In this document: positions 1-64,000 of the stretch, piece after piece
How the letters are laid out: the number at the start of each line of letters is the position of its first letter
Numbering within the stretch: position 1 is the first letter of the stretch
NCBI GenBank assembly: GCA_030427925.1
Contig: JAUICJ010000009.1
Location: 1-64,000 of the forward strand
DNA length: 64,000 nucleotides
Reading direction: 5' to 3'
Source of the DNA: Bacteroidia bacterium
Lineage (GTDB): Bacteria > Bacteroidota > Bacteroidia > Flavobacteriales_D > Sanyastnellaceae
The notes under the pieces: model-generated
What the model was told of the DNA's origin: nothing
What the model saw: the letters and a program-made list of their open reading frames with translations, nothing else
Databases searched by the model: none
Position numbers and translations under genes: made by a program

Positions 1-1262
1 CGTCGCAGTCGTAGTGGGTCGCCGCGAACGTGCACGAACCGGCATCGGTTGCACTCGCATTGTAGTTGCAGGCGGTGTTGTCTTGGCAGCCGACGACTTC
101 GAGTTCATCGCAGACGCCGTCTTCGTCGGAGTCGTTGAGGCAGTTGCCGTCGCAGTCGTAGTGGGTTGCCGCGAACGTGCAGGAGCCGGCATCGGTTGCC
201 GTTGCGCTGTAGTTGCAGGCGGTGTTGTCCTGGCAGCCGACGACCTCGAGTTCATCGCAGACGCCGTCTTCGTCGGTGTCGTTGAGGCAGTTGCCGTCGC
301 AATCGTAGTGGGTCGCCGCGAACGTGCAGGAACCAGCATCGGTTGCCGTTGCGTCGTAGTTGCAGGCGGTGTTGTCCTGGCAGCCGACGACTTCGAGTTC
401 ATCGCAAACGCCGTCTTCATCGGAGTCGTTGAGGCAGTTGCCGTCGCAATCGTAGTGGGTCGCTGCATAGGTGCAAGCGCCCAAGTCGGTGGCGTTCGCG
501 TTGTAGTTGCACGCGGTTTGGTCCAAACACCCGACAACCTCAAGCTCATCGCAAACGCCGTCTTCGTCCGTGTCGTTGACGCAGTTGCCGTCGCAGTCGT
601 AATGGGTGTCCGGGTAGGTGCAGGAGCCAGCATCGGTTGCCGTTGCGCTGTAGTTGCAGGCGGTGTTGTCCTGGCAACCGACGACCTCGAGTTCGTCGCA
701 CACGCCGTCTTCGTCGGTGTCGTTCAAGCAATCACCTGCGCAGTCGTAGTAGGTATCTGGGTAGGTGCATGCGCCGGCGTCCGTGGCCGTGGCGTTGTAG
801 TTGCAGGCGGTGTTGTCTTGGCAGCCGACGACTTCGAGCTCATCGCACACGCCGTCTTCGTCGGTGTCGTTGAGGCAGTCGCCAGAGCAGTCGTAATGGG
901 TCGCGGCATAGGTGCAGGATCCCGCGTCCGTGGCCGTTGCGTCGTAGTTGCAGGCGGTGTTGTCTTGGCAACCGACGACTTCGAGTTCGTTGCACACGCC
1001 GTCGCCGTCCGTGTCGTTGATGCAGTCGCCGGCGCAGTCGTAGTAGGTCGCAGCATACGTGCAAGACCCCGCGTCCGTGGCGGTCGCATCGTAGTTGCAG
1101 GCGGTGTTGTCTTGGCACCCGACGACTTCGAGTTCATCGCAGACGCCGTCTTCGTCGGTGTCGTTGAGGCAATTCCCGTCGCAGTCGTAATGGGTGTCTG
1201 CGTAGGTGCAAGAACCCGCCGTAGTTGCGCTCGCGTCGTAATTGCATGCCGCCTCGTCCATG
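1..1262 (-). repeat. 147-bp tandem repeat inside the protease gene
   Basis: At least eight near-identical 147-bp units (49 codons) follow one another and continue beyond the left edge. The period was measured from the recurring cagccgacgac word at about 87, 234 and 381. Each unit encodes one Cys-rich ACNY module plus one aspartate-rich DEDGVCDELE module. The units keep the reading frame, so copy-number change would lengthen or shorten the protein without breaking it. Identity between neighbouring units is very high, which suggests recent expansion or gene conversion, and makes assembly collapse here a real possibility. Confidence 0.9.
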
Positions 1263-3967
1263 CAGCCGATGCCGTTGGAGTAGCAAGAGGACGTTTGGGT
1301 GATGCTGATGTCGTAGGTCACGGCCGCAGCCCCGCTTCTTCCATTGTAGAAGGAGAAGTTCCAAGTTCCAGATCCAGACAAACCGCTGCCCGCGAGGTCA
1401 ATGGTCGCCACATACGTTCCCGCAGTCGAGCTTTCCCAAGAACTCGGCCAGGCTCCTCCGAACAGATCCGTGCACGACGTGCCCACGTTGAACCCCCCAA
1501 AGTCGGTGCAGTTCCCGCTGGGGTCGGTTATCTGCATGAGCAAATCGGCTGCCTCTGTGCCCGAGCCGCTCGGCGTCCAGTCAACGGTGAATTCGAGCAG
1601 GGGTTCCACCGCTTCGACGTTGCTGACGTTGACGGAGTATCCACTTGCGCCAGTCGGAGAGAGTGTGGGGAGGTTGATGGTCGAAGACCATTCGCCAGTT
1701 TCAGCCGAGGAGAAGCAGCTGCCATCGTCGGTGGCCGCTACCGGGTTATAGTTGCACGCGCTTGCATCTGTGCAGCCGGTGGAAGTGCCTGTGCATATGT
1801 CGTTGAAGGTGAATCGGGTTTGGGCTGAAGCCGGAACGCCATCGCCGTTGTACACCCGAAGCGCCCATTCTCCATTGCCTGTTAGGCCATACCCACTCAA
1901 ATCGATTGAAGCAGAATAATAACCGTCTGCCGTGCTGGACCAGCTGGCAGGCCACGCGGACCCAGATGCATAGGTGCATCCACCCAAAGGCAAGTTGGCA
2001 CCGAATTGAACGCACGAACCCGAGGGGGTGTATAACTGGTACATCAGTTGGTTAGGAGATGCGTTACCCGTTGAACTGTTCCAAACCAATTCCACCCCGA
2101 CAGTGCTTAACGTGCCCGATAACACTTCAGTTGTGTCTGCTCTTCCGTACAATGTGCTGCCAGAAAGGAATATGTTGTTGGCGGTGAACACGTGCGTACT
2201 GGAACACGTGCACGGCTCGCCAACGCCGGGGTACGAACAAGAACCGTCGTCGATGGTTGCTCCCGCATCGTAGTTGCACGCTTCGGAATCCGTGCACCCG
2301 CTGCAGGAGGAGTCGTCCCCCCCACAAACTCCGCAGTTGTCGTCGGTGGCGCAAGACCCGTCGTCCACCGTCGCGCTGGCGTCGTAGTTGCACGCGCTCG
2401 CGTCCATGCAGCCACCGCACGAAGCATTGCCGCCTCCGCAAACGCCGCAATCGTCCAACGTGGCGCACGTGCCATCGTCTACAATGGCCGTCGCATCGTA
2501 ATTGCAGGCGCTCGCATCCGTGCAACCGTAATATCCTTCGCTCGTCACCAAATTTCCACACGCAGCGATGCAGCTGGGGTAGGGGTTTTGCTCCAAGGCC
2601 TCGGCCTTCACAATCGGATGGAATTCCAACGTTACCGAGCCGCCGGAGATGGCGTGGCAGTAGCTCATGATCGTGCCCACTTGGGCCGTCGGGTTGTCCG
2701 TGTAAGGCGAACAGTCGGTGTCGTTGTCTTCGAGGTTCGCGCAGTTGTCGATGGGCCCGACCGACCAGCCGCACCAGTGCGTGTGGTGCGCGCCGAAGTT
2801 GTGGCCGATCTCGTGCGCCACCACGTTCAGGTTCCACGCGTAGGTTCCGGCCGTGTACGAACTCGTGCCGTCGAGGTAGGCACTGAATCCCGCGCCGTAA
2901 TCCCCGAAGGGGTAGCACAGCACGTCCACGTAGGCGATGCCGCCCGTGCCCGTGTTCGCTCGCTTCGTGAGGAGGTGGCAGAGGTCCCAGTTTTGGGACG
3001 TGAAGGGGGCGTCGTTGTACCACGTCAGGCGGAACTCATTGAGCATGTTGCCCGCGTCGCCTATGAAGGCCGCGTACGGGTCGACCACTTCCCAAATGTG
3101 CAGGTAGGTTGCGCTCAACGTGACCGTGTTGCCCAGTTCCGACTCGTAGATTGCACTGACGCCCGCGAGCATCGCAAGGGCCCATTCCGACGCTTCCGCG
3201 TAGCCCGGGAACGTTTGCCACGTGCTGTAATCAATGTCCAGTCCCATTTCGACGCAGACCGGCGTGGGGTTCGCGCCGGTGGCGGGGGAGGATGCGCGGT
3301 GCGGGTTTTGGTCCGAGGCCAAATCGTCCACGCCACAAGAAAACGTCAAATCCATCCGGTTGTCCGCCGTCCGGAACAGCGCGTGCAAATCGCCGTAACC
3401 CGCGCCGATCGCAGGCGACACCTCCCACTGCTCGCCGTTCATCCGGAACGTCGCCAGCACGTGATCCGCCATCACGTTCACCACGCCGCTCACGCCCTCA
3501 TTCACCACGCGGTACGAAATCAACTGCGGCCGGTACACCTCACTCCGCTCTCCGTCCGCCGTGGTTCGCCCGACCACCAAGTCCGGCTGGAAGGCCAAAA
3601 ACGACTCCAGCTGCAACGTCACCTCCCCACCTTCGGGCGTCGGCAGCGTCAGTTCCCAGCGGTTCGGCTTGCGCTCCCGAACGAACGCGAACTGCTCCGC
3701 GTCCAGTGCCAAACCGACCGCGTTTTCCGCCCGGCGCGTCGGACGCATCGGCTCCGGCAAGTCCGTCGCTTTGAAAAGCCGGTGGACGCCCACCCAACGG
3801 GTCGCTTCGCCTTCGATGGCGATGTCCCATTCGGGGGTAAGGCTCACCGTTTCAACCTCCGGGGACTCCAGGATGGTGACGGATTCGATTTGGGCAAAAG
3901 CGGAGGGGCCGAGGATCAAAATCAACGCGATTTTGACGCCCCAGGTGGCGAATGATTTGGCTGTCAT
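1..3967 (-). CDS. Reprolysin-like secreted zinc metalloprotease with Cys-rich/TSP3-like repeats (3' end beyond window)
   Basis: The frame is open from the ATG at 3967 to the left edge, so at least 1,322 residues are present and the C-terminus is missing. The N-terminus (MTAKSFATWG...) carries a signal peptide. A propeptide-like region is followed at about residue 384 by the zinc site HEIGHNFGAHH and then a Met-turn IMSYCH, as in M12B/reprolysin-like metzincins. After the catalytic domain come Cys-rich repeats of the type GCxD-x2-ACNY-x3-AT-x-DDGSC, then two P-domain-like beta-sandwich segments (about 1300-2200). The tail is a run of 49-residue repeats that each pair ACNY-x3-AT-x-DAGSC with a calcium-type DTDEDGVCDELEV segment. 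It is a tandem paralogue of the protease at 4016-6757. Probably an extracellular protease; the secretion signal at the end cannot be seen. Confidence 0.88.
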   Translation of the reverse strand, partial: MTAKSFATWGVKIALILILGPSAFAQIESVTILESPEVETVSLTPEWDIAIEGEATRWVGVHRLFKATDLPEPMRPTRRAENAVGLALDAEQFAFVRERKPNRWELTLPTPEGGEVTLQLESFLAFQPDLVVGRTTADGERSEVYRPQLISYRVVNEGVSGVVNVMADHVLATFRMNGEQWEVSPAIGAGYGDLHALFRTADNRMDLTFSCGVDDLASDQNPHRASSPATGANPTPVCVEMGLDIDYSTWQTFPGYAEASEWALAMLAGVSAIYESELGNTVTLSATYLHIWEVVDPYAAFIGDAGNMLNEFRLTWYNDAPFTSQNWDLCHLLTKRANTGTGGIAYVDVLCYPFGDYGAGFSAYLDGTSSYTAGTYAWNLNVVAHEIGHNFGAHHTHWCGWSVGPIDNCANLEDNDTDCSPYTDNPTAQVGTIMSYCHAISGGSVTLEFHPIVKAEALEQNPYPSCIAACGNLVTSEGYYGCTDASACNYDATAIVDDGTCATLDDCGVCGGGNASCGGCMDASACNYDASATVDDGSCATDDNCGVCGGDDSSCSGCTDSEACNYDAGATIDDGSCSYPGVGEPCTCSSTHVFTANNIFLSGSTLYGRADTTEVLSGTLSTVGVELVWNSSTGNASPNQLMYQLYTPSGSCVQFGANLPLGGCTYASGSAWPASWSSTADGYYSASIDLSGYGLTGNGEWALRVYNGDGVPASAQTRFTFNDICTGTSTGCTDASACNYNPVAATDDGSCFSSAETGEWSSTINLPTLSPTGASGYSVNVSNVEAVEPLLEFTVDWTPSGSGTEAADLLMQITDPSGNCTDFGGFNVGTSCTDLFGGAWPSSWESSTAGTYVATIDLAGSGLSGSGTWNFSFYNGRSGAAAVTYDISITQTSSCYSNGIGCMDEAACNYDASATTAGSCTYADTHYDCDGNCLNDTDEDGVCDELEVVGCQDNTACNYDATATDAGSCTYAATYYDCAGDCINDTDGDGVCNELEVVGCQDNTACNYDATATDAGSCTYAATHYDCSGDCLNDTDEDGVCDELEVVGCQDNTACNYNATATDAGACTYPDTYYDCAGDCLNDTDEDGVCDELEVVGCQDNTACNYSATATDAGSCTYPDTHYDCDGNCVNDTDEDGVCDELEVVGCLDQTACNYNANATDLGACTYAATHYDCDGNCLNDSDEDGVCDELEVVGCQDNTACNYDATATDAGSCTFAATHYDCDGNCLNDTDEDGVCDELEVVGCQDNTACNYSATATDAGSCTFAATHYDCDGNCLNDSDEDGVCDELEVVGCQDNTACNYNASATDAGSCTFAATHYDCD

Positions 3968-3983
3968 GGGTTAAAAATAACCC
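3968..3983 (-). promoter_or_regulatory. Hairpin abutting the protease start codon
   Basis: A perfect inverted repeat, GGGTTA-TTTT-TAACCC read on the minus strand, ends immediately before the ATG at 3967. It lies in the 48-nt gap between the two protease genes. It could be a weak terminator for the upstream protease, or an RNA structure over the translation start of the downstream one. The stem is only 6 bp, so either role is uncertain. Confidence 0.3.
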
Positions 3984-4015
3984 GTTGACTTTTATTTGAA
4001 CCTGTTCAGACTCAT

Positions 4016-6757
4016 TTATTGCGGACACGGCAACCCGAATGCCCCGAGCAGGACCAGCAAATCCCCGATGTTCGTCAGCCCATCGTTGTTCGCATCGCCC
4101 GGACACGGCGGCGTCACGCACCCGAAATCGCCCAGCAGCACCAAGACGTCCGCCACGCTGACCAAATTGTCCCCGTTCAGATCGCCCGTACACCCCGCAC
4201 AGTCTGCAAATTCGCACGACCCGTCATCGATGCTCGCCCACGGTTCGAAATTGCACGCGCTCGAATCCGTGCAGCCCGAACAGGTCTCGTAATCGCAGGT
4301 GCCATTATAAAGTGTCACCGCGGGATCGTAGTTGCACGCGTTGGGGTCGTCGCACCCCGCGCACGAATCGTATTCGCACGTTCCGTCATCGAGGGACGCA
4401 AGCGGGTCGAAGTTGCAGGCCACCTCCGTCGTGCATCCCGCGCACGACACGTACTCGCACGAATCGTCGCCGATGGTGGCGGCCGGGTTGTAGTTGCAGG
4501 CCAGCAAGTCCGTGCAGCCCGAGCAGGTTAGGAATTCGCACGAACCGTCATCGAGGGTGGCGAGGAAGTCGAAATTGCAGGCGCCCGGATCCGTGCAGCC
4601 CGCGCAGGTCAAGTAGTCGCAGGTGCCGTCGTCCACGTTCGCTTGGAAGTCGTAGTTGCAGGCCGCGGGGTCGGTGCAGCCGTTGCACGAGCCGTATTCA
4701 CAGGAGCCGTCGTCCTCGGTGGAGGCGGGGTTGTAGTTGCAGGCCTCGGGGTCCGTGCAGCCGGGTGGGGGCGTGCTGAGGCAGAGGTTGAAGAACGAGA
4801 GGTTCACCGTGTACTGCATGGCCGGGCTTGCGGACCAGCCGTTGGTCAGGGCGACCGTCCAGTTGCCTTGGCCCGTCACGTCGTTCGCGATGATGACGCT
4901 GCTCGCGTAGGTGCCGCTGGTGGAGGTGGTCCAGGTGGGAGGCCAAATCCCCGCCACGTCACACGACGACGCCACGTCGAACCCGCCCACGGTTTGGCAT
5001 ACCCCATCCGGCCCGGTCAACGTCACCCGCAAGTCCGACAACTTCGCGTTCGGATCGCCCGGCAAATTCGTGTACATCACCGTGGCATACATCGCCGCCA
5101 ACGTCCCCACGCCCGCCACCGTCGTCGAAACGGTCTCGCCACCGGCCAGCGCCACGTCCCAAGTCAGTTCCGCCTCGCAATCGCAACCGCCCCCGCCCGG
5201 CGCATAAAAGCACGATCCGTCATCCTCCGTCACGGCGGGGTCGTAATTGCACGCCAACTCGTCCGAACACCCCACACACGAAGTGCCGTCCCCGCCGCAC
5301 TCCCCGCACGCATCCAACACCGCGCACGACCCGTCATCGAATTCCGCTTCCGGATTGTAATTGCAAAACGCGGGATCCATGCACCCGTACACCGCGCAGT
5401 TCGTCGCGTACGTGTCGCAGACGGTGTGGCAGTACCCGTCCGCATTGAGGGTCGGAATGAGCGCGATGGTCTTCACGGTGGGGTGGAAAATGAGGTTCAC
5501 CGAGCCGCCCCCGATGGCGTGGCAATAGCTCATGATCGTGCCGACTTGCGGCGTCGGGTTGTTCACGTAGCCCGCGCACGGACCTTCCAGCGAGCCGCAG
5601 TTGTCGATGGGGCCGCCGGGCCAGCCGCACCACTGCGTGTGGTTCGCACCGAAGTTGTGCCCGAGTTCGTGCGCCACCACGTTCAGGTTCCAGCTGTAAC
5701 CGCCCGTGTAGGAAGAAGTGCCGCTGAGGTAGCTGGAGAAGCCGACTGCAAACTGGTTGCTGCACACCACGTCGAGGTAAGCGATGCCGCCGGTTCCCGT
5801 GTTCGTCCGCCGGGTCAGCAGGTGAACCAAATCCCGATCAATCCCCGAAAGCGCCGGGTTCGACACCCATTCCGACCGGAACGCGTCGAGCATGCTGCCC
5901 GCGTTTTGGACATACGCCGCGTACGGATCCGTCACCTCCCAAACGTGCACATAGCTCGCCTGCAAATTCACCAAGTTGCTCAGCTCATCCACATAAATCT
6001 CGTTCACCCCCGCCAACAACGCCAGCGCCCATTCCACCGTATTCGAGCATTGCGCCCCGAAGCTGTTGTACGTGTGGTGGTCGATGTCCAGCGCCACTTC
6101 AACGCATTCCACAACGGGATTCGCGACCGTCCGGGTGCCGGGCTGCGGTGCGCGCCTGCGCGTTTGATTGAAGGCCAAATCCTCCGCCGCACAACTGAAA
6201 TTCGACTCCAACTTGCTGTCCGCCAGCCGGTACGTGGCGTGCAGCCCCCCTTCGCCGACCGGTGCGATCTCGAACACCTCCCCATCGAGCCGCAAGCTGC
6301 CCACGACCTCGTCGGCCATCAGCGCCACGATGCCGCCCGCTTGCGGATGCCGCTTCCCGTTTTCCAACAGCGCAATGACCCGAAACGTCTGCAGCTGCGG
6401 CGCCCAATGCGACTCCTTCAACCCGTCCGCTCCCGTGGTGCCCACCATCAAGTCCGGGCTGTAAGCCACAAACCGCTGCAATTCCCAAACGGCCTTCGGA
6501 TGTCCCGGCACCGGCAAGATCAACTGCCACGTTTCCACATTCTCTCCGCGAATCGCCTTCAGTTGGTTCAAGTCGAGTCGCAATCCCACCGTCGATTCGT
6601 TGCTGACCGTGGGAATCTGCCCCGAATTCAACTCAACACGTTCCATCAAGTTCGATGGGAATTCCCAATGAGTGCACTGGGCATCAGCGGATTGAGGGAT
6701 TCCCCAAGCCCCGAAAACACTAGAAAGAATGAACAGGGTGGCGGTTCTGATGGTCAT
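4016..6757 (-). CDS. Reprolysin-like secreted zinc metalloprotease with Cys-rich repeats and dockerin-like C-terminus
   Basis: 913 residues from the ATG at 6757, chosen because a signal peptide (MTIRTATLFILSS...ADAQ) begins there; a start at 6838 would add 27 residues before it. The zinc site HELGHNFGANH is at about residue 360, followed by a Met-turn IMSYCH, so it belongs with M12B/reprolysin-like metzincins. Then come two Cys-rich GC-D-ACNY-DDGSC repeats, a P-domain-like beta-sandwich, seven more repeats, and two dockerin/EF-hand-like segments (DLNGDNLVSVADVLVLL and DANNDGLTNIGDLLVLL) at the C-terminus. No T9SS type A tail is visible. It sits 48 nt upstream of a paralogue and may be co-transcribed with it. 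Likely an extracellular protease held or recognised through its repeats. Confidence 0.9.
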   Translation of the reverse strand: MTIRTATLFILSSVFGAWGIPQSADAQCTHWEFPSNLMERVELNSGQIPTVSNESTVGLRLDLNQLKAIRGENVETWQLILPVPGHPKAVWELQRFVAYSPDLMVGTTGADGLKESHWAPQLQTFRVIALLENGKRHPQAGGIVALMADEVVGSLRLDGEVFEIAPVGEGGLHATYRLADSKLESNFSCAAEDLAFNQTRRRAPQPGTRTVANPVVECVEVALDIDHHTYNSFGAQCSNTVEWALALLAGVNEIYVDELSNLVNLQASYVHVWEVTDPYAAYVQNAGSMLDAFRSEWVSNPALSGIDRDLVHLLTRRTNTGTGGIAYLDVVCSNQFAVGFSSYLSGTSSYTGGYSWNLNVVAHELGHNFGANHTQWCGWPGGPIDNCGSLEGPCAGYVNNPTPQVGTIMSYCHAIGGGSVNLIFHPTVKTIALIPTLNADGYCHTVCDTYATNCAVYGCMDPAFCNYNPEAEFDDGSCAVLDACGECGGDGTSCVGCSDELACNYDPAVTEDDGSCFYAPGGGGCDCEAELTWDVALAGGETVSTTVAGVGTLAAMYATVMYTNLPGDPNAKLSDLRVTLTGPDGVCQTVGGFDVASSCDVAGIWPPTWTTSTSGTYASSVIIANDVTGQGNWTVALTNGWSASPAMQYTVNLSFFNLCLSTPPPGCTDPEACNYNPASTEDDGSCEYGSCNGCTDPAACNYDFQANVDDGTCDYLTCAGCTDPGACNFDFLATLDDGSCEFLTCSGCTDLLACNYNPAATIGDDSCEYVSCAGCTTEVACNFDPLASLDDGTCEYDSCAGCDDPNACNYDPAVTLYNGTCDYETCSGCTDSSACNFEPWASIDDGSCEFADCAGCTGDLNGDNLVSVADVLVLLGDFGCVTPPCPGDANNDGLTNIGDLLVLLGAFGLPCPQ

Positions 6758-7060
6758 GGTGGTAAGAAAATGGATGGGCTTTCCGATGGTACTTCGAAAG
6801 GTAATGCACGCGGCTTTATTTGGGTCTGGTTCGTTCAATTCGTCGATAATTGCCTAGTTTTATGGGATGAATCCGTCATTTCGTTGAATGAAACCTTCTC
6901 CATTGCTTTGCGTAAAGGAGAACGCTTCGTTTCTGCCTTGCCGTTTTTTGCGGTGCTTTTGGGATTGATTTTTCGCTGTAACGGCGTGATTTTATGACCA
7001 AAACACTTTACGGTGTGGATAAATGACGTATATTTATAAGACGAATCGATATACTCGAAG
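6758..7060. other. Divergent intergenic region
   Basis: About 300 AT-richer bases separate the divergent protease (minus) and repeat protein (plus). No ORF with coding character is visible. On the plus strand TATATTTA (7029-7036), preceded 18 nt upstream by TTTA, is a plausible promoter for the repeat protein (compare Bacteroidota TTTG / TAnnTTTG). On the minus strand TACCTTTC (6796-6803 complement) could serve the protease. Nothing else recognised. Confidence 0.4.
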
Positions 7061-10000
7061 ATGAAGAGTCACTTGAATCTTGCCGCCATGCAAAGAACTA
7101 TCACCCTCGCCTTAGGCGTAATTCTGTCGGTCACGACTGCGCTTGCGACGTCCACAGGCTTCACCGTGGAACAGCACGCGACCTCGGAATATGGCACGAC
7201 TTACCGCGTGTATGCGACCTTCGACGACCCGGGAGATTGGGTGTCATCGGTGTATGGAATTGCCGGTGATGAGGCCATATCCACAGGCACGAACATTCCA
7301 ATGAGCATCATGCGTGAAGGGACTGCGACCATCTACCACACAGTCAACGCCTTCGGCTTGAACCCGAATTATGGACAGGAAATAAATGCCCTGTACGCGA
7401 TGCTTCCCGACATCGATTTCGATAGTTGGCTGACCATTGGGGCGGAAAACAATTCTTCACCTGGACCGCAAGGTGCGGGCATGGCGGAAGCGTTTACCAC
7501 GTTCAATCAGGGCATCGGTTTCGAAGACTGCGGAGGTGCTTGGTTTGTGGCAGGGAGCACTCCGAATCCTGCGTGGGAGGCAGGGGACGATTTAAAGGTG
7601 CTGGTGGCCCAAATCACGATGACCGATGATGCTTCAGGCAATCCGGGGCATTTCTCGTTCCAACTCAACTTGCAATGGAAGGACGCTTCGGGCACTGCGT
7701 TTTATTTCATTGGAGACCAAATGAGCTCTTCCGATTTCGTGGCGTCGGTTGTGCCGGGGTGCACCGATTCAAGCGCGTGCAACTACTCGGCTGCGGCAAC
7801 CGAGGACGACGGCTCGTGCGAATTCACTTCGTGCTTGGGGTGCACCGATTCAGCGGCTTGCAACTACGACGCATCAGCAACCATCGACAACGGCCAGTGT
7901 GTGATCCCGGTCACAGCAGATTGTGAGGTTTGCAATGGCTCGGCCATCAGCGTGTTGGACGCAGATGGCGATGGCGTGTGCGACGGAGACGAAATCACCG
8001 GCTGCACGGACGAGGCGGCGTGCAATTACGATGCTACTCCGACGACGGATACGGACAATGCGTTGTGCAACTATGCCGATGGAGCTTGCGAGATCTGTTC
8101 AGGTGGCGCCGTGGTGTTGCAGGACGATGACCAAGATGGTGTGTGCAATGCGGATGAGATCGGTGGCTGCACTGACCAGGGCGCCTGCAACTTCTCCGCC
8201 TCCGCCACTGACGACGACGGTTCGTGCGAGTTCGCATCGTGTGCTGGTTGCACCAACAACCAAGCGTGCAATTACGATGAAACCGCGACCCTCGACGACG
8301 GTTCGTGCGATTTGATCACCTGCTACGGCTGCACGGACAGCGGCGCATGCAATTACACCGCAGGGGCGACGCAAGACGACGGTTCGTGCGAATTCACCTC
8401 CTGTGCCGGCTGCACGGACGCTGATGCGTGCAACTACGACGCAACGGCGACCATCGACGACGGCCAGTGCGCGGTGCCGGATGCTGCAGCGTGTGAAGTG
8501 TGCAATGGCGATGCCGTCATCGTGTTGGATGCGGACGGCGACGGCGTGTGCGATGCTGACGAAAGCACCGGTTGCACCGACGCTACCGCCTGCAACTACG
8601 ACTCGAACCCCACCACGGACCCGGATAACGCAACGTGCGTCTACGCCGATGATGCGTGCGAAATTTGCCTCGGAGGAGCGGTCGTTTTGCAAGACGCAGA
8701 CGGCGATGGGGTGTGCGATTCGGCTGAAGTGGACGGCTGCACCGACCAAGGGGCTTGCAACTTCAACGGCAATGCGACCGACGATGATGGTTCCTGCGAG
8801 TTTGCTTCGTGTGCGGGATGTTTGGACCCCATGGCGTGCAACTTCGATGCTGTTTGGACCATCGCGGACAACGACGCATGCGATTTCACCAGCTGCTTGG
8901 GTTGCACCGACGATCAAGCGTGCAACTACGACAACACGGCCACCATCGACGACGGTTCGTGCGAGTCGCTTTCCTGTGTCGGATGCACCGATGACAGCGC
9001 TTGCAACTACGCGGCGTCAGCGACCAACGATGATGGAAGCTGCACCTACGCGGCGGAGTTTTACGATTGCGATGGCAACTGCGTGAACGATTCGGATCAA
9101 GACGGCATCTGCGATGAGCTCGAAATCCCAGGCTGCGGGGACGCTGCGGCCTGCAATTACAACTCAGCAGCGACCGAGGAGGACGACTGCGTGTATCCGC
9201 CCGTGAACGGCGATTGCAACACGGAATGCGAAGGCGATTTCGACGGGGACGGGGTGTGCGATAACCTTGAAGTGGCGGGATGCACGAGCTCGACCGCGAC
9301 GAACTACAACGAAAGCGCAACGGACGAGAACGGGACGTGTGTTTGGGACGACCCGCACTTCACGGGCTTGACCTACGAAATCGTGGGCCACAGCACGGTC
9401 GGTGAGGCGACCACGTACCGCGTCTATGCCGAATTCAACTCCGACGATATTGAAATCCAGGCGTGCTATGGTACGGACGTTTGGAACTGGAATGCGACGT
9501 CCACCGCGCCGTTCTACCAGAACCAATTCGGCGGGCTCTTGGGCCACAGCATCAACGACGCCATTTTCGCTTCGATTCCGGAGTTGGCCTTTGATTCGTG
9601 GTTTGCCTTGGGGGCTGGACCGGGCGATGAGCCGGGACCTGCTGCCGTGGGATTGACGGATTTCACGTCGGACTTTGAAGCCAGTGGCGCTGGGGTATCG
9701 GTCAATACGAACGTTGGCGCGAGCATTTACTACACGCCGGGAGCAAGCGACTTCGCGCACCCGCAATCGGGTCGTGTGCTCGTCGGTCAATTCACGACGA
9801 CGGGTGTTGTTTCGGTGAAGTTCAACTTCCAATACCGCGACACGAATTTGGCCACGTTCAATGTGAACGATTTGAACCTGACCTTCCCCGCGAACCTGCC
9901 CGGTTGCACGGATGCTGCGGCCTGCAACTACGATGCGGCGGCTGAATTCTCGACCAATGACGCGTGCACGTACGCCACAGGATGCGACTCCTGCAGCGGG

Positions 10001-12574
10001 GCAACCGATGGCACGGGCACCATCATCGATGGCGATGAGGACGACGACGGCGTGTGCGATGTGAATGAGGTTCCGGGATGCGATGACGATTCGGCTGCGA
10101 ACTACAACCCGGAAGCGACGGACAACGACGGTTCGTGCCTCTATGGTGAGTGCAACGATCCGTTGGCCTGTAACTACGTGGAGGGCACGGACCTCCCATC
10201 TCCTGAGGCGTGCACCTATCCTGCGCCGTTCTTCGACTGCGACGGCAACTGCACCGGGGATTATGACGGCGACGGCATCTGCGAGGGAGAGGAAATCTTG
10301 GGTTGTGCAAGCAACTCGGCTTTGAATTTCAACCCAGCCGCGACGAGCGACGATGGTTCGTGCATTTGGGGCGATGGCGTGTTCTTGGGGCTGACCTACG
10401 AGGTCGTCACGGACCACGAAACCGGACCGATTGCCGGCAACGACTACGTCACTTACCGCGTGTTTGCTGAGTTCAGCACTTCGGACATTGATTTGGTCCA
10501 ACTCTTCGGTAACGCCGAGCACCCGTGGGTCATTGAAAACACCGGTGACGTGTTCCAAAGTGCCGTCGGTGGAGACTTCGGTGGGAACATCCCGCTGGCG
10601 CTGTTCTCGTTCTTCCCTGAAGTCGAATACGATTCGTGGTTGACCATCGGCGCGGCACCAGGCGATTACAATGCGATGAACCAAAGCGGCATGTACGCCT
10701 ACTTGCCCGAGTGGAATGCAACGGGAACGTTCAATGCGAATGGTGCGGAAGCGCTGATCAGCGTGACCCCGACGCAATCGACTCAGGGGGTGCCCGATGC
10801 GGATGGGCGGGTGCTTTTGGCCCAAATCACGACCAACGGCGTGGCCCACGTACAGTACAACATCCTCTTCCAGCCGGAAGTGGGTGCCCCGATCACGTTC
10901 ACCGACGTCGAGCTGACGTTCCCCACGCAAGTGGCGGGTTGCACGAATCCGACGGCCCTCAACTACGAGCCCAACGCCAATTCGGATGATGGAAGCTGCA
11001 CCGTCGAAGGATGCACGAACGAAAGTGCGCAGAACTACAATCCGGATGCGAACATCGAAGACGGTTCTTGCGAATTCGCAGGTTGCACGGACGATGCTGC
11101 TGACAACTACGACGCCAATGCCAACGTGGATGACGATTCGTGCCTCTACACGGGCTGCACGGATGACACCGCGGACAACTTCGATCCGCAAGCCAACACC
11201 GGCGACCCAGCGGAGCAGTGCGATTACTTGGGCTGCACGAACCCCTTGGCCATCAACTTCGATGAAGGGGCGAACGTGGACGACGGTTCTTGCTTGATCG
11301 TCGGTTGCTTCAATCCGGAAGCGAGCAACTACAACCCAGCGGCAAACCATGGAAACCAATTGGTCCTCTGCTTGTTCTTGGGCTGCACGGACCCCGCAGC
11401 GGTCAACTACGACCCCTCGGCGAATTCCAATGACGGTTCGTGCGATTACTTGGGTTGCACCTCCATCACGGCGGACAACTTCAACCCCATGGCGACCATC
11501 GACGATGGCAGCTGCTTCTGGTTCGGTTGCACGGATCAGGATGCTGACAACTACGATGAGCAGGCGACGATTGACGATGATTCGTGCGAATTCACGGGCT
11601 GCTTCGATCCAGCTGCTGACAACTTCGACCTGTTCGCCAACGTCGGTGACCAAGATGAGCTCTGCGAGTACTGGGGTTGCATGGATGTGGATGCGGACAA
11701 CTACGATCCCACGGCCAACGCGGGCGATCAGGAGGCACTTTGCATCTACCTCGGCTGCACGGATGAAACGGCCGACAACTTTGACCCGCAAGCGAACGAG
11801 GACGACGGCTTGTGCGAATACTTGGGCTGCACCGATTCGGATGCGGACAACTTCGATCCGACGGCCAACGTGGACGATGGCTCGTGCATCTACTTGGGTT
11901 GCACGACGTTGGGAGCAGACAACTTTGATTCGATGGCGAATCAGGATGACGGTTCGTGCTTGTTCTCAGGATGTCAAGATCCCGAGGCAGACAACTACGA
12001 CGAGACGGCCAACACGGGCGACCAAGAAGCACTCTGTGAATACTTGGGCTGCACGAACCCGGACGCGGACAACTTCGATTTGACGGCGAACACGGATGAC
12101 GGCTCGTGCATTGTCGGCGGTTGCATGTACATCGATGCAGCGAACTTCAACATGGCCGCGACCTACGACGACGGCACCTGTCAATTCCAAACCGTCGGTT
12201 GCACGGATCCGACCGCTTACAACTACATGGAAGGCGCGCTTCAAGACAACGGCACCTGCCTCTACGGCGGCTGCACGTACGACATCGCGTTCAACTTCGA
12301 TGCGGATGCCACCATCGATGACGGCAGCTGCGAATGGTACGGCTGCACGGACACCGATGCCGTGAACTTCGATGCGGATGCGACGCACGACGATGGCACC
12401 TGTGAAGTGGTCGGCTGCCTCGATCCCGACGGCATCAACTTCAATGCGAACGCCACGTTCTCCGGTTACTGCGAGTACGCTGATGTCTGCCCCGGCGACA
12501 TCAACGGCGACCTCTCGGTGGACGTTCAGGACTTGCTCACGTTCTTCCAGTACTACGGCACGTTCTGCGAATAA
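7061..12574 (+). CDS. Giant secreted repeat protein with about 39 Cys-rich GCTD-type repeats and dockerin-like C-terminus
   Basis: 1,837 residues; an ATG at 7088 would start directly at the signal peptide (MQRTITLALGVILSVTTALA) and is an equal candidate. Layout: domain A (about 30-230), some 14 repeats of GCTD-x2-ACNY-x3-AT-x-DDGSC with DGDGVCD-type linkers, domain B (about 760-960), four repeats, domain C (about 1130-1300), then about 21 repeats that shift from ACNY to ADNYDP, and finally a dockerin-like segment (CPGDINGDLSVDVQDLLTFF). Domains A, B and C are related: each has TYRV[YF]A-x-F, then DSW-x2-[IL]GA, and B and C have GRVL[VL][AG]Q. I do not recognise this domain. The cysteines suggest disulphide-linked, extended calcium-binding rods; a matrix or adhesin role is inference. 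Confidence 0.85.
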   Translation: MKSHLNLAAMQRTITLALGVILSVTTALATSTGFTVEQHATSEYGTTYRVYATFDDPGDWVSSVYGIAGDEAISTGTNIPMSIMREGTATIYHTVNAFGLNPNYGQEINALYAMLPDIDFDSWLTIGAENNSSPGPQGAGMAEAFTTFNQGIGFEDCGGAWFVAGSTPNPAWEAGDDLKVLVAQITMTDDASGNPGHFSFQLNLQWKDASGTAFYFIGDQMSSSDFVASVVPGCTDSSACNYSAAATEDDGSCEFTSCLGCTDSAACNYDASATIDNGQCVIPVTADCEVCNGSAISVLDADGDGVCDGDEITGCTDEAACNYDATPTTDTDNALCNYADGACEICSGGAVVLQDDDQDGVCNADEIGGCTDQGACNFSASATDDDGSCEFASCAGCTNNQACNYDETATLDDGSCDLITCYGCTDSGACNYTAGATQDDGSCEFTSCAGCTDADACNYDATATIDDGQCAVPDAAACEVCNGDAVIVLDADGDGVCDADESTGCTDATACNYDSNPTTDPDNATCVYADDACEICLGGAVVLQDADGDGVCDSAEVDGCTDQGACNFNGNATDDDGSCEFASCAGCLDPMACNFDAVWTIADNDACDFTSCLGCTDDQACNYDNTATIDDGSCESLSCVGCTDDSACNYAASATNDDGSCTYAAEFYDCDGNCVNDSDQDGICDELEIPGCGDAAACNYNSAATEEDDCVYPPVNGDCNTECEGDFDGDGVCDNLEVAGCTSSTATNYNESATDENGTCVWDDPHFTGLTYEIVGHSTVGEATTYRVYAEFNSDDIEIQACYGTDVWNWNATSTAPFYQNQFGGLLGHSINDAIFASIPELAFDSWFALGAGPGDEPGPAAVGLTDFTSDFEASGAGVSVNTNVGASIYYTPGASDFAHPQSGRVLVGQFTTTGVVSVKFNFQYRDTNLATFNVNDLNLTFPANLPGCTDAAACNYDAAAEFSTNDACTYATGCDSCSGATDGTGTIIDGDEDDDGVCDVNEVPGCDDDSAANYNPEATDNDGSCLYGECNDPLACNYVEGTDLPSPEACTYPAPFFDCDGNCTGDYDGDGICEGEEILGCASNSALNFNPAATSDDGSCIWGDGVFLGLTYEVVTDHETGPIAGNDYVTYRVFAEFSTSDIDLVQLFGNAEHPWVIENTGDVFQSAVGGDFGGNIPLALFSFFPEVEYDSWLTIGAAPGDYNAMNQSGMYAYLPEWNATGTFNANGAEALISVTPTQSTQGVPDADGRVLLAQITTNGVAHVQYNILFQPEVGAPITFTDVELTFPTQVAGCTNPTALNYEPNANSDDGSCTVEGCTNESAQNYNPDANIEDGSCEFAGCTDDAADNYDANANVDDDSCLYTGCTDDTADNFDPQANTGDPAEQCDYLGCTNPLAINFDEGANVDDGSCLIVGCFNPEASNYNPAANHGNQLVLCLFLGCTDPAAVNYDPSANSNDGSCDYLGCTSITADNFNPMATIDDGSCFWFGCTDQDADNYDEQATIDDDSCEFTGCFDPAADNFDLFANVGDQDELCEYWGCMDVDADNYDPTANAGDQEALCIYLGCTDETADNFDPQANEDDGLCEYLGCTDSDADNFDPTANVDDGSCIYLGCTTLGADNFDSMANQDDGSCLFSGCQDPEADNYDETANTGDQEALCEYLGCTNPDADNFDLTANTDDGSCIVGGCMYIDAANFNMAATYDDGTCQFQTVGCTDPTAYNYMEGALQDNGTCLYGGCTYDIAFNFDADATIDDGSCEWYGCTDTDAVNFDADATHDDGTCEVVGCLDPDGINFNANATFSGYCEYADVCPGDINGDLSVDVQDLLTFFQYYGTFCE

Positions 12575-12617
12575 GGCCTCCTGGGGTTCGAAAGAATTGG
12601 CCCCATCTCCATAAAGA

Positions 12618-12648
12618 ACCGCTCCCTGATTTTCAGGGGGCGGTTTTT
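12618..12648 (+). terminator. Intrinsic terminator
   Basis: An 11-bp stem (ACCGCTCCCTG / CAGGGGGCGGT, one G-U pair) with an ATTTT loop is followed by a T run. It lies 44 nt after the repeat-protein stop and ends just before the promoter of the next gene. Confidence 0.85.
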
Positions 12649-12672
12649 CGTTTGGACCCTGCGCACCCGCCG

Positions 12673-12680
12673 TATCTTGG
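12673..12680 (+). promoter_or_regulatory. -7 box placed 4 nt before the start codon
   Basis: TATCTTGG matches Bacteroidota TAnnTTTG at most positions and is followed by CCTC and the ATG at 12685. A TTTG lies 18 nt upstream as a -33 element. The spacing puts the likely transcription start at or next to the ATG. Confidence 0.55.
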
Positions 12681-12684
12681 CCTC

Positions 12685-15600
12685 ATGAAGCATTTGATTT
12701 GGTTGCTGGCTTTGGCCAGTTCGGCGTTGGTTTCAGGCCAAAACGTTCCCCAAACGCCCTACGCCCTCCCCACCAACGCTCCGGCTTGGATGCGCATGAT
12801 GTACAGCGACACCGTCCCCGTCCCCGTGGTCGAAGCGGCCTACGACGCTTGGTACGCCGAGCATCCCTTCGTCAAAACGGCCCACACCCAATACTTCAAG
12901 CGGTGGCGCCGCGCCGCTCACCAAATCGTCGATCGCCACGACCGCGATTTCGCCCAGCGCTATGCCGCCTCCCAAGGCGCCCGCGACAACGGCTCGTGGA
13001 CGGAACTTGGCCCCTGGCACTACGACCCCGAAGTCGCCATGTACTTCGAAGTCCAAAGCCCCGGCGCCTGCCACGTCTACACCGTCGAGCAGTCCGCCTC
13101 CGCGCCCGACGTGGTGTGGGCCGGAACCGCCACGGCCGGTGCCTGGAAATCCACCAACAAGGGGCTGAACTGGGAACTCATGACCCGGTCCCTGCCCATC
13201 AATTCCGTGTACAGCGTCGCCATTGATCCCACGAACCCCGATCGGGTTTGGATCGGTGAAGGCGACGGCGGCCTCTGGCGCACCGAAGACGGCGGCTCCA
13301 CCTGGCAGCAGCTCGGCAGCACCCCCTTCCTAAACGCGGACCGCTGGTACCGCGAACTCTACATCGACCCCACCGGCCGCCTGTGGTGCGCCACCGACGA
13401 CGGCCTGTGGTACTCCGACGACAACGGCGAGACCCTCCTGGTCGCCGCCACGGGCGAGTTCATGGAAATCGTCGCGCACCCCACCGACCCGCTCATCCTC
13501 TACACGCTCCGCCGCAGCGGCGACTTCACGAACTTCCTCCGCAGCACCGATGGCGGCGAGTCCTTTGAATTCGCCGGCACCGGCCTGCCCATGACCACGC
13601 CCGGCCACGCCCAACGCCGCTCCGAACTCGCCGTCACCCCGGCGGACCCCGACCGCGTTGTCGTCCTCGCCGCCGGTTCCACCCCCGACGGAGGCGGCCT
13701 CTACGGCTACTACATCAGCACCGACGCCGGCCTCACCTTCGAACAGCAGTGCTGCGGCGACGGCCCCGGCGGCCCCTACGCCGCCGACACCAACCCGAAC
13801 CTCCTCGGTTGGTCCGAAGACGGCTCCGGGGAGGGCGGCCAATTCTACTACGACCTCGCCTTGGACGTCAGCCCCACGGATGCGGACCGCCAATTCGGCG
13901 CGGGCATCAACGTTTGGCGCACCGAAAACGGCGGCACTTCCTGGTCCCTCAACGCCCACTGGGTCACCTGGGCCGGCGAGTTCACCCACGACCGGTACAC
14001 CCACGCCGACGTCCACGATGTGGCGTTTTTCACCCGACCGGACGGGACCGTTGATTTGTGGGTCGCCTCGGACGGCGGACTGCATTACTCGGCGGATCAG
14101 GGCGATCACTTCGAGCCGCGGATGTACGGCATTCACGGGACGGATTTTTGGGGCTGGCAGTCCGGCTGGCGCGCGTCGGAGGTGATGGTGGGGGGGACGT
14201 ATCACAACGGCACCCTCATCCGCAACGGCGACCTGTACCATTATGGGGCGGACAGCGATACCTCGGGCGGCTGGCTGGCCGAACTCGCGGGGGACAACTA
14301 CCGCGGCTTCGTGCACCCGGCCGACGGGACGCGCGGCTTCCACGATGGCGGGGCGTTCGCGTATTCCGACGACCGGTTCACGCGCATCAGCTCGCGGCCC
14401 TTCGATGGCACGAAGAAGCCCAACACCGGCTATGGTTACGGCGATTACGGCAACCTTGAGTGGGATCCGCGTTGCGCCGAATGCTTTTACTCGCCGGTCG
14501 GGTCGGGGCTTTGGCGGACGGAGGATGGGGGAGCGGGCTGGGGTTTGGTCCACGACTTCGGCGGGGAAAAAATCATCTCCATCGCCATCCCGCCGCGCCA
14601 CCCCGAGCACCTCTACGTCAGCCACAAATTCAGCGGCTCCAGCTGGCGCATCCACCATTCGGCCGACGGCGGCGCGACGTGGACGAACGTTTCGTTGAAC
14701 ACCATCGAAAACGGCGGGAATTCGAACAAGCCGATTTACCTGGAAGTCGATGAGGTGAACCCGTTGCGGGTTTGGGCGGTGCTGGTGGGCGGCCAAACCG
14801 GCAACAAGGTCTTCGAGTCCACCGACGGCGGCGAAAACTGGACGGACCGCACGACAGCGACCATCGCAAGCGAGCGCGTGGTGTCCATCGCTCACCAACG
14901 GGGCGTTCCGGGCGCCCTTTACATCGGTACGACCCGAACCGTCTACTACATCGACGATTCCCTGAACGATTGGCAGCTCTACGCGGATGACTTGCCGGCC
15001 TCCACGGCGGCGGTGTTCTTGCAACCGAACTACTGCGGCGGGACCATCCGCGCTGCGGGCAACCGGAGCGTTCACGAGGCGGCCTTCCACACGCCCTCGG
15101 CGGTGCAGGCCGGGTTCATGGCGGATCGGCTGCAAGTGAATTTGGCCAGCCCGTGCGACCTCGAGCCGGTTCGGTTCGCGGACGTTTCCGTGGCTCCGTG
15201 CGCCGGAACCACGTACGCGTGGTCTTTCCCTGGCGGCATCCCCACGACCGCTTCGACACCGGACGTTTCGGTGGTGTACGATGCGCTTGGCACCTACGAC
15301 GTCAGCCTGACCGTCACCGATTCGGCCGGCAACAGCGACACGTGGACGTGGGCGGATTTGATCGAGGTGGTGGACAGCCCGGTCGTCACCGGCAGCATCG
15401 AGGAGGACTTCGATGGCGAGGTGTTCCCTCCGGAGCACTGGCGCATGGAAATCGCAGGCCGGGCGTGGGAACACGCGTGGGACCTGGTCGAGCCCACGAA
15501 CGGCGTGGCGCAGTTTCCGAATTACTGGGTCGACACGGAAGGAGCAGAGGATGCCCTCATCACGCCGGGCTTCGACCCGACGGGCATGGAAGTGGTGCGC

Positions 15601-16155
15601 TTCGACGTGGCGCACCGGAAGTACGCGGATTACGTGGATGGGTTGGAAGTTTGGGTGAAGCCCGGCGGGGCGGCGACGTGGCTGCCGATTTGGGAGGCGT
15701 ATGGGGACGAGCTGTCGGTGCCGGATTGCTACACGTGGTTTTGGTACGACACGGGAGGCGAAGTGGTGTGGGCGACGCACGAGGTGCCGTTGCCGGAGGG
15801 CCTGACGAGCGGGGGCGTGGCGTGCCTCGAGGTGGCGTTTGTGAACGTGGGCGGCTATGGGAACCACATTTGGCTCGACAACGTGTTCGTGGGATCGGTC
15901 GGGCCAAATGCCGTTGCCGAAGCTTCCCCCGAATCCGTCCGTTTGGCGCCCAACCCCGCCACCGAATCGGTGCATTGCTTCGTGCCTGCCTCGCTCCTCG
16001 GCGAGGCGTTTGCCTTGCGGGATGCGACCGGCCGCACCGTGCGCGAAGGGCGGTGGCAAGCGTCGCGGCAGGTGGTGGACTTGAGCGGTTTGGCCCCGGG
16101 CATGTACCTCTTGACGCAAGCCACGGGCCCGGCGCAGCGCCTTGTGATTCAATGA
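12685..16155 (+). CDS. Secreted Asp-box (BNR/sortilin-like) protein with PKD domain and T9SS tail
   Basis: 1,156 residues from the ATG at 12685, which begins a clear signal peptide (MKHLIWLLALASSALVSGQ); the frame is open 33 nt further upstream but that lies within the promoter. At least seven Asp-box motifs (such as TEDGGSTW, STDGGESF, SADGGATW, STDGGENW) mark a beta-propeller of the VPS10/BNR type across about 150-800. A PKD-like domain (YAWSFPGG...VVYDALGTYDVSLTV) follows, then a jelly-roll-like region and a T9SS type A sorting domain (RLAPNPATESV to the end). Families with this layout are exported glycan-binding or glycoside-hydrolase-like proteins; the substrate cannot be told. Its stop overlaps the mnmH start by ATGA, so the two may share an mRNA. 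Confidence 0.88.
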   Translation: MKHLIWLLALASSALVSGQNVPQTPYALPTNAPAWMRMMYSDTVPVPVVEAAYDAWYAEHPFVKTAHTQYFKRWRRAAHQIVDRHDRDFAQRYAASQGARDNGSWTELGPWHYDPEVAMYFEVQSPGACHVYTVEQSASAPDVVWAGTATAGAWKSTNKGLNWELMTRSLPINSVYSVAIDPTNPDRVWIGEGDGGLWRTEDGGSTWQQLGSTPFLNADRWYRELYIDPTGRLWCATDDGLWYSDDNGETLLVAATGEFMEIVAHPTDPLILYTLRRSGDFTNFLRSTDGGESFEFAGTGLPMTTPGHAQRRSELAVTPADPDRVVVLAAGSTPDGGGLYGYYISTDAGLTFEQQCCGDGPGGPYAADTNPNLLGWSEDGSGEGGQFYYDLALDVSPTDADRQFGAGINVWRTENGGTSWSLNAHWVTWAGEFTHDRYTHADVHDVAFFTRPDGTVDLWVASDGGLHYSADQGDHFEPRMYGIHGTDFWGWQSGWRASEVMVGGTYHNGTLIRNGDLYHYGADSDTSGGWLAELAGDNYRGFVHPADGTRGFHDGGAFAYSDDRFTRISSRPFDGTKKPNTGYGYGDYGNLEWDPRCAECFYSPVGSGLWRTEDGGAGWGLVHDFGGEKIISIAIPPRHPEHLYVSHKFSGSSWRIHHSADGGATWTNVSLNTIENGGNSNKPIYLEVDEVNPLRVWAVLVGGQTGNKVFESTDGGENWTDRTTATIASERVVSIAHQRGVPGALYIGTTRTVYYIDDSLNDWQLYADDLPASTAAVFLQPNYCGGTIRAAGNRSVHEAAFHTPSAVQAGFMADRLQVNLASPCDLEPVRFADVSVAPCAGTTYAWSFPGGIPTTASTPDVSVVYDALGTYDVSLTVTDSAGNSDTWTWADLIEVVDSPVVTGSIEEDFDGEVFPPEHWRMEIAGRAWEHAWDLVEPTNGVAQFPNYWVDTEGAEDALITPGFDPTGMEVVRFDVAHRKYADYVDGLEVWVKPGGAATWLPIWEAYGDELSVPDCYTWFWYDTGGEVVWATHEVPLPEGLTSGGVACLEVAFVNVGGYGNHIWLDNVFVGSVGPNAVAEASPESVRLAPNPATESVHCFVPASLLGEAFALRDATGRTVREGRWQASRQVVDLSGLAPGMYLLTQATGPAQRLVIQ

Positions 16156-17204
16156 CGTTGCCCGATCCGTCATCGGTTCCTACGGTCGTTCCCGGTCCCG
16201 AGCTCCTCGATGGCCGGTGGCTGGTCGTGGACACCCGTTCTCCCGCCGAATTCGCGGCCGGCCACATCCCTGGTGCCCATTCGGTCCCGCTGTTTGACGA
16301 CGCCGAACGCGCCATGATCGGCACGCTCTACAAGCACCACGGCCCGTCCGCCGCCATCGAGCGCGGCCTCGAAACCGTCCACCCGAAGCTCGAACTGCTC
16401 ATCGCGGCAGCCCGCGCCCTCCATGCCGCACACCCGGAACGGCGGATGGTCGTGCACTGCTGGCGAGGCGGGATGCGGTCCGGCTCGGTGTCCTGGCTTT
16501 TTCAAGAGCACGGCCTGCCGGTGAGTCGGCTCGATGGGGGGTACAAGGCGTACCGAAAGTGGGCGCGCGAGGGCCTCGCCGCACCCCGCCCTTACGTCAT
16601 CCTCGGCGGCATGACCGGTGTCGGTAAAACGCCCATCCTCGCGGCGCTCGCGGAACAGGGGGAGGCCGTGCTGGACCTTGAAGGGCTGGCCCGTCACCTC
16701 GGCTCGGCCTTTGGCAACCTGGACCGGCACCGCCAGCCCACGACGGAGCAGTTTTCCAACGACGTGCACGCGATGCTGGAGCGGATGCCTGGGGACGCGC
16801 GGCGGGTTTGGGTCGAGGACGAGAGCCGCCGGGTGGGCGGGGTGAACGTGCCGGAGGAACTGTATGAGCGGATGCGGAAGGCGCCGTACGTGGAGGTGGA
16901 GCGGCCGGATGGCGAGCGGCTCGACCAGCTGTGTGCCATCTATGGGGGGGCGGATGTGAGCGGGTTGAAGGCGGCGTTCGAACGGGTTCGGCAGAAGTTG
17001 GGGGGCCAAAACGTACGCGCAGCGCACGAGGCGCTCGACCGCGACGACCTGCGCTCCGCCGCTGCCATCGGCTTGCGCTATTACGACAAGCTGTACCGGC
17101 ATACGCAGTCGCGCCACCCGAGGGAGCGAAGGGCTACCTTTGCGGCGGAGGGCTTGACGGCGTACGAGGTGGCTCGGGCGTTGCGGGATTTGGCCTTCCC
17201 CTGA
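16152..17204 (+). CDS. mnmH: tRNA 2-selenouridine synthase MnmH (SelU)
   Basis: 350 residues, close to the 364 of E. coli MnmH. It replaces sulphur by selenium at the wobble uridine of Lys, Glu and Gln tRNAs via a geranylated intermediate, using selenophosphate. An N-terminal rhodanese domain has the catalytic cysteine in VHCWRGGMRS (Cys103), and a C-terminal P-loop domain has GGMTGVGKT (Lys159). The start ATG overlaps the upstream stop (ATGA), and selD follows after 3 nt, so the selenium donor is made from the same transcript. No selA or selB is in the window, so selenoprotein synthesis cannot be claimed. Confidence 0.95.
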   Translation: MTLPDPSSVPTVVPGPELLDGRWLVVDTRSPAEFAAGHIPGAHSVPLFDDAERAMIGTLYKHHGPSAAIERGLETVHPKLELLIAAARALHAAHPERRMVVHCWRGGMRSGSVSWLFQEHGLPVSRLDGGYKAYRKWAREGLAAPRPYVILGGMTGVGKTPILAALAEQGEAVLDLEGLARHLGSAFGNLDRHRQPTTEQFSNDVHAMLERMPGDARRVWVEDESRRVGGVNVPEELYERMRKAPYVEVERPDGERLDQLCAIYGGADVSGLKAAFERVRQKLGGQNVRAAHEALDRDDLRSAAAIGLRYYDKLYRHTQSRHPRERRATFAAEGLTAYEVARALRDLAFP

Positions 17205-17207
17205 AGC

Positions 17208-18251
17208 ATGGAACAGATTCGACTCACTCAATACTCGCACGGCGCGGGCTGCGGCTGCAAGCTGTCCCCGGCGGTCCTTCACGACATCCTCAACGGCGTC
17301 GATCGCTCGGAGCACTTCCCGTCGCTGCTTGTCGGCAACGATACGAAGGACGACGCGGCGGTCATGGACCTCGGCGACGGAACGGGCATCATCTCGACGA
17401 CGGATTTCTTCATGCCCATCGTCGATGACCCGCGCACCTTCGGCCGCATCGCGGCGGCGAACGCCATCAGCGACATCTACGCCATGGGGGGCACGCCGCT
17501 CATGGCCATCGCCATCCTCGGCTGGCCGCTCGGCAAGATCCCGGAGTCGGTGGCTTCCGAAGTGGTGGACGGCGGCCGCAGCATCTGCTCGGAAGCGGGG
17601 ATTCCGCTCGCTGGGGGGCACAGCATCGACAGCCCGGAGCCGATTTTCGGCTTGGCGGTCACGGGGCGGGTGCAGCTCGACCGCTTGAAGGCGAACGCCC
17701 AAGGCCGCGCCGGAGACCTGCTGTACCTGACGAAGCCGCTCGGCGTGGGCATCATCACGACGGCCCAAAAGAAAGGGCTCGTCACCGCCGATGACTTGGA
17801 CGCGGCCGTGCGCTCGATGCAGGCGCTCAACCGCATCGGGGAGTCGCTTGCGCAAGAGCCCGGGGTGCACGCGATGACGGATGTGACGGGGTTTGGGCTC
17901 CTTGGGCACTTGCTGGAAATGGCGGAAGGCGCTGGCGTTGGCGCCCGATTGCACGCAGAGCGCGTTCCGGTCTTGAACCGCTCAAGCTTGGAGGCGTATG
18001 TGGCCCATGGCGCGGTGCCGGGCGGGTCGAACCGCAATTACGCGAGCTACGGGAGCCGCGTCGCGGTGCCAGAAGGCTTTCACCGCACCTTGTTCTGCGA
18101 TCCCCAAACCTCGGGAGGCTTGCTCGTTGCGGTCGCTCCTGCGGCCCGTGCACTCGTGGAGCAGCGGCTGCGCGAAGCTGGCTGCCCTTCTGGTCCCATC
18201 GGCGAACTCGTCGAACTGGAATCGGCCGCCGCCACAATCCAGCTGCATTGA
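17208..18251 (+). CDS. selD: Selenide, water dikinase SelD
   Basis: 347 residues, the same length as E. coli SelD and very similar along its whole length. It makes selenophosphate from selenide and ATP. The N-terminal HGAGCGCK motif is intact: Cys15 and Lys18 correspond to E. coli Cys17 and Lys20, with a cysteine and not selenocysteine at the catalytic position. The nucleotide-binding aspartates ([22 protein letters not shown]) and the glycine-rich GGHSID and [11 protein letters not shown] segments are present. It starts 3 nt after mnmH, which is its probable client in this genome. It converges on the rhodopsin gene. Confidence 0.97.
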
Positions 18252-18283
18252 AATCAAAACGGGCCGCCCGAAGGCAGCCCGTT
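18250..18283 (-). terminator. Intrinsic terminator of the rhodopsin gene
   Basis: Read on the minus strand, an 11-bp stem (AACGGGCTGCC / GGCGGCCCGTT, one G-U pair) closes a TTCG tetraloop and is followed by TTTTGATTT. It lies just past the rhodopsin stop. On the plus strand the same hairpin directly follows selD but lacks a T run. Confidence 0.85.
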
Positions 18284-18307
18284 GATCGCGTCGAAAGGAC
18301 CCGAGAA

Positions 18308-19060
18308 TCAGGAATCGCCTTTGCTCGTGGCAAGGGCGTAGATGACCAAACCAAACCCGATTTTGTTCACGGCATCACCGATGTTGTAGACGATGTCCAT
18401 CGCTCCCCGCGCAGCATCAGCATCCGACACGAGTTGCATGCCGAACAAGCCACCGGGAGTTCCGAGGATGTACCCCAACGGGTAAATCGCCCAACCCACG
18501 AGCACGAACCAAGCGAGCACTTTCGTGGCCTTCAAGACCTGCGGCCCAGCTTTTTCTGCCAAATGGCGCACTTCACCGAACCAAATCAGGTACACGATGT
18601 AGAAGTACGCGATCCCCGAAAGGACGCCCCACATCACGCTGGATTCCGGTTGAATCGCTTCACCGAAGTACCCCGTCACCAACATGATGACGGAAGCGAG
18701 GATGAGTTTCCACAACAAGCCAACTTTGGCGCCGGCCTTCTTCGTGATGAGGTAGAACTCCACGCACATCAACGGAACGGTGAGGGTCCAGTCGACGTAC
18801 CGGAAGAACGTCGGGCTTTCGCCGGTCTCCAGTTGGTAACCGCGCATGTAGTAATAGTGCACGAACGCGATGAACGTGATGATGCCGGAGACCAGCAAGC
18901 TGGTGCGCCATTTGGCATCCACGTTCCACGTTTCGAAAAAGAAGAACACCGAAGCCGCCATCATCGCCATCGTGCCGATGAAGAACGTGAAGGCGGTGAT
19001 GGTTTGGACGTTGGACGGATTGCTCAAGTCCACCATCGAGTCTAAAAGAAATGCACTCAT
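18308..19060 (-). CDS. Proteorhodopsin, predicted green-absorbing proton pump
   Basis: 250 residues from the ATG at 19060 (MSAFLLDSMVD); an upstream in-frame start at 19111 would add 17 residues. Seven hydrophobic segments are visible. Helix C reads RYVDWTLTVPLMCVEFY: Asp90, Thr94 and Glu101 match the D-T-E set (Asp97/Thr101/Glu108) of proton-pumping proteorhodopsins. Met98 occupies the tuning position 105, as in green-absorbing flavobacterial forms. His68 matches the His75 that pairs with the counterion, and Lys233 (DAVNKIGFG) is the retinal lysine. No retinal-synthesis gene (blh, crt) is nearby. Sits alone on its transcript, downstream of the cbb3 operon. It would add light-driven proton motive force. 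Confidence 0.96.
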   Translation of the reverse strand: MSAFLLDSMVDLSNPSNVQTITAFTFFIGTMAMMAASVFFFFETWNVDAKWRTSLLVSGIITFIAFVHYYYMRGYQLETGESPTFFRYVDWTLTVPLMCVEFYLITKKAGAKVGLLWKLILASVIMLVTGYFGEAIQPESSVMWGVLSGIAYFYIVYLIWFGEVRHLAEKAGPQVLKATKVLAWFVLVGWAIYPLGYILGTPGGLFGMQLVSDADAARGAMDIVYNIGDAVNKIGFGLVIYALATSKGDS

Positions 19061-19083
19061 GATTGAATGTGTTTTGGTGATTT

Positions 19084-19098
19084 GTGTAACATTTACAC
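19084..19098 (-). promoter_or_regulatory. Dyad operator-like element upstream of the rhodopsin gene
   Basis: GTGTAA-cat-TTACAC is a perfect 6-bp inverted repeat with a 3-nt spacer, 24 to 38 nt upstream of the rhodopsin ATG. On the minus strand it contains TAAATGTT, a partial -7 box, preceded after 18 nt by TTTG (19114-19117 complement). A dyad overlapping the promoter suggests a regulator-binding site; the regulator is unknown. Confidence 0.35.
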
Positions 19099-19183
19099 GG
19101 GAACAAAACACGCCAAATCACAATAAGTTCAAAATCAGGGGAAAAAGAGTTATGAACAACCGTGTACGCCGGGAGGGTTTGCG

Positions 19184-19645
19184 TCAGGCCGGAAAGTGAA
19201 CGGGAATGCGCTTTTCAGCGGGTCCGCGTCCTGTTAACCATTTGAACGTGATGTAAGCCAATCCGTTAGGGGCATCGAATTCCACCTCATACCGTTCCGG
19301 GCTCATGCGCTCGCCTTGGAGCTCCGCCCATTGCCAAGTTCGGTCCTTTCGGGAATTCGTGGGAACATAGAGTTCGGCCCCGCCCGCGAGCAGCGCGTCG
19401 AGGTCGCTCGCCTGACCGCTGATGATGAGCTTGCCCGCATCGTAAGACACGCGCGGCGTGCCGAAGGCCTGCCCGAGCGCCTCAGCTTCCATGCGGTCGC
19501 CGTGGGCGAGTTCCGCCTGGTAGTAATCTTCGCGGACCAAATCCGTCTCGATCGACATGGCGCATTTGCCCATGTAGATCATCAGGCCGACGTATGCCGT
19601 CAGGACCAAAGCTATCCCGTGTCCCCAGTTGAATCGTCCTTTCAT
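19184..19645 (-). CDS. ccoH: FixH/CcoH family protein, cbb3 oxidase assembly
   Basis: 153 residues with one N-terminal membrane helix (GHGIALVLTAYVGLMIYMG) and a periplasmic beta-rich domain, the layout of FixH/CcoH. This protein helps assemble and stabilise the cbb3 oxidase and is normally the last gene of the ccoG-H unit, as here. It starts 2 nt after the ccoG stop. The sequence itself is weakly conserved, so the assignment rests on both architecture and position. Confidence 0.85.
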   Translation of the reverse strand: MKGRFNWGHGIALVLTAYVGLMIYMGKCAMSIETDLVREDYYQAELAHGDRMEAEALGQAFGTPRVSYDAGKLIISGQASDLDALLAGGAELYVPTNSRKDRTWQWAELQGERMSPERYEVEFDAPNGLAYITFKWLTGRGPAEKRIPVHFPA

Positions 19646-19647
19646 GT

Positions 19648-21054
19648 TCAGTGCTTCATGCCGGGGATGGGCCCCGGGAATTCGGTTTTCGTGGAGGCGA
19701 TGACGCGGTCATCGTCGCGGAGCACGATGCGGAATTTGGCCCGATCCTCGGACAGCCCATCCAACGGCGTGCGCAGGAAAAAGACGCCCTCCACCATTTC
19801 CGCAGCCGGCACCACCAGGTCCGTGCTACCGACCAGTTCCAAGCTGAACCGCGCGTCGTCCGGTGCGAGTTGGACGTGCAGTGTGTCGTGCGATTTGTTC
19901 AGCAGCGTGAACCGGTAGAGGTTGCTGATGACGCCTTGGTCGTCCACTTCATACAGCGTGCCTGAGGTGCGGTAGACGTTCATTTCGATGCTCGACCGGA
20001 AGAAGATGAGGCCCAACAGCACCAGCGTCAAGGCTACGAGCACCCCGATGTACGCCTTCGCCCGTCCCGTCAGCGCGAACGGCTTCTTCTCCGCGATGGA
20101 GTTCTCGCTCGCGTAGCGGATGAGGCCACCGGGCATCGCCAGTTGCTCCATGATGCTGTCGCAGGCGTCGATGCACGCCGTGCAGTGCACGCATTCGAGT
20201 TGCACCCCGTTGCGGATGTCGATGCCCGTGGGACAAACTTGCACGCACAGCCCGCAATCCACGCAATCGCCCTGCTTCGCCAATTCCTCCTCAGACGCGT
20301 TGCGTTTCCGGTGGCCCCGGGGTTCGCCGCGCACGTAATCGTACGTCACGTTCACCGTATCGCGGTCCACGAGCACGCCTTGCAACCGGCCATAAGGACA
20401 AATCGTCGTGCACACCTGCTCCCGCAACCGCGCAAACACGAAGAAGAACACCGCCGTGAAGCCCAACAGCGCCAACAACCCGCCGATGTGTTCGCCGGGC
20501 GGGTCGGTTTGGATGCGGATGAGCTCGTCGCGCCCGATGATGTAGGCGAGGAACGTGTTGCCGATGGCGAAACTGATGCCGAAGTAAATGACCCACTTCA
20601 GCGCTTTTTTCCGAATCTTCTCCGCATTCCACGGCCCTTTGTCCAACCGAATCCGCGCGTTGCGGTCGCCCTCAATGAGCCGCTCGATGGGGCGGAAGAT
20701 GAATTCGAGGAACACGGTTTGGGGACACACCCAGCCGCAGAACAGCCGGCCAAAGACCACGGTGAAGACGATGATGAGCACCACCGCCGTCACCATCGAC
20801 AAGGCGAAGAGGAAGCTGTCTTGCGGCCAAAACACCTGCCCGAGGATGACGAACTTCCGGTGGATGACGTCGAGCTGCAGGAGCGGCTCGCTGCCGATGC
20901 GGATCCACGGCCCCGCAAAGAGGAACGCGATGAGCAAGTAGCTCACCACCTGCCGCCGCTTCAGGAAGACCCCGTTGATGAACTTCGGGTAGACCCAAAC
21001 GCGGCCACCGGATTCGTCCACGGTTGCGATCCGATCACGGTAGTTGCTCGCCAT
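19648..21054 (-). CDS. ccoG: Cytochrome c oxidase accessory protein CcoG
   Basis: 468 residues with several membrane helices in the first half (RQVVSYLLIAFLFAGPW, FALSMVTAVVLIIVFTVVFG and others), a conserved CGWVCPQTVFLEFIF segment, and two 4Fe-4S ferredoxin motifs (CVDCGLCVQVCPTGIDIR and CVHCTACIDACDSIM). An Ig-like periplasmic domain ends the protein. CcoG (FixG/RdxA) is an iron-sulphur protein that reduces Cu(II) for delivery to the cbb3 oxidase. Begins 3 nt after the ccoP stop. Confidence 0.95.
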   Translation of the reverse strand: MASNYRDRIATVDESGGRVWVYPKFINGVFLKRRQVVSYLLIAFLFAGPWIRIGSEPLLQLDVIHRKFVILGQVFWPQDSFLFALSMVTAVVLIIVFTVVFGRLFCGWVCPQTVFLEFIFRPIERLIEGDRNARIRLDKGPWNAEKIRKKALKWVIYFGISFAIGNTFLAYIIGRDELIRIQTDPPGEHIGGLLALLGFTAVFFFVFARLREQVCTTICPYGRLQGVLVDRDTVNVTYDYVRGEPRGHRKRNASEEELAKQGDCVDCGLCVQVCPTGIDIRNGVQLECVHCTACIDACDSIMEQLAMPGGLIRYASENSIAEKKPFALTGRAKAYIGVLVALTLVLLGLIFFRSSIEMNVYRTSGTLYEVDDQGVISNLYRFTLLNKSHDTLHVQLAPDDARFSLELVGSTDLVVPAAEMVEGVFFLRTPLDGLSEDRAKFRIVLRDDDRVIASTKTEFPGPIPGMKH

Positions 21055-21057
21055 AAC

Positions 21058-22299
21058 TCAGAGGGAAGCCGTGGCCTCGTTCGCTTCCGAGCCTTTCGGT
21101 TGGGCCGGCTCTTCGAGGTCGCCTTGCGGATCCTTTGGCGCGAGCGGCGTGGTGCCGTTCAGGCTGAGGATGTAGGTGGACACGTTTTGGATTTCGGTCG
21201 GCGTGAGGTCCGCCTTCCAAGACTTCATGCCCTTCGCCGGGACGCCGTACTTGATGGTCGTGAAGAGGTCGTTGATTTGGCCTCCATGCAGCCAGTAATT
21301 GTCGGTCAAATTCGGGCCCACGCCCCCGCCGCCATCGGCCGCGTGACAGGCCTTGCAGTGCTTGGCGAACAGCCCAGCGCCTTGGTTGAGCCGCGATTCC
21401 TCCAGCACGTATTCCACCGTGCGCTCGTCCACGTTGAGGGCAAGGCTGGCCAAATACGCCTCCGTCTCCGCCGCCGCTTCCGCCATCTCGATTTCGTACG
21501 CCTCATCCATCAAGGGCGCGTAGCCGAAAATGTGGTAATTGAACAGGTAAATCACCCCTGCCACGATGGAAACGTAAAACCCGTACAGCCACCACGGCGG
21601 CAGCCGGTTGTCGAGTTCCTGGATGCCATCGTAGGCGTGGTCGAGCAGCAAATCCGGCTCCTTTTCCAGCGATTCGTGCGCGTTGAGCTTTTGCCAAATC
21701 ACCGCCCACATCGACGGCTGCTTCACCCGGGCTTCTTCCGCGACGGCTTGTGCTTCGGGCTCGGGTTGGATTTGGGGTTTCAACTCCTTCGAAACCAACC
21801 GGATGTTCCGCATCACCAGCAGCAAGTACCCCATCAGGAACAGGTTCGCGGTCACCAGCCCCCAAAAGGCCGAATCCGTCAGCACGAACATCGAAGCCAC
21901 CACGGCCGCCTGCTGCTTCGCCTTCACTTCGGCCAAATGCTCCACCAGGTTCTTGAAGATGCCCATCGCTCCGATGATCATCGCGGTGAGCAGGAGCGCC
22001 GTGCTTCCCAGCATGACGATCCACACATCGTCCGACAGCCCGTAATGCGTGCCGAACGGCGCCGCCTCTTGCGCAAACAAGCTCGGCGCGCTGCCCAGCA
22101 ACAGCAACAGCAACGTGGCCTTCGTGCCCTTGCTATCGTTCAACGGCTGCGACGACACTTCATCGATGTAGCCCTTCCGCATCCGCATCACGTACACGAA
22201 CAAGAGCACGAAGAAACTGAAGAAAATGAGCAACGAAATGAGGGGCCAAATCTCAATCCCGTCCATGCTCGACAGGTGGTGTTTGATGTAGCGCATCAT
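21058..22299 (-). CDS. ccoP: Cytochrome cbb3 oxidase subunit III (CcoP) with CcoQ-like N-terminal extension
   Basis: 413 residues. The first about 45 (a single helix, WPLISLLIFFSFFVLLFVYV, then MRMRKGYIDEV) look like CcoQ, which otherwise has no separate gene here. Two more helices precede the usual CcoP region PPWWLYGFYVSIVAGVIYL, and one cytochrome c domain follows with a single haem motif CKACH (about residue 320). Proteobacterial CcoP normally has two haems, so this one is mono-haem as read. The start ATG overlaps the ccoNO stop (ATGA). It passes electrons to the CcoO domain. Confidence 0.92.
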   Translation of the reverse strand: MMRYIKHHLSSMDGIEIWPLISLLIFFSFFVLLFVYVMRMRKGYIDEVSSQPLNDSKGTKATLLLLLLGSAPSLFAQEAAPFGTHYGLSDDVWIVMLGSTALLLTAMIIGAMGIFKNLVEHLAEVKAKQQAAVVASMFVLTDSAFWGLVTANLFLMGYLLLVMRNIRLVSKELKPQIQPEPEAQAVAEEARVKQPSMWAVIWQKLNAHESLEKEPDLLLDHAYDGIQELDNRLPPWWLYGFYVSIVAGVIYLFNYHIFGYAPLMDEAYEIEMAEAAAETEAYLASLALNVDERTVEYVLEESRLNQGAGLFAKHCKACHAADGGGGVGPNLTDNYWLHGGQINDLFTTIKYGVPAKGMKSWKADLTPTEIQNVSTYILSLNGTTPLAPKDPQGDLEEPAQPKGSEANEATASL

Positions 22300-24434
22300 G
22301 GTGCAACGGTGTTTTCAGCGACCGGGGTGTTGATGTCGGTTCCGAGGCGCTGGAGGTAAGCGATGAGGGCGATGATTTCTTTCTGCGGCGCGCATTCGAT
22401 GTCGGCGTCGAGGAGGTTTGCCGCGATGGCGTTGGCTTGGGCTTCCAAATCCGCTTGGGCCTGCCCATCGGCATAGCCTTCGGGATACGGAACGCCCAGC
22501 GTTTGCATCGCTTCGATCTTCGCGGCGAGGTTCGAGGCGTCGAGGTCGTCGGTCAGCAACCACGGGTAGCGCGGCATGATGGATCCCGGCGACATGCTCC
22601 GCGGGTCGTACATGTGGTGGTAGTGCCACGAGTCGGGCATCCGGCCGCCCTCGCGGTGCAAGTCCGGCCCGGTCCGCTTCGATCCCCACAGGAACGGGTG
22701 GTCGTAGACGAATTCCCCCGCCTTCGAGTATTCGCCGTACCGCTCGGTTTCGTGGCGGAACGGCCGCACCATTTGGCTGTGGCAGTTGTTGCAGCCCTCG
22801 CGGATGTAGAGGTCGCGCCCTTCGAGTTCCAGCGGCGTGTACGGTTTCACGCTCGCAATCGTCGGGATGTTGCTCTTGACGAGGATCGTGGGCAAAATCT
22901 CCACCAAGCCCCCGATCAAAATCACCACGAGGCTCATCACGAGCAGCGGCATCGGCTTGCGCTCGATCCAGCGGTGAATCGATTCGCCGGGCAAGCGGCC
23001 GCGCACCGTTTCGAGGGCCGGTGCTTCCGCATCTTCGTTGGCGATGAAGGAACCTTGGCGGCTGGTTTTGGCCAAATTCCACGCCATCACAATCGCCCCG
23101 GTCAAGTACAGCGTTCCGCCGACCACCCGCATGGTGTACATCGGCAACAACTGCAGCACCGTATCGAGGAAATTCGGATACTTCAGCATGCCCTCCGGAC
23201 GGAATTCCTGCCACATGAAGTACTGCGTGAAGCCCGCCCAGTAAAGCGGCAGCGCGTAAAACAGAATGCCGAGCGTGCTGATCCAGAAGTGGAAGTTCGC
23301 CGCCTTCTTGCTGTACAACGTTGTGCTGTGCATCTTCGGCACCAACCAGTACAGCATGCCGAAGGTCAACATGCCGTTCCAGCCGAGTCCGCCGATGTGC
23401 ACGTGGGCGATGGTCCAGTCCGTGAAGTGGCTGATGGCGTTCACGCTCTTGAGCGAAAGCATCGGGCCTTCAAACGTGGACATGCCGTAGGCCGAAATCG
23501 CCACCACCATGAACTTCAGGATCGGATCTTCGCGCACTTTGTCCCACGCTCCCCGCAGCGTCAACAGGCCGTTGAGCATCCCGCCCCAAGACGGCGCGAT
23601 GAGCATGATGGAGAACACCGTGCCCAGGCTTTGGGCCCAATCCGGCAACGACGTGTGCAACAAGTGGTGCGGACCCGCCCAGATGTAAATGAAAATCAGT
23701 GCCCAAAAGTGAATGATGGACAGCCGGTACGAATACACCGGTCGGCCCGCGGCCTTCGGAACGAAGTAGTACATGAGCCCGAGGTAGGGCGTGGTTAAGA
23801 AGAACGCCACCGCGTTGTGCCCATACCACCACTGCACGAGCGCGTCCTGCACGCCGGCATACCACGAGTAGCTCTTCATGAAGCTCACGGGCAGTTCGAA
23901 CGAGTTGAAAATGTGCAGCACCGCCACCGTCACGAACGTGGCGATGTAAAACCAAACCGCCACGTACAAGTGCCGCTCCCGCCGGTTCAAAATCGTGGCC
24001 ATCATGTTGACGCCCCAAACCACCCAAACCAGCGCAATCGCAATGTCAATCGGCCACTCCAATTCCGCGTACTCCTTCGAACTCGTATAGCCCATCGGCA
24101 GCGTCAACACCGCCGATAAAATGATAAGCTGCCACCCCCAAAAGTTGATGCGGCTCAGCGCATCGGACCACATGCGGGTCTTCAGCAGCCGCTGCAACGA
24201 ATAGTAGACGCCAGCGAAGATGCCATTGCCCACAAAGGCGAAGATGACGGCGTTCGTGTGCAACGGGCGGATGCGCCCAAAGGTTAGCCACGCGAGGTTG
24301 GCGTTCAACTCCGGCCAAACGAGTTGGCTTGCGGCCGTGAGGCCTACCAGCATGCCGGTGATGCCCCAAATGACGGTGGCGCGGATGAAGAGCTTGACAA
24401 TCGCGTTGTCGTATTGAAATCGTTCCTGGCTCAT
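22296..24434 (-). CDS. ccoNO: Cytochrome cbb3 oxidase fused subunits I and II (CcoN-CcoO)
   Basis: 712 residues from the ATG at 24434 (MSQERFQYDN). The CcoN part (about 1-490) has the multi-helix haem-copper oxidase core with conserved histidines in RPLHTNAVIF, YGHNAVAFFL, AGPHHLLHTS and HVHIGGLGWNGM, which bind the haems and CuB. The CcoO part (about 520-712) starts with one helix and carries the haem c motif CNNCHSQMVRPF and a candidate methionine ligand in IMPRYPW. This fusion is common in Bacteroidota. The enzyme reduces oxygen at low concentration and pumps protons. It follows ccoS by 10 nt. Confidence 0.97.
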   Translation of the reverse strand: MSQERFQYDNAIVKLFIRATVIWGITGMLVGLTAASQLVWPELNANLAWLTFGRIRPLHTNAVIFAFVGNGIFAGVYYSLQRLLKTRMWSDALSRINFWGWQLIILSAVLTLPMGYTSSKEYAELEWPIDIAIALVWVVWGVNMMATILNRRERHLYVAVWFYIATFVTVAVLHIFNSFELPVSFMKSYSWYAGVQDALVQWWYGHNAVAFFLTTPYLGLMYYFVPKAAGRPVYSYRLSIIHFWALIFIYIWAGPHHLLHTSLPDWAQSLGTVFSIMLIAPSWGGMLNGLLTLRGAWDKVREDPILKFMVVAISAYGMSTFEGPMLSLKSVNAISHFTDWTIAHVHIGGLGWNGMLTFGMLYWLVPKMHSTTLYSKKAANFHFWISTLGILFYALPLYWAGFTQYFMWQEFRPEGMLKYPNFLDTVLQLLPMYTMRVVGGTLYLTGAIVMAWNLAKTSRQGSFIANEDAEAPALETVRGRLPGESIHRWIERKPMPLLVMSLVVILIGGLVEILPTILVKSNIPTIASVKPYTPLELEGRDLYIREGCNNCHSQMVRPFRHETERYGEYSKAGEFVYDHPFLWGSKRTGPDLHREGGRMPDSWHYHHMYDPRSMSPGSIMPRYPWLLTDDLDASNLAAKIEAMQTLGVPYPEGYADGQAQADLEAQANAIAANLLDADIECAPQKEIIALIAYLQRLGTDINTPVAENTVAP

Positions 24435-24444
24435 AATTGGCGGA

Positions 24445-24618
24445 TCAGTGCTTTGCTGGTTTCGAGTCGTCGTTGGCCGGTGGTTCGTCGTTGAGGATGC
24501 GCCACGCAGGTGTGGTGGCATCGTCGAATTGGCCCGTGTTCAATGCCCACAGAAAAGCCGCCAGAAAGCCTCCAGCAACGACCAACCCGATCACGATCAA
24601 AACAGGAATTACCGACAT
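24445..24618 (-). CDS. ccoS: cbb3 oxidase assembly protein CcoS
   Basis: 57 residues starting MSVIPVLIVIGLVVAGGFL. A single N-terminal helix is followed by AAFLWALNTGQFDDATTPAW, the conserved part of CcoS. This small membrane protein is needed to insert haem and copper cofactors into the cbb3 oxidase. It lies between ccoI and ccoNO, the usual place. It is easily missed by length cut-offs. Confidence 0.93.
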   Translation of the reverse strand: MSVIPVLIVIGLVVAGGFLAAFLWALNTGQFDDATTPAWRILNDEPPANDDSKPAKH

Positions 24619-24636
24619 GGTTCAGTGTTCTCAGCG

Positions 24637-24644
24637 CGAAACTA
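24637..24644 (-). promoter_or_regulatory. Candidate -7 box of the ccoS-NO-P-G-H unit
   Basis: TAGTTTCG on the minus strand resembles TAnnTTTG and lies 18 nt before the ccoS ATG, in the 125-nt gap after ccoI. A TTGG sits 17 nt further upstream. It may allow the structural genes to be expressed separately from ccoI. Confidence 0.35.
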
Positions 24645-24743
24645 CCGGCCTCGTCACGCGCCAAGCGTGAGGACCATCAGGGTCGCAACTGATTCATGTC
24701 AGGTTCTGAAAGAGGGGGCGCGAGGAAGGCCGATTGGCCCCCG

Positions 24744-27152
24744 TTACGAGCGGATGCCCGTGCGCGCCCATGCCCACCGCGTGCGCCCCAGCGCCACCGT
24801 CACCACGGAGAAGGAACTGACCGGCATCAGGATCGCGGCCACCACCGGGGTGAGCAATCCTTGCACGGCGAAGTAGAGCCCGACCAGGTTGTAGGCAAAC
24901 GAAATGGCGAAGAGCAAGTAAACGGTTCGTTGGGCTTGGCGCGTGAACTGGAGCATCGCGCCCCAATGCTTCAGCGCCTTGGCGTCGAGGATGAGGTCGG
25001 AGGCGGGGGAGAAGGCGTACAGGTCGTCGACGACTGCGACGCCGAGGTCGGCTTCTTTGAGGGCGCCCGCGTCGTTGAGGCCGTCTCCGATCATGGCGGT
25101 CAGTTCGCCGGGATGGGCGGCTTGCAAGTCCCGGATGTAGGCCATTTTGTCCTCCGGCTTCATGTTGAAGCGCATGCGGTCGGGAGCGAACCAAGCAGCG
25201 AAGGCAGGTCGTTCGGCGTCCGAGTCGCCGCTGATGAGGTGGAGGCGGTGCGCGTGTGCGAGGGCTTGAAGTTCCTGTTCGATGCCTTCGCGCACCGGCT
25301 TCGTGAAGGCGAACCGGCCGAGGAGCCGACCGTCGAGGGCGACGTAGCTGTAGGTGGTGCGGAGGCCGGAATCGGCGGTAGGAAATGCGGTGTCGAGCGC
25401 AGCCACGTCGGCGTCGGAGGCATTGGCCCAGGTGCGGGTGCCGATGAGCACGGTGGCGCCGGCGACGCGCGCGGCTACGCCCGAGCCGGGTTCTTCATCG
25501 AAGGCCTCCACGCGGGGGCGGTCTTCCGCCCAGAGCCTGACGATGGCACGGCTCAGCGGGTGGGCGCTCGAGGCTGCCGCGGCCGCCACCCGCCCGCGGT
25601 CTTCGAAGTTCGGCGCTTCGGCCACGGGCTGAAAGTGGGTTTCGAAGGCGGAAGCGGCGGTCAGGGTGCCCGTTTTGTCGAAAACCAAATCCCGCACCCG
25701 CGCCATCCGCTCCACCACGAGCGCGTTCTTCAGGTACGCCCCCGCCCGCCCGAGCCAGCGCAAAGTGGAGCCGTAGGTGAAGGGCAGGGACAGGGCGAGC
25801 GCGCAGGGGCAGGCCACGATGAGCGTCGCGGTGAAGGCGTTCCACGCGATCGACGCGTCCTTCCCGATCCAGAAGAGCAGGGTGGCCGTGGCGATGGCCA
25901 GGACGGCGAGGGTGAAGTGCTTCGAGATGCGGTCCACCGGGTCTTGGATGCTGCCCTTGCGGTCCTTTTGGAAGGCATCGGAATTCCAAAGGCGGGTCAA
26001 GGCGGACTGCTGGACGGGGCGTTCGACGCGCAGGTCGATGGCGCCTCCGAGCTGGCGGCCGCCTGCCTCGATGGGTTCGCCCGGACGGACGGCCACGGGG
26101 TGGGATTCGCCGGTGATGAAGCTGCGGTCGATTTGGCCTGCGCCCTCCAGCAACACCCCATCGGCAGGCACGATTTCCCCGTGGTGAATGCGGATCCGGT
26201 CGCCCGCTTGAAGCGTCGAAATCGGCGTCGGCTCAGCAGCCCCATCTGCCACGCGCAACACGCTGATGGGGAACCAACTCTGGTAATCCCGCTCGTGCGA
26301 AAGCCGCGAATGCGTCGAATGCTGGTACCACTTGCCGATGAGCAGGAAGAAGGCCAAACCCGCAAGCGAATCGAAATACCCCATGCCCGTACCGAGCAAC
26401 ACTTCGCCCACCGACCGCACGAAAATCACCACCATGCCCAAAGCGATCGGAACGTCCATGTTGAGTCCACCGGCCCGCAGCGCCTTCCATGCGCTTTCAA
26501 AATAGCCCCGCGCGCTGTAGAACAGCACCGGCAGCGAAAGCGCAAAGTTGAACCAACCGAACGCCCCTTGGAATCCGCTCAAGTCGAACTCCTCGCCCCC
26601 CAAATGGTCGGCAAACGAAAGCAGCATGATGTTGCCGAACGCGAACCCGGCCACTGCCAGCCGGGCGATGTGTTGGCGGTCCTTTTTCGGCTGGTCCGCC
26701 TCTGCGGCGTTCCGCATTTCAGGCGGGTACCCGAGCCGATCGAGCAGCGCGGCAAGGGCGTCCAGCGCGAGCCCCGACTCGTCGAAAGCGACCCGGAGTT
26801 CCTTGCGCGGGAAGTTGACTTCCGCTCGATGAATGGCGGGATTTTTCGCGGGCAGTTTTTCCAAAAACGCCACGCACGAAGCGCAAACCATGTCCGGAAT
26901 GAAGAGCGTGGTCACCGCATGCCCATCGCTTCCTTTGCGCACGAGCCGATCTCGGTATTCGGCCTGCTTCAAATGCGCCCACCGCACCGATTCGCTCGTA
27001 GCGTCGGCCGATGCGGCGTTCCAATCCGGTACGGCACATTCCTCCGATTCCAGTTCTTCGAGGCGCAAGCATCCGCGGCAACAATAGACGCGGCCGCCTT
27101 TTTCAACCGGCTGAACGGCGGGCTTTCCACAATAATGGCAAGGAGAGGACAT
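24744..27152 (-). CDS. ccoI: Copper-transporting P1B-type ATPase CcoI
   Basis: 802 residues. The N-terminus has a CHYCG...CCRGC metal-binding segment, followed by an HMA-like domain with CASC (about residue 93). Membrane helices follow, then the ion-path motif CPCALALSL, the phosphorylation motif DKTGTLTA, the SAHPLSRA (HP) motif and the hinge GDGLNDAGAL. This is the FixI/CcoI family, which exports copper for the CuB site of the cbb3 oxidase. It lies directly upstream of ccoS and 16 nt after a small Usp-like gene. Confidence 0.95.
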   Translation of the reverse strand: MSSPCHYCGKPAVQPVEKGGRVYCCRGCLRLEELESEECAVPDWNAASADATSESVRWAHLKQAEYRDRLVRKGSDGHAVTTLFIPDMVCASCVAFLEKLPAKNPAIHRAEVNFPRKELRVAFDESGLALDALAALLDRLGYPPEMRNAAEADQPKKDRQHIARLAVAGFAFGNIMLLSFADHLGGEEFDLSGFQGAFGWFNFALSLPVLFYSARGYFESAWKALRAGGLNMDVPIALGMVVIFVRSVGEVLLGTGMGYFDSLAGLAFFLLIGKWYQHSTHSRLSHERDYQSWFPISVLRVADGAAEPTPISTLQAGDRIRIHHGEIVPADGVLLEGAGQIDRSFITGESHPVAVRPGEPIEAGGRQLGGAIDLRVERPVQQSALTRLWNSDAFQKDRKGSIQDPVDRISKHFTLAVLAIATATLLFWIGKDASIAWNAFTATLIVACPCALALSLPFTYGSTLRWLGRAGAYLKNALVVERMARVRDLVFDKTGTLTAASAFETHFQPVAEAPNFEDRGRVAAAAASSAHPLSRAIVRLWAEDRPRVEAFDEEPGSGVAARVAGATVLIGTRTWANASDADVAALDTAFPTADSGLRTTYSYVALDGRLLGRFAFTKPVREGIEQELQALAHAHRLHLISGDSDAERPAFAAWFAPDRMRFNMKPEDKMAYIRDLQAAHPGELTAMIGDGLNDAGALKEADLGVAVVDDLYAFSPASDLILDAKALKHWGAMLQFTRQAQRTVYLLFAISFAYNLVGLYFAVQGLLTPVVAAILMPVSSFSVVTVALGRTRWAWARTGIRS

Positions 27153-27168
27153 GGGGCAAAGTTCGGGC

Positions 27169-27546
27169 TTAAGGCGCCACGAGCGTCTGCACAGGCACCC
27201 CCCAATCTTCGATGAAGTGCGCTGGAATGGTGGTGCGGCGGCCGTTGGTGCCGTCGCTGGTGGGCGTCAGGACCACGAGCTCGTATTCCCCGCTGCGGAT
27301 GGCGCGCTGCATCTCCGGCCACGACACCACGAACGTACTGCCCAGCCCGAGGGACTTGCAGAGCTTCCTCGCTTGTTCGCGGATGACCCGATCGACGCGG
27401 ATGAGCAGGCTCGACTCGCCCGCCGCCACGTCCAAGATGCTTCCCAGCGTGCAGCCTCGCGGATCCAGCCCGAGCAGGGAAGTGGCGGATTCAACGGCCT
27501 TGCGGGAGGCAGGGGAGAGGTCGGTAAGGATGAGCACGCGTTTCAC
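27169..27546 (-). CDS. Small universal-stress-protein-like (UspA superfamily) protein
   Basis: 125 residues. The start is a GTG (GTGAAACGCGTGCTC), with the box CACTTTCG ending exactly 4 nt before it. The N-terminus MKRVLILTDLSPASRKAVESA matches the first strand and helix of UspA domains, and ELVVLTP is the usual later strand. The canonical ATP-binding G-x2-G-x9-GS motif is not evident. It sits 16 nt upstream of ccoI and heads the cbb3 gene run, which hints at a link with low-oxygen respiration. The precise function is unknown. Confidence 0.7.
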   Translation of the reverse strand: MKRVLILTDLSPASRKAVESATSLLGLDPRGCTLGSILDVAAGESSLLIRVDRVIREQARKLCKSLGLGSTFVVSWPEMQRAIRSGEYELVVLTPTSDGTNGRRTTIPAHFIEDWGVPVQTLVAP

Positions 27547-27616
27547 GCCACGAAAGTGAAGCGGGAGCGGCGGTTGAAAGGTGACGTGGGTAAGTTTGGC
27601 CTGAAGAATGCGTCAT

Positions 27617-28231
27617 TTAACGGGCCAAATCCGCATCCACAGCCGCCAACAACCGGTACAACACGTGCGTCGGAAGGCCCATCACGGTGTAAAACGAGCC
27701 GTTCAGCCGGACGGCATGCGCGAGCCCCATGAAGTCCTGCACACCGTACGCGCCCGCCTTGTCGAATGGCGCGCAGGTGTCCACATAATGCGCAGCCGTG
27801 GCCTCTCCGAACGGCGAAAACGTCACCTCGCACGTGTCCACTTCAAGCGCAATGCCCGCTCGAAGCGTCGTGACGGCGACGCCGCTGGCCACCACGTGCG
27901 TGCGGCCTTGCAATTCCAGCAGCATGGCGATGGCGTGGGCCCGGTCGGCGGGCTTTTCGAGCACGCGGTAGCCGGTCGCGGTGGGCAGGAGCACCACGGT
28001 GTCGCCCGTGATGACCACGTCTTGGGGCCCGAGTTCGGGAAGGAACGCTTCAGCTTTTTTCCGCGTGACGTGCGCCGCGACGTCCGGCCCAGCTAAGGCA
28101 GCGGGCCACGATTCGTCGATGTCCCGAACCACCACTTCCGGTTGGAGGCCCAAACCGCGGACCAGTTCGAGCCGCCGCGGACTTTTGCTCGCCAAGATGA
28201 TCCGGCGGCCTTCGAGGTTCTGTAGAATCAT
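27617..28231 (-). CDS. maf: Maf family nucleoside triphosphate pyrophosphatase
   Basis: 204 residues from the ATG at 28231 (MILQNLEGRRIILASKSPRR). The family motif S-x-SPRR is at the N-terminus, GDTVV is near the middle in place of the usual ADTVV, and KAGAYGVQDFMG is the conserved C-terminal segment. YhdE-type Maf enzymes hydrolyse dTTP and UTP, including modified forms, to prevent their incorporation. It diverges from guaA with only 61 nt between the starts. Confidence 0.93.
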   Translation of the reverse strand: MILQNLEGRRIILASKSPRRLELVRGLGLQPEVVVRDIDESWPAALAGPDVAAHVTRKKAEAFLPELGPQDVVITGDTVVLLPTATGYRVLEKPADRAHAIAMLLELQGRTHVVASGVAVTTLRAGIALEVDTCEVTFSPFGEATAAHYVDTCAPFDKAGAYGVQDFMGLAHAVRLNGSFYTVMGLPTHVLYRLLAAVDADLAR

Positions 28232-28235
28232 GGTG

Positions 28236-28243
28236 CAAAAGTA
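28236..28243 (-). promoter_or_regulatory. Perfect -7 box of maf, 4 nt before the ATG
   Basis: TACTTTTG on the minus strand matches TAnnTTTG exactly and is followed by CACC and the maf ATG. The expected transcript would start at about the A of the ATG. Confidence 0.7.
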
Positions 28244-28280
28244 ACCGCGCTGTGTCCGGGCTGAAAACGGGGATGGGATG

Positions 28281-28288
28281 TACTTTCG
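28281..28288 (+). promoter_or_regulatory. -7 box of guaA, 4 nt before the ATG
   Basis: TACTTTCG, then CGCC and the guaA ATG at 28293. An in-frame ATG at 28278 lies just before this box and is therefore not the preferred start. The spacing is identical to that of the divergent maf promoter. Confidence 0.6.
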
Positions 28289-28292
28289 CGCC

Positions 28293-29834
28293 ATGAATCA
28301 ACGGATCCTCATCTTGGATTTTGGCTCGCAATACACGCAGTTGATTGCGCGCCGCGTCAGGGAATTGAACGTGTATTCCGAAATCATTCCCTGGTTCAAG
28401 TGGGAAGAACAAGCGGCCCATTTTCCGGAGGACGTGGTGGGCATCGTGCTCAGCGGTTCGCCGCACAGCGTGCGCGAGGAAGGGGCGCCAGCACCGGACC
28501 TCAGTGCCATGTTGGATCGGGTTCCTGTGCTCGGGGTGTGTTATGGCGCCCAGTATTTGGCCCACCGCCACGGAGGCAAGGTGGAGGCTTCGGACAGCCG
28601 CGAGTACGGCCGTGCGCACTTGAAGGTCGTAGAGAACGATCCGTTGCTCGATGGCATCGAAGTCGGCTCGCAGGTGTGGATGAGCCACGGTGACACCATT
28701 TTGGACCTCGGTCCGGAATTCGAACCCATCTGCAGCACGGACGACGTGAAATACGCAGGATTCCGCGCTCCCGGCCGTTCCGTTTGGGGCATTCAGTTTC
28801 ACCCGGAAGTGTGGCACAGCACGGACGGGCCGCGCTTGCTCAGCAACTTCATCGTCGACATTTGCGGCTGCACCGGCGATTGGACGCCCGACAGCTTTGC
28901 GGAGGAAACCATCGCCCGCTTGCAAGGCCAAATCGGATCCGATCGCGTCATCCTCGGCCTCTCCGGCGGCGTCGACTCCACCGTGGCTGCGGAACTCCTG
29001 CGCCGCGCCATCGGCGATCAACTGCACTGCATCTTCGTCGACAACGGCCTCCTGCGCAAAGGCGAGTTCGAGCAGGTCCTTTCGGACTACGAGCACATGG
29101 GCCTCAACGTGAAGGGCGTCCGAGCGGCCGACCAGTTCTATGCGGCCCTCGCGGGCGAGTCCGACCCCGAGAAGAAGCGCAAAGCCATCGGCAAGGTGTT
29201 CATCGACGTGTTCGACCAAGCGGCCCACGAGGTGGACGGCGCCCGCTGGCTCGCCCAAGGCACGATTTATCCCGACGTCATCGAGAGCGTGAGCGCAACG
29301 GGAGGGCCGAGTGCCACCATCAAAAGCCACCACAACGTCGGCGGCCTGCCCGATTACATGAAACTCGAAGTGGTCGAGCCGCTGCGGTTGTTGTTCAAGG
29401 ACGAGGTTCGTCGCGTCGGAAAGGCGCTCGGCATCCGGCCGCACATCCTGGGGCGGCATCCGTTCCCAGGACCGGGGCTGGCCATTCGCATCCTCGGCGA
29501 CATCACGGCGGAGAAGGTGCGCATCTTGCAGGAAGTGGACCACATTTGGATCCAAGGACTGCGGAATGCGGGCTTGTACGATGAAGTGTGGCAGGCGGGC
29601 GCGATTTTGCTTCCGGTGCAGTCCGTAGGCGTCATGGGCGACGAGCGGACGTACGAGCAAGCCGTCGCGCTGCGAGCGGTCAGCTCCACGGACGGCATGA
29701 CGGCCGACTGGTGCCACTTGCCTTACGAATTCCTCGCAAAGGTTTCCAACGACATCATCAACAAGGTTCGCGGGGTCAACCGCGTTGTATACGACATCAG
29801 CTCGAAGCCACCTGCAACGATTGAATGGGAATGA
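28293..29834 (+). CDS. guaA: GMP synthase (glutamine-hydrolysing)
   Basis: 513 residues from the ATG at 28293 ([18 protein letters not shown]). It converts XMP to GMP with glutamine and ATP. The class I amidotransferase half has the nucleophile Cys83 in GVCYGAQYL and the His-Glu pair in FHPEVWHS. The synthetase half has the PP-loop [10 protein letters not shown]. The C-terminal dimerisation region ends in the standard way (KPPATIEWE). It overlaps the next gene by a few bases. Confidence 0.98.
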
Positions 29835-31459
29835 TTCCGGATCGCGTGAAGCACATCGTTTGGGCAGCCGCCCTGCTCGCCTTGAGCGCCTCAACGCAGG
29901 CCGCGGAGGCGGACTCGTTGCGCATCATTCAGGGCAAGCGGGTGCACGAAGTGGAGCGCAAGGAGACGTTGTATGCCATCGCGCGCGCTTACGATTTGGA
30001 CATCAATTCCCTGCTTTCTGCGAATCCGTCCGTGCGCGCTGAGGACGACTTGCGGCCAGGCCAAATCCTTCAGCTCCCAGAACCCGTCGTCCTCCCGAAC
30101 ATCCCCGCCGTGGTGGCCCCCGACGCGGCCGATCCGTTGCCCCATCACGTGGTCGTCCCCGGCGAAACCCTCTACGGGATTGCGCGCCAGCACGGCGTGG
30201 CCGTCTCCGAACTCGAGGCCGCGAATCCCGGCGTCACGGCGGACTTGCAGCCGGGGCAGCACCTCCGTTTGCCCGGTGAACCCACGCCCCAGCCCGCTCC
30301 CCACGAGCCCATCCGCACGGCACCCATTTGGAACCGAGCGCCTCACTTGGTGAACGCCTCTCCGGATACCCTGCGCGCCCTTGCGCTGCTCCCGTTCCAA
30401 TTCGATGCCGACACCCTCCCGGGCGGGCGCTACCCGCTCAAGGTCGAACGGCTCCGGGACGTGGCCATGGAAATGCTCACGGGCATGCAGTGGGCGGCCG
30501 AGGAGCTCGCCAGCGCAGGCATCCCGGTCGTCCTGGACGTGCGCGATTCCGAACCCGATTCCTTGGGCCGGTACTCGTGGACACGCGCCACGGTGGATTC
30601 AGCCGAGGTCATTCTGGGGCCCCTCCGCCGATCGGTGCTCGACTCCACCTTGGCCGTAACGTCGCCCACCGGCAAGCCGCATTGGGTGCTGACCCCGCAG
30701 CACAACGCCGTGCTCGCGGCCCACGAGCAGGCCCTGATGTACGCGCCGATGGAACGGGCCGCACTCGAGGCGCTGGGTGAAGAAGTTGCGCGGAACCACC
30801 CAACGGGTTCGGTGCTCGTTTTGGAGTTGGTCATTGAAAGCCAGGAAGAACAAGCCGCTTTCCGGGCGGGCTTCGAGCGTATTCGAGCCGAACAGGGGCT
30901 TGAGGCGCAGGCGGGTTGGGTGAGGCATGAAGTGTCCACGCGGTTTGCAGAAGGCGTCATCGACCGCATCCGCGCCCTTCAACCCGCTTGCGTCGTCATT
31001 CCCAGTGGGCCGACTTCCCGGGCCATGGTCGCGAATTTCCAAACCGAGTTGCAATTGGCGGATGACTTAGTGCCCCCGCGGATTTATTTGCACCCTCAGG
31101 CAAGGGAGTACAGTTTTTTAGAACGGCGATTTTTCGAGCGGCACCGCGTGAGTTTGCCCACGCAGGAATGGATGAATTGGGAAGACTCGGTGTCCGTTGC
31201 CCGCGTGCTTCCGTACCGCGATTCGATGGGGGTGGAACCGAGCACGTACGCTTGGATTGCGCACGAGGCCTTGTTGGAGACGGCGCGCTGGGTTCCCGAT
31301 TGGAGCGACCGCGTTCCGGCTCCGTTGCATCAGCGCTTCGCGTGGCGAGCTACGGGATTGGAAACGGGGTTCGTGAACCGCGCTTGGCGCGTTCAGCAAT
31401 ACTGCCGTGGCCGGTGGGTGGATGCGGCGATGCCCTGCGCCCCGGTTGAAGAAGAGTAG
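29831..31459 (+). CDS. Exported LysM protein with periplasmic-binding-like C-terminal region
   Basis: 542 residues from the ATG at 29831, which overlaps the guaA stop by ATGA; an ATG at 29825 is also in frame. A signal peptide ([17 protein letters not shown]) is followed by two LysM domains: one at about 35-80 ([22 protein letters not shown]) and one at about 100-145 ([23 protein letters not shown]). A long mixed region resembles the receptor-type ligand-binding fold often joined to LysM in flavobacteria. LysM binds peptidoglycan, so the protein probably sits at the cell wall. Convergent with lolA; the two stops are 2 nt apart. Confidence 0.85.
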
Positions 31460-31461
31460 GC

Positions 31462-32121
31462 TTAGAGCCGGTTGTCGATGATGTCGACGCCTGGGTAGCT
31501 CGCGGGTTTGAACGAAAACCGCCCCGCGTTCACCACCGCATTGGGCTCGAAGGTGTGGACGTCGTACTGCACATCGGTCCCTTCGCGCCCTTTCACCACC
31601 GCCCGCACCAACTCCAAGGAAGCTTCGTCGATGAAGAGCTGGATGGTGTGGTAGGATTTGTCTTGGGCGTCATTCGGGTAAAGGTGCACAACGGTGACTT
31701 GCTCGGAGCCCAAGGTTTGTTCACCGCGCAATTCCGTTCGGAAGTCGTCTTCCCAAATCGTGAACAGTTTCGACGGATCCATGCCGTCCTCTGCAAGCTC
31801 TTCCGCATCGTCCACGTAGCATTCGTTGATGCTGCGCTCGTAGGTCCAAACCGATTCGCCATCGGAAATGACCACGTAGTCGCCGAGGTCCAAATGGTAT
31901 TTGTCCCCCTCGATTTCGATGGTGCCCTCTTGGGTCATTTCCATGTCGTTTGCCTTGTCAATCAGCAGCGACGTGTAGGTGGCGCGAACGGAGTCGAACG
32001 TGCGCGCGTGTTCGCTCATGCGCGCGAGCAGGGCACTGGCGTCTTGAGCTTGAACGGAAACGGCACAGGCCCAGGTGGCCAACACAAGGAGGGTGCGATT
32101 CATGGTGCGAAGATGCTTCAT
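31462..32121 (-). CDS. lolA: LolA-like outer-membrane lipoprotein carrier
   Basis: 219 residues with signal peptide (MNRTLLVLATWACAVSVQA; an inner ATG at 32103 begins it directly). The mature part has the LolA pattern: FDSVRATYTSLL, a beta-rich half-barrel, the phrase VVISDGESVWTYE, and DLSLE-like ASLELVRAVVKG near the end. LolA carries lipoproteins across the periplasm. It overlaps the ftsK stop by 4 nt, an arrangement common in Bacteroidota. The lnb acyltransferase at 40939-42990 belongs to the same lipoprotein route. Confidence 0.88.
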   Translation of the reverse strand: MKHLRTMNRTLLVLATWACAVSVQAQDASALLARMSEHARTFDSVRATYTSLLIDKANDMEMTQEGTIEIEGDKYHLDLGDYVVISDGESVWTYERSINECYVDDAEELAEDGMDPSKLFTIWEDDFRTELRGEQTLGSEQVTVVHLYPNDAQDKSYHTIQLFIDEASLELVRAVVKGREGTDVQYDVHTFEPNAVVNAGRFSFKPASYPGVDIIDNRL

Positions 32122-34613
32122 GCATCCCCGCTTCGCAACATTTGTTCCAAACTTGCTTCATCGGGCACGAGCACTTTCCGCGCTTTCGATCCTTCGAATG
32201 GGCCGATGATTCCGGCGGCCTCCAATTGGTCCATGATGCGCCCTGCGCGGTTGTAGCCGAGTTTCAATTTGCGCTGGAGCAGCGACGTGGAGCCTTGTTG
32301 GTGGATGACGAGGACCCGAGCCGCGTCTTCGAACATGCTGTCGCGTTCATCCGCATCGGGGATGCCGCCGTCGCTCGCTTCCCCGTCCGGGGTGTACTCG
32401 GGCAGGAGGAAGGCGTCGGGGAAGCCCTGTTGGCTGCCCACGAACTCACAAATGTTCTCGACCTCCGGGGTGTCGACGAACCCGCACTGGAGGCGAATCA
32501 AGTCGTTGCCCGTGCTCATGAGCATGTCGCCGCGGCCAATGAGCTGGTCTGCCCCCCCGGCATCGAGGATGGTGCGGGAGTCGATTTTCGAAGTCACGCG
32601 GAAGGCGATGCGGGCCGGGAAGTTCGCCTTGATGGTGCCCGTAATGATGTTCACGGACGGGCGCTGGGTCGCGATGATGAGGTGGATGCCGATGGCGCGG
32701 GCGAGCTGGGCCAACCGCGCAATCGGGGTTTCCACCTCCTTGCCCGCCGTCATGATGAGATCGGCGAACTCGTCCACGACCAGCACGATGTACGGCAGGT
32801 AGCGGTGGCCTTCCTCGGGGTTGAGCCGGCGGTTGACGAACTTCGCGTTGTACTCCTTGAGGTTCCGGCATTGCGCGTCCTTCAGCAGGTCGTACCGCTG
32901 GTCCATTTCGATGCACAGCGAGTTGAGGGTGGCGACGACCTTGGACGTGTCCGTGATGATCGCGTCTTCGCTGTCGGGGAGTTTGGCCAAATAGTGCCGC
33001 TCAATGTGGTTGAACAGCGTGAGTTCCACCTTTTTCGGGTCCACCAGCACGAACTTCAGCTGCGTCGGATGCTTCCGGTACAACAGGCTCACGAGCATCG
33101 CATTGAGGCCCACGGACTTTCCTTGGCCCGTGGCGCCGGCCATCAACAGGTGCGGCATTTTCGCCAAATCGAATACGTACGTCTCGTTCGAGATGGACTT
33201 GCCGATGGCGATGGGAAGGGCGGCGTCGGAGTTTTGGAACTTCTCGCTCGCGATGAGGGCCTTCATCGAGACGACGTCCGGGTTGGAGTTCGGCACCTCG
33301 ATGCCGATGGTGCCGCGGCCCGGAATCGGAGCGATGATGCGGATGCCGAGCGCCGAAAGGCTCAGCGCGATGTCGTCCTCAAGGTTCTTGATCTTCGAAA
33401 TCCGCACCCCCGGCGCCGGCACGATTTCGTACAGGGTCACCGTCGGGCCCACCTCCGCCGTGATCTTCGTGATGTCGATTTTGAAATTGGCCAGCGTCGC
33501 TTCGATGCGCTCCTTGTTCGCTTCGAGCTCGTCTTTCGACACGCGGTGCTTGCCGTCGCCGTGGTTGACGAGCAGGTCGAGGGTGGGGAATTGGAAACGA
33601 GAGAGTTCGAGCGTCGGGTCGTATTCGCCAAATTCCTTGACCTTCCGATTGATCTCCGCCTCGGTCAGCTGTTCTTCTTCATCGGCCAAATGCACCTCGA
33701 ACCCGACATCCGACAAGTCGTCCTGTTCCTCCACGGGCTCGGGCTCCGGCTCCGGCTCCGGCGTGGGCTCGGGCTCCACCGGCGGCAGGACTTCATCGAG
33801 CACGCGCTCCGATTCTTCTTCCATTTCCCAGCGCCAGGATTGATCTTCGGTCGGTTCGGTTTGTGGTTTCGGGGAAGGAGCGGAAGGCGCGGATTCGAAG
33901 TCGTCGTCGGCGTCGTCCGATTGGAACCATTCGCGGACGGAGGGGAATTTCGGAGCTCGGATTTGGCCCATCACCGGCTGCAAGTAATACGCACCGATGG
34001 CCCCACTGACCGCTAGGAGCACCAACGCCGACCCCAGGGCCCCCAAATGCAGCAAGCCCAGTTCCAACAACAGGTGCCCCGAGGCACCCACCCAATGGTC
34101 CCACGCGGGCTTCCCGATCCATCCCCCGAGGTGCGCAATGAACCCCACACCCCAAGGCAACACCACCATGCCCAACAACGAGAACCGGAAAATCAGGCCT
34201 TGACGCTTCACCGCTTTGCCCGTCATCCACCGCCAACCCAACAGGAACAGCCACAGCGGCAACGCCATCGCTCCCACGCCCAGTCCTTCCCGACTCAGCC
34301 CGAACGCCAAATGCGCGCCCGCCCCGCCCAGCCAATTGCGGTACCCCGTCCGGTCCATGTCCGCGGATTCCGCCACGGCGAGGTAGTCTGCGGCCCCGGT
34401 GAACAGTCCCGAAATCAGCGCGCCGAAGACGTACAAGGCGGCGAACAACACCACAACGCCCGTTGCCGAGCGCGCTTTCGGGTTCGCCCATGCCCTTCTC
34501 GCCCCCTCCATCGCCAACCGGAACCGGGAGGCTCCGCGGGGACCAGCGGCCTTGGAACCGGACTTCGCGCTGCCGGTAGCGCGTTTTTCAGAGGGAGCTT
34601 TTTTCGTGGCCAA
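32118..34613 (-). CDS. ftsK: DNA translocase FtsK
   Basis: 831 residues. The start appears to be TTG (TTGGCCACGAAAAAA), because the first ATG in frame is 35 codons in and would cut the basic N-terminus. Four or so membrane helices occupy about 45-220, then an acidic linker rich in PEPEPEP, then the motor: Walker A GATGQGKS, VDPKKVELTLF, Walker B YIVLVVDEFADLI, and ATQRPSVNIITG. The C-terminal winged-helix gamma domain (QGSTSLLQRKLKLGYNRA) reads polar DNA motifs. It segregates chromosomes at the septum. A TAATTTTC box on the minus strand (34643-34650) may be its promoter. Confidence 0.97.
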   Translation of the reverse strand: MATKKAPSEKRATGSAKSGSKAAGPRGASRFRLAMEGARRAWANPKARSATGVVVLFAALYVFGALISGLFTGAADYLAVAESADMDRTGYRNWLGGAGAHLAFGLSREGLGVGAMALPLWLFLLGWRWMTGKAVKRQGLIFRFSLLGMVVLPWGVGFIAHLGGWIGKPAWDHWVGASGHLLLELGLLHLGALGSALVLLAVSGAIGAYYLQPVMGQIRAPKFPSVREWFQSDDADDDFESAPSAPSPKPQTEPTEDQSWRWEMEEESERVLDEVLPPVEPEPTPEPEPEPEPVEEQDDLSDVGFEVHLADEEEQLTEAEINRKVKEFGEYDPTLELSRFQFPTLDLLVNHGDGKHRVSKDELEANKERIEATLANFKIDITKITAEVGPTVTLYEIVPAPGVRISKIKNLEDDIALSLSALGIRIIAPIPGRGTIGIEVPNSNPDVVSMKALIASEKFQNSDAALPIAIGKSISNETYVFDLAKMPHLLMAGATGQGKSVGLNAMLVSLLYRKHPTQLKFVLVDPKKVELTLFNHIERHYLAKLPDSEDAIITDTSKVVATLNSLCIEMDQRYDLLKDAQCRNLKEYNAKFVNRRLNPEEGHRYLPYIVLVVDEFADLIMTAGKEVETPIARLAQLARAIGIHLIIATQRPSVNIITGTIKANFPARIAFRVTSKIDSRTILDAGGADQLIGRGDMLMSTGNDLIRLQCGFVDTPEVENICEFVGSQQGFPDAFLLPEYTPDGEASDGGIPDADERDSMFEDAARVLVIHQQGSTSLLQRKLKLGYNRAGRIMDQLEAAGIIGPFEGSKARKVLVPDEASLEQMLRSGDA

Positions 34614-34770
34614 GGAAGTCGGAGCTTGCGGGTGAGAACTCCGAAAATTACGGGTTGCTGACGCGCAGAATTGAACGGATTTTGGAGCTTTTCCACGATG
34701 GGGTGTGGGCAGGAAGCGAACGTGGATTAAATTTGGCTTCCGTCTCCCTTGCCATTCGGGGAGCTTTGTC

Positions 34771-34778
34771 TATATTTG
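34771..34778 (+). promoter_or_regulatory. Perfect -7 box of the rpmG unit
   Basis: TATATTTG matches TAnnTTTG exactly, with CTTG 19 nt upstream as a -33 element. The rpmG ATG is 19 nt downstream, so unlike several other genes here it should have a short 5' leader. Confidence 0.75.
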
Positions 34779-34797
34779 CACCCCCAATTCAGGTAAC

Positions 34798-34980
34798 ATG
34801 GCCAAGAAAGGCAACCGCGTACAAGTTATCCTCGAGTGCACCGAGCACAAGGACTCCGGCATGGCCGGTACTTCACGTTACATCACGACGAAGAACCGCA
34901 AGAACACGCCCGAGCGCATTGAAATGAAAAAGTACAATCCGGTGTTGCGGAAGATGACCGTACACAAGGAGATCAAATAA
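34798..34980 (+). CDS. rpmG: 50S ribosomal protein L33
   Basis: 60 residues starting [17 protein letters not shown]. The sequence contains [23 protein letters not shown], the standard L33 core, and lacks the zinc cysteine pairs, so it is the zinc-free form. The reading frame is open upstream but the ATG at 34798 gives the normal length. In many Flavobacteriales rpmB (L28) lies directly before rpmG; here the upstream 184 nt up to ftsK contain no L28 gene. Confidence 0.96.
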
Positions 34981-34989
34981 TCACCTGTC

Positions 34990-35145
34990 ATGGCAAAAAA
35001 GACCGTTGCATCGTTGCAAACCGGAGGCGGAAAGCAACACACGAAAGTGATCAAGATGGTGCGCAGCCCCAAGTCGGGTGCTTACACCTTCAAGGAAGAA
35101 GTCGTTCACAACGACGACGTGAAAGCTTGGTTCGCGAAGGACTGA
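34990..35145 (+). CDS. DUF4295 family small basic protein
   Basis: 51 residues starting MAKKTVASLQTGGGKQHTKV and ending KAWFAKD. The family DUF4295 is confined to Bacteroidota and is found after rpmG, as here, 9 nt downstream. The small basic make-up and the genomic position suggest a ribosome-associated protein, but the function has not been established to my knowledge. Confidence 0.92.
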   Translation: MAKKTVASLQTGGGKQHTKVIKMVRSPKSGAYTFKEEVVHNDDVKAWFAKD

Positions 35146-35183
35146 TTGGACACCTTGCTCATCTTGAGCCCCTTATAGCATTG

Positions 35184-35219
35184 AAAAGGGCCTGTTCCTC
35201 ATGGAGCGAGGCCCTTTTT
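35184..35219 (+). terminator. Intrinsic terminator after rpmG-DUF4295
   Basis: A perfect 10-bp stem (AAAAGGGCCT / AGGCCCTTTT) with a 15-nt loop and a T run. It separates the ribosomal unit from ftsY, which has its own box. Confidence 0.9.
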
Positions 35220-35275
35220 GCATGAATTGTGCGGCCCGCTTTTGAACGGCAGCCGCAGGTCGCGATGGACGAACG

Positions 35276-35283
35276 TAATTTGC
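35276..35283 (+). promoter_or_regulatory. -7 box of ftsY, 4 nt before the ATG
   Basis: TAATTTGC is followed by ACGC and the ftsY ATG at 35288. A likely leaderless start, just after the rpmG-DUF4295 terminator. Confidence 0.5.
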
Positions 35284-35287
35284 ACGC

Positions 35288-36283
35288 ATGAGTTTTCTGA
35301 AACGGTTGTTTTCCAAGCAAGAGAAGGAAACCCTCGATCACGGATTGGAGAAGTCCAAATCCCACGTGTTTTCCAAGCTCGCAAAAGTATTCACAGGCCG
35401 TCGCGTTGTTGACGAGGAACTGATGGATGAACTTGAAGAAGCATTCATCACCGCCGACGTTGGGGTTGAGACCACGATGCGTTTGCTTTCGCGCCTCCGC
35501 AAGCGCGCCCGATTTGAGGCGTACATGGAGATGGACGAGCTGTACGGCATGATGCGGGAGGAAATGGCGGCCTTGTTCCATGAGGACAATCGCTCAACGG
35601 AAGCGTACGCCATCCCGAAACACGCCGAAGGCCCGCACGTCATTTTGGTGGTGGGGGTGAATGGCGTAGGTAAAACCACGTCCATCGGGAAGTTGGCTCA
35701 GCGCTTCAAGGAGCAGGGGCATAGTGTCTTGTTGGGGGCAGCCGATACGTTTCGAGCGGCGGCGATTGACCAGTTGAAGGTGTGGGCGGAGCGCGTGGGC
35801 GTTCCCTTGGTGGCGCAAGGCATGGGGGCCGATCCGGCTTCGGTCGCGTTCGACACACTCCAATCGGCCGTCGCGCGCAAGTCGGACGTGGTCATCATCG
35901 ACACCGCGGGCCGGCTGCACAACAAGCGCGGGCTGATGGAGGAGTTGGCCAAGGTTCGTCGCGTGATGGACAAGGTGGTTCCGGGGTCACCGCACGAGGT
36001 GTGGCTCGTCCTCGACGGCTCCACGGGCCAGAACGCCGTGGAGCAAGCCAAGCAATTCTTGGCGACCACTGACGTAACCGGCCTCATCGTCACGAAACTC
36101 GACGGCACTGCAAAGGGAGGCGTGGTCCTTGCCATCAGCCTCCAATTCAGCATTCCCGTGCGGTACATTGGGGTCGGAGAGAAGGCCGAGCACCTGCAAG
36201 ATTTCATCCTCGACGAGTTCCTGGACAGCTTGCTGCCGGAGCGCTTGATTGAAGGGTTGGACTCCACCGATTCGGAATCATGA
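35288..36283 (+). CDS. ftsY: Signal recognition particle receptor FtsY
   Basis: 331 residues. N-terminal four-helix domain, then the SRP GTPase: G1 GVNGVGKTTSIGKLA, the insertion DTFRAAAIDQLKVW, G3 DTAGRL, G4 TKLDGTAKGG, and the closing G-x-GE-x2-EHLQDF. The acidic A domain of the E. coli protein is absent, as usual in this phylum. It docks ribosome-SRP complexes at the membrane. Its stop overlaps the rimO start by ATGA. Confidence 0.98.
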   Translation: MSFLKRLFSKQEKETLDHGLEKSKSHVFSKLAKVFTGRRVVDEELMDELEEAFITADVGVETTMRLLSRLRKRARFEAYMEMDELYGMMREEMAALFHEDNRSTEAYAIPKHAEGPHVILVVGVNGVGKTTSIGKLAQRFKEQGHSVLLGAADTFRAAAIDQLKVWAERVGVPLVAQGMGADPASVAFDTLQSAVARKSDVVIIDTAGRLHNKRGLMEELAKVRRVMDKVVPGSPHEVWLVLDGSTGQNAVEQAKQFLATTDVTGLIVTKLDGTAKGGVVLAISLQFSIPVRYIGVGEKAEHLQDFILDEFLDSLLPERLIEGLDSTDSES

Positions 36284-37593
36284 GGACCCGCGCTTACCAT
36301 CCCCGTAAGGTGAACGTCGTCACCCTTGGCTGCTCGAAGAACCTGTTCGACTCGGAGGTGATGATGGCTCAACTCAAGGCGAACGCCTTCGACGTCGAGC
36401 ATGAAAGCACGCGCGACGACAGCGGCATCGTCATCGTGAACACATGCGGCTTCATCGAAAGCGCCAAGCAAGAATCCATCGACACCATCCTGCGCTTCGG
36501 CGAGGCGAAGCAGGCGGGTCAGTTGGAAAAGCTGTACGTTACCGGTTGCCTTTCGGAACGGTACAAGGAGGAGTTGGCGGAAGGCATTCCGGAGGTGGAT
36601 GCTTGGTTTGGCACCCGGGACTTGCCTCGGTTGCTGAAAACCCTGCGCGCCGATTATAAAAAGGAACTCGTGGGAGAGCGGTTGCTCACCACGCCTGCGC
36701 ATTACGCGTACTTGAAGATTGCTGAAGGGTGCGACCGTCCGTGTGCGTTTTGCGCGATTCCGCTCATGCGCGGCAAGCACGTTTCCACGCCGATGGAGGA
36801 GTTGGTGAGGCAGGCAGAGGGCTTGGCGGCGCAAGGGGTGCGGGAATTGATTTTGATTGCGCAAGATTTGACCTTTTACGGGCTGGACTTGTATAAGGAG
36901 CGGAAACTGGCGGAGCTGGTTCGGCGCCTCAGTGACGTGGAAGGAATCGGCTGGATTCGTTTGCACTATGCCTTTCCGACGGGCTTTCCGATGGACGTCC
37001 TCGACGTGATGGCCGAGCGGGAAAACGTGTGCAACTACCTTGATATGCCGCTGCAGCATGCTTCCGATGACATCCTGAAGGCGATGAAGCGGGGCACCAC
37101 CCAGGCCAAAACCGATGCGCTCGTCGCCGCCATTCGCGAGAAGATGCCCGACATCGCCCTCCGGACCACGCTCATCGCGGGATTCCCGGGAGAGACCGAG
37201 GAACACCATCAGGACGTGCTCGAATGGGTGGCGCGGTCGCGCTTTGAACGCCTCGGCTGCTTCACCTACTCCCACGAGGAAAACACGTCGGCTTACGCCT
37301 TGGAAGATGACGTGCCCGAAGACGTGAAGCGCCAACGGGTGGAAGCCATCATGGAGCTGCAAGCTGGCATCTCGCTTGAATTGAACGAACAGCTGATCGG
37401 AACCGAGCAAAAGGTCCTCATCGACCGCGCCGAAGACGGCATGTGGATCGGCCGCACGCAATACGATTCGCCGGATGTGGACAACGAGGTGCGCATTCCG
37501 TTCCGCGACGACTTGCACCTCCGAATCGGGGATTTCGTGCAGGCGCGCATTACCGGGGCATCGGAATTTGATTTGGACGCTGAAGTGATTTGA
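36280..37593 (+). CDS. rimO: Ribosomal protein S12 methylthiotransferase RimO
   Basis: 437 residues. The N-terminal UPF0004 domain begins NVVTLGCSKNLFDSEVMM and supplies three cysteines for one 4Fe-4S cluster. The radical SAM motif CDRPCAFCAIP (C-x3-C-x2-C) supplies the second, and a TRAM domain ends the protein. It adds a methylthio group to an aspartate of ribosomal protein S12. It follows ftsY by overlap and precedes queE, a conserved order in this phylum. Confidence 0.97.
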   Translation: MRTRAYHPRKVNVVTLGCSKNLFDSEVMMAQLKANAFDVEHESTRDDSGIVIVNTCGFIESAKQESIDTILRFGEAKQAGQLEKLYVTGCLSERYKEELAEGIPEVDAWFGTRDLPRLLKTLRADYKKELVGERLLTTPAHYAYLKIAEGCDRPCAFCAIPLMRGKHVSTPMEELVRQAEGLAAQGVRELILIAQDLTFYGLDLYKERKLAELVRRLSDVEGIGWIRLHYAFPTGFPMDVLDVMAERENVCNYLDMPLQHASDDILKAMKRGTTQAKTDALVAAIREKMPDIALRTTLIAGFPGETEEHHQDVLEWVARSRFERLGCFTYSHEENTSAYALEDDVPEDVKRQRVEAIMELQAGISLELNEQLIGTEQKVLIDRAEDGMWIGRTQYDSPDVDNEVRIPFRDDLHLRIGDFVQARITGASEFDLDAEVI

Positions 37594-37595
37594 GC

Positions 37596-38192
37596 ATGCA
37601 GTATCCGGTTATGGAGCGGTTCAAGACCCTGCAAGGGGAGGGGGCGTACACCGGCGTGAGCGCGTGGTTCATCCGGTTGGGAGGGTGCGACGTGGGTTGC
37701 GCTTGGTGTGACGTGAAAGAAAGTTGGGAGGCCGCGTCCCATCCGCCGGTTTCCGTGGAGGAACTGGTGGCGGAAGCCGTTGAAGCCCAAACCGCCATCA
37801 CCGTCATCACCGGCGGTGAACCCTTGATGTACGATTGCACCCCACTCACTGAGGCCTTGCGCGCTGCCGGCCTCAAAGTTCACCTCGAAACCTCGGGCGC
37901 CTACCCGCTCACCGGTTCATGGGACTGGATCACCCTGAGCCCCAAGCGCTTCAAGCCGACCCTGTCCGAAGTTTACGAGCGGACGGACGAATTGAAGGTT
38001 GTTGTGGTCAACCGGCAGGACTACGCTTGGGCCGAAGAACACGCTGAGCGCATCCGCCCCGAAGCCGTGCGCTACCTCCAGCCCGAATGGAGCCGCCGGG
38101 AAAAACTGCACGAAGCGCTCACCGATTACGTTGCCAGCCACCCGAAGTGGCGCCTCTCCCTCCAAACCCACAAGTACCTCAACATCCGCTGA
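37596..38192 (+). CDS. queE: 7-carboxy-7-deazaguanine synthase QueE
   Basis: 198 residues from the ATG at 37596; a TTG two codons upstream is less likely. The radical SAM motif is GGCDVGCAWCDV (C-x3-C-x2-C), and TITGGEP-like VITGGEPL lies in the SAM-binding region. QueE makes CDG from carboxytetrahydropterin for queuosine in tRNA. It starts 2 nt after rimO. Its stop abuts the stop of the next gene on the other strand. Confidence 0.95.
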   Translation: MQYPVMERFKTLQGEGAYTGVSAWFIRLGGCDVGCAWCDVKESWEAASHPPVSVEELVAEAVEAQTAITVITGGEPLMYDCTPLTEALRAAGLKVHLETSGAYPLTGSWDWITLSPKRFKPTLSEVYERTDELKVVVVNRQDYAWAEEHAERIRPEAVRYLQPEWSRREKLHEALTDYVASHPKWRLSLQTHKYLNIR

Positions 38193-38807
38193 TCACTCCG
38201 CCAATTTGAGGTCCGGTAGCAGCCGCCCCAATTCCTCGGTTGACGCTTGCCGGTATCCGTTCGGCACGCTGCAATCCACGTCCCCTTCAAAAGCGCCCAT
38301 GGACTCGGCCACCATCCAAACCGACATCGACTCGGGCAATGGAAAGGCCAAGGGCAGCCGGGGAAATCCCCACAGGCACGGTGCCTCCAAACGCGCGGCC
38401 GTCAGCCAAATCCCCTGTCCTTCCCATTCGTACGCCACGGCTTCCTCACCCGCAATGACCGGCGATGCGGCATCGAATAGAGGAAGGGGCGGCGCCGGTG
38501 CGGTGCCTTTCCGCCAACTAGCCGGTTCCGCGCACGGTTCCAGCAGGGCGATGCGATGACCGAAGAGCTCGAACAGGATGTGAAAGGACTCCGAATCCGA
38601 AGTGCCCACCCAAACCCGCTTCGCTCCTCCGACCTCTTCCATCCGGAACCCCTCATCCGTCATGCGCAAGTCCCAATACTCCGGTATCAAGGCCAACTGC
38701 TCTTCCGAAAGGCCTTCGGGAACATGGGCGACGTAACGCACGTGCAGTCCCTTGCTCGACCCGAGCAAACTGCTGAATGCCAACAATATAAGAACGGAAA
38801 TCCGCAT
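38193..38807 (-). CDS. Hypothetical exported protein
   Basis: 204 residues from the ATG at 38807, with a short signal peptide (MRISVLILLAFSSLLGSSKG). I do not recognise the family. The N-terminal GLHVRYVAHVPEGLSE and the beta-rich remainder vaguely resemble GLPGLI-type exported proteins of the phylum, but not enough to name it. Two cysteines are near the middle and one near the end. It lies 32 nt downstream of the E1 gene stop and may be on the same mRNA. Confidence 0.7.
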   Translation of the reverse strand: MRISVLILLAFSSLLGSSKGLHVRYVAHVPEGLSEEQLALIPEYWDLRMTDEGFRMEEVGGAKRVWVGTSDSESFHILFELFGHRIALLEPCAEPASWRKGTAPAPPLPLFDAASPVIAGEEAVAYEWEGQGIWLTAARLEAPCLWGFPRLPLAFPLPESMSVWMVAESMGAFEGDVDCSVPNGYRQASTEELGRLLPDLKLAE

Positions 38808-38839
38808 GAGGTTTGGGGCGTTTCGCCGAAGGTACGCAA

Positions 38840-40894
38840 TCAAAATTCCAGCACCCGCTGCAAGCTGTCGCGCACCCGTTGGGCATTCACAAGAACAAAC
38901 CGCTCCAGCGTTTCGTTCAACGGGATCGCGGGCGTGTCCAGCGAGCCGACCACCTCGACGGGCGCATCGAGCTCCGTGAACAGTTCGTGCGCGATGCGTC
39001 CAGCGAGCGCCCGAGCGAATCCATTCTCCGCCGGTTCTTCCGTAACGATGACCACGCGGTGGGTGGCTTGAACGCGCTCCCGAATCAGATCGAAATCCAC
39101 CGGCACGATGCTCCGCAAGTCCAGCACTTCCACAGGCAATCCCTGCGCCGCCTCCTGCGCCCAATAGACGCCGCGGCCGTAAGCGATGATGGTCAGTTCG
39201 GCGTCAGGGTGTTCGAGCGCCATCCGCCCTTTCCCGAGCGGAACCCGGTATTCGGCATCGGGTTCGACGCACTTCGCCGCTTCCGTGCCGGGAATTTTCG
39301 ACCAGTACAGCCCCTTGTGTTCCAGAACGACCACGGGATTGGGGTCGTAGTAGGCCGCTTTGAGCAGGCCCTTCAGGTCCGCGCCGTTCGATGGGTAGGC
39401 CACCTTGATCCCGCGGATGTTGGCCAAAACCGATTCGATGCTCGAGCTGTGGTACGGCCCGCCGCTTCCATACGCCCCGATGGGCACCCGGATCAGGCTG
39501 TGCACCGGCCACTGCCCATTCGACAGGAAGTAGCTGCGGCTCAATTCCGTGAACAGTTGGTTGAGGCCGGGCCACAGGTAATCGGCGAACTGGACCTCCA
39601 CGATGGGGCGAAGCCCCGCCGCGGACATCCCCGCCGTGCTCCCGATGATGAACGCTTCTTGGATGGGGGTGTTGAAGACGCGGGATGCACCGAATTTTTG
39701 GGCCAACGTCGCGGCCTCGCGGAACACGCCGCCCAACCGACCGCCCACGTCCTGTCCATAAAGCAGCGCTTCCGGGTGGTCGGCCAAAATCTCCTGCATG
39801 GCGTGCAGCGCGCAATCCACCATCAACGTGACTTCACCGCCCGCCGGCGTCCGCTCGCCCACCTCCAACGTCACTTCAGTGGGAGCAAATCGATGCGCCA
39901 GCAAGTCCTCTCCGCGTGGCTCCTCGGCTTCTTTCGCGGCGGCGTAATCGGCCTCGACGGTCGCTCGCGCCTCGCGGAGCACGGCATCCAATTCATCCTG
40001 CTCGACCCCGCTCTCAGCGAGCTCGGCCAACAGCCGCGGCAGCGGGTCGCGCTTCCCGTGCTCCTCGAGGTCGTCGCGGTACCATTCCCGGCGCACCCCG
40101 CTCGTGTGGTGCCCCAGCAGTGGCACGTGCGCGTGCACGAGCACCGGACGCCGCTCCTCCCGCACGATGCGGAACGCCTCTTCCATCGCCGCTTCGCTCG
40201 CCGCGCTGTCCGCCCCGTCCACTTCGATGAGCGCAATGGGCGGGAAGGCCGCTGCCAACGTGGAGGCGCTGCCGAACCGGATCTCCGAAGCGTGGGCCGA
40301 GATGTCCCACTCGTTGTCTTGAACGAGCCAAATGATTGGCAATTCCTTCAGCGCGCTCATGTGCAGCGCCTCGCTCACTTCCCCCTCCGTGATGGCCGCA
40401 TCGCCGATGGAACACACCACCACGGGCGGAGCGCCGTCGCCCACCACTTCGTGCGCCAGACCGTGCTGCTCCCGGTACTGCACGCCCATGGCCACGCCCG
40501 CAGCGGGGATGGCCTGCATGCCCGTTGCGCTGCTTTGGTGCGGAATGCGCGGGAAGCCGGGGCGGTTGAGCGACGGGTGGCTGTAGTACGTCCGGCCTCC
40601 GCTGAACGGGTCGTCCTTCTTCGCGAAGAGCTGGAGCATGAGCTCGTAGGGGCGCATCCCCATCGAGAGCAGGATGCTGTCGTCGCGGTAGTACGCGCTG
40701 AGGAAATCCTGCTCCTTGAGGCGCCGGCCGGTGGCGATTTGGATGGCTTCGTGCCCGCGGGAGCACGCGTGCACGTACTTCGACGTGATGCGCGCCTCTT
40801 CCTCGTACAAGTCGGACATGGAGCGGGCGGTGGCCATCCATCGCAGGGTTTCGAGGGAGATTTCGGTGGCGGGTGCTGGGGCGGATTTTGGCAT
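38840..40894 (-). CDS. 2-oxoacid dehydrogenase E1, fused alpha and beta subunits
   Basis: 684 residues from the ATG at 40894 (MPKSAPAPATEISLETLRW). The alpha half (about 1-340) has SRGHEAIQIATG and the thiamine diphosphate motif GDAAITEGEVSEA...VQDNEW. The beta half (about 350-684) has FNTPIQEAFIIG, GPYHSSSIESVLANI and the C-terminal transketolase domain ending RVLEF. Single-chain E1 proteins of this kind in Bacteroidota are usually assigned to branched-chain 2-oxoacid dehydrogenase; the substrate cannot be decided from sequence alone. No E2 or E3 gene is near. Confidence 0.9.
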   Translation of the reverse strand: MPKSAPAPATEISLETLRWMATARSMSDLYEEEARITSKYVHACSRGHEAIQIATGRRLKEQDFLSAYYRDDSILLSMGMRPYELMLQLFAKKDDPFSGGRTYYSHPSLNRPGFPRIPHQSSATGMQAIPAAGVAMGVQYREQHGLAHEVVGDGAPPVVVCSIGDAAITEGEVSEALHMSALKELPIIWLVQDNEWDISAHASEIRFGSASTLAAAFPPIALIEVDGADSAASEAAMEEAFRIVREERRPVLVHAHVPLLGHHTSGVRREWYRDDLEEHGKRDPLPRLLAELAESGVEQDELDAVLREARATVEADYAAAKEAEEPRGEDLLAHRFAPTEVTLEVGERTPAGGEVTLMVDCALHAMQEILADHPEALLYGQDVGGRLGGVFREAATLAQKFGASRVFNTPIQEAFIIGSTAGMSAAGLRPIVEVQFADYLWPGLNQLFTELSRSYFLSNGQWPVHSLIRVPIGAYGSGGPYHSSSIESVLANIRGIKVAYPSNGADLKGLLKAAYYDPNPVVVLEHKGLYWSKIPGTEAAKCVEPDAEYRVPLGKGRMALEHPDAELTIIAYGRGVYWAQEAAQGLPVEVLDLRSIVPVDFDLIRERVQATHRVVIVTEEPAENGFARALAGRIAHELFTELDAPVEVVGSLDTPAIPLNETLERFVLVNAQRVRDSLQRVLEF

Positions 40895-40902
40895 AGCAAG
40901 GC

Positions 40903-40910
40903 CAAAGATA
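40903..40910 (-). promoter_or_regulatory. Perfect -7 box of the E1 gene
   Basis: TATCTTTG on the minus strand, an exact TAnnTTTG, 8 nt before the E1 ATG. It stands back to back with the dapF box 16 nt away, so the two promoters must overlap upstream. Confidence 0.7.
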
Positions 40911-40926
40911 CGGACCGCCGGATGGC

Positions 40927-40934
40927 TACCTTGC
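40927..40934 (+). promoter_or_regulatory. -7 box of dapF-lnb, 4 nt before the ATG
   Basis: TACCTTGC is followed by ACCC and the ATG at 40939. This is one of the boxes with the fixed 4-nt spacing. Confidence 0.5.
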
Positions 40935-40938
40935 ACCC

Positions 40939-42990
40939 ATGCAAATTGCCTTTTGGAAATGGGAAGGCGCGGGGAACGATTTCATCCTGGTGGACGGTCG
41001 GACGATGCCGCGCGAATTGCATCCCGATGAGGTGACGCGGTTGTGCGACCGGCACCACGGGATCGGAGCGGATGGACTGATTGTGTTGCGGCCGTTGGGG
41101 GCGGAGGCTCCGGGGCCCTGGCCGCGGTGGGAGATGGACTATTGCAATGCGGACGGGACGCGGTCGTTTTGCGGGAACGGGAGCCGGGCGAGCTTTGCGT
41201 TTCTGGTGCGTCAAGGTTGGGCGCCCCGGGAGGCCGTGTTGGAAGCGTGCGACGGGGCGCATCGGGCGCGGTGGGATGCGTCGCGGGATTTGCCGGGGGT
41301 GGAATTGCGGCCGATTGCGACGGCGCGGCACCTCGGCGCGGCGCCGGAGGGGGTGGAGTTGCCGCCTGCCGATCATTGGTTCGCGGACTCGGGGTCGCCG
41401 CATCACGTGGCGTTCCTGACGGACGGGAGGGAGGTGCTGGAGGGGCTGGACGTGGACGGACTGGGTGGGGCGGTGCGGCGGCATGCCGTGCACGCGCCGG
41501 CGGGCGCGAACGCGAACTTCGTGGCGGATTCGGCGTCGGACGTGACGGAGTTGTGGGCGCGGACGTTTGAACGCGGGGTGGAGGCCGAAACGCGGGCGTG
41601 CGGAACGGGGGCCACGGCAATTGCGGTGGCGGATTACATGCGGCGGGGCGGACCGACGTTTCGGCGGGTTCACATGCCGGGCGGGACGTTGGAGGTCACG
41701 TTTGACCACGATCCGGAGGGGTTTGATGGGATTTGGCTCCACGGCCCCGCGCGCGAGGCGTTTACGGGCGTGGTGGAATGGCCGGACAAGCCCGAGCGCC
41801 CTTCGCCCAACACGGATGTGTTCGCGTGGCTCGGGGTGTGGGTGCTGTTGCTGAGCAGCTGGACTGCCGCGTTTGCGGGGGGCGATTTATCGGATGAGGC
41901 CCGGATTTCGCTGCTGACGGGCTCGCCGGGTTCGGAACTGTGGTCGGCGTGGGGGCACACGGCCGTGCGCGTGTACGATCCGGGGGTGGAGCCGCCGTTG
42001 GACGAGATTTACAATTATGGCACGTTCGCCTTCGGCCCCGGTTTCTATGCCAAATTCCTTGCCGGCGAACTCGATTACCGCCTCTCGCGCGAGCCTTTCG
42101 GGTCGTTCCAGATCAGCTATTTGCGGTCGGGGCGCGGGTTGTTGGAACAGCCCTTGGATTTGGCCCCTTCGGATGTGCGGCAACTCGCGGCGTACCTCGA
42201 ATGGAATCACTTGCCTGAGAACCGAACCTACCGCTACCGCTTCCTGCACGACAATTGCGCGACGCGGGTGCTGACGGTGATGGGGGCGGTGTTCGGCGAC
42301 CGCTGGGATGCCGGGTGTTCGTCAGGAGGCACAGCGCCAGCAGGGGGCTCGACGTATCGGGAGGCGTTGCGGCCTTACCTCTCGGGGTGGCCGTGGGCGC
42401 AAGCGGGCGTGGAATGGGCGATGGGGCCGGGGGGCGACTCCGGTCCTCCTTGTTTTGCGAGTTTCCTTCCCGATGGTTTGTCAGGCCAAATCCAATCCGC
42501 GACCCTCGACGGTCGCCCCATTGCCTCGAAGCCGATGGAACTCGTTCCGCGTCAGGGGCCCTGGTTCTCCCGTGGCCCTCGGGTTCCGTTCGGCCCAAGC
42601 GGTGCAGCGGCCGCACTGGTCGTGCTCGCCTTATCGGCCTTCCGCATTCCGGCACGGGGCTGGAAATTCGTCAGCCGGTTGCCGCTCTTGCTCGCTGGAA
42701 CGGTGGGCGTCGTGCTCACCGCGGCGTGGTTGTTCACCGATCACCGCGATTTGTGGGCCAATGTGAATTTGTTGTGGTCCAGTCCGTTGCTTTTGGCGGT
42801 CTACATACCGCGCGTTCACCGCGGTCGGACGGGGGCGTGGATGCGGGCGGGATTGTTTGTATTTTTGGTAGCCTTCCTCGGAATGCAAGCAGTGCGAGGG
42901 GTCAGCATTCCGCTTTGGATGCACCTCATGCTGTTGGCGGTGGGCCTTGCGCTCGAGCCGTGGCGCATTCGGAAGGACCTGCACGCATGA
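40939..42990 (+). CDS. dapF: Fusion of diaminopimelate epimerase (DapF) and Lnb/DUF4105 lipoprotein N-acyltransferase
   Basis: 683 residues in one uninterrupted frame. Residues 1-280 are DapF, which converts LL- to meso-diaminopimelate: catalytic Cys78 in SFCGNGSR and Cys221 in ETRACGTGA. Residues 295-313 (FAWLGVWVLLLSSWTAAFA) look like a signal peptide or anchor. Then a periplasmic DUF4105 domain has WSAWGHTAVRV (His340), IYNYGTFAFG and HDNCATRV (Cys440), and five helices end the protein. That is the layout of Lnb, the Bacteroides lipoprotein N-acyltransferase. The fusion is topologically possible: DapF inside, Lnb outside. A GTG at 41818 (codon 294) is a possible internal start for a separate Lnb. 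A lost stop through sequencing error is the other explanation. Confidence 0.9.
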   Translation: MQIAFWKWEGAGNDFILVDGRTMPRELHPDEVTRLCDRHHGIGADGLIVLRPLGAEAPGPWPRWEMDYCNADGTRSFCGNGSRASFAFLVRQGWAPREAVLEACDGAHRARWDASRDLPGVELRPIATARHLGAAPEGVELPPADHWFADSGSPHHVAFLTDGREVLEGLDVDGLGGAVRRHAVHAPAGANANFVADSASDVTELWARTFERGVEAETRACGTGATAIAVADYMRRGGPTFRRVHMPGGTLEVTFDHDPEGFDGIWLHGPAREAFTGVVEWPDKPERPSPNTDVFAWLGVWVLLLSSWTAAFAGGDLSDEARISLLTGSPGSELWSAWGHTAVRVYDPGVEPPLDEIYNYGTFAFGPGFYAKFLAGELDYRLSREPFGSFQISYLRSGRGLLEQPLDLAPSDVRQLAAYLEWNHLPENRTYRYRFLHDNCATRVLTVMGAVFGDRWDAGCSSGGTAPAGGSTYREALRPYLSGWPWAQAGVEWAMGPGGDSGPPCFASFLPDGLSGQIQSATLDGRPIASKPMELVPRQGPWFSRGPRVPFGPSGAAAALVVLALSAFRIPARGWKFVSRLPLLLAGTVGVVLTAAWLFTDHRDLWANVNLLWSSPLLLAVYIPRVHRGRTGAWMRAGLFVFLVAFLGMQAVRGVSIPLWMHLMLLAVGLALEPWRIRKDLHA

Positions 42991-44510
42991 ACGACCACTT
43001 CGGTACTTGGATGACGCGTTGGATGCTCGGTGGACTCGTTCTGCTCGGGTTGTCGGGATGCCGCTTGGAGCCCACGCGCTGGAATGCGGACATCGCGCTT
43101 CCTTTGGTGGATGCCACGTGGGGTTGGAGTGAATTCTTGGGCGACACGTTGGGAGAAGTGACCTCGGGATCGCCCGGGGTGTTGCGCTTTCAGGGCAAGG
43201 TGGCCGAGGTGCCGTTGGCCGAGTTGACGCTGCTTCCGGATACGTTGGTGGAAAACGTGTTGTCGCCTGCGTTTGCGGGCGGTCCGTTTGAGGTGCCGCC
43301 GGGGGCGGTCTTGCTCGATGAGCAACAGGACATCGTGTTCCAAGGCATTGAGCAGGAATTCTCGCGCATGACCTTGGAGGAGGGGAAAATCGCCTACCGG
43401 GTTCGCAGCAAGACGAATGGCTACGTGCAGTTGCGGTATGATTTCCCGAGCGTGACCATCGGCGGGGTCCCGGTGGTGCTGGACGTGGTGCTGCCGCCAT
43501 CGACGGATGGGGGAAGCCAAATCGAAGAAGGCGAAATCGATTTGGCCTCCGCAACCATCGACTTCACGGGGGCAAGCGGCACGGAAGTGAACCGCATCAA
43601 CTCGAACCTGCGCATCGGAACCCCCGCGGACATTCCGTACACGGCCCTCGTTTACGGTACCGATAGCATCGACGTTCAGATGCTGTTCACCGGCCTGACG
43701 GTGGCCGACGTGGAAGGCTATTTCGGCCAAATCGACATCGACTTGAACGAATCCGCCGACCTGTTCGACGCGGGTCGGTTTCCATCGGGGGCGGTTGCGG
43801 CGATGCCCACCCAAGCGAACCTGACCGTGCACAACAGGATGGGGGCGGATTTGGCGTTCTGGATCGAGTCCTTGGAACTGGCGGGCGAGGCCATCGACCA
43901 CCCTGCAATGGGCATGGAGCAGGTCTTGGCACGCGCTGATTGGTCAACCGACCCGCCCGCAGCAGATGCCTGGGAGCTGGATTTGCTGGCGTGCACGCCC
44001 AACCTGTTCGAGGCGCTGGGGGCATTGCCGGCCGATGTGGCCGTGAACGGGACGCTGCAGCTGAATCCGCTGGGCGACGTGACCGCGGGGCACGATTATT
44101 TGCGGGCTTCCGACCCGCCTTATGTGTCGCTGGATTTGGAACTGCCTTTGAGCGTTGGGGTGAGCGGGTTGGTGATCCGGGAAGAGGTGACCGTGGAGGC
44201 GCGTTCCATGCCGGGATTTGTCGGCGAGCTCGTGGTGCGGTTGACCCACGATTTTCCCGTTGAATGGACCGTGAATGGCCGCTTCGATGCGCTTGCGTTC
44301 GGTCCCGGACCGGAGTTTTCTGCGACCATGCCCGTGGGGAGCGAGTCCATTGAGCTGCGCTTGCCGGTGGATGCCGAGCGGTTGGCAAAGGGGGGCACGT
44401 TGCCCATTGAATTGCACTTGGACACCGATGGAGCGGTGCCGTTTTCGGGCTTCGAAACGGTGCGGATGCAGCTCGCTTTGGAAGGCCAAATCCAAGCCGT
44501 CATCGAATGA
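42987..44510 (+). CDS. Hypothetical outer-membrane-type lipoprotein
   Basis: 507 residues from the ATG at 42987, which overlaps the dapF-lnb stop (ATGA). A lipobox LSGC places the lipidated cysteine at residue 25. The rest is beta-rich with repeated strand patterns (TLEEGKIAYRV, VQLRYDFPSVTIGG) like other large exported lipoproteins of Flavobacteriales. I do not recognise a named domain. As the next gene after Lnb, it would itself be an Lnb substrate. Confidence 0.82.
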   Translation: MNDHFGTWMTRWMLGGLVLLGLSGCRLEPTRWNADIALPLVDATWGWSEFLGDTLGEVTSGSPGVLRFQGKVAEVPLAELTLLPDTLVENVLSPAFAGGPFEVPPGAVLLDEQQDIVFQGIEQEFSRMTLEEGKIAYRVRSKTNGYVQLRYDFPSVTIGGVPVVLDVVLPPSTDGGSQIEEGEIDLASATIDFTGASGTEVNRINSNLRIGTPADIPYTALVYGTDSIDVQMLFTGLTVADVEGYFGQIDIDLNESADLFDAGRFPSGAVAAMPTQANLTVHNRMGADLAFWIESLELAGEAIDHPAMGMEQVLARADWSTDPPAADAWELDLLACTPNLFEALGALPADVAVNGTLQLNPLGDVTAGHDYLRASDPPYVSLDLELPLSVGVSGLVIREEVTVEARSMPGFVGELVVRLTHDFPVEWTVNGRFDALAFGPGPEFSATMPVGSESIELRLPVDAERLAKGGTLPIELHLDTDGAVPFSGFETVRMQLALEGQIQAVIE

Positions 44511-45670
44511 AGGCCCTGTGGATCATCGGCGCTTGGTGCCTCGCAACGGCTGCCTCCGGTCAGCAGGGCGAGGAATGCTCGTTCCACCCCGCGGGCGTGT
44601 CGTATGCCGTGGAGGGGATGCACCGAAGCGATGTGCTGACGAACGGTTTCCTCCGAACGTTCTTGGTGGGCGGGCTGTTGGAGCCGGCTGAAATCGAGGG
44701 CATTCGCCACCGCATGGAAGGGCCGGGTGAGGGGCACCTCGGGATGTCGGCGGGTCACGCGCTGTCGTGGCATGGGGTGGTCGGGCCGGCGGGTCGGGTG
44801 CCGCGGGTGGAGCTCGCGTCCCGGGGGCTGATGTCGGCGGGGGTGACGGAGGGGCTGTTCAGTTTGGTGTTTCAAGGAAATGCGCCGGATTTGGGCCAAA
44901 CCCTGGACCTCGCACCCGCCCGCGTCCAGTGGCTGCAATGGAACCGCCTGGCCTTCGGGCTCGGCAACGCGGAGGGGACGTCGTTTGTAGACGTGGGGCT
45001 GTACCAAGCGGCATGGGGCGCGGACGGGGCGATCGCTTCGGGGGCGTTTTATGTGAGCGAGGGCGTGGATGCCCTGGCTGTGGGGATGGAGGCGGAATTG
45101 GACTTTTGGGAGCGGGCGGGCTGGGGGTTGGGCTTGGATGTTCGCCACCAATGGGGCGAGGAGCGGTGGTGGGCGTTGGAGGTGAAGGATTTCGGGGTGG
45201 TGCGCTATGGCGAGGGGGAACGGGTGGTGGCCGATACGGGCTTGGTGACGACGGGCTTGCCGTGGAGCGGTCCGGGGTGGACCGTTGAGGGCGTGCAGGA
45301 GGAGGGCTTCGGGGAGGACCTGTTCGTGCGCAAGCGTGTGGGCGAGGGGTGGCAGCTGCTGCCCGCCCGGGCGGTGGTGCGCGCGGGCACTTCGTGGTCC
45401 GATGGGTGGGGAGGCGAAGCGGCGGTGACCTGGGGTGGCTGGATGCCGCGGCCGCGCCTGGACGTGCGCGTTCAGTGGTCGCCGAGCACGGAGTGGGGGG
45501 TGGAGCTGGGCGCCATCGCGGGCGGCTGGGGCTTGGTGCGGCCGGTGGTCGGCCTCGCCCATGGCACGACGAGCGGCCGGTGGGCGGTGGTTTGGGACGA
45601 TCCGGTTGGGAGCATGAGCGCCAACGGTTTGGGGCGGGGTGCGTCCGTGGTGTGGAGCAGAAATTTGTGA
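44507..45670 (+). CDS. Hypothetical exported protein, probable outer-membrane beta-barrel
   Basis: 387 residues, signal peptide MKALWIIGAWCLATAASGQ, joined to the previous lipoprotein gene by ATGA. The sequence is made of many short amphipathic strands rich in Gly, Trp and aromatic ends (VEWG, AVTWGGW), and finishes with a hydrophobic strand and aromatic tail (RGASVVWSRNL), as in outer-membrane barrels of this phylum (DUF5723-like in layout). The family call is tentative. The lipoprotein-barrel pair may form one complex. Confidence 0.7.
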   Translation: MKALWIIGAWCLATAASGQQGEECSFHPAGVSYAVEGMHRSDVLTNGFLRTFLVGGLLEPAEIEGIRHRMEGPGEGHLGMSAGHALSWHGVVGPAGRVPRVELASRGLMSAGVTEGLFSLVFQGNAPDLGQTLDLAPARVQWLQWNRLAFGLGNAEGTSFVDVGLYQAAWGADGAIASGAFYVSEGVDALAVGMEAELDFWERAGWGLGLDVRHQWGEERWWALEVKDFGVVRYGEGERVVADTGLVTTGLPWSGPGWTVEGVQEEGFGEDLFVRKRVGEGWQLLPARAVVRAGTSWSDGWGGEAAVTWGGWMPRPRLDVRVQWSPSTEWGVELGAIAGGWGLVRPVVGLAHGTTSGRWAVVWDDPVGSMSANGLGRGASVVWSRNL

Positions 45671-45699
45671 GGAGTGGCGGGGCGTTGGGCGGTTTGTGC

Positions 45700-45707
45700 C
45701 AAATTTG
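45700..45707 (+). promoter_or_regulatory. -7-like box of kdsA, 4 nt before the ATG
   Basis: CAAATTTG is followed by TCCC and the kdsA ATG at 45712. It keeps the TTTG half of the -7 consensus but starts CA, not TA. Confidence 0.4.
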
Positions 45708-45711
45708 TCCC

Positions 45712-46527
45712 ATGAATGCAACCCAAATGGAATCCGCCGGCTGGACCGCTGGCGACGCGCTGCAAATCATCGCGGGACCGTGTGCCGTGGAGGGCGAGGG
45801 CGTGGTGATGGAAATCGCGGAACAGCTGGTGAAGTGGTGCGGGGATTTGGGCTTGCCCCTCATTTTCAAGGGCTCCTACCGCAAGGCGAACCGCTCCCGC
45901 GGCGACAGCTTCACGGGCATCGGCGATGAAGCCGCGCTCACCATCCTCCGCAAGGTCCGCGAAACCTTCAATGTGCCCGTCATCACAGACATCCACGCGG
46001 CCCACGAAGCAGCAATGGCCGCCGAATACGTGGACGTGCTCCAAATCCCAGCCTTCCTCTGCCGCCAAACCGACCTCCTTGTCGCCGCCGCAGCCACCGG
46101 TAAAATCGTGAACATCAAAAAAGGCCAGTTCCTCGCCCCCGAATCGATGCAATTCGCCGTGGACAAGGTGCACCAAGCGGGCAACCCGAAAGCGTGGGTT
46201 ACCGAGCGCGGAACGATGCTCGGCTACCAGGACCTCGTGGTCGACATGCGCAGCTTCCCGGTCATGCGCAACTTCGCGCCGGTCATCGCCGACGTGACGC
46301 ACAGTTTGCAGCAGCCGAACCAAGGATCGGGGGTGACCGGCGGCCGCCCCGAGCTCATTTCGACCATCGCTTCTGCCGCCGTGGCCGCAGGAGCCCAGGG
46401 CGTCTTCATCGAGACCCATCCGCGTCCGTCCGAGGCGCTGTCGGACGGGGCGAACATGTTGCCGTTGGACCGGATTCCCGATTTGTTCCGCCGCCTTCAA
46501 GCGGTTCACGCGGCCGTTCGCTCATGA
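45712..46527 (+). CDS. kdsA: 3-deoxy-8-phosphooctulonate (KDO-8-P) synthase
   Basis: 271 residues from the ATG at 45712; the frame is open far upstream inside the previous gene but the homology starts here. It condenses arabinose-5-phosphate and PEP for the KDO of LPS. Visible motifs: IIAGPCAVEG, FKGSYRKANRS, DIHAAHEA, NIKKGQFLAPE, TERGTMLGY and IETHPRPSEALSDG. Cys24 in AGPC is the residue that marks metal-dependent KDO-8-P synthases (E. coli has Asn there). The stop overlaps the next start by ATGA. Confidence 0.97.
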   Translation: MNATQMESAGWTAGDALQIIAGPCAVEGEGVVMEIAEQLVKWCGDLGLPLIFKGSYRKANRSRGDSFTGIGDEAALTILRKVRETFNVPVITDIHAAHEAAMAAEYVDVLQIPAFLCRQTDLLVAAAATGKIVNIKKGQFLAPESMQFAVDKVHQAGNPKAWVTERGTMLGYQDLVVDMRSFPVMRNFAPVIADVTHSLQQPNQGSGVTGGRPELISTIASAAVAAGAQGVFIETHPRPSEALSDGANMLPLDRIPDLFRRLQAVHAAVRS

Positions 46528-47945
46528 AGCGCTTCCTCCTTCTTTTCGTCAGTGCGGTGCTCACAGGGCCGCTGGCTGCGCAACTCGACACCATCCGGAT
46601 GGTGAGCTTGGGCGGGGCCGCGGATGAAGGAGCGATTTCGGTGCTTTCGCTGGGTACAGATGCCCTCGTGACCGGCTTTTCGGATTCGAATTCCGAGGGC
46701 GTTCGGGCGCCGTGGGTGGTTCGCTTGGATTCGATGCTGCAGGTGGTGTGGCATCGGGTGTTGCCGATTGAAGGCACTGCGGTGGCGGGTGTGGTGGAGG
46801 CGGACGGCAGCGTGGTGGTGGTGTCCCGCGAGTTGCTTCCGGCGGCTGCGGGATATGGCGTGCACTGGCATCGCTTGGCGGCGGAAACGGGCGAGGTGCT
46901 GGCGGCTTCGGCGTTTGAGGCTGCGGATTGGGTGTTGCCCGCCTCGTTGGGCCAAACAGGCGACACCCTGCTCACCTGGGTCACCGACTACCGCTCCGGA
47001 ACCGCGCAGCCCACCGTGCTCGGAAGCCGCTGGGTCGGCGGTGTCCATGAAGTGCTGTTCGAGCGCACGTTCGGAACTCCGGGGCTCACGGAGTCCTTGG
47101 TGGAAGGCACGTTGGCCGGCGGCGACTTGTGGTTGGCCTCCACCCTCCGGCCCACCCCCGATTCGGCACGTGGCATGCTCCGTCGAGCGGACCTCGATGG
47201 CAGCGTGGTGTGGTCCGATGTTCCGGACGTTTCTGGGGGGCTCGTGGAGGTGAACGCGTTGTCCGTGGTCGACTCCATGGTGTACCTGGGTTTGACGGGC
47301 GGCGACGGAACGTCCACTCCGACGGCCCACATAGCACGGTGGGACACGTCGGGCGTTGCAGAACCGGAGCTGTGGACCCTTTCGAATCCTGCACAAGTGC
47401 GCGACATCCGGTGGAATGCGCCGGAGTTGAACGTGCTGTACCGTTCTGAGGTCTTCGGTTTGGGCGAAGGCGACATGTTGTTTTCGCGCTATGGCCCGGC
47501 GGTCAGCTACGTCGATGGCCGCTCCTTTGGCTGGGTGGAGCGGGAGGAACCCGCGGCGATGATGGAGGATGAGGCGGGCGCGGTTTGGCTTGTGGGATCC
47601 ACCGAGCACGGCAATCCCAATTTCCACGTGGTGCGCGCGCCCAACGACCACATCGGACCCCATCACCTTGAGGCGTTCCAGACCGATTTAGTGGGGCCCT
47701 TGTCCATCCCGGTCCTCCCGGACGACGGGTCGCCGCGCTTGGCTCCGAATCCCGGAAACGGTCGGCTGTGCTTGGTCGGGCAGCCCTGCGAGGAATTCAC
47801 CTTCGTGGTGTTTACCCTCCATGGCACGGTCATTGATTCGGGAAAGGGCCCTGTGCTGGACGCATCGCGCTGGCCCGGTGGCATTTACCTGATCGATGTA
47901 GCATGCGAAAATTGGCGGCAGTCCTTTCGATTCTTGCGCTGGTGA
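46524..47945 (+). CDS. Hypothetical secreted protein with T9SS-type C-terminus
   Basis: 473 residues from the ATG at 46524, overlapping the kdsA stop. Signal peptide MKRFLLLFVSAVLTGPLAAQ, then repeated beta-propeller-like blades (VTGFSDSNSEG, WVVRLDS, WLASTLRPTPDS), as seen in SBBP/PQQ-like exported propellers. The end (RLAPNPGNGRL...GGIYLIDV...FRFLRW) is a T9SS type A sorting domain. Target and substrate are unknown. Co-transcription with kdsA does not by itself imply a link to LPS. Confidence 0.82.
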   Translation: MKRFLLLFVSAVLTGPLAAQLDTIRMVSLGGAADEGAISVLSLGTDALVTGFSDSNSEGVRAPWVVRLDSMLQVVWHRVLPIEGTAVAGVVEADGSVVVVSRELLPAAAGYGVHWHRLAAETGEVLAASAFEAADWVLPASLGQTGDTLLTWVTDYRSGTAQPTVLGSRWVGGVHEVLFERTFGTPGLTESLVEGTLAGGDLWLASTLRPTPDSARGMLRRADLDGSVVWSDVPDVSGGLVEVNALSVVDSMVYLGLTGGDGTSTPTAHIARWDTSGVAEPELWTLSNPAQVRDIRWNAPELNVLYRSEVFGLGEGDMLFSRYGPAVSYVDGRSFGWVEREEPAAMMEDEAGAVWLVGSTEHGNPNFHVVRAPNDHIGPHHLEAFQTDLVGPLSIPVLPDDGSPRLAPNPGNGRLCLVGQPCEEFTFVVFTLHGTVIDSGKGPVLDASRWPGGIYLIDVACENWRQSFRFLRW

Positions 47946-48304
47946 GCCCCTTTTTGGGCCAAACCCCGTATCCTCCTCAATCCGACGATTCCCTCGTTGC
48001 CTGGGTGGAGCACCACCCCCTCGGCATAGCGGACGTTCTCCGAGCGACCGATACTTACCGCGTCCAAGCGGTGCTCGCCGATTCGGTGTGGATCGGGGTG
48101 GGCGGCTGGTGGTACGCCATGCTCCCGGGTCGGTCGGCCGGCGACTGGTTCGCGGTGGTCCCGGATTTCGTCGCCCCACCGGATTCAACGGCTTGGATTC
48201 GCTGGCCAAATCCCAATCCATCGCCCACCCTCACCACCTGGAAGCGGAACCAACCGGAGGCCATTCCCATCACCCTGGAACGAGGACGTCCCGCGCGGGA
48301 TTGA
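47903..48304 (+). CDS. Small hypothetical exported protein
   Basis: 133 residues with a clear signal peptide (MRKLAAVLSILALVSPFLGQ). The first 43 nt overlap the end of the upstream gene in another frame. Short, proline-rich towards the end, no domain that I recognise. The signal peptide and the lack of any better gene in this stretch are the reasons to keep it. Confidence 0.6.
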   Translation: MRKLAAVLSILALVSPFLGQTPYPPQSDDSLVAWVEHHPLGIADVLRATDTYRVQAVLADSVWIGVGGWWYAMLPGRSAGDWFAVVPDFVAPPDSTAWIRWPNPNPSPTLTTWKRNQPEAIPITLERGRPARD

Positions 48305-48343
48305 AAAAATTCGGCACCCGGGTTCGGATTGTACAACTTTGGG

Positions 48344-48351
48344 TATATTTG
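48344..48351 (+). promoter_or_regulatory. Perfect -7 box of the tRNA pair
   Basis: TATATTTG, an exact TAnnTTTG, 31 nt before the first base of tRNA-Ala. Confidence 0.75.
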
Positions 48352-48380
48352 TGCCCCCGTTCGAACGAGAACGGGGATTC

Positions 48381-48456
<76 letters not shown>

Positions 48457-48462
48457 CGAAAG

Positions 48463-48490
48463 TCGGTGCACTTCGGTGCACCGATTTGTT
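48463..48490 (+). terminator. Hairpin with TTCG loop between the two tRNAs
   Basis: A perfect 9-bp stem (TCGGTGCAC / GTGCACCGA) closed by TTCG is followed by TTTGTT. It begins 7 nt after tRNA-Ala and ends 4 nt before tRNA-Arg. It could be a partial terminator or a processing signal in a two-tRNA transcript. Confidence 0.6.
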
Positions 48491-48494
48491 ATTT

Positions 48495-48566
48495 GGCTCC
48501 ATAGTTCAAGGGATAGAACAAGGGTTTCCGGTACCCTAGATCTAGGTTCGAGTCCTAGTGGAGCTA
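48495..48566 (+). tRNA. tRNA-Arg (anticodon CCG)
   Basis: Acceptor GGCTCCA / TGGAGCT (one G-U), anticodon stem AGGGT / ACCCT with loop TTCCGGT, T stem CTAGG / CCTAG with loop TTCGAGT, discriminator A. The 3' CCA is not encoded. It reads CGG. No separate promoter is evident, so it probably shares the tRNA-Ala transcript. Confidence 0.94.
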
Positions 48567-48591
48567 CTGGGCCCTTTCAGGGCACTTCATC

Positions 48592-48628
48592 AAAACGCAG
48601 ACGACTCAGGTGGTCTGCGTTTTTGTTT
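48592..48628 (+). terminator. Intrinsic terminator after the tRNAs
   Basis: An 11-bp perfect stem (AAAACGCAGAC / GTCTGCGTTTT) with a 10-nt loop and a T-rich tail ending GTTT. Confidence 0.92.
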
Positions 48629-48723
48629 GCACACGTTAACAAACCGGATCGAAAAGAATCCGACCTCTTGCCAAGATTCGACCGCCGCTCAGCGTAAACC
48701 GGTGGCAAATCAAACCTGCAACA

Positions 48724-49974
48724 ATGAAACAGTTCACTTATTTCTTGCTTTCCATTCTCTTCGGTTTGTCCACTGCGTTCGCGCAACCTGTTTTGGAGGA
48801 CTATTTCGATGATTGCGATTGCCCGATTGACGATGCGCCACCGGTGTGCGCTGAGGTGTTGCCGGGCTTAGTGGTTGCCCTGCCCAATGCGTGCTTTGCC
48901 GAGTGCATGGGGTTGACCATCATCGAAGGTGGGGACTGCGCTGTGGGATGGGAGTCCGGTGACTGGGACAATGACGACGATTCGGATGACGACAACGACG
49001 ACGACGATTCGGATGACGACAACGACGACTCGGATGACGACAACGACGACGACAATTCGGACGACGACTACGGCGACTACGATTGGGACGACTACGACGA
49101 CGACTTCGAGTGGAACGATTCCACTTGGACAGGAGGAACGTGGGCGGACAGCTTGGATGGATTCGGAGGCATCAGTGGGGACGTGCTCGACAGCTTAATC
49201 AACGACTGGCTTGCCAACGGCGGTCAGGTGTGGATGGACAGCTTGTTGATCGAATCCGGCAATGGCGGGTTGAATTTGGACAGCCTGATTGCGGCCGGTG
49301 ATTTTTCTTGGTTGGAGGACATCTTCGTGTTCACGGATTCTACTTGGACGGGGGATTGGGATGACGATGACTTCGAGTGGACGGACGATTGGGATGACGA
49401 CGATTTTGAGTGGACGGATTCTACTTGGACGGGGGATGACGAATTTGACCTGCTCGACAGCTTGATCAATGAGTGGATTGCCAATGGCGGTCAGGTGTGG
49501 GTGGACAGCTTGCTCATCGAAGCGGGCAATGGCGGGTTGAATTTGGACAGCCTGATTGCTTCAGGTGACTACGCTTGGCTGGACAGCCTCCTCAACGGCA
49601 GCGGTTGGGGAGACTTGCCTTGGGATGGGCTCGATGTCGACCTCGATGGCATGTGGGAGGACAAGGGGCCGGAAGAAGAATTGGAAAACTTGGGTACGGT
49701 AGGTGGTGAAGGCAACTCCAAGCTTCCTTCAGAAGCCATGCAGGTCAAATGCTACCCCATTCCTGCCGACGATCGCCTCTACGTTCATGCCACGAGTGAA
49801 GCGACGAGCTTGGAGTTGTGGTCCATCACCGGCCGGTGTTTGTACCGCAGTCAGCTGGTATTCGAAGGCACCACCGCCGTGGATGTGTCCCAATTTGCGG
49901 GCGGAACGTACCTCTTGCGTGTGCAAGATGCGTTCGGAAACTGGAGTCAAGAGACCCTGGTCATCCAACGCTAA
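48724..49974 (+). CDS. Aspartate-rich secreted protein with Kazal-like N-terminal domain and T9SS tail
   Basis: 416 residues, signal peptide MKQFTYFLLSILFGLSTAFA. Residues about 30-73 have a Kazal-like cysteine pattern: CDCP...PPVCAEV...NACFAECMG...GGDC. Residues about 78-140 are almost pure Asp with Asn, Ser and Tyr (DDDSDDDNDD blocks). Then two copies of a repeat of about 60 residues (DSLIN[DE]W[LI]ANGGQVW to NLDSLIA) joined by DDDDFEWTD linkers. The C-terminus (KCYPIPADDRLYV to VIQR) is a T9SS type A sorting domain. Kazal domains inhibit serine proteases; the Asp block would bind calcium. Both roles are inference here. Confidence 0.85.
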   Translation: MKQFTYFLLSILFGLSTAFAQPVLEDYFDDCDCPIDDAPPVCAEVLPGLVVALPNACFAECMGLTIIEGGDCAVGWESGDWDNDDDSDDDNDDDDSDDDNDDSDDDNDDDNSDDDYGDYDWDDYDDDFEWNDSTWTGGTWADSLDGFGGISGDVLDSLINDWLANGGQVWMDSLLIESGNGGLNLDSLIAAGDFSWLEDIFVFTDSTWTGDWDDDDFEWTDDWDDDDFEWTDSTWTGDDEFDLLDSLINEWIANGGQVWVDSLLIEAGNGGLNLDSLIASGDYAWLDSLLNGSGWGDLPWDGLDVDLDGMWEDKGPEEELENLGTVGGEGNSKLPSEAMQVKCYPIPADDRLYVHATSEATSLELWSITGRCLYRSQLVFEGTTAVDVSQFAGGTYLLRVQDAFGNWSQETLVIQR

Positions 49975-50002
49975 GGAAAATCGACAGAATATTGTGATGT
50001 GC

Positions 50003-50035
50003 AAAGAAGGAGGAACGCGATTCCTCCTTCTTTTT
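50003..50035 (+). terminator. Intrinsic terminator
   Basis: A perfect 13-bp stem (AAAGAAGGAGGAA / TTCCTCCTTCTTT) with a 5-nt loop and trailing T residues, 28 nt after the preceding stop. Confidence 0.92.
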
Positions 50036-50060
50036 ACCAATTAAACGGGATCGGGTTGAA

Positions 50061-50621
50061 TTGAAGCGCGAATCAGAACGGCCGGAGTGGTTGGAGCGAT
50101 GCCTTGCAAGGGATCGCCGGGCGCAGCATGCCTTCTATGAGGAGCATTTCGCCTACCTGATGCGCATTGCATTCAACTTCACGAAGCAGCGGGAAACGGC
50201 CTTGGAATGGGTCAACCTGGGATTTGCCAAGATCTTCCTGAATTTGGCCAAATACGATTCCAGCATGCCCCTCGGCACGTGGATGGGCAAGGTGCTGAGC
50301 AACGTAATTTTGGACGAATTGCGCAAAGAACGCCGCCACGCGGATCGGCACATTGAAGCGGATGTGCAAAGCCTGCGGCACGTGGAGGGCTCCACGGAAG
50401 TGCCAGGCGCGGCGGCGGAGTTGATGCACATCATGGAACGCGGGCTGGAAGACTTGCCCCCGACGACGCGTCAAGTCTTTAAATTGTACGCCATTGAGGG
50501 ATACCCCCACCAAGAAATTGCAGAGCGCTTGCGTATACCGGTCGGAACTTCTCATTGGCATTTCAGCAAAGCCCGCAAGCACTTGCAGCACGTCATCAAC
50601 CGAACATGGAATCTGGCATGA
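50061..50621 (+). CDS. ECF-type sigma-70 family RNA polymerase sigma factor
   Basis: 186 residues, apparently from a TTG start (TTGAAGCGCGAATCAGAA); no ATG lies early enough in frame. Region 2: HAFYEEHFAYLMRIAFNF and ...LGTWMGKVLSNVILDELRKERRH. Region 4: LEDLPPTTRQVFKLYAIEGYPHQEIAERLRIPVGTSHWHFSKARKHL, a normal helix-turn-helix for the -35 element. The SHWHFSKAR ending is typical of the Bacteroidota sigma factors that sit beside a membrane partner. The next gene overlaps its stop by ATGA. Confidence 0.93.
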   Translation: MKRESERPEWLERCLARDRRAQHAFYEEHFAYLMRIAFNFTKQRETALEWVNLGFAKIFLNLAKYDSSMPLGTWMGKVLSNVILDELRKERRHADRHIEADVQSLRHVEGSTEVPGAAAELMHIMERGLEDLPPTTRQVFKLYAIEGYPHQEIAERLRIPVGTSHWHFSKARKHLQHVINRTWNLA

Positions 50622-51709
50622 ACACGTCGAACCCATTGGATCCCCGCCCGAGCGATTGGGAGGCGGCCTTGAAGGTCATCGAGGCGGCGGAGTTGCGCCA
50701 TGATCGCGCGGTTCTGCGGCGTCGCTGGGCGGGTTGGGGCGCGTTGGTGTTGGTGCTCTTTTGGGGCGGGTTCGCCTGGCTTTCCCGTGTGGATTCTGGT
50801 GCATCTGTTGTACCGGCCCATTCAACGCAATTGGAGGGCAATTCAGGAATCGAAACGGAAGGCGCACCCGAGCAATCGACTGCGTTCTCTGTTTCCGTGG
50901 AGCCGACCACTGAGCAGCAAGCCCAGGTCGATGGTTCAGACATCGAGGGGGCGCCCGCGGTTGCGCCTCGTTCCAGCGGCTTCGTTATGCAGGCAACGGA
51001 CGAATTGCTGCCTGCATCGCTGGACGAACCCCCGTTCGTGGCACTACTCGAACATGAGGAAGTGGAGCAATTGGATGCGCGACCGTTGCGGTTGTTGGGG
51101 CAGCGTGGAGGCGCAGACCTCGTTCCTGCGCTGCGAGAAGTTTCGGAGCGACCTGTTGAGCGGAGGTGGAATCCGTTCTTGGGGCGGGAGGTGGACGCTT
51201 GGCTTGCGGGGGTAAGCGTTGCTTGGTCTTCGGATTGGCGCGTGCCGGTTCTTCGGGTGGGGGCGGTTCGGGATCAGCGCGATCGCCACTGGTTTGCGCG
51301 ACCGGAGCAAGGCGTGTTTGGCCAATACACAGCCCGCAGCATCAGCAGCAATGAGGCGTTTTGGGCCTTGATCGGTGCGGATTGGACCCGCCACATCACG
51401 GGCCGTTGGAGCAGCGTCGCTTCCGTCGAATGCCAACTGCTCCTCGCCCGCCACATGACGCCCGCAGCGCAACTGCTCGGGGAACCGCTGGTGCCAACGA
51501 GCGCGCCGGTTTGGGGGACGCTTGAGGAGGAGCGCCGGATGCGCGTTTGCCTTGCACTCGGAGCGGATTGGGCGGCGACGGAGCACCATGCTTTGCGCCT
51601 GGCCGTGAGTGGATATTTCGGGGCCGATCGCCCCTTCGACTACTTGGTTCAAACCTCAGGAGCTCCGCGGACGTTCGGTGAGCTTCGCGCAACGTGGATA
51701 TGGAAATGA
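50618..51709 (+). CDS. Single-helix membrane protein partner of the sigma factor, possible anti-sigma factor
   Basis: 363 residues from the ATG at 50618. A short cytoplasmic segment of about 42 residues (PSDWEAALKVIEAAELRHDRAVLRRRW) is followed by one membrane helix (WAGWGALVLVLFWGGFAWL) and a long periplasmic part. The last 200 residues are strand-rich with aromatic ends (WLAGVSVAWSSDWRVPVLRVG) like a barrel or lectin-like domain. The ATGA overlap with the sigma gene and the topology suggest it holds the sigma factor at the membrane. No recognised anti-sigma motif was found, so this is inference. Confidence 0.75.
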   Translation: MNTSNPLDPRPSDWEAALKVIEAAELRHDRAVLRRRWAGWGALVLVLFWGGFAWLSRVDSGASVVPAHSTQLEGNSGIETEGAPEQSTAFSVSVEPTTEQQAQVDGSDIEGAPAVAPRSSGFVMQATDELLPASLDEPPFVALLEHEEVEQLDARPLRLLGQRGGADLVPALREVSERPVERRWNPFLGREVDAWLAGVSVAWSSDWRVPVLRVGAVRDQRDRHWFARPEQGVFGQYTARSISSNEAFWALIGADWTRHITGRWSSVASVECQLLLARHMTPAAQLLGEPLVPTSAPVWGTLEEERRMRVCLALGADWAATEHHALRLAVSGYFGADRPFDYLVQTSGAPRTFGELRATWIWK

Positions 51710-52749
51710 GCACGTGGAAATGGATGGGGGTGCTGGCTGCCCTTGGAACCGTCATCGGTTGTGAACGCTTGAGCCTTGAGCCCAGCGATGAACCCTCGCC
51801 TTTGATGTTTACCGCAAGCGTTGCGGGCATGGAGATGGATTGGAATGCGGCCGAGCAGCCGATGTCCATGGGGCTGGATTCGACCGGAAGTTGGTGCACC
51901 GTGAGCTTGCCGCCCAACGATGGGGGCTTCGTGGAATTGGCGTTCCATTGGCATCCTGACGCTTGGCAAAGCACGGAGGAGTCGCTGGAATTGGCGCTGC
52001 AGCCGGGCAGTTGGTCGTTGGGCCCAGGAGAACGCCCGTTGGCCGTTGTGGAATTGGAAGGATTGGCCTCGGCGAGCGTCACGTGGAACGGCTTCGCCGT
52101 ATCCGCCGAAGCGGAAGACCTGCCCGTGGACCTGTCCATCGCGAACACGTTGGAGGTGATTCACGGTGAAGCAGAATGCTCCGCCAGCACGTCGATCACG
52201 TGGTATCCGAGTTCCGCCTGCCAAACCGAGTGGTTGGAAGAGCCGTTTTCCATTGAGCACGAACCCGGGGCCGTTGTTCTCGAAGCTCCTGCACCGGGAT
52301 TGTGGTGGTGGCAAATCCCCGGGCAAGTGCCCATCATCAACACGGGGGAACTGATTTTGGCGGAGCAAGCCCAAGGGTATGAGGTGAGCCTGTGGCCAGC
52401 GGATCCAATGGGCCCGTTGGGCGATTTCATGATCACGAGGCAGTTTCCGGGAAATTCGGAGGAGGATTGTTCGTTCGAGTTTGAATGCGATTGGGAGGTC
52501 GAGGACGGAGCGTACCTCGAGGTGGCGTTGATTTCCTCAAGCGGCACGGTGCATTCTTCGCGTTTCGCCTGCAGCTCCGGTCCTGGAACTTTCCAAGCGT
52601 TGGAGGTGACGCCGTTCGAAGCCGATGGGGAGGGGCGTCCCACCCGGTTGGTTCAATTCAGTTGCGAACTCTTGCTGGAATCGGGCGGCGACGCGGTCCA
52701 GTTGAACATCGAAGAAGGGAGCATCGCCTTTCCCGTGGCCACGGAGTAG
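51706..52749 (+). CDS. Hypothetical lipoprotein, third gene of the sigma-factor unit
   Basis: 347 residues from the ATG at 51706, which overlaps the previous stop by ATGA; upstream in-frame ATG and GTG codons at 51700 and 51694 are less likely. The lipobox VIGC gives a lipidated Cys19. The mature part is acidic, beta-rich and cysteine-containing (GEAECSAS, EDCSFEFECDWEVEDG) and not recognisable. It ends the operon; the next gene is 98 nt further on. Confidence 0.8.
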   Translation: MSTWKWMGVLAALGTVIGCERLSLEPSDEPSPLMFTASVAGMEMDWNAAEQPMSMGLDSTGSWCTVSLPPNDGGFVELAFHWHPDAWQSTEESLELALQPGSWSLGPGERPLAVVELEGLASASVTWNGFAVSAEAEDLPVDLSIANTLEVIHGEAECSASTSITWYPSSACQTEWLEEPFSIEHEPGAVVLEAPAPGLWWWQIPGQVPIINTGELILAEQAQGYEVSLWPADPMGPLGDFMITRQFPGNSEEDCSFEFECDWEVEDGAYLEVALISSSGTVHSSRFACSSGPGTFQALEVTPFEADGEGRPTRLVQFSCELLLESGGDAVQLNIEEGSIAFPVATE

Positions 52750-52847
52750 GGCGTGGCTGGTGGGGCGCGGGTTCAGGTGGGCAAAAGTGGCGGGGAAGGG
52801 CTGCATCGTTTGTGGCTTTGAATTAACTTCCCGTCCAAACCGTTGCC

Positions 52848-55841
52848 ATGCGTTACCTCGTCCTATCCTTTTGCCTCGCGATCACCGCGATTTCCCAGTC
52901 CCAATACGACCCGTACGAACTGCGTTTTCGCGGCATTCCGATGACCGTGCCGGAGGAGACCGAGCAGGCGCGGTTGCGGGCGGCATCGGGTTGGTCCGAC
53001 TTTGTGGAGGCCCACCCGCGCTGGCAGGCCATCATGGATGGGCATACCGGCCTCCCGCATCGGGCGTACGGTCCTGCTTGGGCGGTTGAGGGGGCGACGT
53101 GGGCGGAGAAGTTGGCGGCGTTTGAGGGCGCGGTGGCGGGATTTGGCCTGCCGGGGAACTTGGAATGGACCTGGCGCGAGACGGCTGCGAAGCACGATTG
53201 GGCGTTCGCGACCCAGCACGTGGAGGGCATCGCCGTTTATGGAGGCAAGTTGATGACCAAATGGCACGACGGGGCGCTGGTGTCCTGGGGGGCCGACTGG
53301 TACCACGACGCGGCCGTGCCCGAGGGCGAACTGTTGAGTTCGGACGCGCTGCTTTCAGCGGCGATGGCCGAGGTGGATCTCGATGAGTGGGGCGCTCCCG
53401 AGTCGCAAGAGCTGGTGCTGGTGCCGCAAGCCCGTGCAGACGGTTCGTTGGATTACCGATTGGTGCAACCGTTTGTGATCAACGGCCGGTTGGGGACCTT
53501 GCCCAAACGCTATTTGACCTGGGTCGACGCCCTGACCGGTGAGGTGTTGATGCGCGCGAACCAGGTGCGCCACATCGCGGGGCGTTTGGCCATGCCGGCG
53601 ACGGGGCATCGCCCCGAGCGGTTGGTGCGTCGGATGGGCATTGATGTGCCCCCAGCGGTGAGCGTTTCTGGCGTGCTGAATGCGGACGTTCACCCGATGT
53701 ATCCGTTCCAATCCGTGGAAAATTTGGCCTTGCCGCACCTCGCATTGAACCTGCCCGGTGACGCCCTCTACACGGATGAAACCGGTGGATTCATCTCCAC
53801 CGCTTCCGGGCCATTGACCGTTCAGTCGAGCCTCGAAGGGCGGTGGTCCACGGTGTTCACCAATGGCGTGACGCCCTCGGTGCCGTTGACGCTCGTGGAC
53901 GGCTACAACACCGTCAATTTGACGGGATTAGGAAACGTCAAAGAGCGCTCGGCCTACCGTTCCGTCGGCTTGATCCACGATCACATGAAGCAGGTGCTGC
54001 CTGACTTCGAAGCGCTGGATTTTTCGCTTCCCACGAACATTGACGTGGCCGGCGAGTGCAATGCGTTTTACGATGGCCAAAGCATCAACTTCTTCGATGT
54101 CGGGGGCGGATGCAACGCGACTTCCCTCATTGCGGATGTGGTTTGGCACGAATACGGTCACGGCATCAACGACTTTTTCTACCAGACTTACGGAAGCTTT
54201 TTCATGAACGGTGCGATGGGAGAGGGGTACGCGGACCTTTGGGCGATGAGCTTGGGCGATTTGGCGGAAATCGGCAAGGGCTTCAACGTGGGCAGCGAGG
54301 AGGGCATTCGGCGCTACGACCAGGATCCGAAGGTGTATCCTCAGGACTTGGTCGGTCAGGTGCATGCGGATGGCGAAATCATCTGCGGGGCGTGGTACGA
54401 CACGCACTTGTTGATGGGGGGAGATTGGACGGCGACGATGGCGTTGTTCGCGGATGCCTATCCGGGATTGCAGGCCGAGGCCTTGGATGGCGATGAAGGC
54501 CAAGCCTATGCCGACGTGCTCATCGACGTGCTCCAAGCGGACGATGACGATGCGGATTTGTCGAACGGCACGCCGAATGCCGCGGCCATCATCGAAGGGT
54601 TTGACCTCCACGGCATCACGATCTTTGGCTACGCGGAGATGGACCACGATCCGGTGGAGTTCGCCGATGCGGATGCGGGGATTGAAATTGAGGGGGACGC
54701 GGAAATCGTGTTCCCGTACAGCCTGTACTTCGACGGGATGAAGCTCCGCTACCGCACCACGCCCGATGGCGCCTGGTCCGAGCTCGACATGGTCGAAGGT
54801 GCGAACGGCTTCACGGCGGAGCTGCCCGCGCAGCCGGCGGGCACGGTGGTGTCTTATTACCTGTACATCGCCGACGACTTCGGTGGGTTGTCGGCCATCG
54901 ACCCGGTGGGTGCGGCGGCGGAGGAGTACCCGAATTTGCCGCATTTCACGCTGGTGGGTGTGGAGCCGCTGTTGATCAACGATTCGGATGAGTATTCGGA
55001 CTTCGGGTTTTGGCAAACCGGCGTTCCTGGATACGACAACGCAACCACGGGACAGTGGGAAGAGGCGATTCCCGTCGGCTCCTTCGGCGAACCGGGTGAC
55101 CCCTCGACCATAGCGGCCCCCAACATGGACCATTCGTTCGGACTCGCGGGCTTTGCGTTCGTGACGGGGGTGAACCCGGTGGGCGGCAGCGTCGGCGCGA
55201 ACGACGTGGATGCGGGCCACACCACGTTGCAATCTCCGGTCATCGACTTGACGCCGTATGAGGAGCCCGTGATTGCATATTGGCGTTGGTACTGCAATGC
55301 GCCGTACTCGGGGGCGAATCCGCGGAGTGATTGGTGGCAAGTGCAGTTGTCGAACGATGGGGGGGCGTCGTGGACGTACCTGGAGAACACGTTGCAGCAG
55401 GATTTGTCCTGGCGCAGGAATGCCTTCCGGGTGGCGGATTGGATCGAGCCTTCGGATGAGTTCGTGATGCGGTTCATCGCTTCGGACAGCACGACGGTGG
55501 GGGAATACCTCGACGGGGGGTCGCTGGTGGAGGCGGCGTTGGATGACATCGTGTTGTACGATTTGGCCAGCGGGGCAAACGTGGAGGGACAGCAGGAGTC
55601 GGCGCCGATTGCGGTTTTCCCTAACCCCGCCCGCGACCAGTTCACGTCCAGCGGCTGGTGGGCGACCCATTCGGTTCGGCTCATCAACGGCTTGGGCCAA
55701 ACCGTCAGCACCTGGCAAGCGGACGGCCTCGGTCAGGTCCGCGTGCCTGCTGCGAACCTGCCAACGGGCGTCTACTGGCTGGTCGGCTACGACCGAAATG
55801 GCGTGCGCCGCTCAGCGTCCGTGCAGGTCGCGCGACCTTAA
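52848..55841 (+). CDS. Secreted M36 (fungalysin)-like metallopeptidase with T9SS tail
   Basis: 997 residues, signal peptide MRYLVLSFCLAITAISQS. The first about 260 residues form a propeptide (FTP/PepSY-like: GIAVYGGKLMTKWHDGALVSWG). The zinc site WHEYGHGINDFF begins at about residue 434, and GEGYADLWA about 25 residues later supplies the third ligand, as in the M36/gluzincin pattern. A beta-sandwich region and a domain with WQTGVPGYDN...DGGASWTYLEN follow, and the end (AVFPNPARDQFTSSGWW to QVARP) is a T9SS type A sorting domain. It probably digests extracellular protein. Its TAA stop overlaps the TAA of batE on the other strand. Confidence 0.92.
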   Translation: MRYLVLSFCLAITAISQSQYDPYELRFRGIPMTVPEETEQARLRAASGWSDFVEAHPRWQAIMDGHTGLPHRAYGPAWAVEGATWAEKLAAFEGAVAGFGLPGNLEWTWRETAAKHDWAFATQHVEGIAVYGGKLMTKWHDGALVSWGADWYHDAAVPEGELLSSDALLSAAMAEVDLDEWGAPESQELVLVPQARADGSLDYRLVQPFVINGRLGTLPKRYLTWVDALTGEVLMRANQVRHIAGRLAMPATGHRPERLVRRMGIDVPPAVSVSGVLNADVHPMYPFQSVENLALPHLALNLPGDALYTDETGGFISTASGPLTVQSSLEGRWSTVFTNGVTPSVPLTLVDGYNTVNLTGLGNVKERSAYRSVGLIHDHMKQVLPDFEALDFSLPTNIDVAGECNAFYDGQSINFFDVGGGCNATSLIADVVWHEYGHGINDFFYQTYGSFFMNGAMGEGYADLWAMSLGDLAEIGKGFNVGSEEGIRRYDQDPKVYPQDLVGQVHADGEIICGAWYDTHLLMGGDWTATMALFADAYPGLQAEALDGDEGQAYADVLIDVLQADDDDADLSNGTPNAAAIIEGFDLHGITIFGYAEMDHDPVEFADADAGIEIEGDAEIVFPYSLYFDGMKLRYRTTPDGAWSELDMVEGANGFTAELPAQPAGTVVSYYLYIADDFGGLSAIDPVGAAAEEYPNLPHFTLVGVEPLLINDSDEYSDFGFWQTGVPGYDNATTGQWEEAIPVGSFGEPGDPSTIAAPNMDHSFGLAGFAFVTGVNPVGGSVGANDVDAGHTTLQSPVIDLTPYEEPVIAYWRWYCNAPYSGANPRSDWWQVQLSNDGGASWTYLENTLQQDLSWRRNAFRVADWIEPSDEFVMRFIASDSTTVGEYLDGGSLVEAALDDIVLYDLASGANVEGQQESAPIAVFPNPARDQFTSSGWWATHSVRLINGLGQTVSTWQADGLGQVRVPAANLPTGVYWLVGYDRNGVRRSASVQVARP

Positions 55842-56602
55842 ACTTCGGCGACCTGTCCGGCGGCCACCCAACCGACGCTTCCGTTGGCGAATTCGAGCTC
55901 AATCCACTCGGACGTCCGGGAGAGGATGCGCCCCTTCGTGCCTTCGTGTAGGATGAACAGCACCAAGCTGTTGGTCGTTTGGGGTGCGTTGCGGATTTCT
56001 GCAGTCGGGGTGAGGATGACCGCTTCATGGCTCATGTCATCGCGGTGGAGCGTTGCGGAAAAGAGGAACCCTGCGCCCACGCTCAGGGCGAGCAGGACCG
56101 AAGCCATGGTGGTGGCGATGCGCCGCATGGCTTCTTCGCGGGCCAACAGCCTCCAGGAGAGCGCCCCGAATCCCCCGAGCCACAACACCAGCAACGTCAC
56201 CGACCAAAACCCCAAACGCCCCTTTGCCACCACGCGTTCCCACAAGTCCCGCAATCCTTGCGTGGGCAGCGGTTCAATGCGGTCGGTCACTTTCGTGTTG
56301 GCGAGCTGCAGGTTGGCGCGCGCGTCGTCGTTGTTGGGGTCGAGTTGCAGGGCGCGCTCGTAGTGGAGGATGCTGCGTCCGATTTGGCCCAGTTTGAAGC
56401 TCGCATTGGCCAAATTGTACTCCGCCTCGAAGCTCCGGCATTCCGCCAACACCGCTTCGTACGCCTCCGCCGCTTCGGCAAACGAACCCGCCTCATACGC
56501 GGCGTTGCCCGCCTCAAATTGCGCCTCGCAAACCTCCACATTGCCGGCTGCGGCTGCGTTCGCGAGGACGAGCATCAAGGCGATCATCCCGAGCTGTTTC
56601 AT
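55838..56602 (-). CDS. batE: BatE-like TPR/SH3 membrane protein
   Basis: 254 residues from the ATG at 56602, which overlaps the batD stop by ATGA. Signal peptide or helix MKQLGMIALMLVLANAAAAG, TPR repeats (AYEAGSFAEAAEAYEAVLAE, AEYNLANASFKLGQIGRSILHYERAL), two membrane helices near 150-205, and a C-terminal SH3-like domain (RNAPQTTNSLVLFILHEGTKGRIL). This is the last gene of the Bat operon and has the standard BatE layout. The biochemical role of BatE is not settled. Confidence 0.9.
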   Translation of the reverse strand: MKQLGMIALMLVLANAAAAGNVEVCEAQFEAGNAAYEAGSFAEAAEAYEAVLAECRSFEAEYNLANASFKLGQIGRSILHYERALQLDPNNDDARANLQLANTKVTDRIEPLPTQGLRDLWERVVAKGRLGFWSVTLLVLWLGGFGALSWRLLAREEAMRRIATTMASVLLALSVGAGFLFSATLHRDDMSHEAVILTPTAEIRNAPQTTNSLVLFILHEGTKGRILSRTSEWIELEFANGSVGWVAAGQVAEV

Positions 56603-58329
56603 GATTTCCATTCCTTTTCGGTGCGTTCGACGAGGTTCACGGCTTGATCGTACAGGGTTTGCGGCGGTGCGGTGCTGCCGGGGGCATAGCGCGCGAGGTC
56701 CAGCGCTTCGAGCAAGGACTGCCATTCCGGCTGGGTGGACGGGGCGGCTTGAGCAAGGGCCGCCAGCGCGCCGGTGCGCGTGTACTGGCTTTGGCTCCAG
56801 CCGAGCTTGGCGATGAGGTACGCTTCGAGGCCGTGACCGAGGGCCACGTGGAAGGCGGCCGGGTTGTCGATGGATTTCTGGGCTTCGCGGAGTTCTTTGC
56901 GGATGCGGGATTTGGCCTGGCGCTTGCGCGTGCCTTTGATGTCGCGCGCTTCAGCGTCTTTGCGGCGTCGGCGGGCCCAAATCAACAGCCACTGCAACGG
57001 TCCGATGGCCAGTCCCGAGGCCAAACCGGCCTTCATCCAGCCGCCCGCACTGAGCGGAACGAATCGGTCCGCTTCGAGCTGGATGTACCGAATGTCCTGG
57101 TTCAGGATTTGGATGTCGGACTTGGAATTGTACGACAACGTGGCCGAAGGCATTCCATTGCCGGCGGTGACCGTCAACACCTCGCCCCCGAGGACCCGTT
57201 CCACGTGTTCGCCCCGCGCCGCATCGTACCAACTCACGCGCAACTCCGGCACCGTGAAGGTCCCGGTGGTCCGAGGGATGATGACGTAATGGAACGTGCG
57301 GCTCCCCACTTCGCCCGCATCTTCAATGCTGATGCGGTCTTTCACCTCGGGATCGAACACCTCAAAATCGCGCGGCCATTCCCACTGGGGCTCGCGCAGG
57401 AACTTCAGGTTGCCGTTTCCCTTGAATGCGATGTCCACCGTGAAGGCTTGGTTCGCTTCGACTTCCAATTCGGAGGCGTTCAACTCCACGTCGAGGCGCT
57501 TGAACGCCCCGAGGTGTGCGGCTGGAACCGGGGCAGGAAGCGGGCTGACGCGGACGGTGACGGGATCAGCCGCCGCAGCCACGTTCCGACCGTTGAAGAA
57601 CGAGGTGCGCACGTAGCCGGTGAGGTCGAATCCGTCGATGGTCAGTTCCCCGGTTTGTTGCGGAAACAACACGAATTTCCCCACGGTCGCCACCTGAATG
57701 CGTCGGCCGTTCAGCAACCGCGGCTCGAAACTCGGGTTGGGCAAGTCCACGGATTCTTTCCAAAACCCGGTAAACTCCGGAATGGAATAATCGCGCACAT
57801 CCAAACCGGACATTTGGGAATAAATCTGCAACGTGGCCACAACGGGCTCGCCCACCACGACGTTGCGCTTGGAGAGGTCGATGACCATGGCCACTTCCCG
57901 ATCGAGCACCGCCGAAGCCCCCCCGTTGGAAGCGCTGTTTCCCGGTTTTTTCACGCGAATGGTGAAGGCGTCTGTTTGGAAGGTTCCCTTGTTCGTTTGG
58001 ATGGAGTAGGCGGGGACTTGCACGTCGTTTTCTGCCGTCACCACGTACGTGTAGGTGTACATGGACTGGCTGGACCGTCGACCGTTTACGAACGTGACGT
58101 TGTTGCCCTTCGCCGGGCCGTAGGCGTATTTCAAGCCGGCGATTGCGGGCACCGAGACGTTGGCGTCGCAGTTGTTGAAGGTGAACGTCAGTTGGACGGA
58201 TTCCCCGCGCAAGACGGTGCTCCGGTCCACAGTCAATTCCGCCGACGCCTCCTGGGCCCAAGTGCCGAAGCTTCCGATCAGTGCGATCCAAAGCCATCCG
58301 ATTCGCATCCAATTCATTTCGTGGGTCAT
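56599..58329 (-). CDS. batD: BatD family protein
   Basis: 576 residues from the ATG at 58329. Signal peptide MNWMRIGWLWIALIGSFGTWA, then several Ig-like beta domains with conserved BatD phrases (VLRGESVQLTFTFNNC, VVGEPVVATLQIYSQMSGLDVRDYSIPEFTGFWKE), one helix (AGLASGLAIGPLQWLLIWA) and a cytoplasmic tail of basic helices. It is a membrane-anchored periplasmic protein of the Bat complex. It starts in the batC stop (TGATG). Confidence 0.92.
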   Translation of the reverse strand: MTHEMNWMRIGWLWIALIGSFGTWAQEASAELTVDRSTVLRGESVQLTFTFNNCDANVSVPAIAGLKYAYGPAKGNNVTFVNGRRSSQSMYTYTYVVTAENDVQVPAYSIQTNKGTFQTDAFTIRVKKPGNSASNGGASAVLDREVAMVIDLSKRNVVVGEPVVATLQIYSQMSGLDVRDYSIPEFTGFWKESVDLPNPSFEPRLLNGRRIQVATVGKFVLFPQQTGELTIDGFDLTGYVRTSFFNGRNVAAAADPVTVRVSPLPAPVPAAHLGAFKRLDVELNASELEVEANQAFTVDIAFKGNGNLKFLREPQWEWPRDFEVFDPEVKDRISIEDAGEVGSRTFHYVIIPRTTGTFTVPELRVSWYDAARGEHVERVLGGEVLTVTAGNGMPSATLSYNSKSDIQILNQDIRYIQLEADRFVPLSAGGWMKAGLASGLAIGPLQWLLIWARRRRKDAEARDIKGTRKRQAKSRIRKELREAQKSIDNPAAFHVALGHGLEAYLIAKLGWSQSQYTRTGALAALAQAAPSTQPEWQSLLEALDLARYAPGSTAPPQTLYDQAVNLVERTEKEWKS

Positions 58330-59219
58330 CACCAGTCCTTTTCAATGGTTCGCCGTTCGCCTCCGTTTCGTTGCTGCTGCAATTTGGCTTGAATGGCCGC
58401 TTCGTTGCGTTCCAAACTCTCCAGGATCCGCTCCATGTCTTCGGGGGAAATTTGGCCTTCGACGGGTTGCTGCTGGGGCTGTTCTCCTTGCTGGCCCTCG
58501 CCGTCTTCCGCCTCGCTTTCCTGTTGCTCGCCCTCTTGTTGGTCTTGCTCGCCGTCGCCTTGCTGCTCGTCCTGTTGTTGCTCGCCGTCTTCGCTTTGTT
58601 GCTCGTCCTCGTTTTGCTCGCCGTCCTGGTCTTGCTGCTGGTCCTGATTTTGGTCGCCGTTCTGGTCCTGCTGCTGGTCCTGATTTTGGTCGCCGTTCTG
58701 GTCTTGCTGCTGGTCCTGATTTTGGTCGCCGTCTTGGTCTTGCTGCTGGTCCTGATTTTGGTCTTGCTGCTGCTGCGCAAGCCGCATGGCGTAGGCCAAA
58801 TTGTACCGCGCCTCCTCATTTTCGGGATTCTCCCGCAGCGCCTGCTTGTACGCTTGAATGGCAGGACTGAGCTCGCTCTGCTGCAAACTCAGGTTCCCCA
58901 AATTGTGCCACGCGGACGACTTCAAAGCGCGGTCTTCGGTGGACCCGATGGCCTTTCGGAAGGCCGATTGGGCGCGGGCGGTGTCGCCCGATTGGACGAA
59001 AGCGCGTCCGAGGTTGTACTCCGCGACGGCCGCCAGTTCCGAATGGGTGGTGCCGAGGGCGAACAGGCTGTCCGCGGCGCCCGTGTTCGCCCGGTAGGCG
59101 TCGATGCCGTCTATGATCGCAGCCTTCGCGTCGAGGTCGGATTGCGCGGAGGCTGCAACGCACGCGGAGCCCAGCAGCAGCACCGCGACGAGTCGGGGGA
59201 GGAGTGGTGGGGTGTTCAT
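58329..59219 (-). CDS. batC: BatC-like TPR protein with Gln/Asp-rich repeat tract
   Basis: 296 residues from the ATG at 59219, overlapping the batB stop by ATGA. Signal peptide MNTPPLLPRLVAVLLLGSACVAASA. TPR repeats occupy about 40-150 (AEYNLGRAFVQSGDTARAQSAFRKAI, AWHNLGNLSLQQSELSPAIQAYKQAL). Residues about 153-255 are almost only Gln, Asp, Asn, Glu and Gly, including four 12-residue units. The end (ISPEDMERILESLERNEAAIQAKL) is the conserved Bat tail motif. The polar tract is a disordered linker. Confidence 0.9.
   Translation of the reverse strand: MNTPPLLPRLVAVLLLGSACVAASAQSDLDAKAAIIDGIDAYRANTGAADSLFALGTTHSELAAVAEYNLGRAFVQSGDTARAQSAFRKAIGSTEDRALKSSAWHNLGNLSLQQSELSPAIQAYKQALRENPENEEARYNLAYAMRLAQQQQDQNQDQQQDQDGDQNQDQQQDQNGDQNQDQQQDQNGDQNQDQQQDQDGEQNEDEQQSEDGEQQQDEQQGDGEQDQQEGEQQESEAEDGEGQQGEQPQQQPVEGQISPEDMERILESLERNEAAIQAKLQQQRNGGERRTIEKDW
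58620..58763 (-). repeat. Four tandem 36-bp units in batC
   Basis: Units start at 58620, 58656, 58692 and 58728 and differ at a few positions only. Each encodes a 12-residue QDQ/DGDQNQ-type unit of the Gln/Asp tract. Length variation would be in frame. Confidence 0.85.
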
Positions 59220-60361
59220 CGGGCGACGGGTTTGGGATGACGTCCGGTTTGGCCTGCATTGATGACCGCTTCGCCGAACAACAGCACCATCGCAGCGAAG
59301 AAGAACCACGAAGCGCGGTGCTCAAAATCCGTGTAGGCAATCTGCGCGACCTCCTGCTGCTCCAGTTGGTCCAAGGCCGATCGCACGGGGTTCAAGTCGA
59401 CGAAGCCCTTTCCGGCGAGAGTGAACGTGCCCCCACCCGCATTCGCAATGCCGATGAGCATGTTCTCGTTCAACGCCGTCACCACGGGCTTTCCATCCGC
59501 GTCGCTTTTGAAGCCGCGGGCGTGGCCGTATCGGTCAAACAGGGGAATGGGCGCGCCCTCCAGCGACCCCATGCCGATGGTGTGCACTTCAATGCCATTC
59601 GATCGCGCCTTTTTCGCAGCATCTTCCGCGTCGTCCTCGTGGTTTTCTCCATCCGTCATCACCAAGATCACCCGGCTCGCGGTGGATTCCTCGTCAAACG
59701 CCTCCGCGCACGTTTCGATGGCGCGGCCAATGGCCGTTCCCTGCGTAGCCACGAGGTCGCACGAAACCTGATCCAAGAACAGCTTCATCGCTCCGTAATC
59801 CGTGGTGATGGGGCATTGGACGTACGCTTCACCCGCAAAGACCACCAAGCCCAGTCGGTCGCCGTCCAGCTGGTTGATGAGCCGCTCAATGGTGCGCTTT
59901 GCCAGGCCCAACCGGTCCATGCCGACGTCCTCCGCCATCATGCTGTTCGACACGTCGAGCGCGACCATCACGTCCACCCCTTCGGTGGTGATTTCCTTGA
60001 GTTTGGCCCCCACTTTTGGGTCCAAAATCCCGAGCAACACCGCGGCCATCGCAAAGCGCCAGACCAGGAACCGCCAACCATCCCGCCCCGGCCGCAACCG
60101 CGGCATGAAGTCCGGAATCAACTTGCTGTCCATCAGCCGGTCCATTGCCCGACGCTTCCATTCCAGGTGCAGCAAGAACAGCACCAGCATCACCGGCAAC
60201 GACGCCAGCATCCACCCCCACGTTTCGTGCTCAAGCTGCACGTTGGGAGCCACCCGCTGAACGGTCACCCAAGCCGCAATGAGCAGTGCCCAAAACGCCA
60301 ATTCCGCTAAAATCAGCGCCACCGCAATCGGGTAAGTCCGGAAGGCCGAAGGAGCGTTCAT
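59216..60361 (-). CDS. batB: BatB, von Willebrand factor A membrane protein
   Basis: 381 residues from the ATG at 60361 (MNAPSAFRTY), overlapping the batA stop by ATGA. Two N-terminal helices, a third near 100, then a VWA domain with a complete MIDAS: DVSNSM (Asp136, Ser138, Ser140), the conserved threonine in TAIGRAIE, and TDGE. A final helix is near the C-terminus (ASWFFFAAMVLLFGEAVI). BatA and BatB are paralogues that probably pair through their VWA domains in a membrane complex. Confidence 0.94.
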   Translation of the reverse strand: MNAPSAFRTYPIAVALILAELAFWALLIAAWVTVQRVAPNVQLEHETWGWMLASLPVMLVLFLLHLEWKRRAMDRLMDSKLIPDFMPRLRPGRDGWRFLVWRFAMAAVLLGILDPKVGAKLKEITTEGVDVMVALDVSNSMMAEDVGMDRLGLAKRTIERLINQLDGDRLGLVVFAGEAYVQCPITTDYGAMKLFLDQVSCDLVATQGTAIGRAIETCAEAFDEESTASRVILVMTDGENHEDDAEDAAKKARSNGIEVHTIGMGSLEGAPIPLFDRYGHARGFKSDADGKPVVTALNENMLIGIANAGGGTFTLAGKGFVDLNPVRSALDQLEQQEVAQIAYTDFEHRASWFFFAAMVLLFGEAVINAGQTGRHPKPVAR

Positions 60362-61428
60362 GCGATGCTGCGAATGAAAAAGGTTCGACACAGGAATTCA
60401 GCCACGAGTGCGAGCGCCGCTAAGAGGGCGAAAGGCAAGAATTCTTCGGTTTTTTGGTTGTACCTCAGGACGTTGAATCGGGTTTTTTCGAGCTCATCGA
60501 TTTCGTCGTAGATGGCGGCGAGCTTGTCCTCGTTCGTAGCGCGGAAGTAGCGTCCGCCGGTCTCCCGAGCGATGGTTTTCAGCACGTCCTCATCGATCTT
60601 CACCTCGACCCAATCGTAGCGGTAGCGGTTGCCGTTCTTCGCCACGGGACTCCTGGCCTTGCCGATGGTTCCGACGCCGATGGTGTACACGCGGATGTTG
60701 TTGAGTTTCGCGAGCTGCGCGGCGTCGATGGGTTCGATGGATCCGGAGTTGTTCACCCCATCCGTCAGCAGGATGATGACCTTGCTTTCTGCCTCGGAAT
60801 CGCGGAGGCGCGTCACGGCGGTAGCGAGTCCCATCCCGATGGCTGTTCCGCCCGTGAGCAAGCCGGTTTCGAGCGACTCGATGCCGTTCATCACCACGCG
60901 TTGGTCGGTCGTCAGCGGCACTTGGGTAAACGCTTCGCCTTCGTAAGCCACCACGCCGATGCGGTCGTCGGGCCGCGATTCCACGAATTGCGTGGCCACT
61001 TCTTTCGAAGCTTCGAGCCGGTCGGGGTCGAAATCCTTGCTGAGCATGGAAGCACTGAGGTCGAGGGCCAGCACGATGTCGATGCCTTCTCGGGTCAAAT
61101 CTTCAATGCTCGACGAACTCTGCGGTCGCGCCGCCGCGGCCGCCAGTAGCAACAAGGCCAACCCCCGCAACGCAAACGGCAACTCCGTCACGGCGTGCAA
61201 CATGCGGCTGCCCACCCCCCGTTCCACCGGCAAATTCAGCATCGCAGAGGGAAAGCGGCCGGTGGCCAACCGCCATGCCCGCAAGCCCACCAAGGCAACG
61301 GCCAACCCGGCGAAGGCAAGGCCCCACGGCATGGCCAGCTCGAAGTGCTTGCTGGCGTAGGCCATGCCCGAAGCCCCGGCAACCAAGGCAATGGCGTGGG
61401 GAAGGAGGGACCACATCACCCGCTTCAT
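60358..61428 (-). CDS. batA: BatA, von Willebrand factor A membrane protein
   Basis: 356 residues. N-terminal helices (HAIALVAGASGMAYA, AMPWGLAFAGLAVALVGL, FALRGLALLLLAAAAA), then a VWA domain with MIDAS residues DLSASM (Asp123, Ser125, Ser127), GTAIGMGLA and TDGVNNSG, and a C-terminal helix (LPFALLAALALVAEFL). It starts in an ATGA overlap with the upstream gene. The family was first linked to aerotolerance in Bacteroides fragilis; the molecular mechanism is still unclear. Confidence 0.95.
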   Translation of the reverse strand: MKRVMWSLLPHAIALVAGASGMAYASKHFELAMPWGLAFAGLAVALVGLRAWRLATGRFPSAMLNLPVERGVGSRMLHAVTELPFALRGLALLLLAAAAARPQSSSSIEDLTREGIDIVLALDLSASMLSKDFDPDRLEASKEVATQFVESRPDDRIGVVAYEGEAFTQVPLTTDQRVVMNGIESLETGLLTGGTAIGMGLATAVTRLRDSEAESKVIILLTDGVNNSGSIEPIDAAQLAKLNNIRVYTIGVGTIGKARSPVAKNGNRYRYDWVEVKIDEDVLKTIARETGGRYFRATNEDKLAAIYDEIDELEKTRFNVLRYNQKTEEFLPFALLAALALVAEFLCRTFFIRSIA

Positions 61429-62420
61429 GAGGCCGATGGGGATTCGTCCGCCACAGGGCGGGTGCGTTCAACGAGTTCGATGGCCCGGCGCACCGCGCGC
61501 TCGTGTTCCGCCGCGTCCCCGCGGTACTTCGCGAACTTGACGAGGTCGGCGAGTTCGAGCACTTCTACGAATTGGCGGCGCAGGTCCGGATCGATGGCGA
61601 CCGAGCGCAGGGTGCGCGCGATGTCGCCCGTGGTTTGTTCAAGGGCGGGCACGTCGAAGCGGTCTTCGAGGTAGGTCCGCAACGCGAGGCTGATGGCGGA
61701 TTGGTGTCCCTTCGGGTTGCCTTGTTTCCAAACCGCGCGTTCTTGAATCTCCCGCAGCGTCCTGAGCGCGATGACGTGGGCGGGTTCGCGCGGCTTCTCG
61801 GGTTCGGAGGCCGTGCGGTCGGCTTGGCGCTCCCGGTTTTTCCACCACCGCATGGCGGCCCATGCCAATCCTGCGAGGGCGAGGGCAGCCAGGATCCAGG
61901 GGATGATGCGGCGGAGCCGTTCGGCTAAGGTCCAGTCGACTTCGACGATGTCGTGGAAGTTTGCGATTTGGCCTTCATCGCCGAGGGCGGGGGACGCCAC
62001 GGCGAAGAGGACGGGGTTCGAAAGCAGCGTGTCGCCGTCCAGGACGAAGGGAAGGGCCGGCATCCGAACGAGCCCGGAATCCCACGTCGTGACGCGCAGG
62101 GATCGCGTGATGGCGATGGCGTCGCGGCCGTCGTCGAGGGGGACGAGGGACGTGTCGGCGGGGCGCATTTCGAGGATCTCCCAGCCGCCGGGCAGGGTGT
62201 CCTTGAGGACCGGCCATTCGAAGGCGGAGGCGGTTTGGGCGGGGTCGCGGACGGTTTGGAGGTGGATCCAGGTTTGGCCTCCCAACTTCAATGCGGTCGT
62301 GTCCGCCCGCAATTCCACCTGCTGCGCCTGCGCGCTCGCGGTCCACAATGCGGCCGCAAAGAGCATCCACTTACCCACGGCGATCGAACAATTGCATGAG
62401 CGGTTGGACATACGGTTCAT
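61425..62420 (-). CDS. Bat-operon membrane protein of unknown function (DUF4381/BatD-like layout)
   Basis: 331 residues if started at 62420, which overlaps the DUF58 stop by 50 nt; starts at 62411 or 62366 are possible, the last giving MLFAAALWTASAQAQ. A signal segment is followed by an Ig-like periplasmic domain, one helix (IIPWILAALALAGLAWAAM), and a basic cytoplasmic tail with HVIALRTLREIQER and DVPALEQTTGDI. This type of protein regularly lies between DUF58 and batA. It is probably a structural part of the Bat complex. Confidence 0.8.
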   Translation of the reverse strand: MNRMSNRSCNCSIAVGKWMLFAAALWTASAQAQQVELRADTTALKLGGQTWIHLQTVRDPAQTASAFEWPVLKDTLPGGWEILEMRPADTSLVPLDDGRDAIAITRSLRVTTWDSGLVRMPALPFVLDGDTLLSNPVLFAVASPALGDEGQIANFHDIVEVDWTLAERLRRIIPWILAALALAGLAWAAMRWWKNRERQADRTASEPEKPREPAHVIALRTLREIQERAVWKQGNPKGHQSAISLALRTYLEDRFDVPALEQTTGDIARTLRSVAIDPDLRRQFVEVLELADLVKFAKYRGDAAEHERAVRRAIELVERTRPVADESPSAS

Positions 62421-63237
62421 TCGTCAACAACACGGCTTGGTCGATGCCGGCGCGGGCGAATTGGGCGCGCAACGCCTCTTCGCGCTCGCGTTCCTGCTTC
62501 TTCATTTTCAGTCGGGCGCGGCGGTTCATCGTGTTGATCCACTGCGTCCGGCCCGTCTCGGGGTCCGTTGCCGGCAGCCAACCGACCGCGGGCAGTTCCC
62601 GTTCCACCGGGTCCTCAAGCCGCAACGCCACGAGGTCGTGCCGCCGGCCGGCGCGCTTCAATGCGCCGTCGTACCCTTCGTCGCGGAAGTCGCTGATGAG
62701 GAAACAAATCGTGCGCTTTTTCATGGCCTGAAGGAAGTGCGACAGGGCGGAATTCAAGTCGGTGCCGCGGCCTTCCGGTTCCACCTCGATGATTTCGCGG
62801 ATGATGCGCAGCACATGCGAACGGCCCTTCTTCGGCGGAATGAACCGCTCAATCCGGTCGCTGAACAGGATGGCGCCGACCTTGTCGTTGTTGCCCATGG
62901 CACTGAATGCGAGCACTGCGGCGAGCTCTGTGGCGAGTTCGCGCTTGGATTTGGACCGCGTTCCCATCGCATTCGACGCGCTGATGTCCACCATCAAAAA
63001 CACCGTCAACTCCCGTTCCTCCTCGAACACCTTCACGAAGGGCGACCCCATCCGCGCCGTCACGTTCCAATCGATCGTGCGGATTTCGTCCCCGTGCTGG
63101 TACGCGCGGTTTTCGGCAAACGCCATCCCGCGTCCTTTGAACGCGCTGTGGTATTCGCCCGAAAAGATGCGGTCGCTCAAGCCCCGTGTTTTGAGCTCAA
63201 CCCGCCGCACCCGTTGAATCAGCTCCGCTGTGTCCAT
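62371..63237 (-). CDS. DUF58 domain protein (VWA-like)
   Basis: 288 residues from the ATG at 63237 (MDTAELIQRVRRVELKTRG). The conserved DUF58 segment GRGMAFAENRAYQHGDEIRTIDWNVTARM is intact, and a VWA-like fold follows with DISASN and SDFRDEGY. DUF58 proteins are constant partners of MoxR ATPases, probably acting as adaptors or clients. It begins 7 nt after the moxR stop. Confidence 0.94.
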   Translation of the reverse strand: MDTAELIQRVRRVELKTRGLSDRIFSGEYHSAFKGRGMAFAENRAYQHGDEIRTIDWNVTARMGSPFVKVFEEERELTVFLMVDISASNAMGTRSKSKRELATELAAVLAFSAMGNNDKVGAILFSDRIERFIPPKKGRSHVLRIIREIIEVEPEGRGTDLNSALSHFLQAMKKRTICFLISDFRDEGYDGALKRAGRRHDLVALRLEDPVERELPAVGWLPATDPETGRTQWINTMNRRARLKMKKQEREREEALRAQFARAGIDQAVLLTNEPYVQPLMQLFDRRG

Positions 63238-63244
63238 GGCCAAA

Positions 63245-64000
63245 TCAAGGGACCTGAACGTGGTCCATGATTTCGGTGATGATTTGCTCCTGGCTGATGT
63301 TTTCGGCCTCCGCCTCGAAGGTGATGCCGATGCGGTGGCGCATGACGTCCATCGCCACGGCCCGCACGTCTTCCGGCGTGACGTACCCGCGGTGCTGCAG
63401 GAACGCGTGGGCCTTCGCCGCCACCCCGAGGCCGATGGAAGCCCGCGGCGACGCCCCGAAGCTGATGAGCTGGCCGAGGTGGCCGAGCCCGACTTCTTCC
63501 GGCGTCCGCGTCGCGAACACGAGGTCCACGATGTAGCGTTCGACCTTTTCGTCCATGTAAATCTTCCGCACCCATTCGCGGGCGGAAATGATTTGTTCTG
63601 GCGTGACCACGGCTTGCGGCTTGTGCATGCCTTCCGGCCGCAGGTTCACCCGAATGATCTGCTGTTCCTCGTCCTTCGTGGGGTAGCCGATGACGACTTT
63701 CAGGAGGAATCGGTCGACTTGCGCTTCCGGCAGCGGGTACGTGCCTTCTTGCTCCACCGGGTTTTGGGTGGCCAAAACCAAAAACGGTTGCGGCAACTTG
63801 AACGTCTCCGCCCCGATGGTCACCTGCCGTTCCTGCATCGCCTCAAGCAACGCGCTCTGCACCTTGGCGGGCGCGCGGTTGATTTCGTCCGCGAGCACGA
63901 AGTTGGCAAAAACCGGTCCCTTCTTCACCGTGAAGCTCTCCTCGCGCTGGCTGTAAATCATCGTACCGACGAGGTCGGCGGGCAGGAGGTCCGGGGTGAA
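63245..64000 (-). CDS. MoxR family AAA+ ATPase (5' end beyond window)
   Basis: The frame is open to the right edge; 251 residues plus the stop are present and the N-terminus with Walker A is missing. The visible part starts FTPDLLPADLVGTMIYSQ and has Walker B VLADEINRAP, sensor 1 LATQNPVEQEGTYPLPEAQ, and the lid domain (RASIGLGVAAKAHAFLQHRGYVTPEDV). MoxR AAA+ ATPases act as chaperones for VWA-domain partners, here DUF58 and BatA/BatB. First visible gene of the Bat operon. Confidence 0.96.
   Translation of the reverse strand, partial: FTPDLLPADLVGTMIYSQREESFTVKKGPVFANFVLADEINRAPAKVQSALLEAMQERQVTIGAETFKLPQPFLVLATQNPVEQEGTYPLPEAQVDRFLLKVVIGYPTKDEEQQIIRVNLRPEGMHKPQAVVTPEQIISAREWVRKIYMDEKVERYIVDLVFATRTPEEVGLGHLGQLISFGASPRASIGLGVAAKAHAFLQHRGYVTPEDVRAVAMDVMRHRIGITFEAEAENISQEQIITEIMDHVQVP

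Follow-up and report, generated by a model that had tools for sequence, protein, structure and literature searches.

An obligate dapF-lnb fusion in one Flavobacteriales family probably encodes a polyprotein split at an internal signal peptide

DapF is a cytoplasmic enzyme of peptidoglycan-precursor synthesis, and Lnb, the lipoprotein N-acyltransferase of Bacteroides, works on the periplasmic side of the membrane. In the window, i.e., the whole stretch of 64,000 nucleotides analyzed here, which comes from a draft assembly of 51 contigs, the two are encoded by one open reading frame, raising the question of how a single translation product could supply enzymes for both compartments. Judging from the sequences of this locus and its relatives, we put the probability at roughly two in three that this obligate fusion encodes a polyprotein that signal peptidase I cuts in two at a signal peptide lying within the chain. 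The features of the gene and its two halves are as follows.

40939 to 42990, + strand: fusion gene dapF-lnb, 683 codons and a stop; the frame is likewise open over its full length in four genera.
40939 to 41778, + strand: DapF domain, residues 1-280, above the TIGR00652 cut-off, with DapF structures as the best Foldseek matches (E ~3e-20).
41170 to 41172, + strand: DapF catalytic Cys78 in a CGNG motif, invariant in fused and unfused proteins and aligned with the CGNG of PDB 9mro.
41599 to 41601, + strand: DapF catalytic Cys221 in a CGTG motif, likewise invariant in fused and unfused proteins and aligned with the CGTG of PDB 9mro.
41893 to 42291, + strand: Lnb_N periplasmic domain, residues 319-451, above the PF13387 gathering score.
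41956 to 41958, + strand: Lnb catalytic His340, invariant.
42256 to 42258, + strand: Lnb catalytic Cys440, invariant.
42619 to 42939, + strand: Lnb C-terminal transmembrane domain, residues 561-667, above the PF25221 gathering score.

Both the DapF half and the Lnb/DUF4105 half are complete, and their catalytic centers are intact. The reading frame is open from the ATG to the TGA with no stop within, and the fusion protein scores above the Pfam cut-offs for DAP_epimerase (81 bits vs 34.7), Lnb_N (74.7 vs 22.2), and 5TMH_Lnb (33.5 vs 25.2), as well as above the NCBIfam equivalog cut-off for TIGR00652 DapF (150 bits vs 114.65). Across 33 fusions, Lnb_N was matched in every one and 5TMH_Lnb in 28 (E<=0.001). 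Cys78, Cys221, His340, and Cys440 are invariant in these 33 fusions and in 31 unfused relatives, and the His340 and Cys440 pair, which is a trait of permuted NlpC/P60 enzymes (PMC12994826), is constant across the 54 sequences compared. Thus, what the preliminary description had reported from the letters alone, namely one 683-codon frame without a stop between the halves and the four catalytic residues at these positions, holds in the domain searches and in the relatives. The AlphaFold model has a mean pLDDT of 85 and consists of two confident halves, with values below 50 only at about residues 283-314. Two further cysteines of the Lnb half, C460 and C505 (42316-42318 and 42451-42453), are invariant in all of the fusions and in the sister genus g10, and the remaining 26 unfused relatives in the comparison lack them; the two possibly form a periplasmic disulfide that is older than the fusion.

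Residues 1-280 match ordinary DapF proteins (TIGR00652/PF01678) over the full length, including both catalytic cysteines and the DapF fold, but whereas an ordinary DapF stops after the epimerase domain, the fusion continues into a signal peptide. Similarly, the remainder shares with the Lnb/DUF4105 proteins of Bacteroides (PF13387 and PF25221) a signal peptide, an NlpC/P60-like His/Cys domain, and a C-terminal transmembrane domain, the difference being that its N-terminus is joined to DapF. The fusion is the sole DapF gene and the sole Lnb_N gene (one match) in its own genome, which fits DapF epimerase activity on LL-DAP. Lnt was not found above cut-off in this genome or in the 13 family genomes searched, and its absence from the latter fits Lnb filling that role. 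The idea that a second DapF or an Lnt makes the fusion dispensable was rejected, as neither was found in the genome. On the Lnb equivalog model NF051878 the fusion scores 143 bits, below the cut-off of 550 bits, so its exact N-acyltransferase function is assigned by homology only; unfused members of the family, at 206-284 bits, likewise fall below this cut-off.

Could the joint be an artifact, i.e., two genes run together by a sequencing or assembly error such as a missed stop or a frameshift? Apart from the draft state of the assembly, nothing was found in favor of this explanation. A search for the DapF-DUF4105 architecture in related genomes, as suggested in the preliminary description, found it in four genera (g1, g3, g5, and g14) of one Flavobacteriales family, about 45 genomes in all, each with the fusion open, and these relatives refute an error. 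Named records of this kind are Flavobacteriales MAGs, e.g., UBA1531, UBA1959, and UBA7443. None of the 43 readable junctions contains a stop. Separate dapF and lnb genes in some genomes of the fusion genera were considered and rejected, as every seemingly split case (G032, G115, G122, G124, and G131) lies at a contig end; a missed stop or frameshift is therefore ruled out, and we leave an error next to no chance. Whole-genome searches of 114 genomes of the same family placed the full-length fusion in these four genera only, and among the matches listed for samples of the order (399 genomes) and the phylum (395 genomes), in which full-length fusions rank first, none came from outside them. Four of the 11 genomes of g3 (G022, G128, G129, and G130; completeness 70-94%), a notable share, have no DapF or Lnb_N match although MurE is present, and these absences may be assembly gaps.

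The fused sequences are a single clade whether the tree is built from DapF (support 0.93), from Lnb (0.99), or from both concatenated (1.0), a pattern indicating that the fusion arose once. The clade is sister to genus g10, in which dapF and lnb are separate genes and the GTG start of lnb overlaps the stop of dapF as GTGA, by 4 nt, in four of five loci (the fifth overlap is 11 nt); a 4-nt ATGA overlap of the two genes occurs in many other unfused genera. A small indel at such a stop/start overlap would create the fusion. Within the linker and signal peptide, nine pair alignments contain no gap or one gap column, and dN/dS ranges from 0.11 to 0.63 in the eight computable pairs, which are rough values for a short region. 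The dN/dS of the joint exceeds that of the flanking domains in most pairs, yet stays below 1, and the sequence comparisons point to purifying selection across the joint.

The joint comprises the following features.

41779 to 41820, + strand: linker and n-region, residues 281-294, from the end of DapF to the hydrophobic core, with low pLDDT and basic residues preceding the core.
41821 to 41877, + strand: core and c-region of the internal signal peptide, residues 295-313 (FAWLGVWVLLLSSWTAAFA), a hydrophobic core with an A-F-A site, like the N-terminus of unfused Lnb.
41875 to 41880, + strand: A313|G314, the predicted cut by signal peptidase I; 36 of 37 scored junctions have Ala at -1, and A|Q is enriched in the clade.

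The last conserved residues of DapF (W266, L267, and G269) are followed by a few residues, the hydrophobic core, the c-region, and then the Lnb domain, a layout matching the signal peptide with which unfused Lnb begins. The signal-peptide-like helix noted earlier at residues 295-313 is thus borne out, and residues 281-313 as a whole read as an n-, h-, and c-region with a small-x-Ala site, A-F-A|G, that is conserved across the clade. The near-universal Ala at the predicted -1 position among the scored junctions is biased upward, since the scoring of sites favors Ala, so the count of Ala-Gln pairs (AQ) is the less biased test. Of 37 junctions, 20 (54%; 26 of 43 when six read separately are added) have AQ at most 18 residues past the core, compared with two of 123 control membrane helices of the same proteins (2%; Fisher 2e-13, a test that overstates independence because the junction sequences share ancestry), 13% of shuffled junctions, and 15 of 42 signal peptides of unfused Lnb (36%). 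In Bacteroidetes, Gln averages 71% at +1 of signal peptidase I substrates, a tendency known as the "Q-rule" (PMC5837995), and a crude scan of the window placed Gln after the cut in six of nine signal-peptide proteins. About half of the fusions carry Gln at +1, including the nearest relative, locus L002, which reads VQA|Q; the junction of the window, AFA|GG, is a good site that lacks it. A few members of g5 have a less typical residue (F) at -3. Signal peptidase I is encoded in the genome.

The preliminary description took the old Lnb signal peptide to have become an internal anchor that tethers the two enzymes. Its first part stands, as the signal peptide of Lnb is now internal, but a permanent anchor is not supported, as the c-region and the cleavage site are kept. 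The corresponding explanation, a stable bifunctional trans-membrane enzyme with DapF and Lnb in one chain held by an uncleaved anchor, draws on the continuous frame conserved in four genera, on a hydrophobic core that could act as an anchor, and on the lack of Gln at the site in the window. Set against these are the Ala at -1 and the A|Q pairs, which all four genera keep, as often as unfused signal peptides or more often, and far more often than uncleaved helices. None of the four genera has lost the c-region or the cleavage site, which makes a cut chain more probable than a tethered one, and we regard a stable tethered enzyme as unlikely. There is no invariant residue between G269 and S324, so nothing points to a structured tether. 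Weak selection might allow a cleavage site to persist, and we see a fairly small chance that cleavage is slow, regulated, or absent, with uncleaved DapF-Lnb spanning the inner membrane in the cell. If so, a peptidoglycan-precursor enzyme would be placed at the membrane, and wall-precursor supply would be linked to lipoprotein maturation.

It was also suggested that Lnb could still be made separately, from the following codon.

41818 to 41820, + strand: GTG codon of V294, the proposed separate lnb start; the codon is ATC in the nearest relative, L002, and so not conserved.

According to this alternative, Lnb is translated on its own from an in-frame start near the joint, as happens where the two genes overlap in relatives. 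The unfused relatives do show 4-nt stop/start overlaps, the GTG does exist, and some members of g14 have an ATG near the core. However, the GTG is replaced by ATC in L002, which is 76% identical, and in the stretch before the core ATG is missing from 23 of 37 junctions, both ATG and GTG from 14, and all of ATG, GTG, and TTG from seven. A separate start is therefore not general in the clade; the internal start at 41818 was rejected, and we consider independent initiation of Lnb very improbable.

For the favored polyprotein, a course of events can be proposed. The ribosome would make DapF first, which would fold in the cytoplasm, and the internal signal peptide would then emerge, to be inserted N-in/C-out through the Sec pathway. 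Export of the Lnb domain and integration of its C-terminal helices would follow, and signal peptidase I would cut after A313. One product would be a mature Lnb of about 370 amino acids in the inner membrane; in relatives it would often start with Gln, so that mature Lnb is expected to carry pyroglutamate there. The other, on the cytoplasmic side, would be a DapF of about 313 amino acids whose C-terminus carries a hydrophobic tail; this may stay on as a tail anchor, or a membrane protease may remove it. Joining the genes would fix a 1:1 ratio of synthesis and end the dependence on reinitiation at the overlap, and the fusion can be explained without any direct functional link between the DapF and Lnb reactions.

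Polyproteins that are split at an internal signal peptide are already known; no report of a DapF-DUF4105/Lnb fusion was found in the literature searched. In Bradyrhizobium japonicum, a single gene encodes the cytochrome b-c1 polyprotein FbcH, which is believed to be cut into two proteins at an internal signal peptide. The products of FbcH are membrane subunits of one complex, whereas in the present fusion one product is a cytoplasmic enzyme that is normally soluble and belongs to another pathway. In hepatitis C virus (PMC5402940), the cytoplasmic core ends with the signal peptide of the next protein, E1, and stays anchored in the membrane once signal peptidase has cut; this is a eukaryotic virus using the ER signal peptidase, and core-E1 has no homology with DapF-Lnb. 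A conserved polyprotein of the kind proposed here would have an internal signal peptide between a soluble wall-precursor enzyme and an exported membrane enzyme, an unusual and directly testable start of export after a long folded cytoplasmic domain. DapF-Lnb is a natural test of how signal peptidase handles an internal signal, and the locus illustrates an evolutionary path from overlapping stop and start codons to an in-frame fusion.

The surroundings of the fusion are shared as well: in g1 and g3 alike it is flanked by a divergent gene resembling an E1 dehydrogenase and, on its other side, by a lipoprotein-like gene. In the window, the former (38840-40936, - strand) resembles a fused alpha/beta E1 component of 2-oxoacid dehydrogenase; its longest open reading frame starts 3 nt before the ATG of the fusion, and this neighbor also adjoins the g3 fusion at locus L012. 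The gene after the fusion (42987-44510, + strand) has an ATG that overlaps the stop of the fusion and encodes a lipoprotein-like product (LSGC). As a similar lipoprotein gene also lies 3' of the L012 fusion, it may be both an operon partner and a substrate of Lnb.
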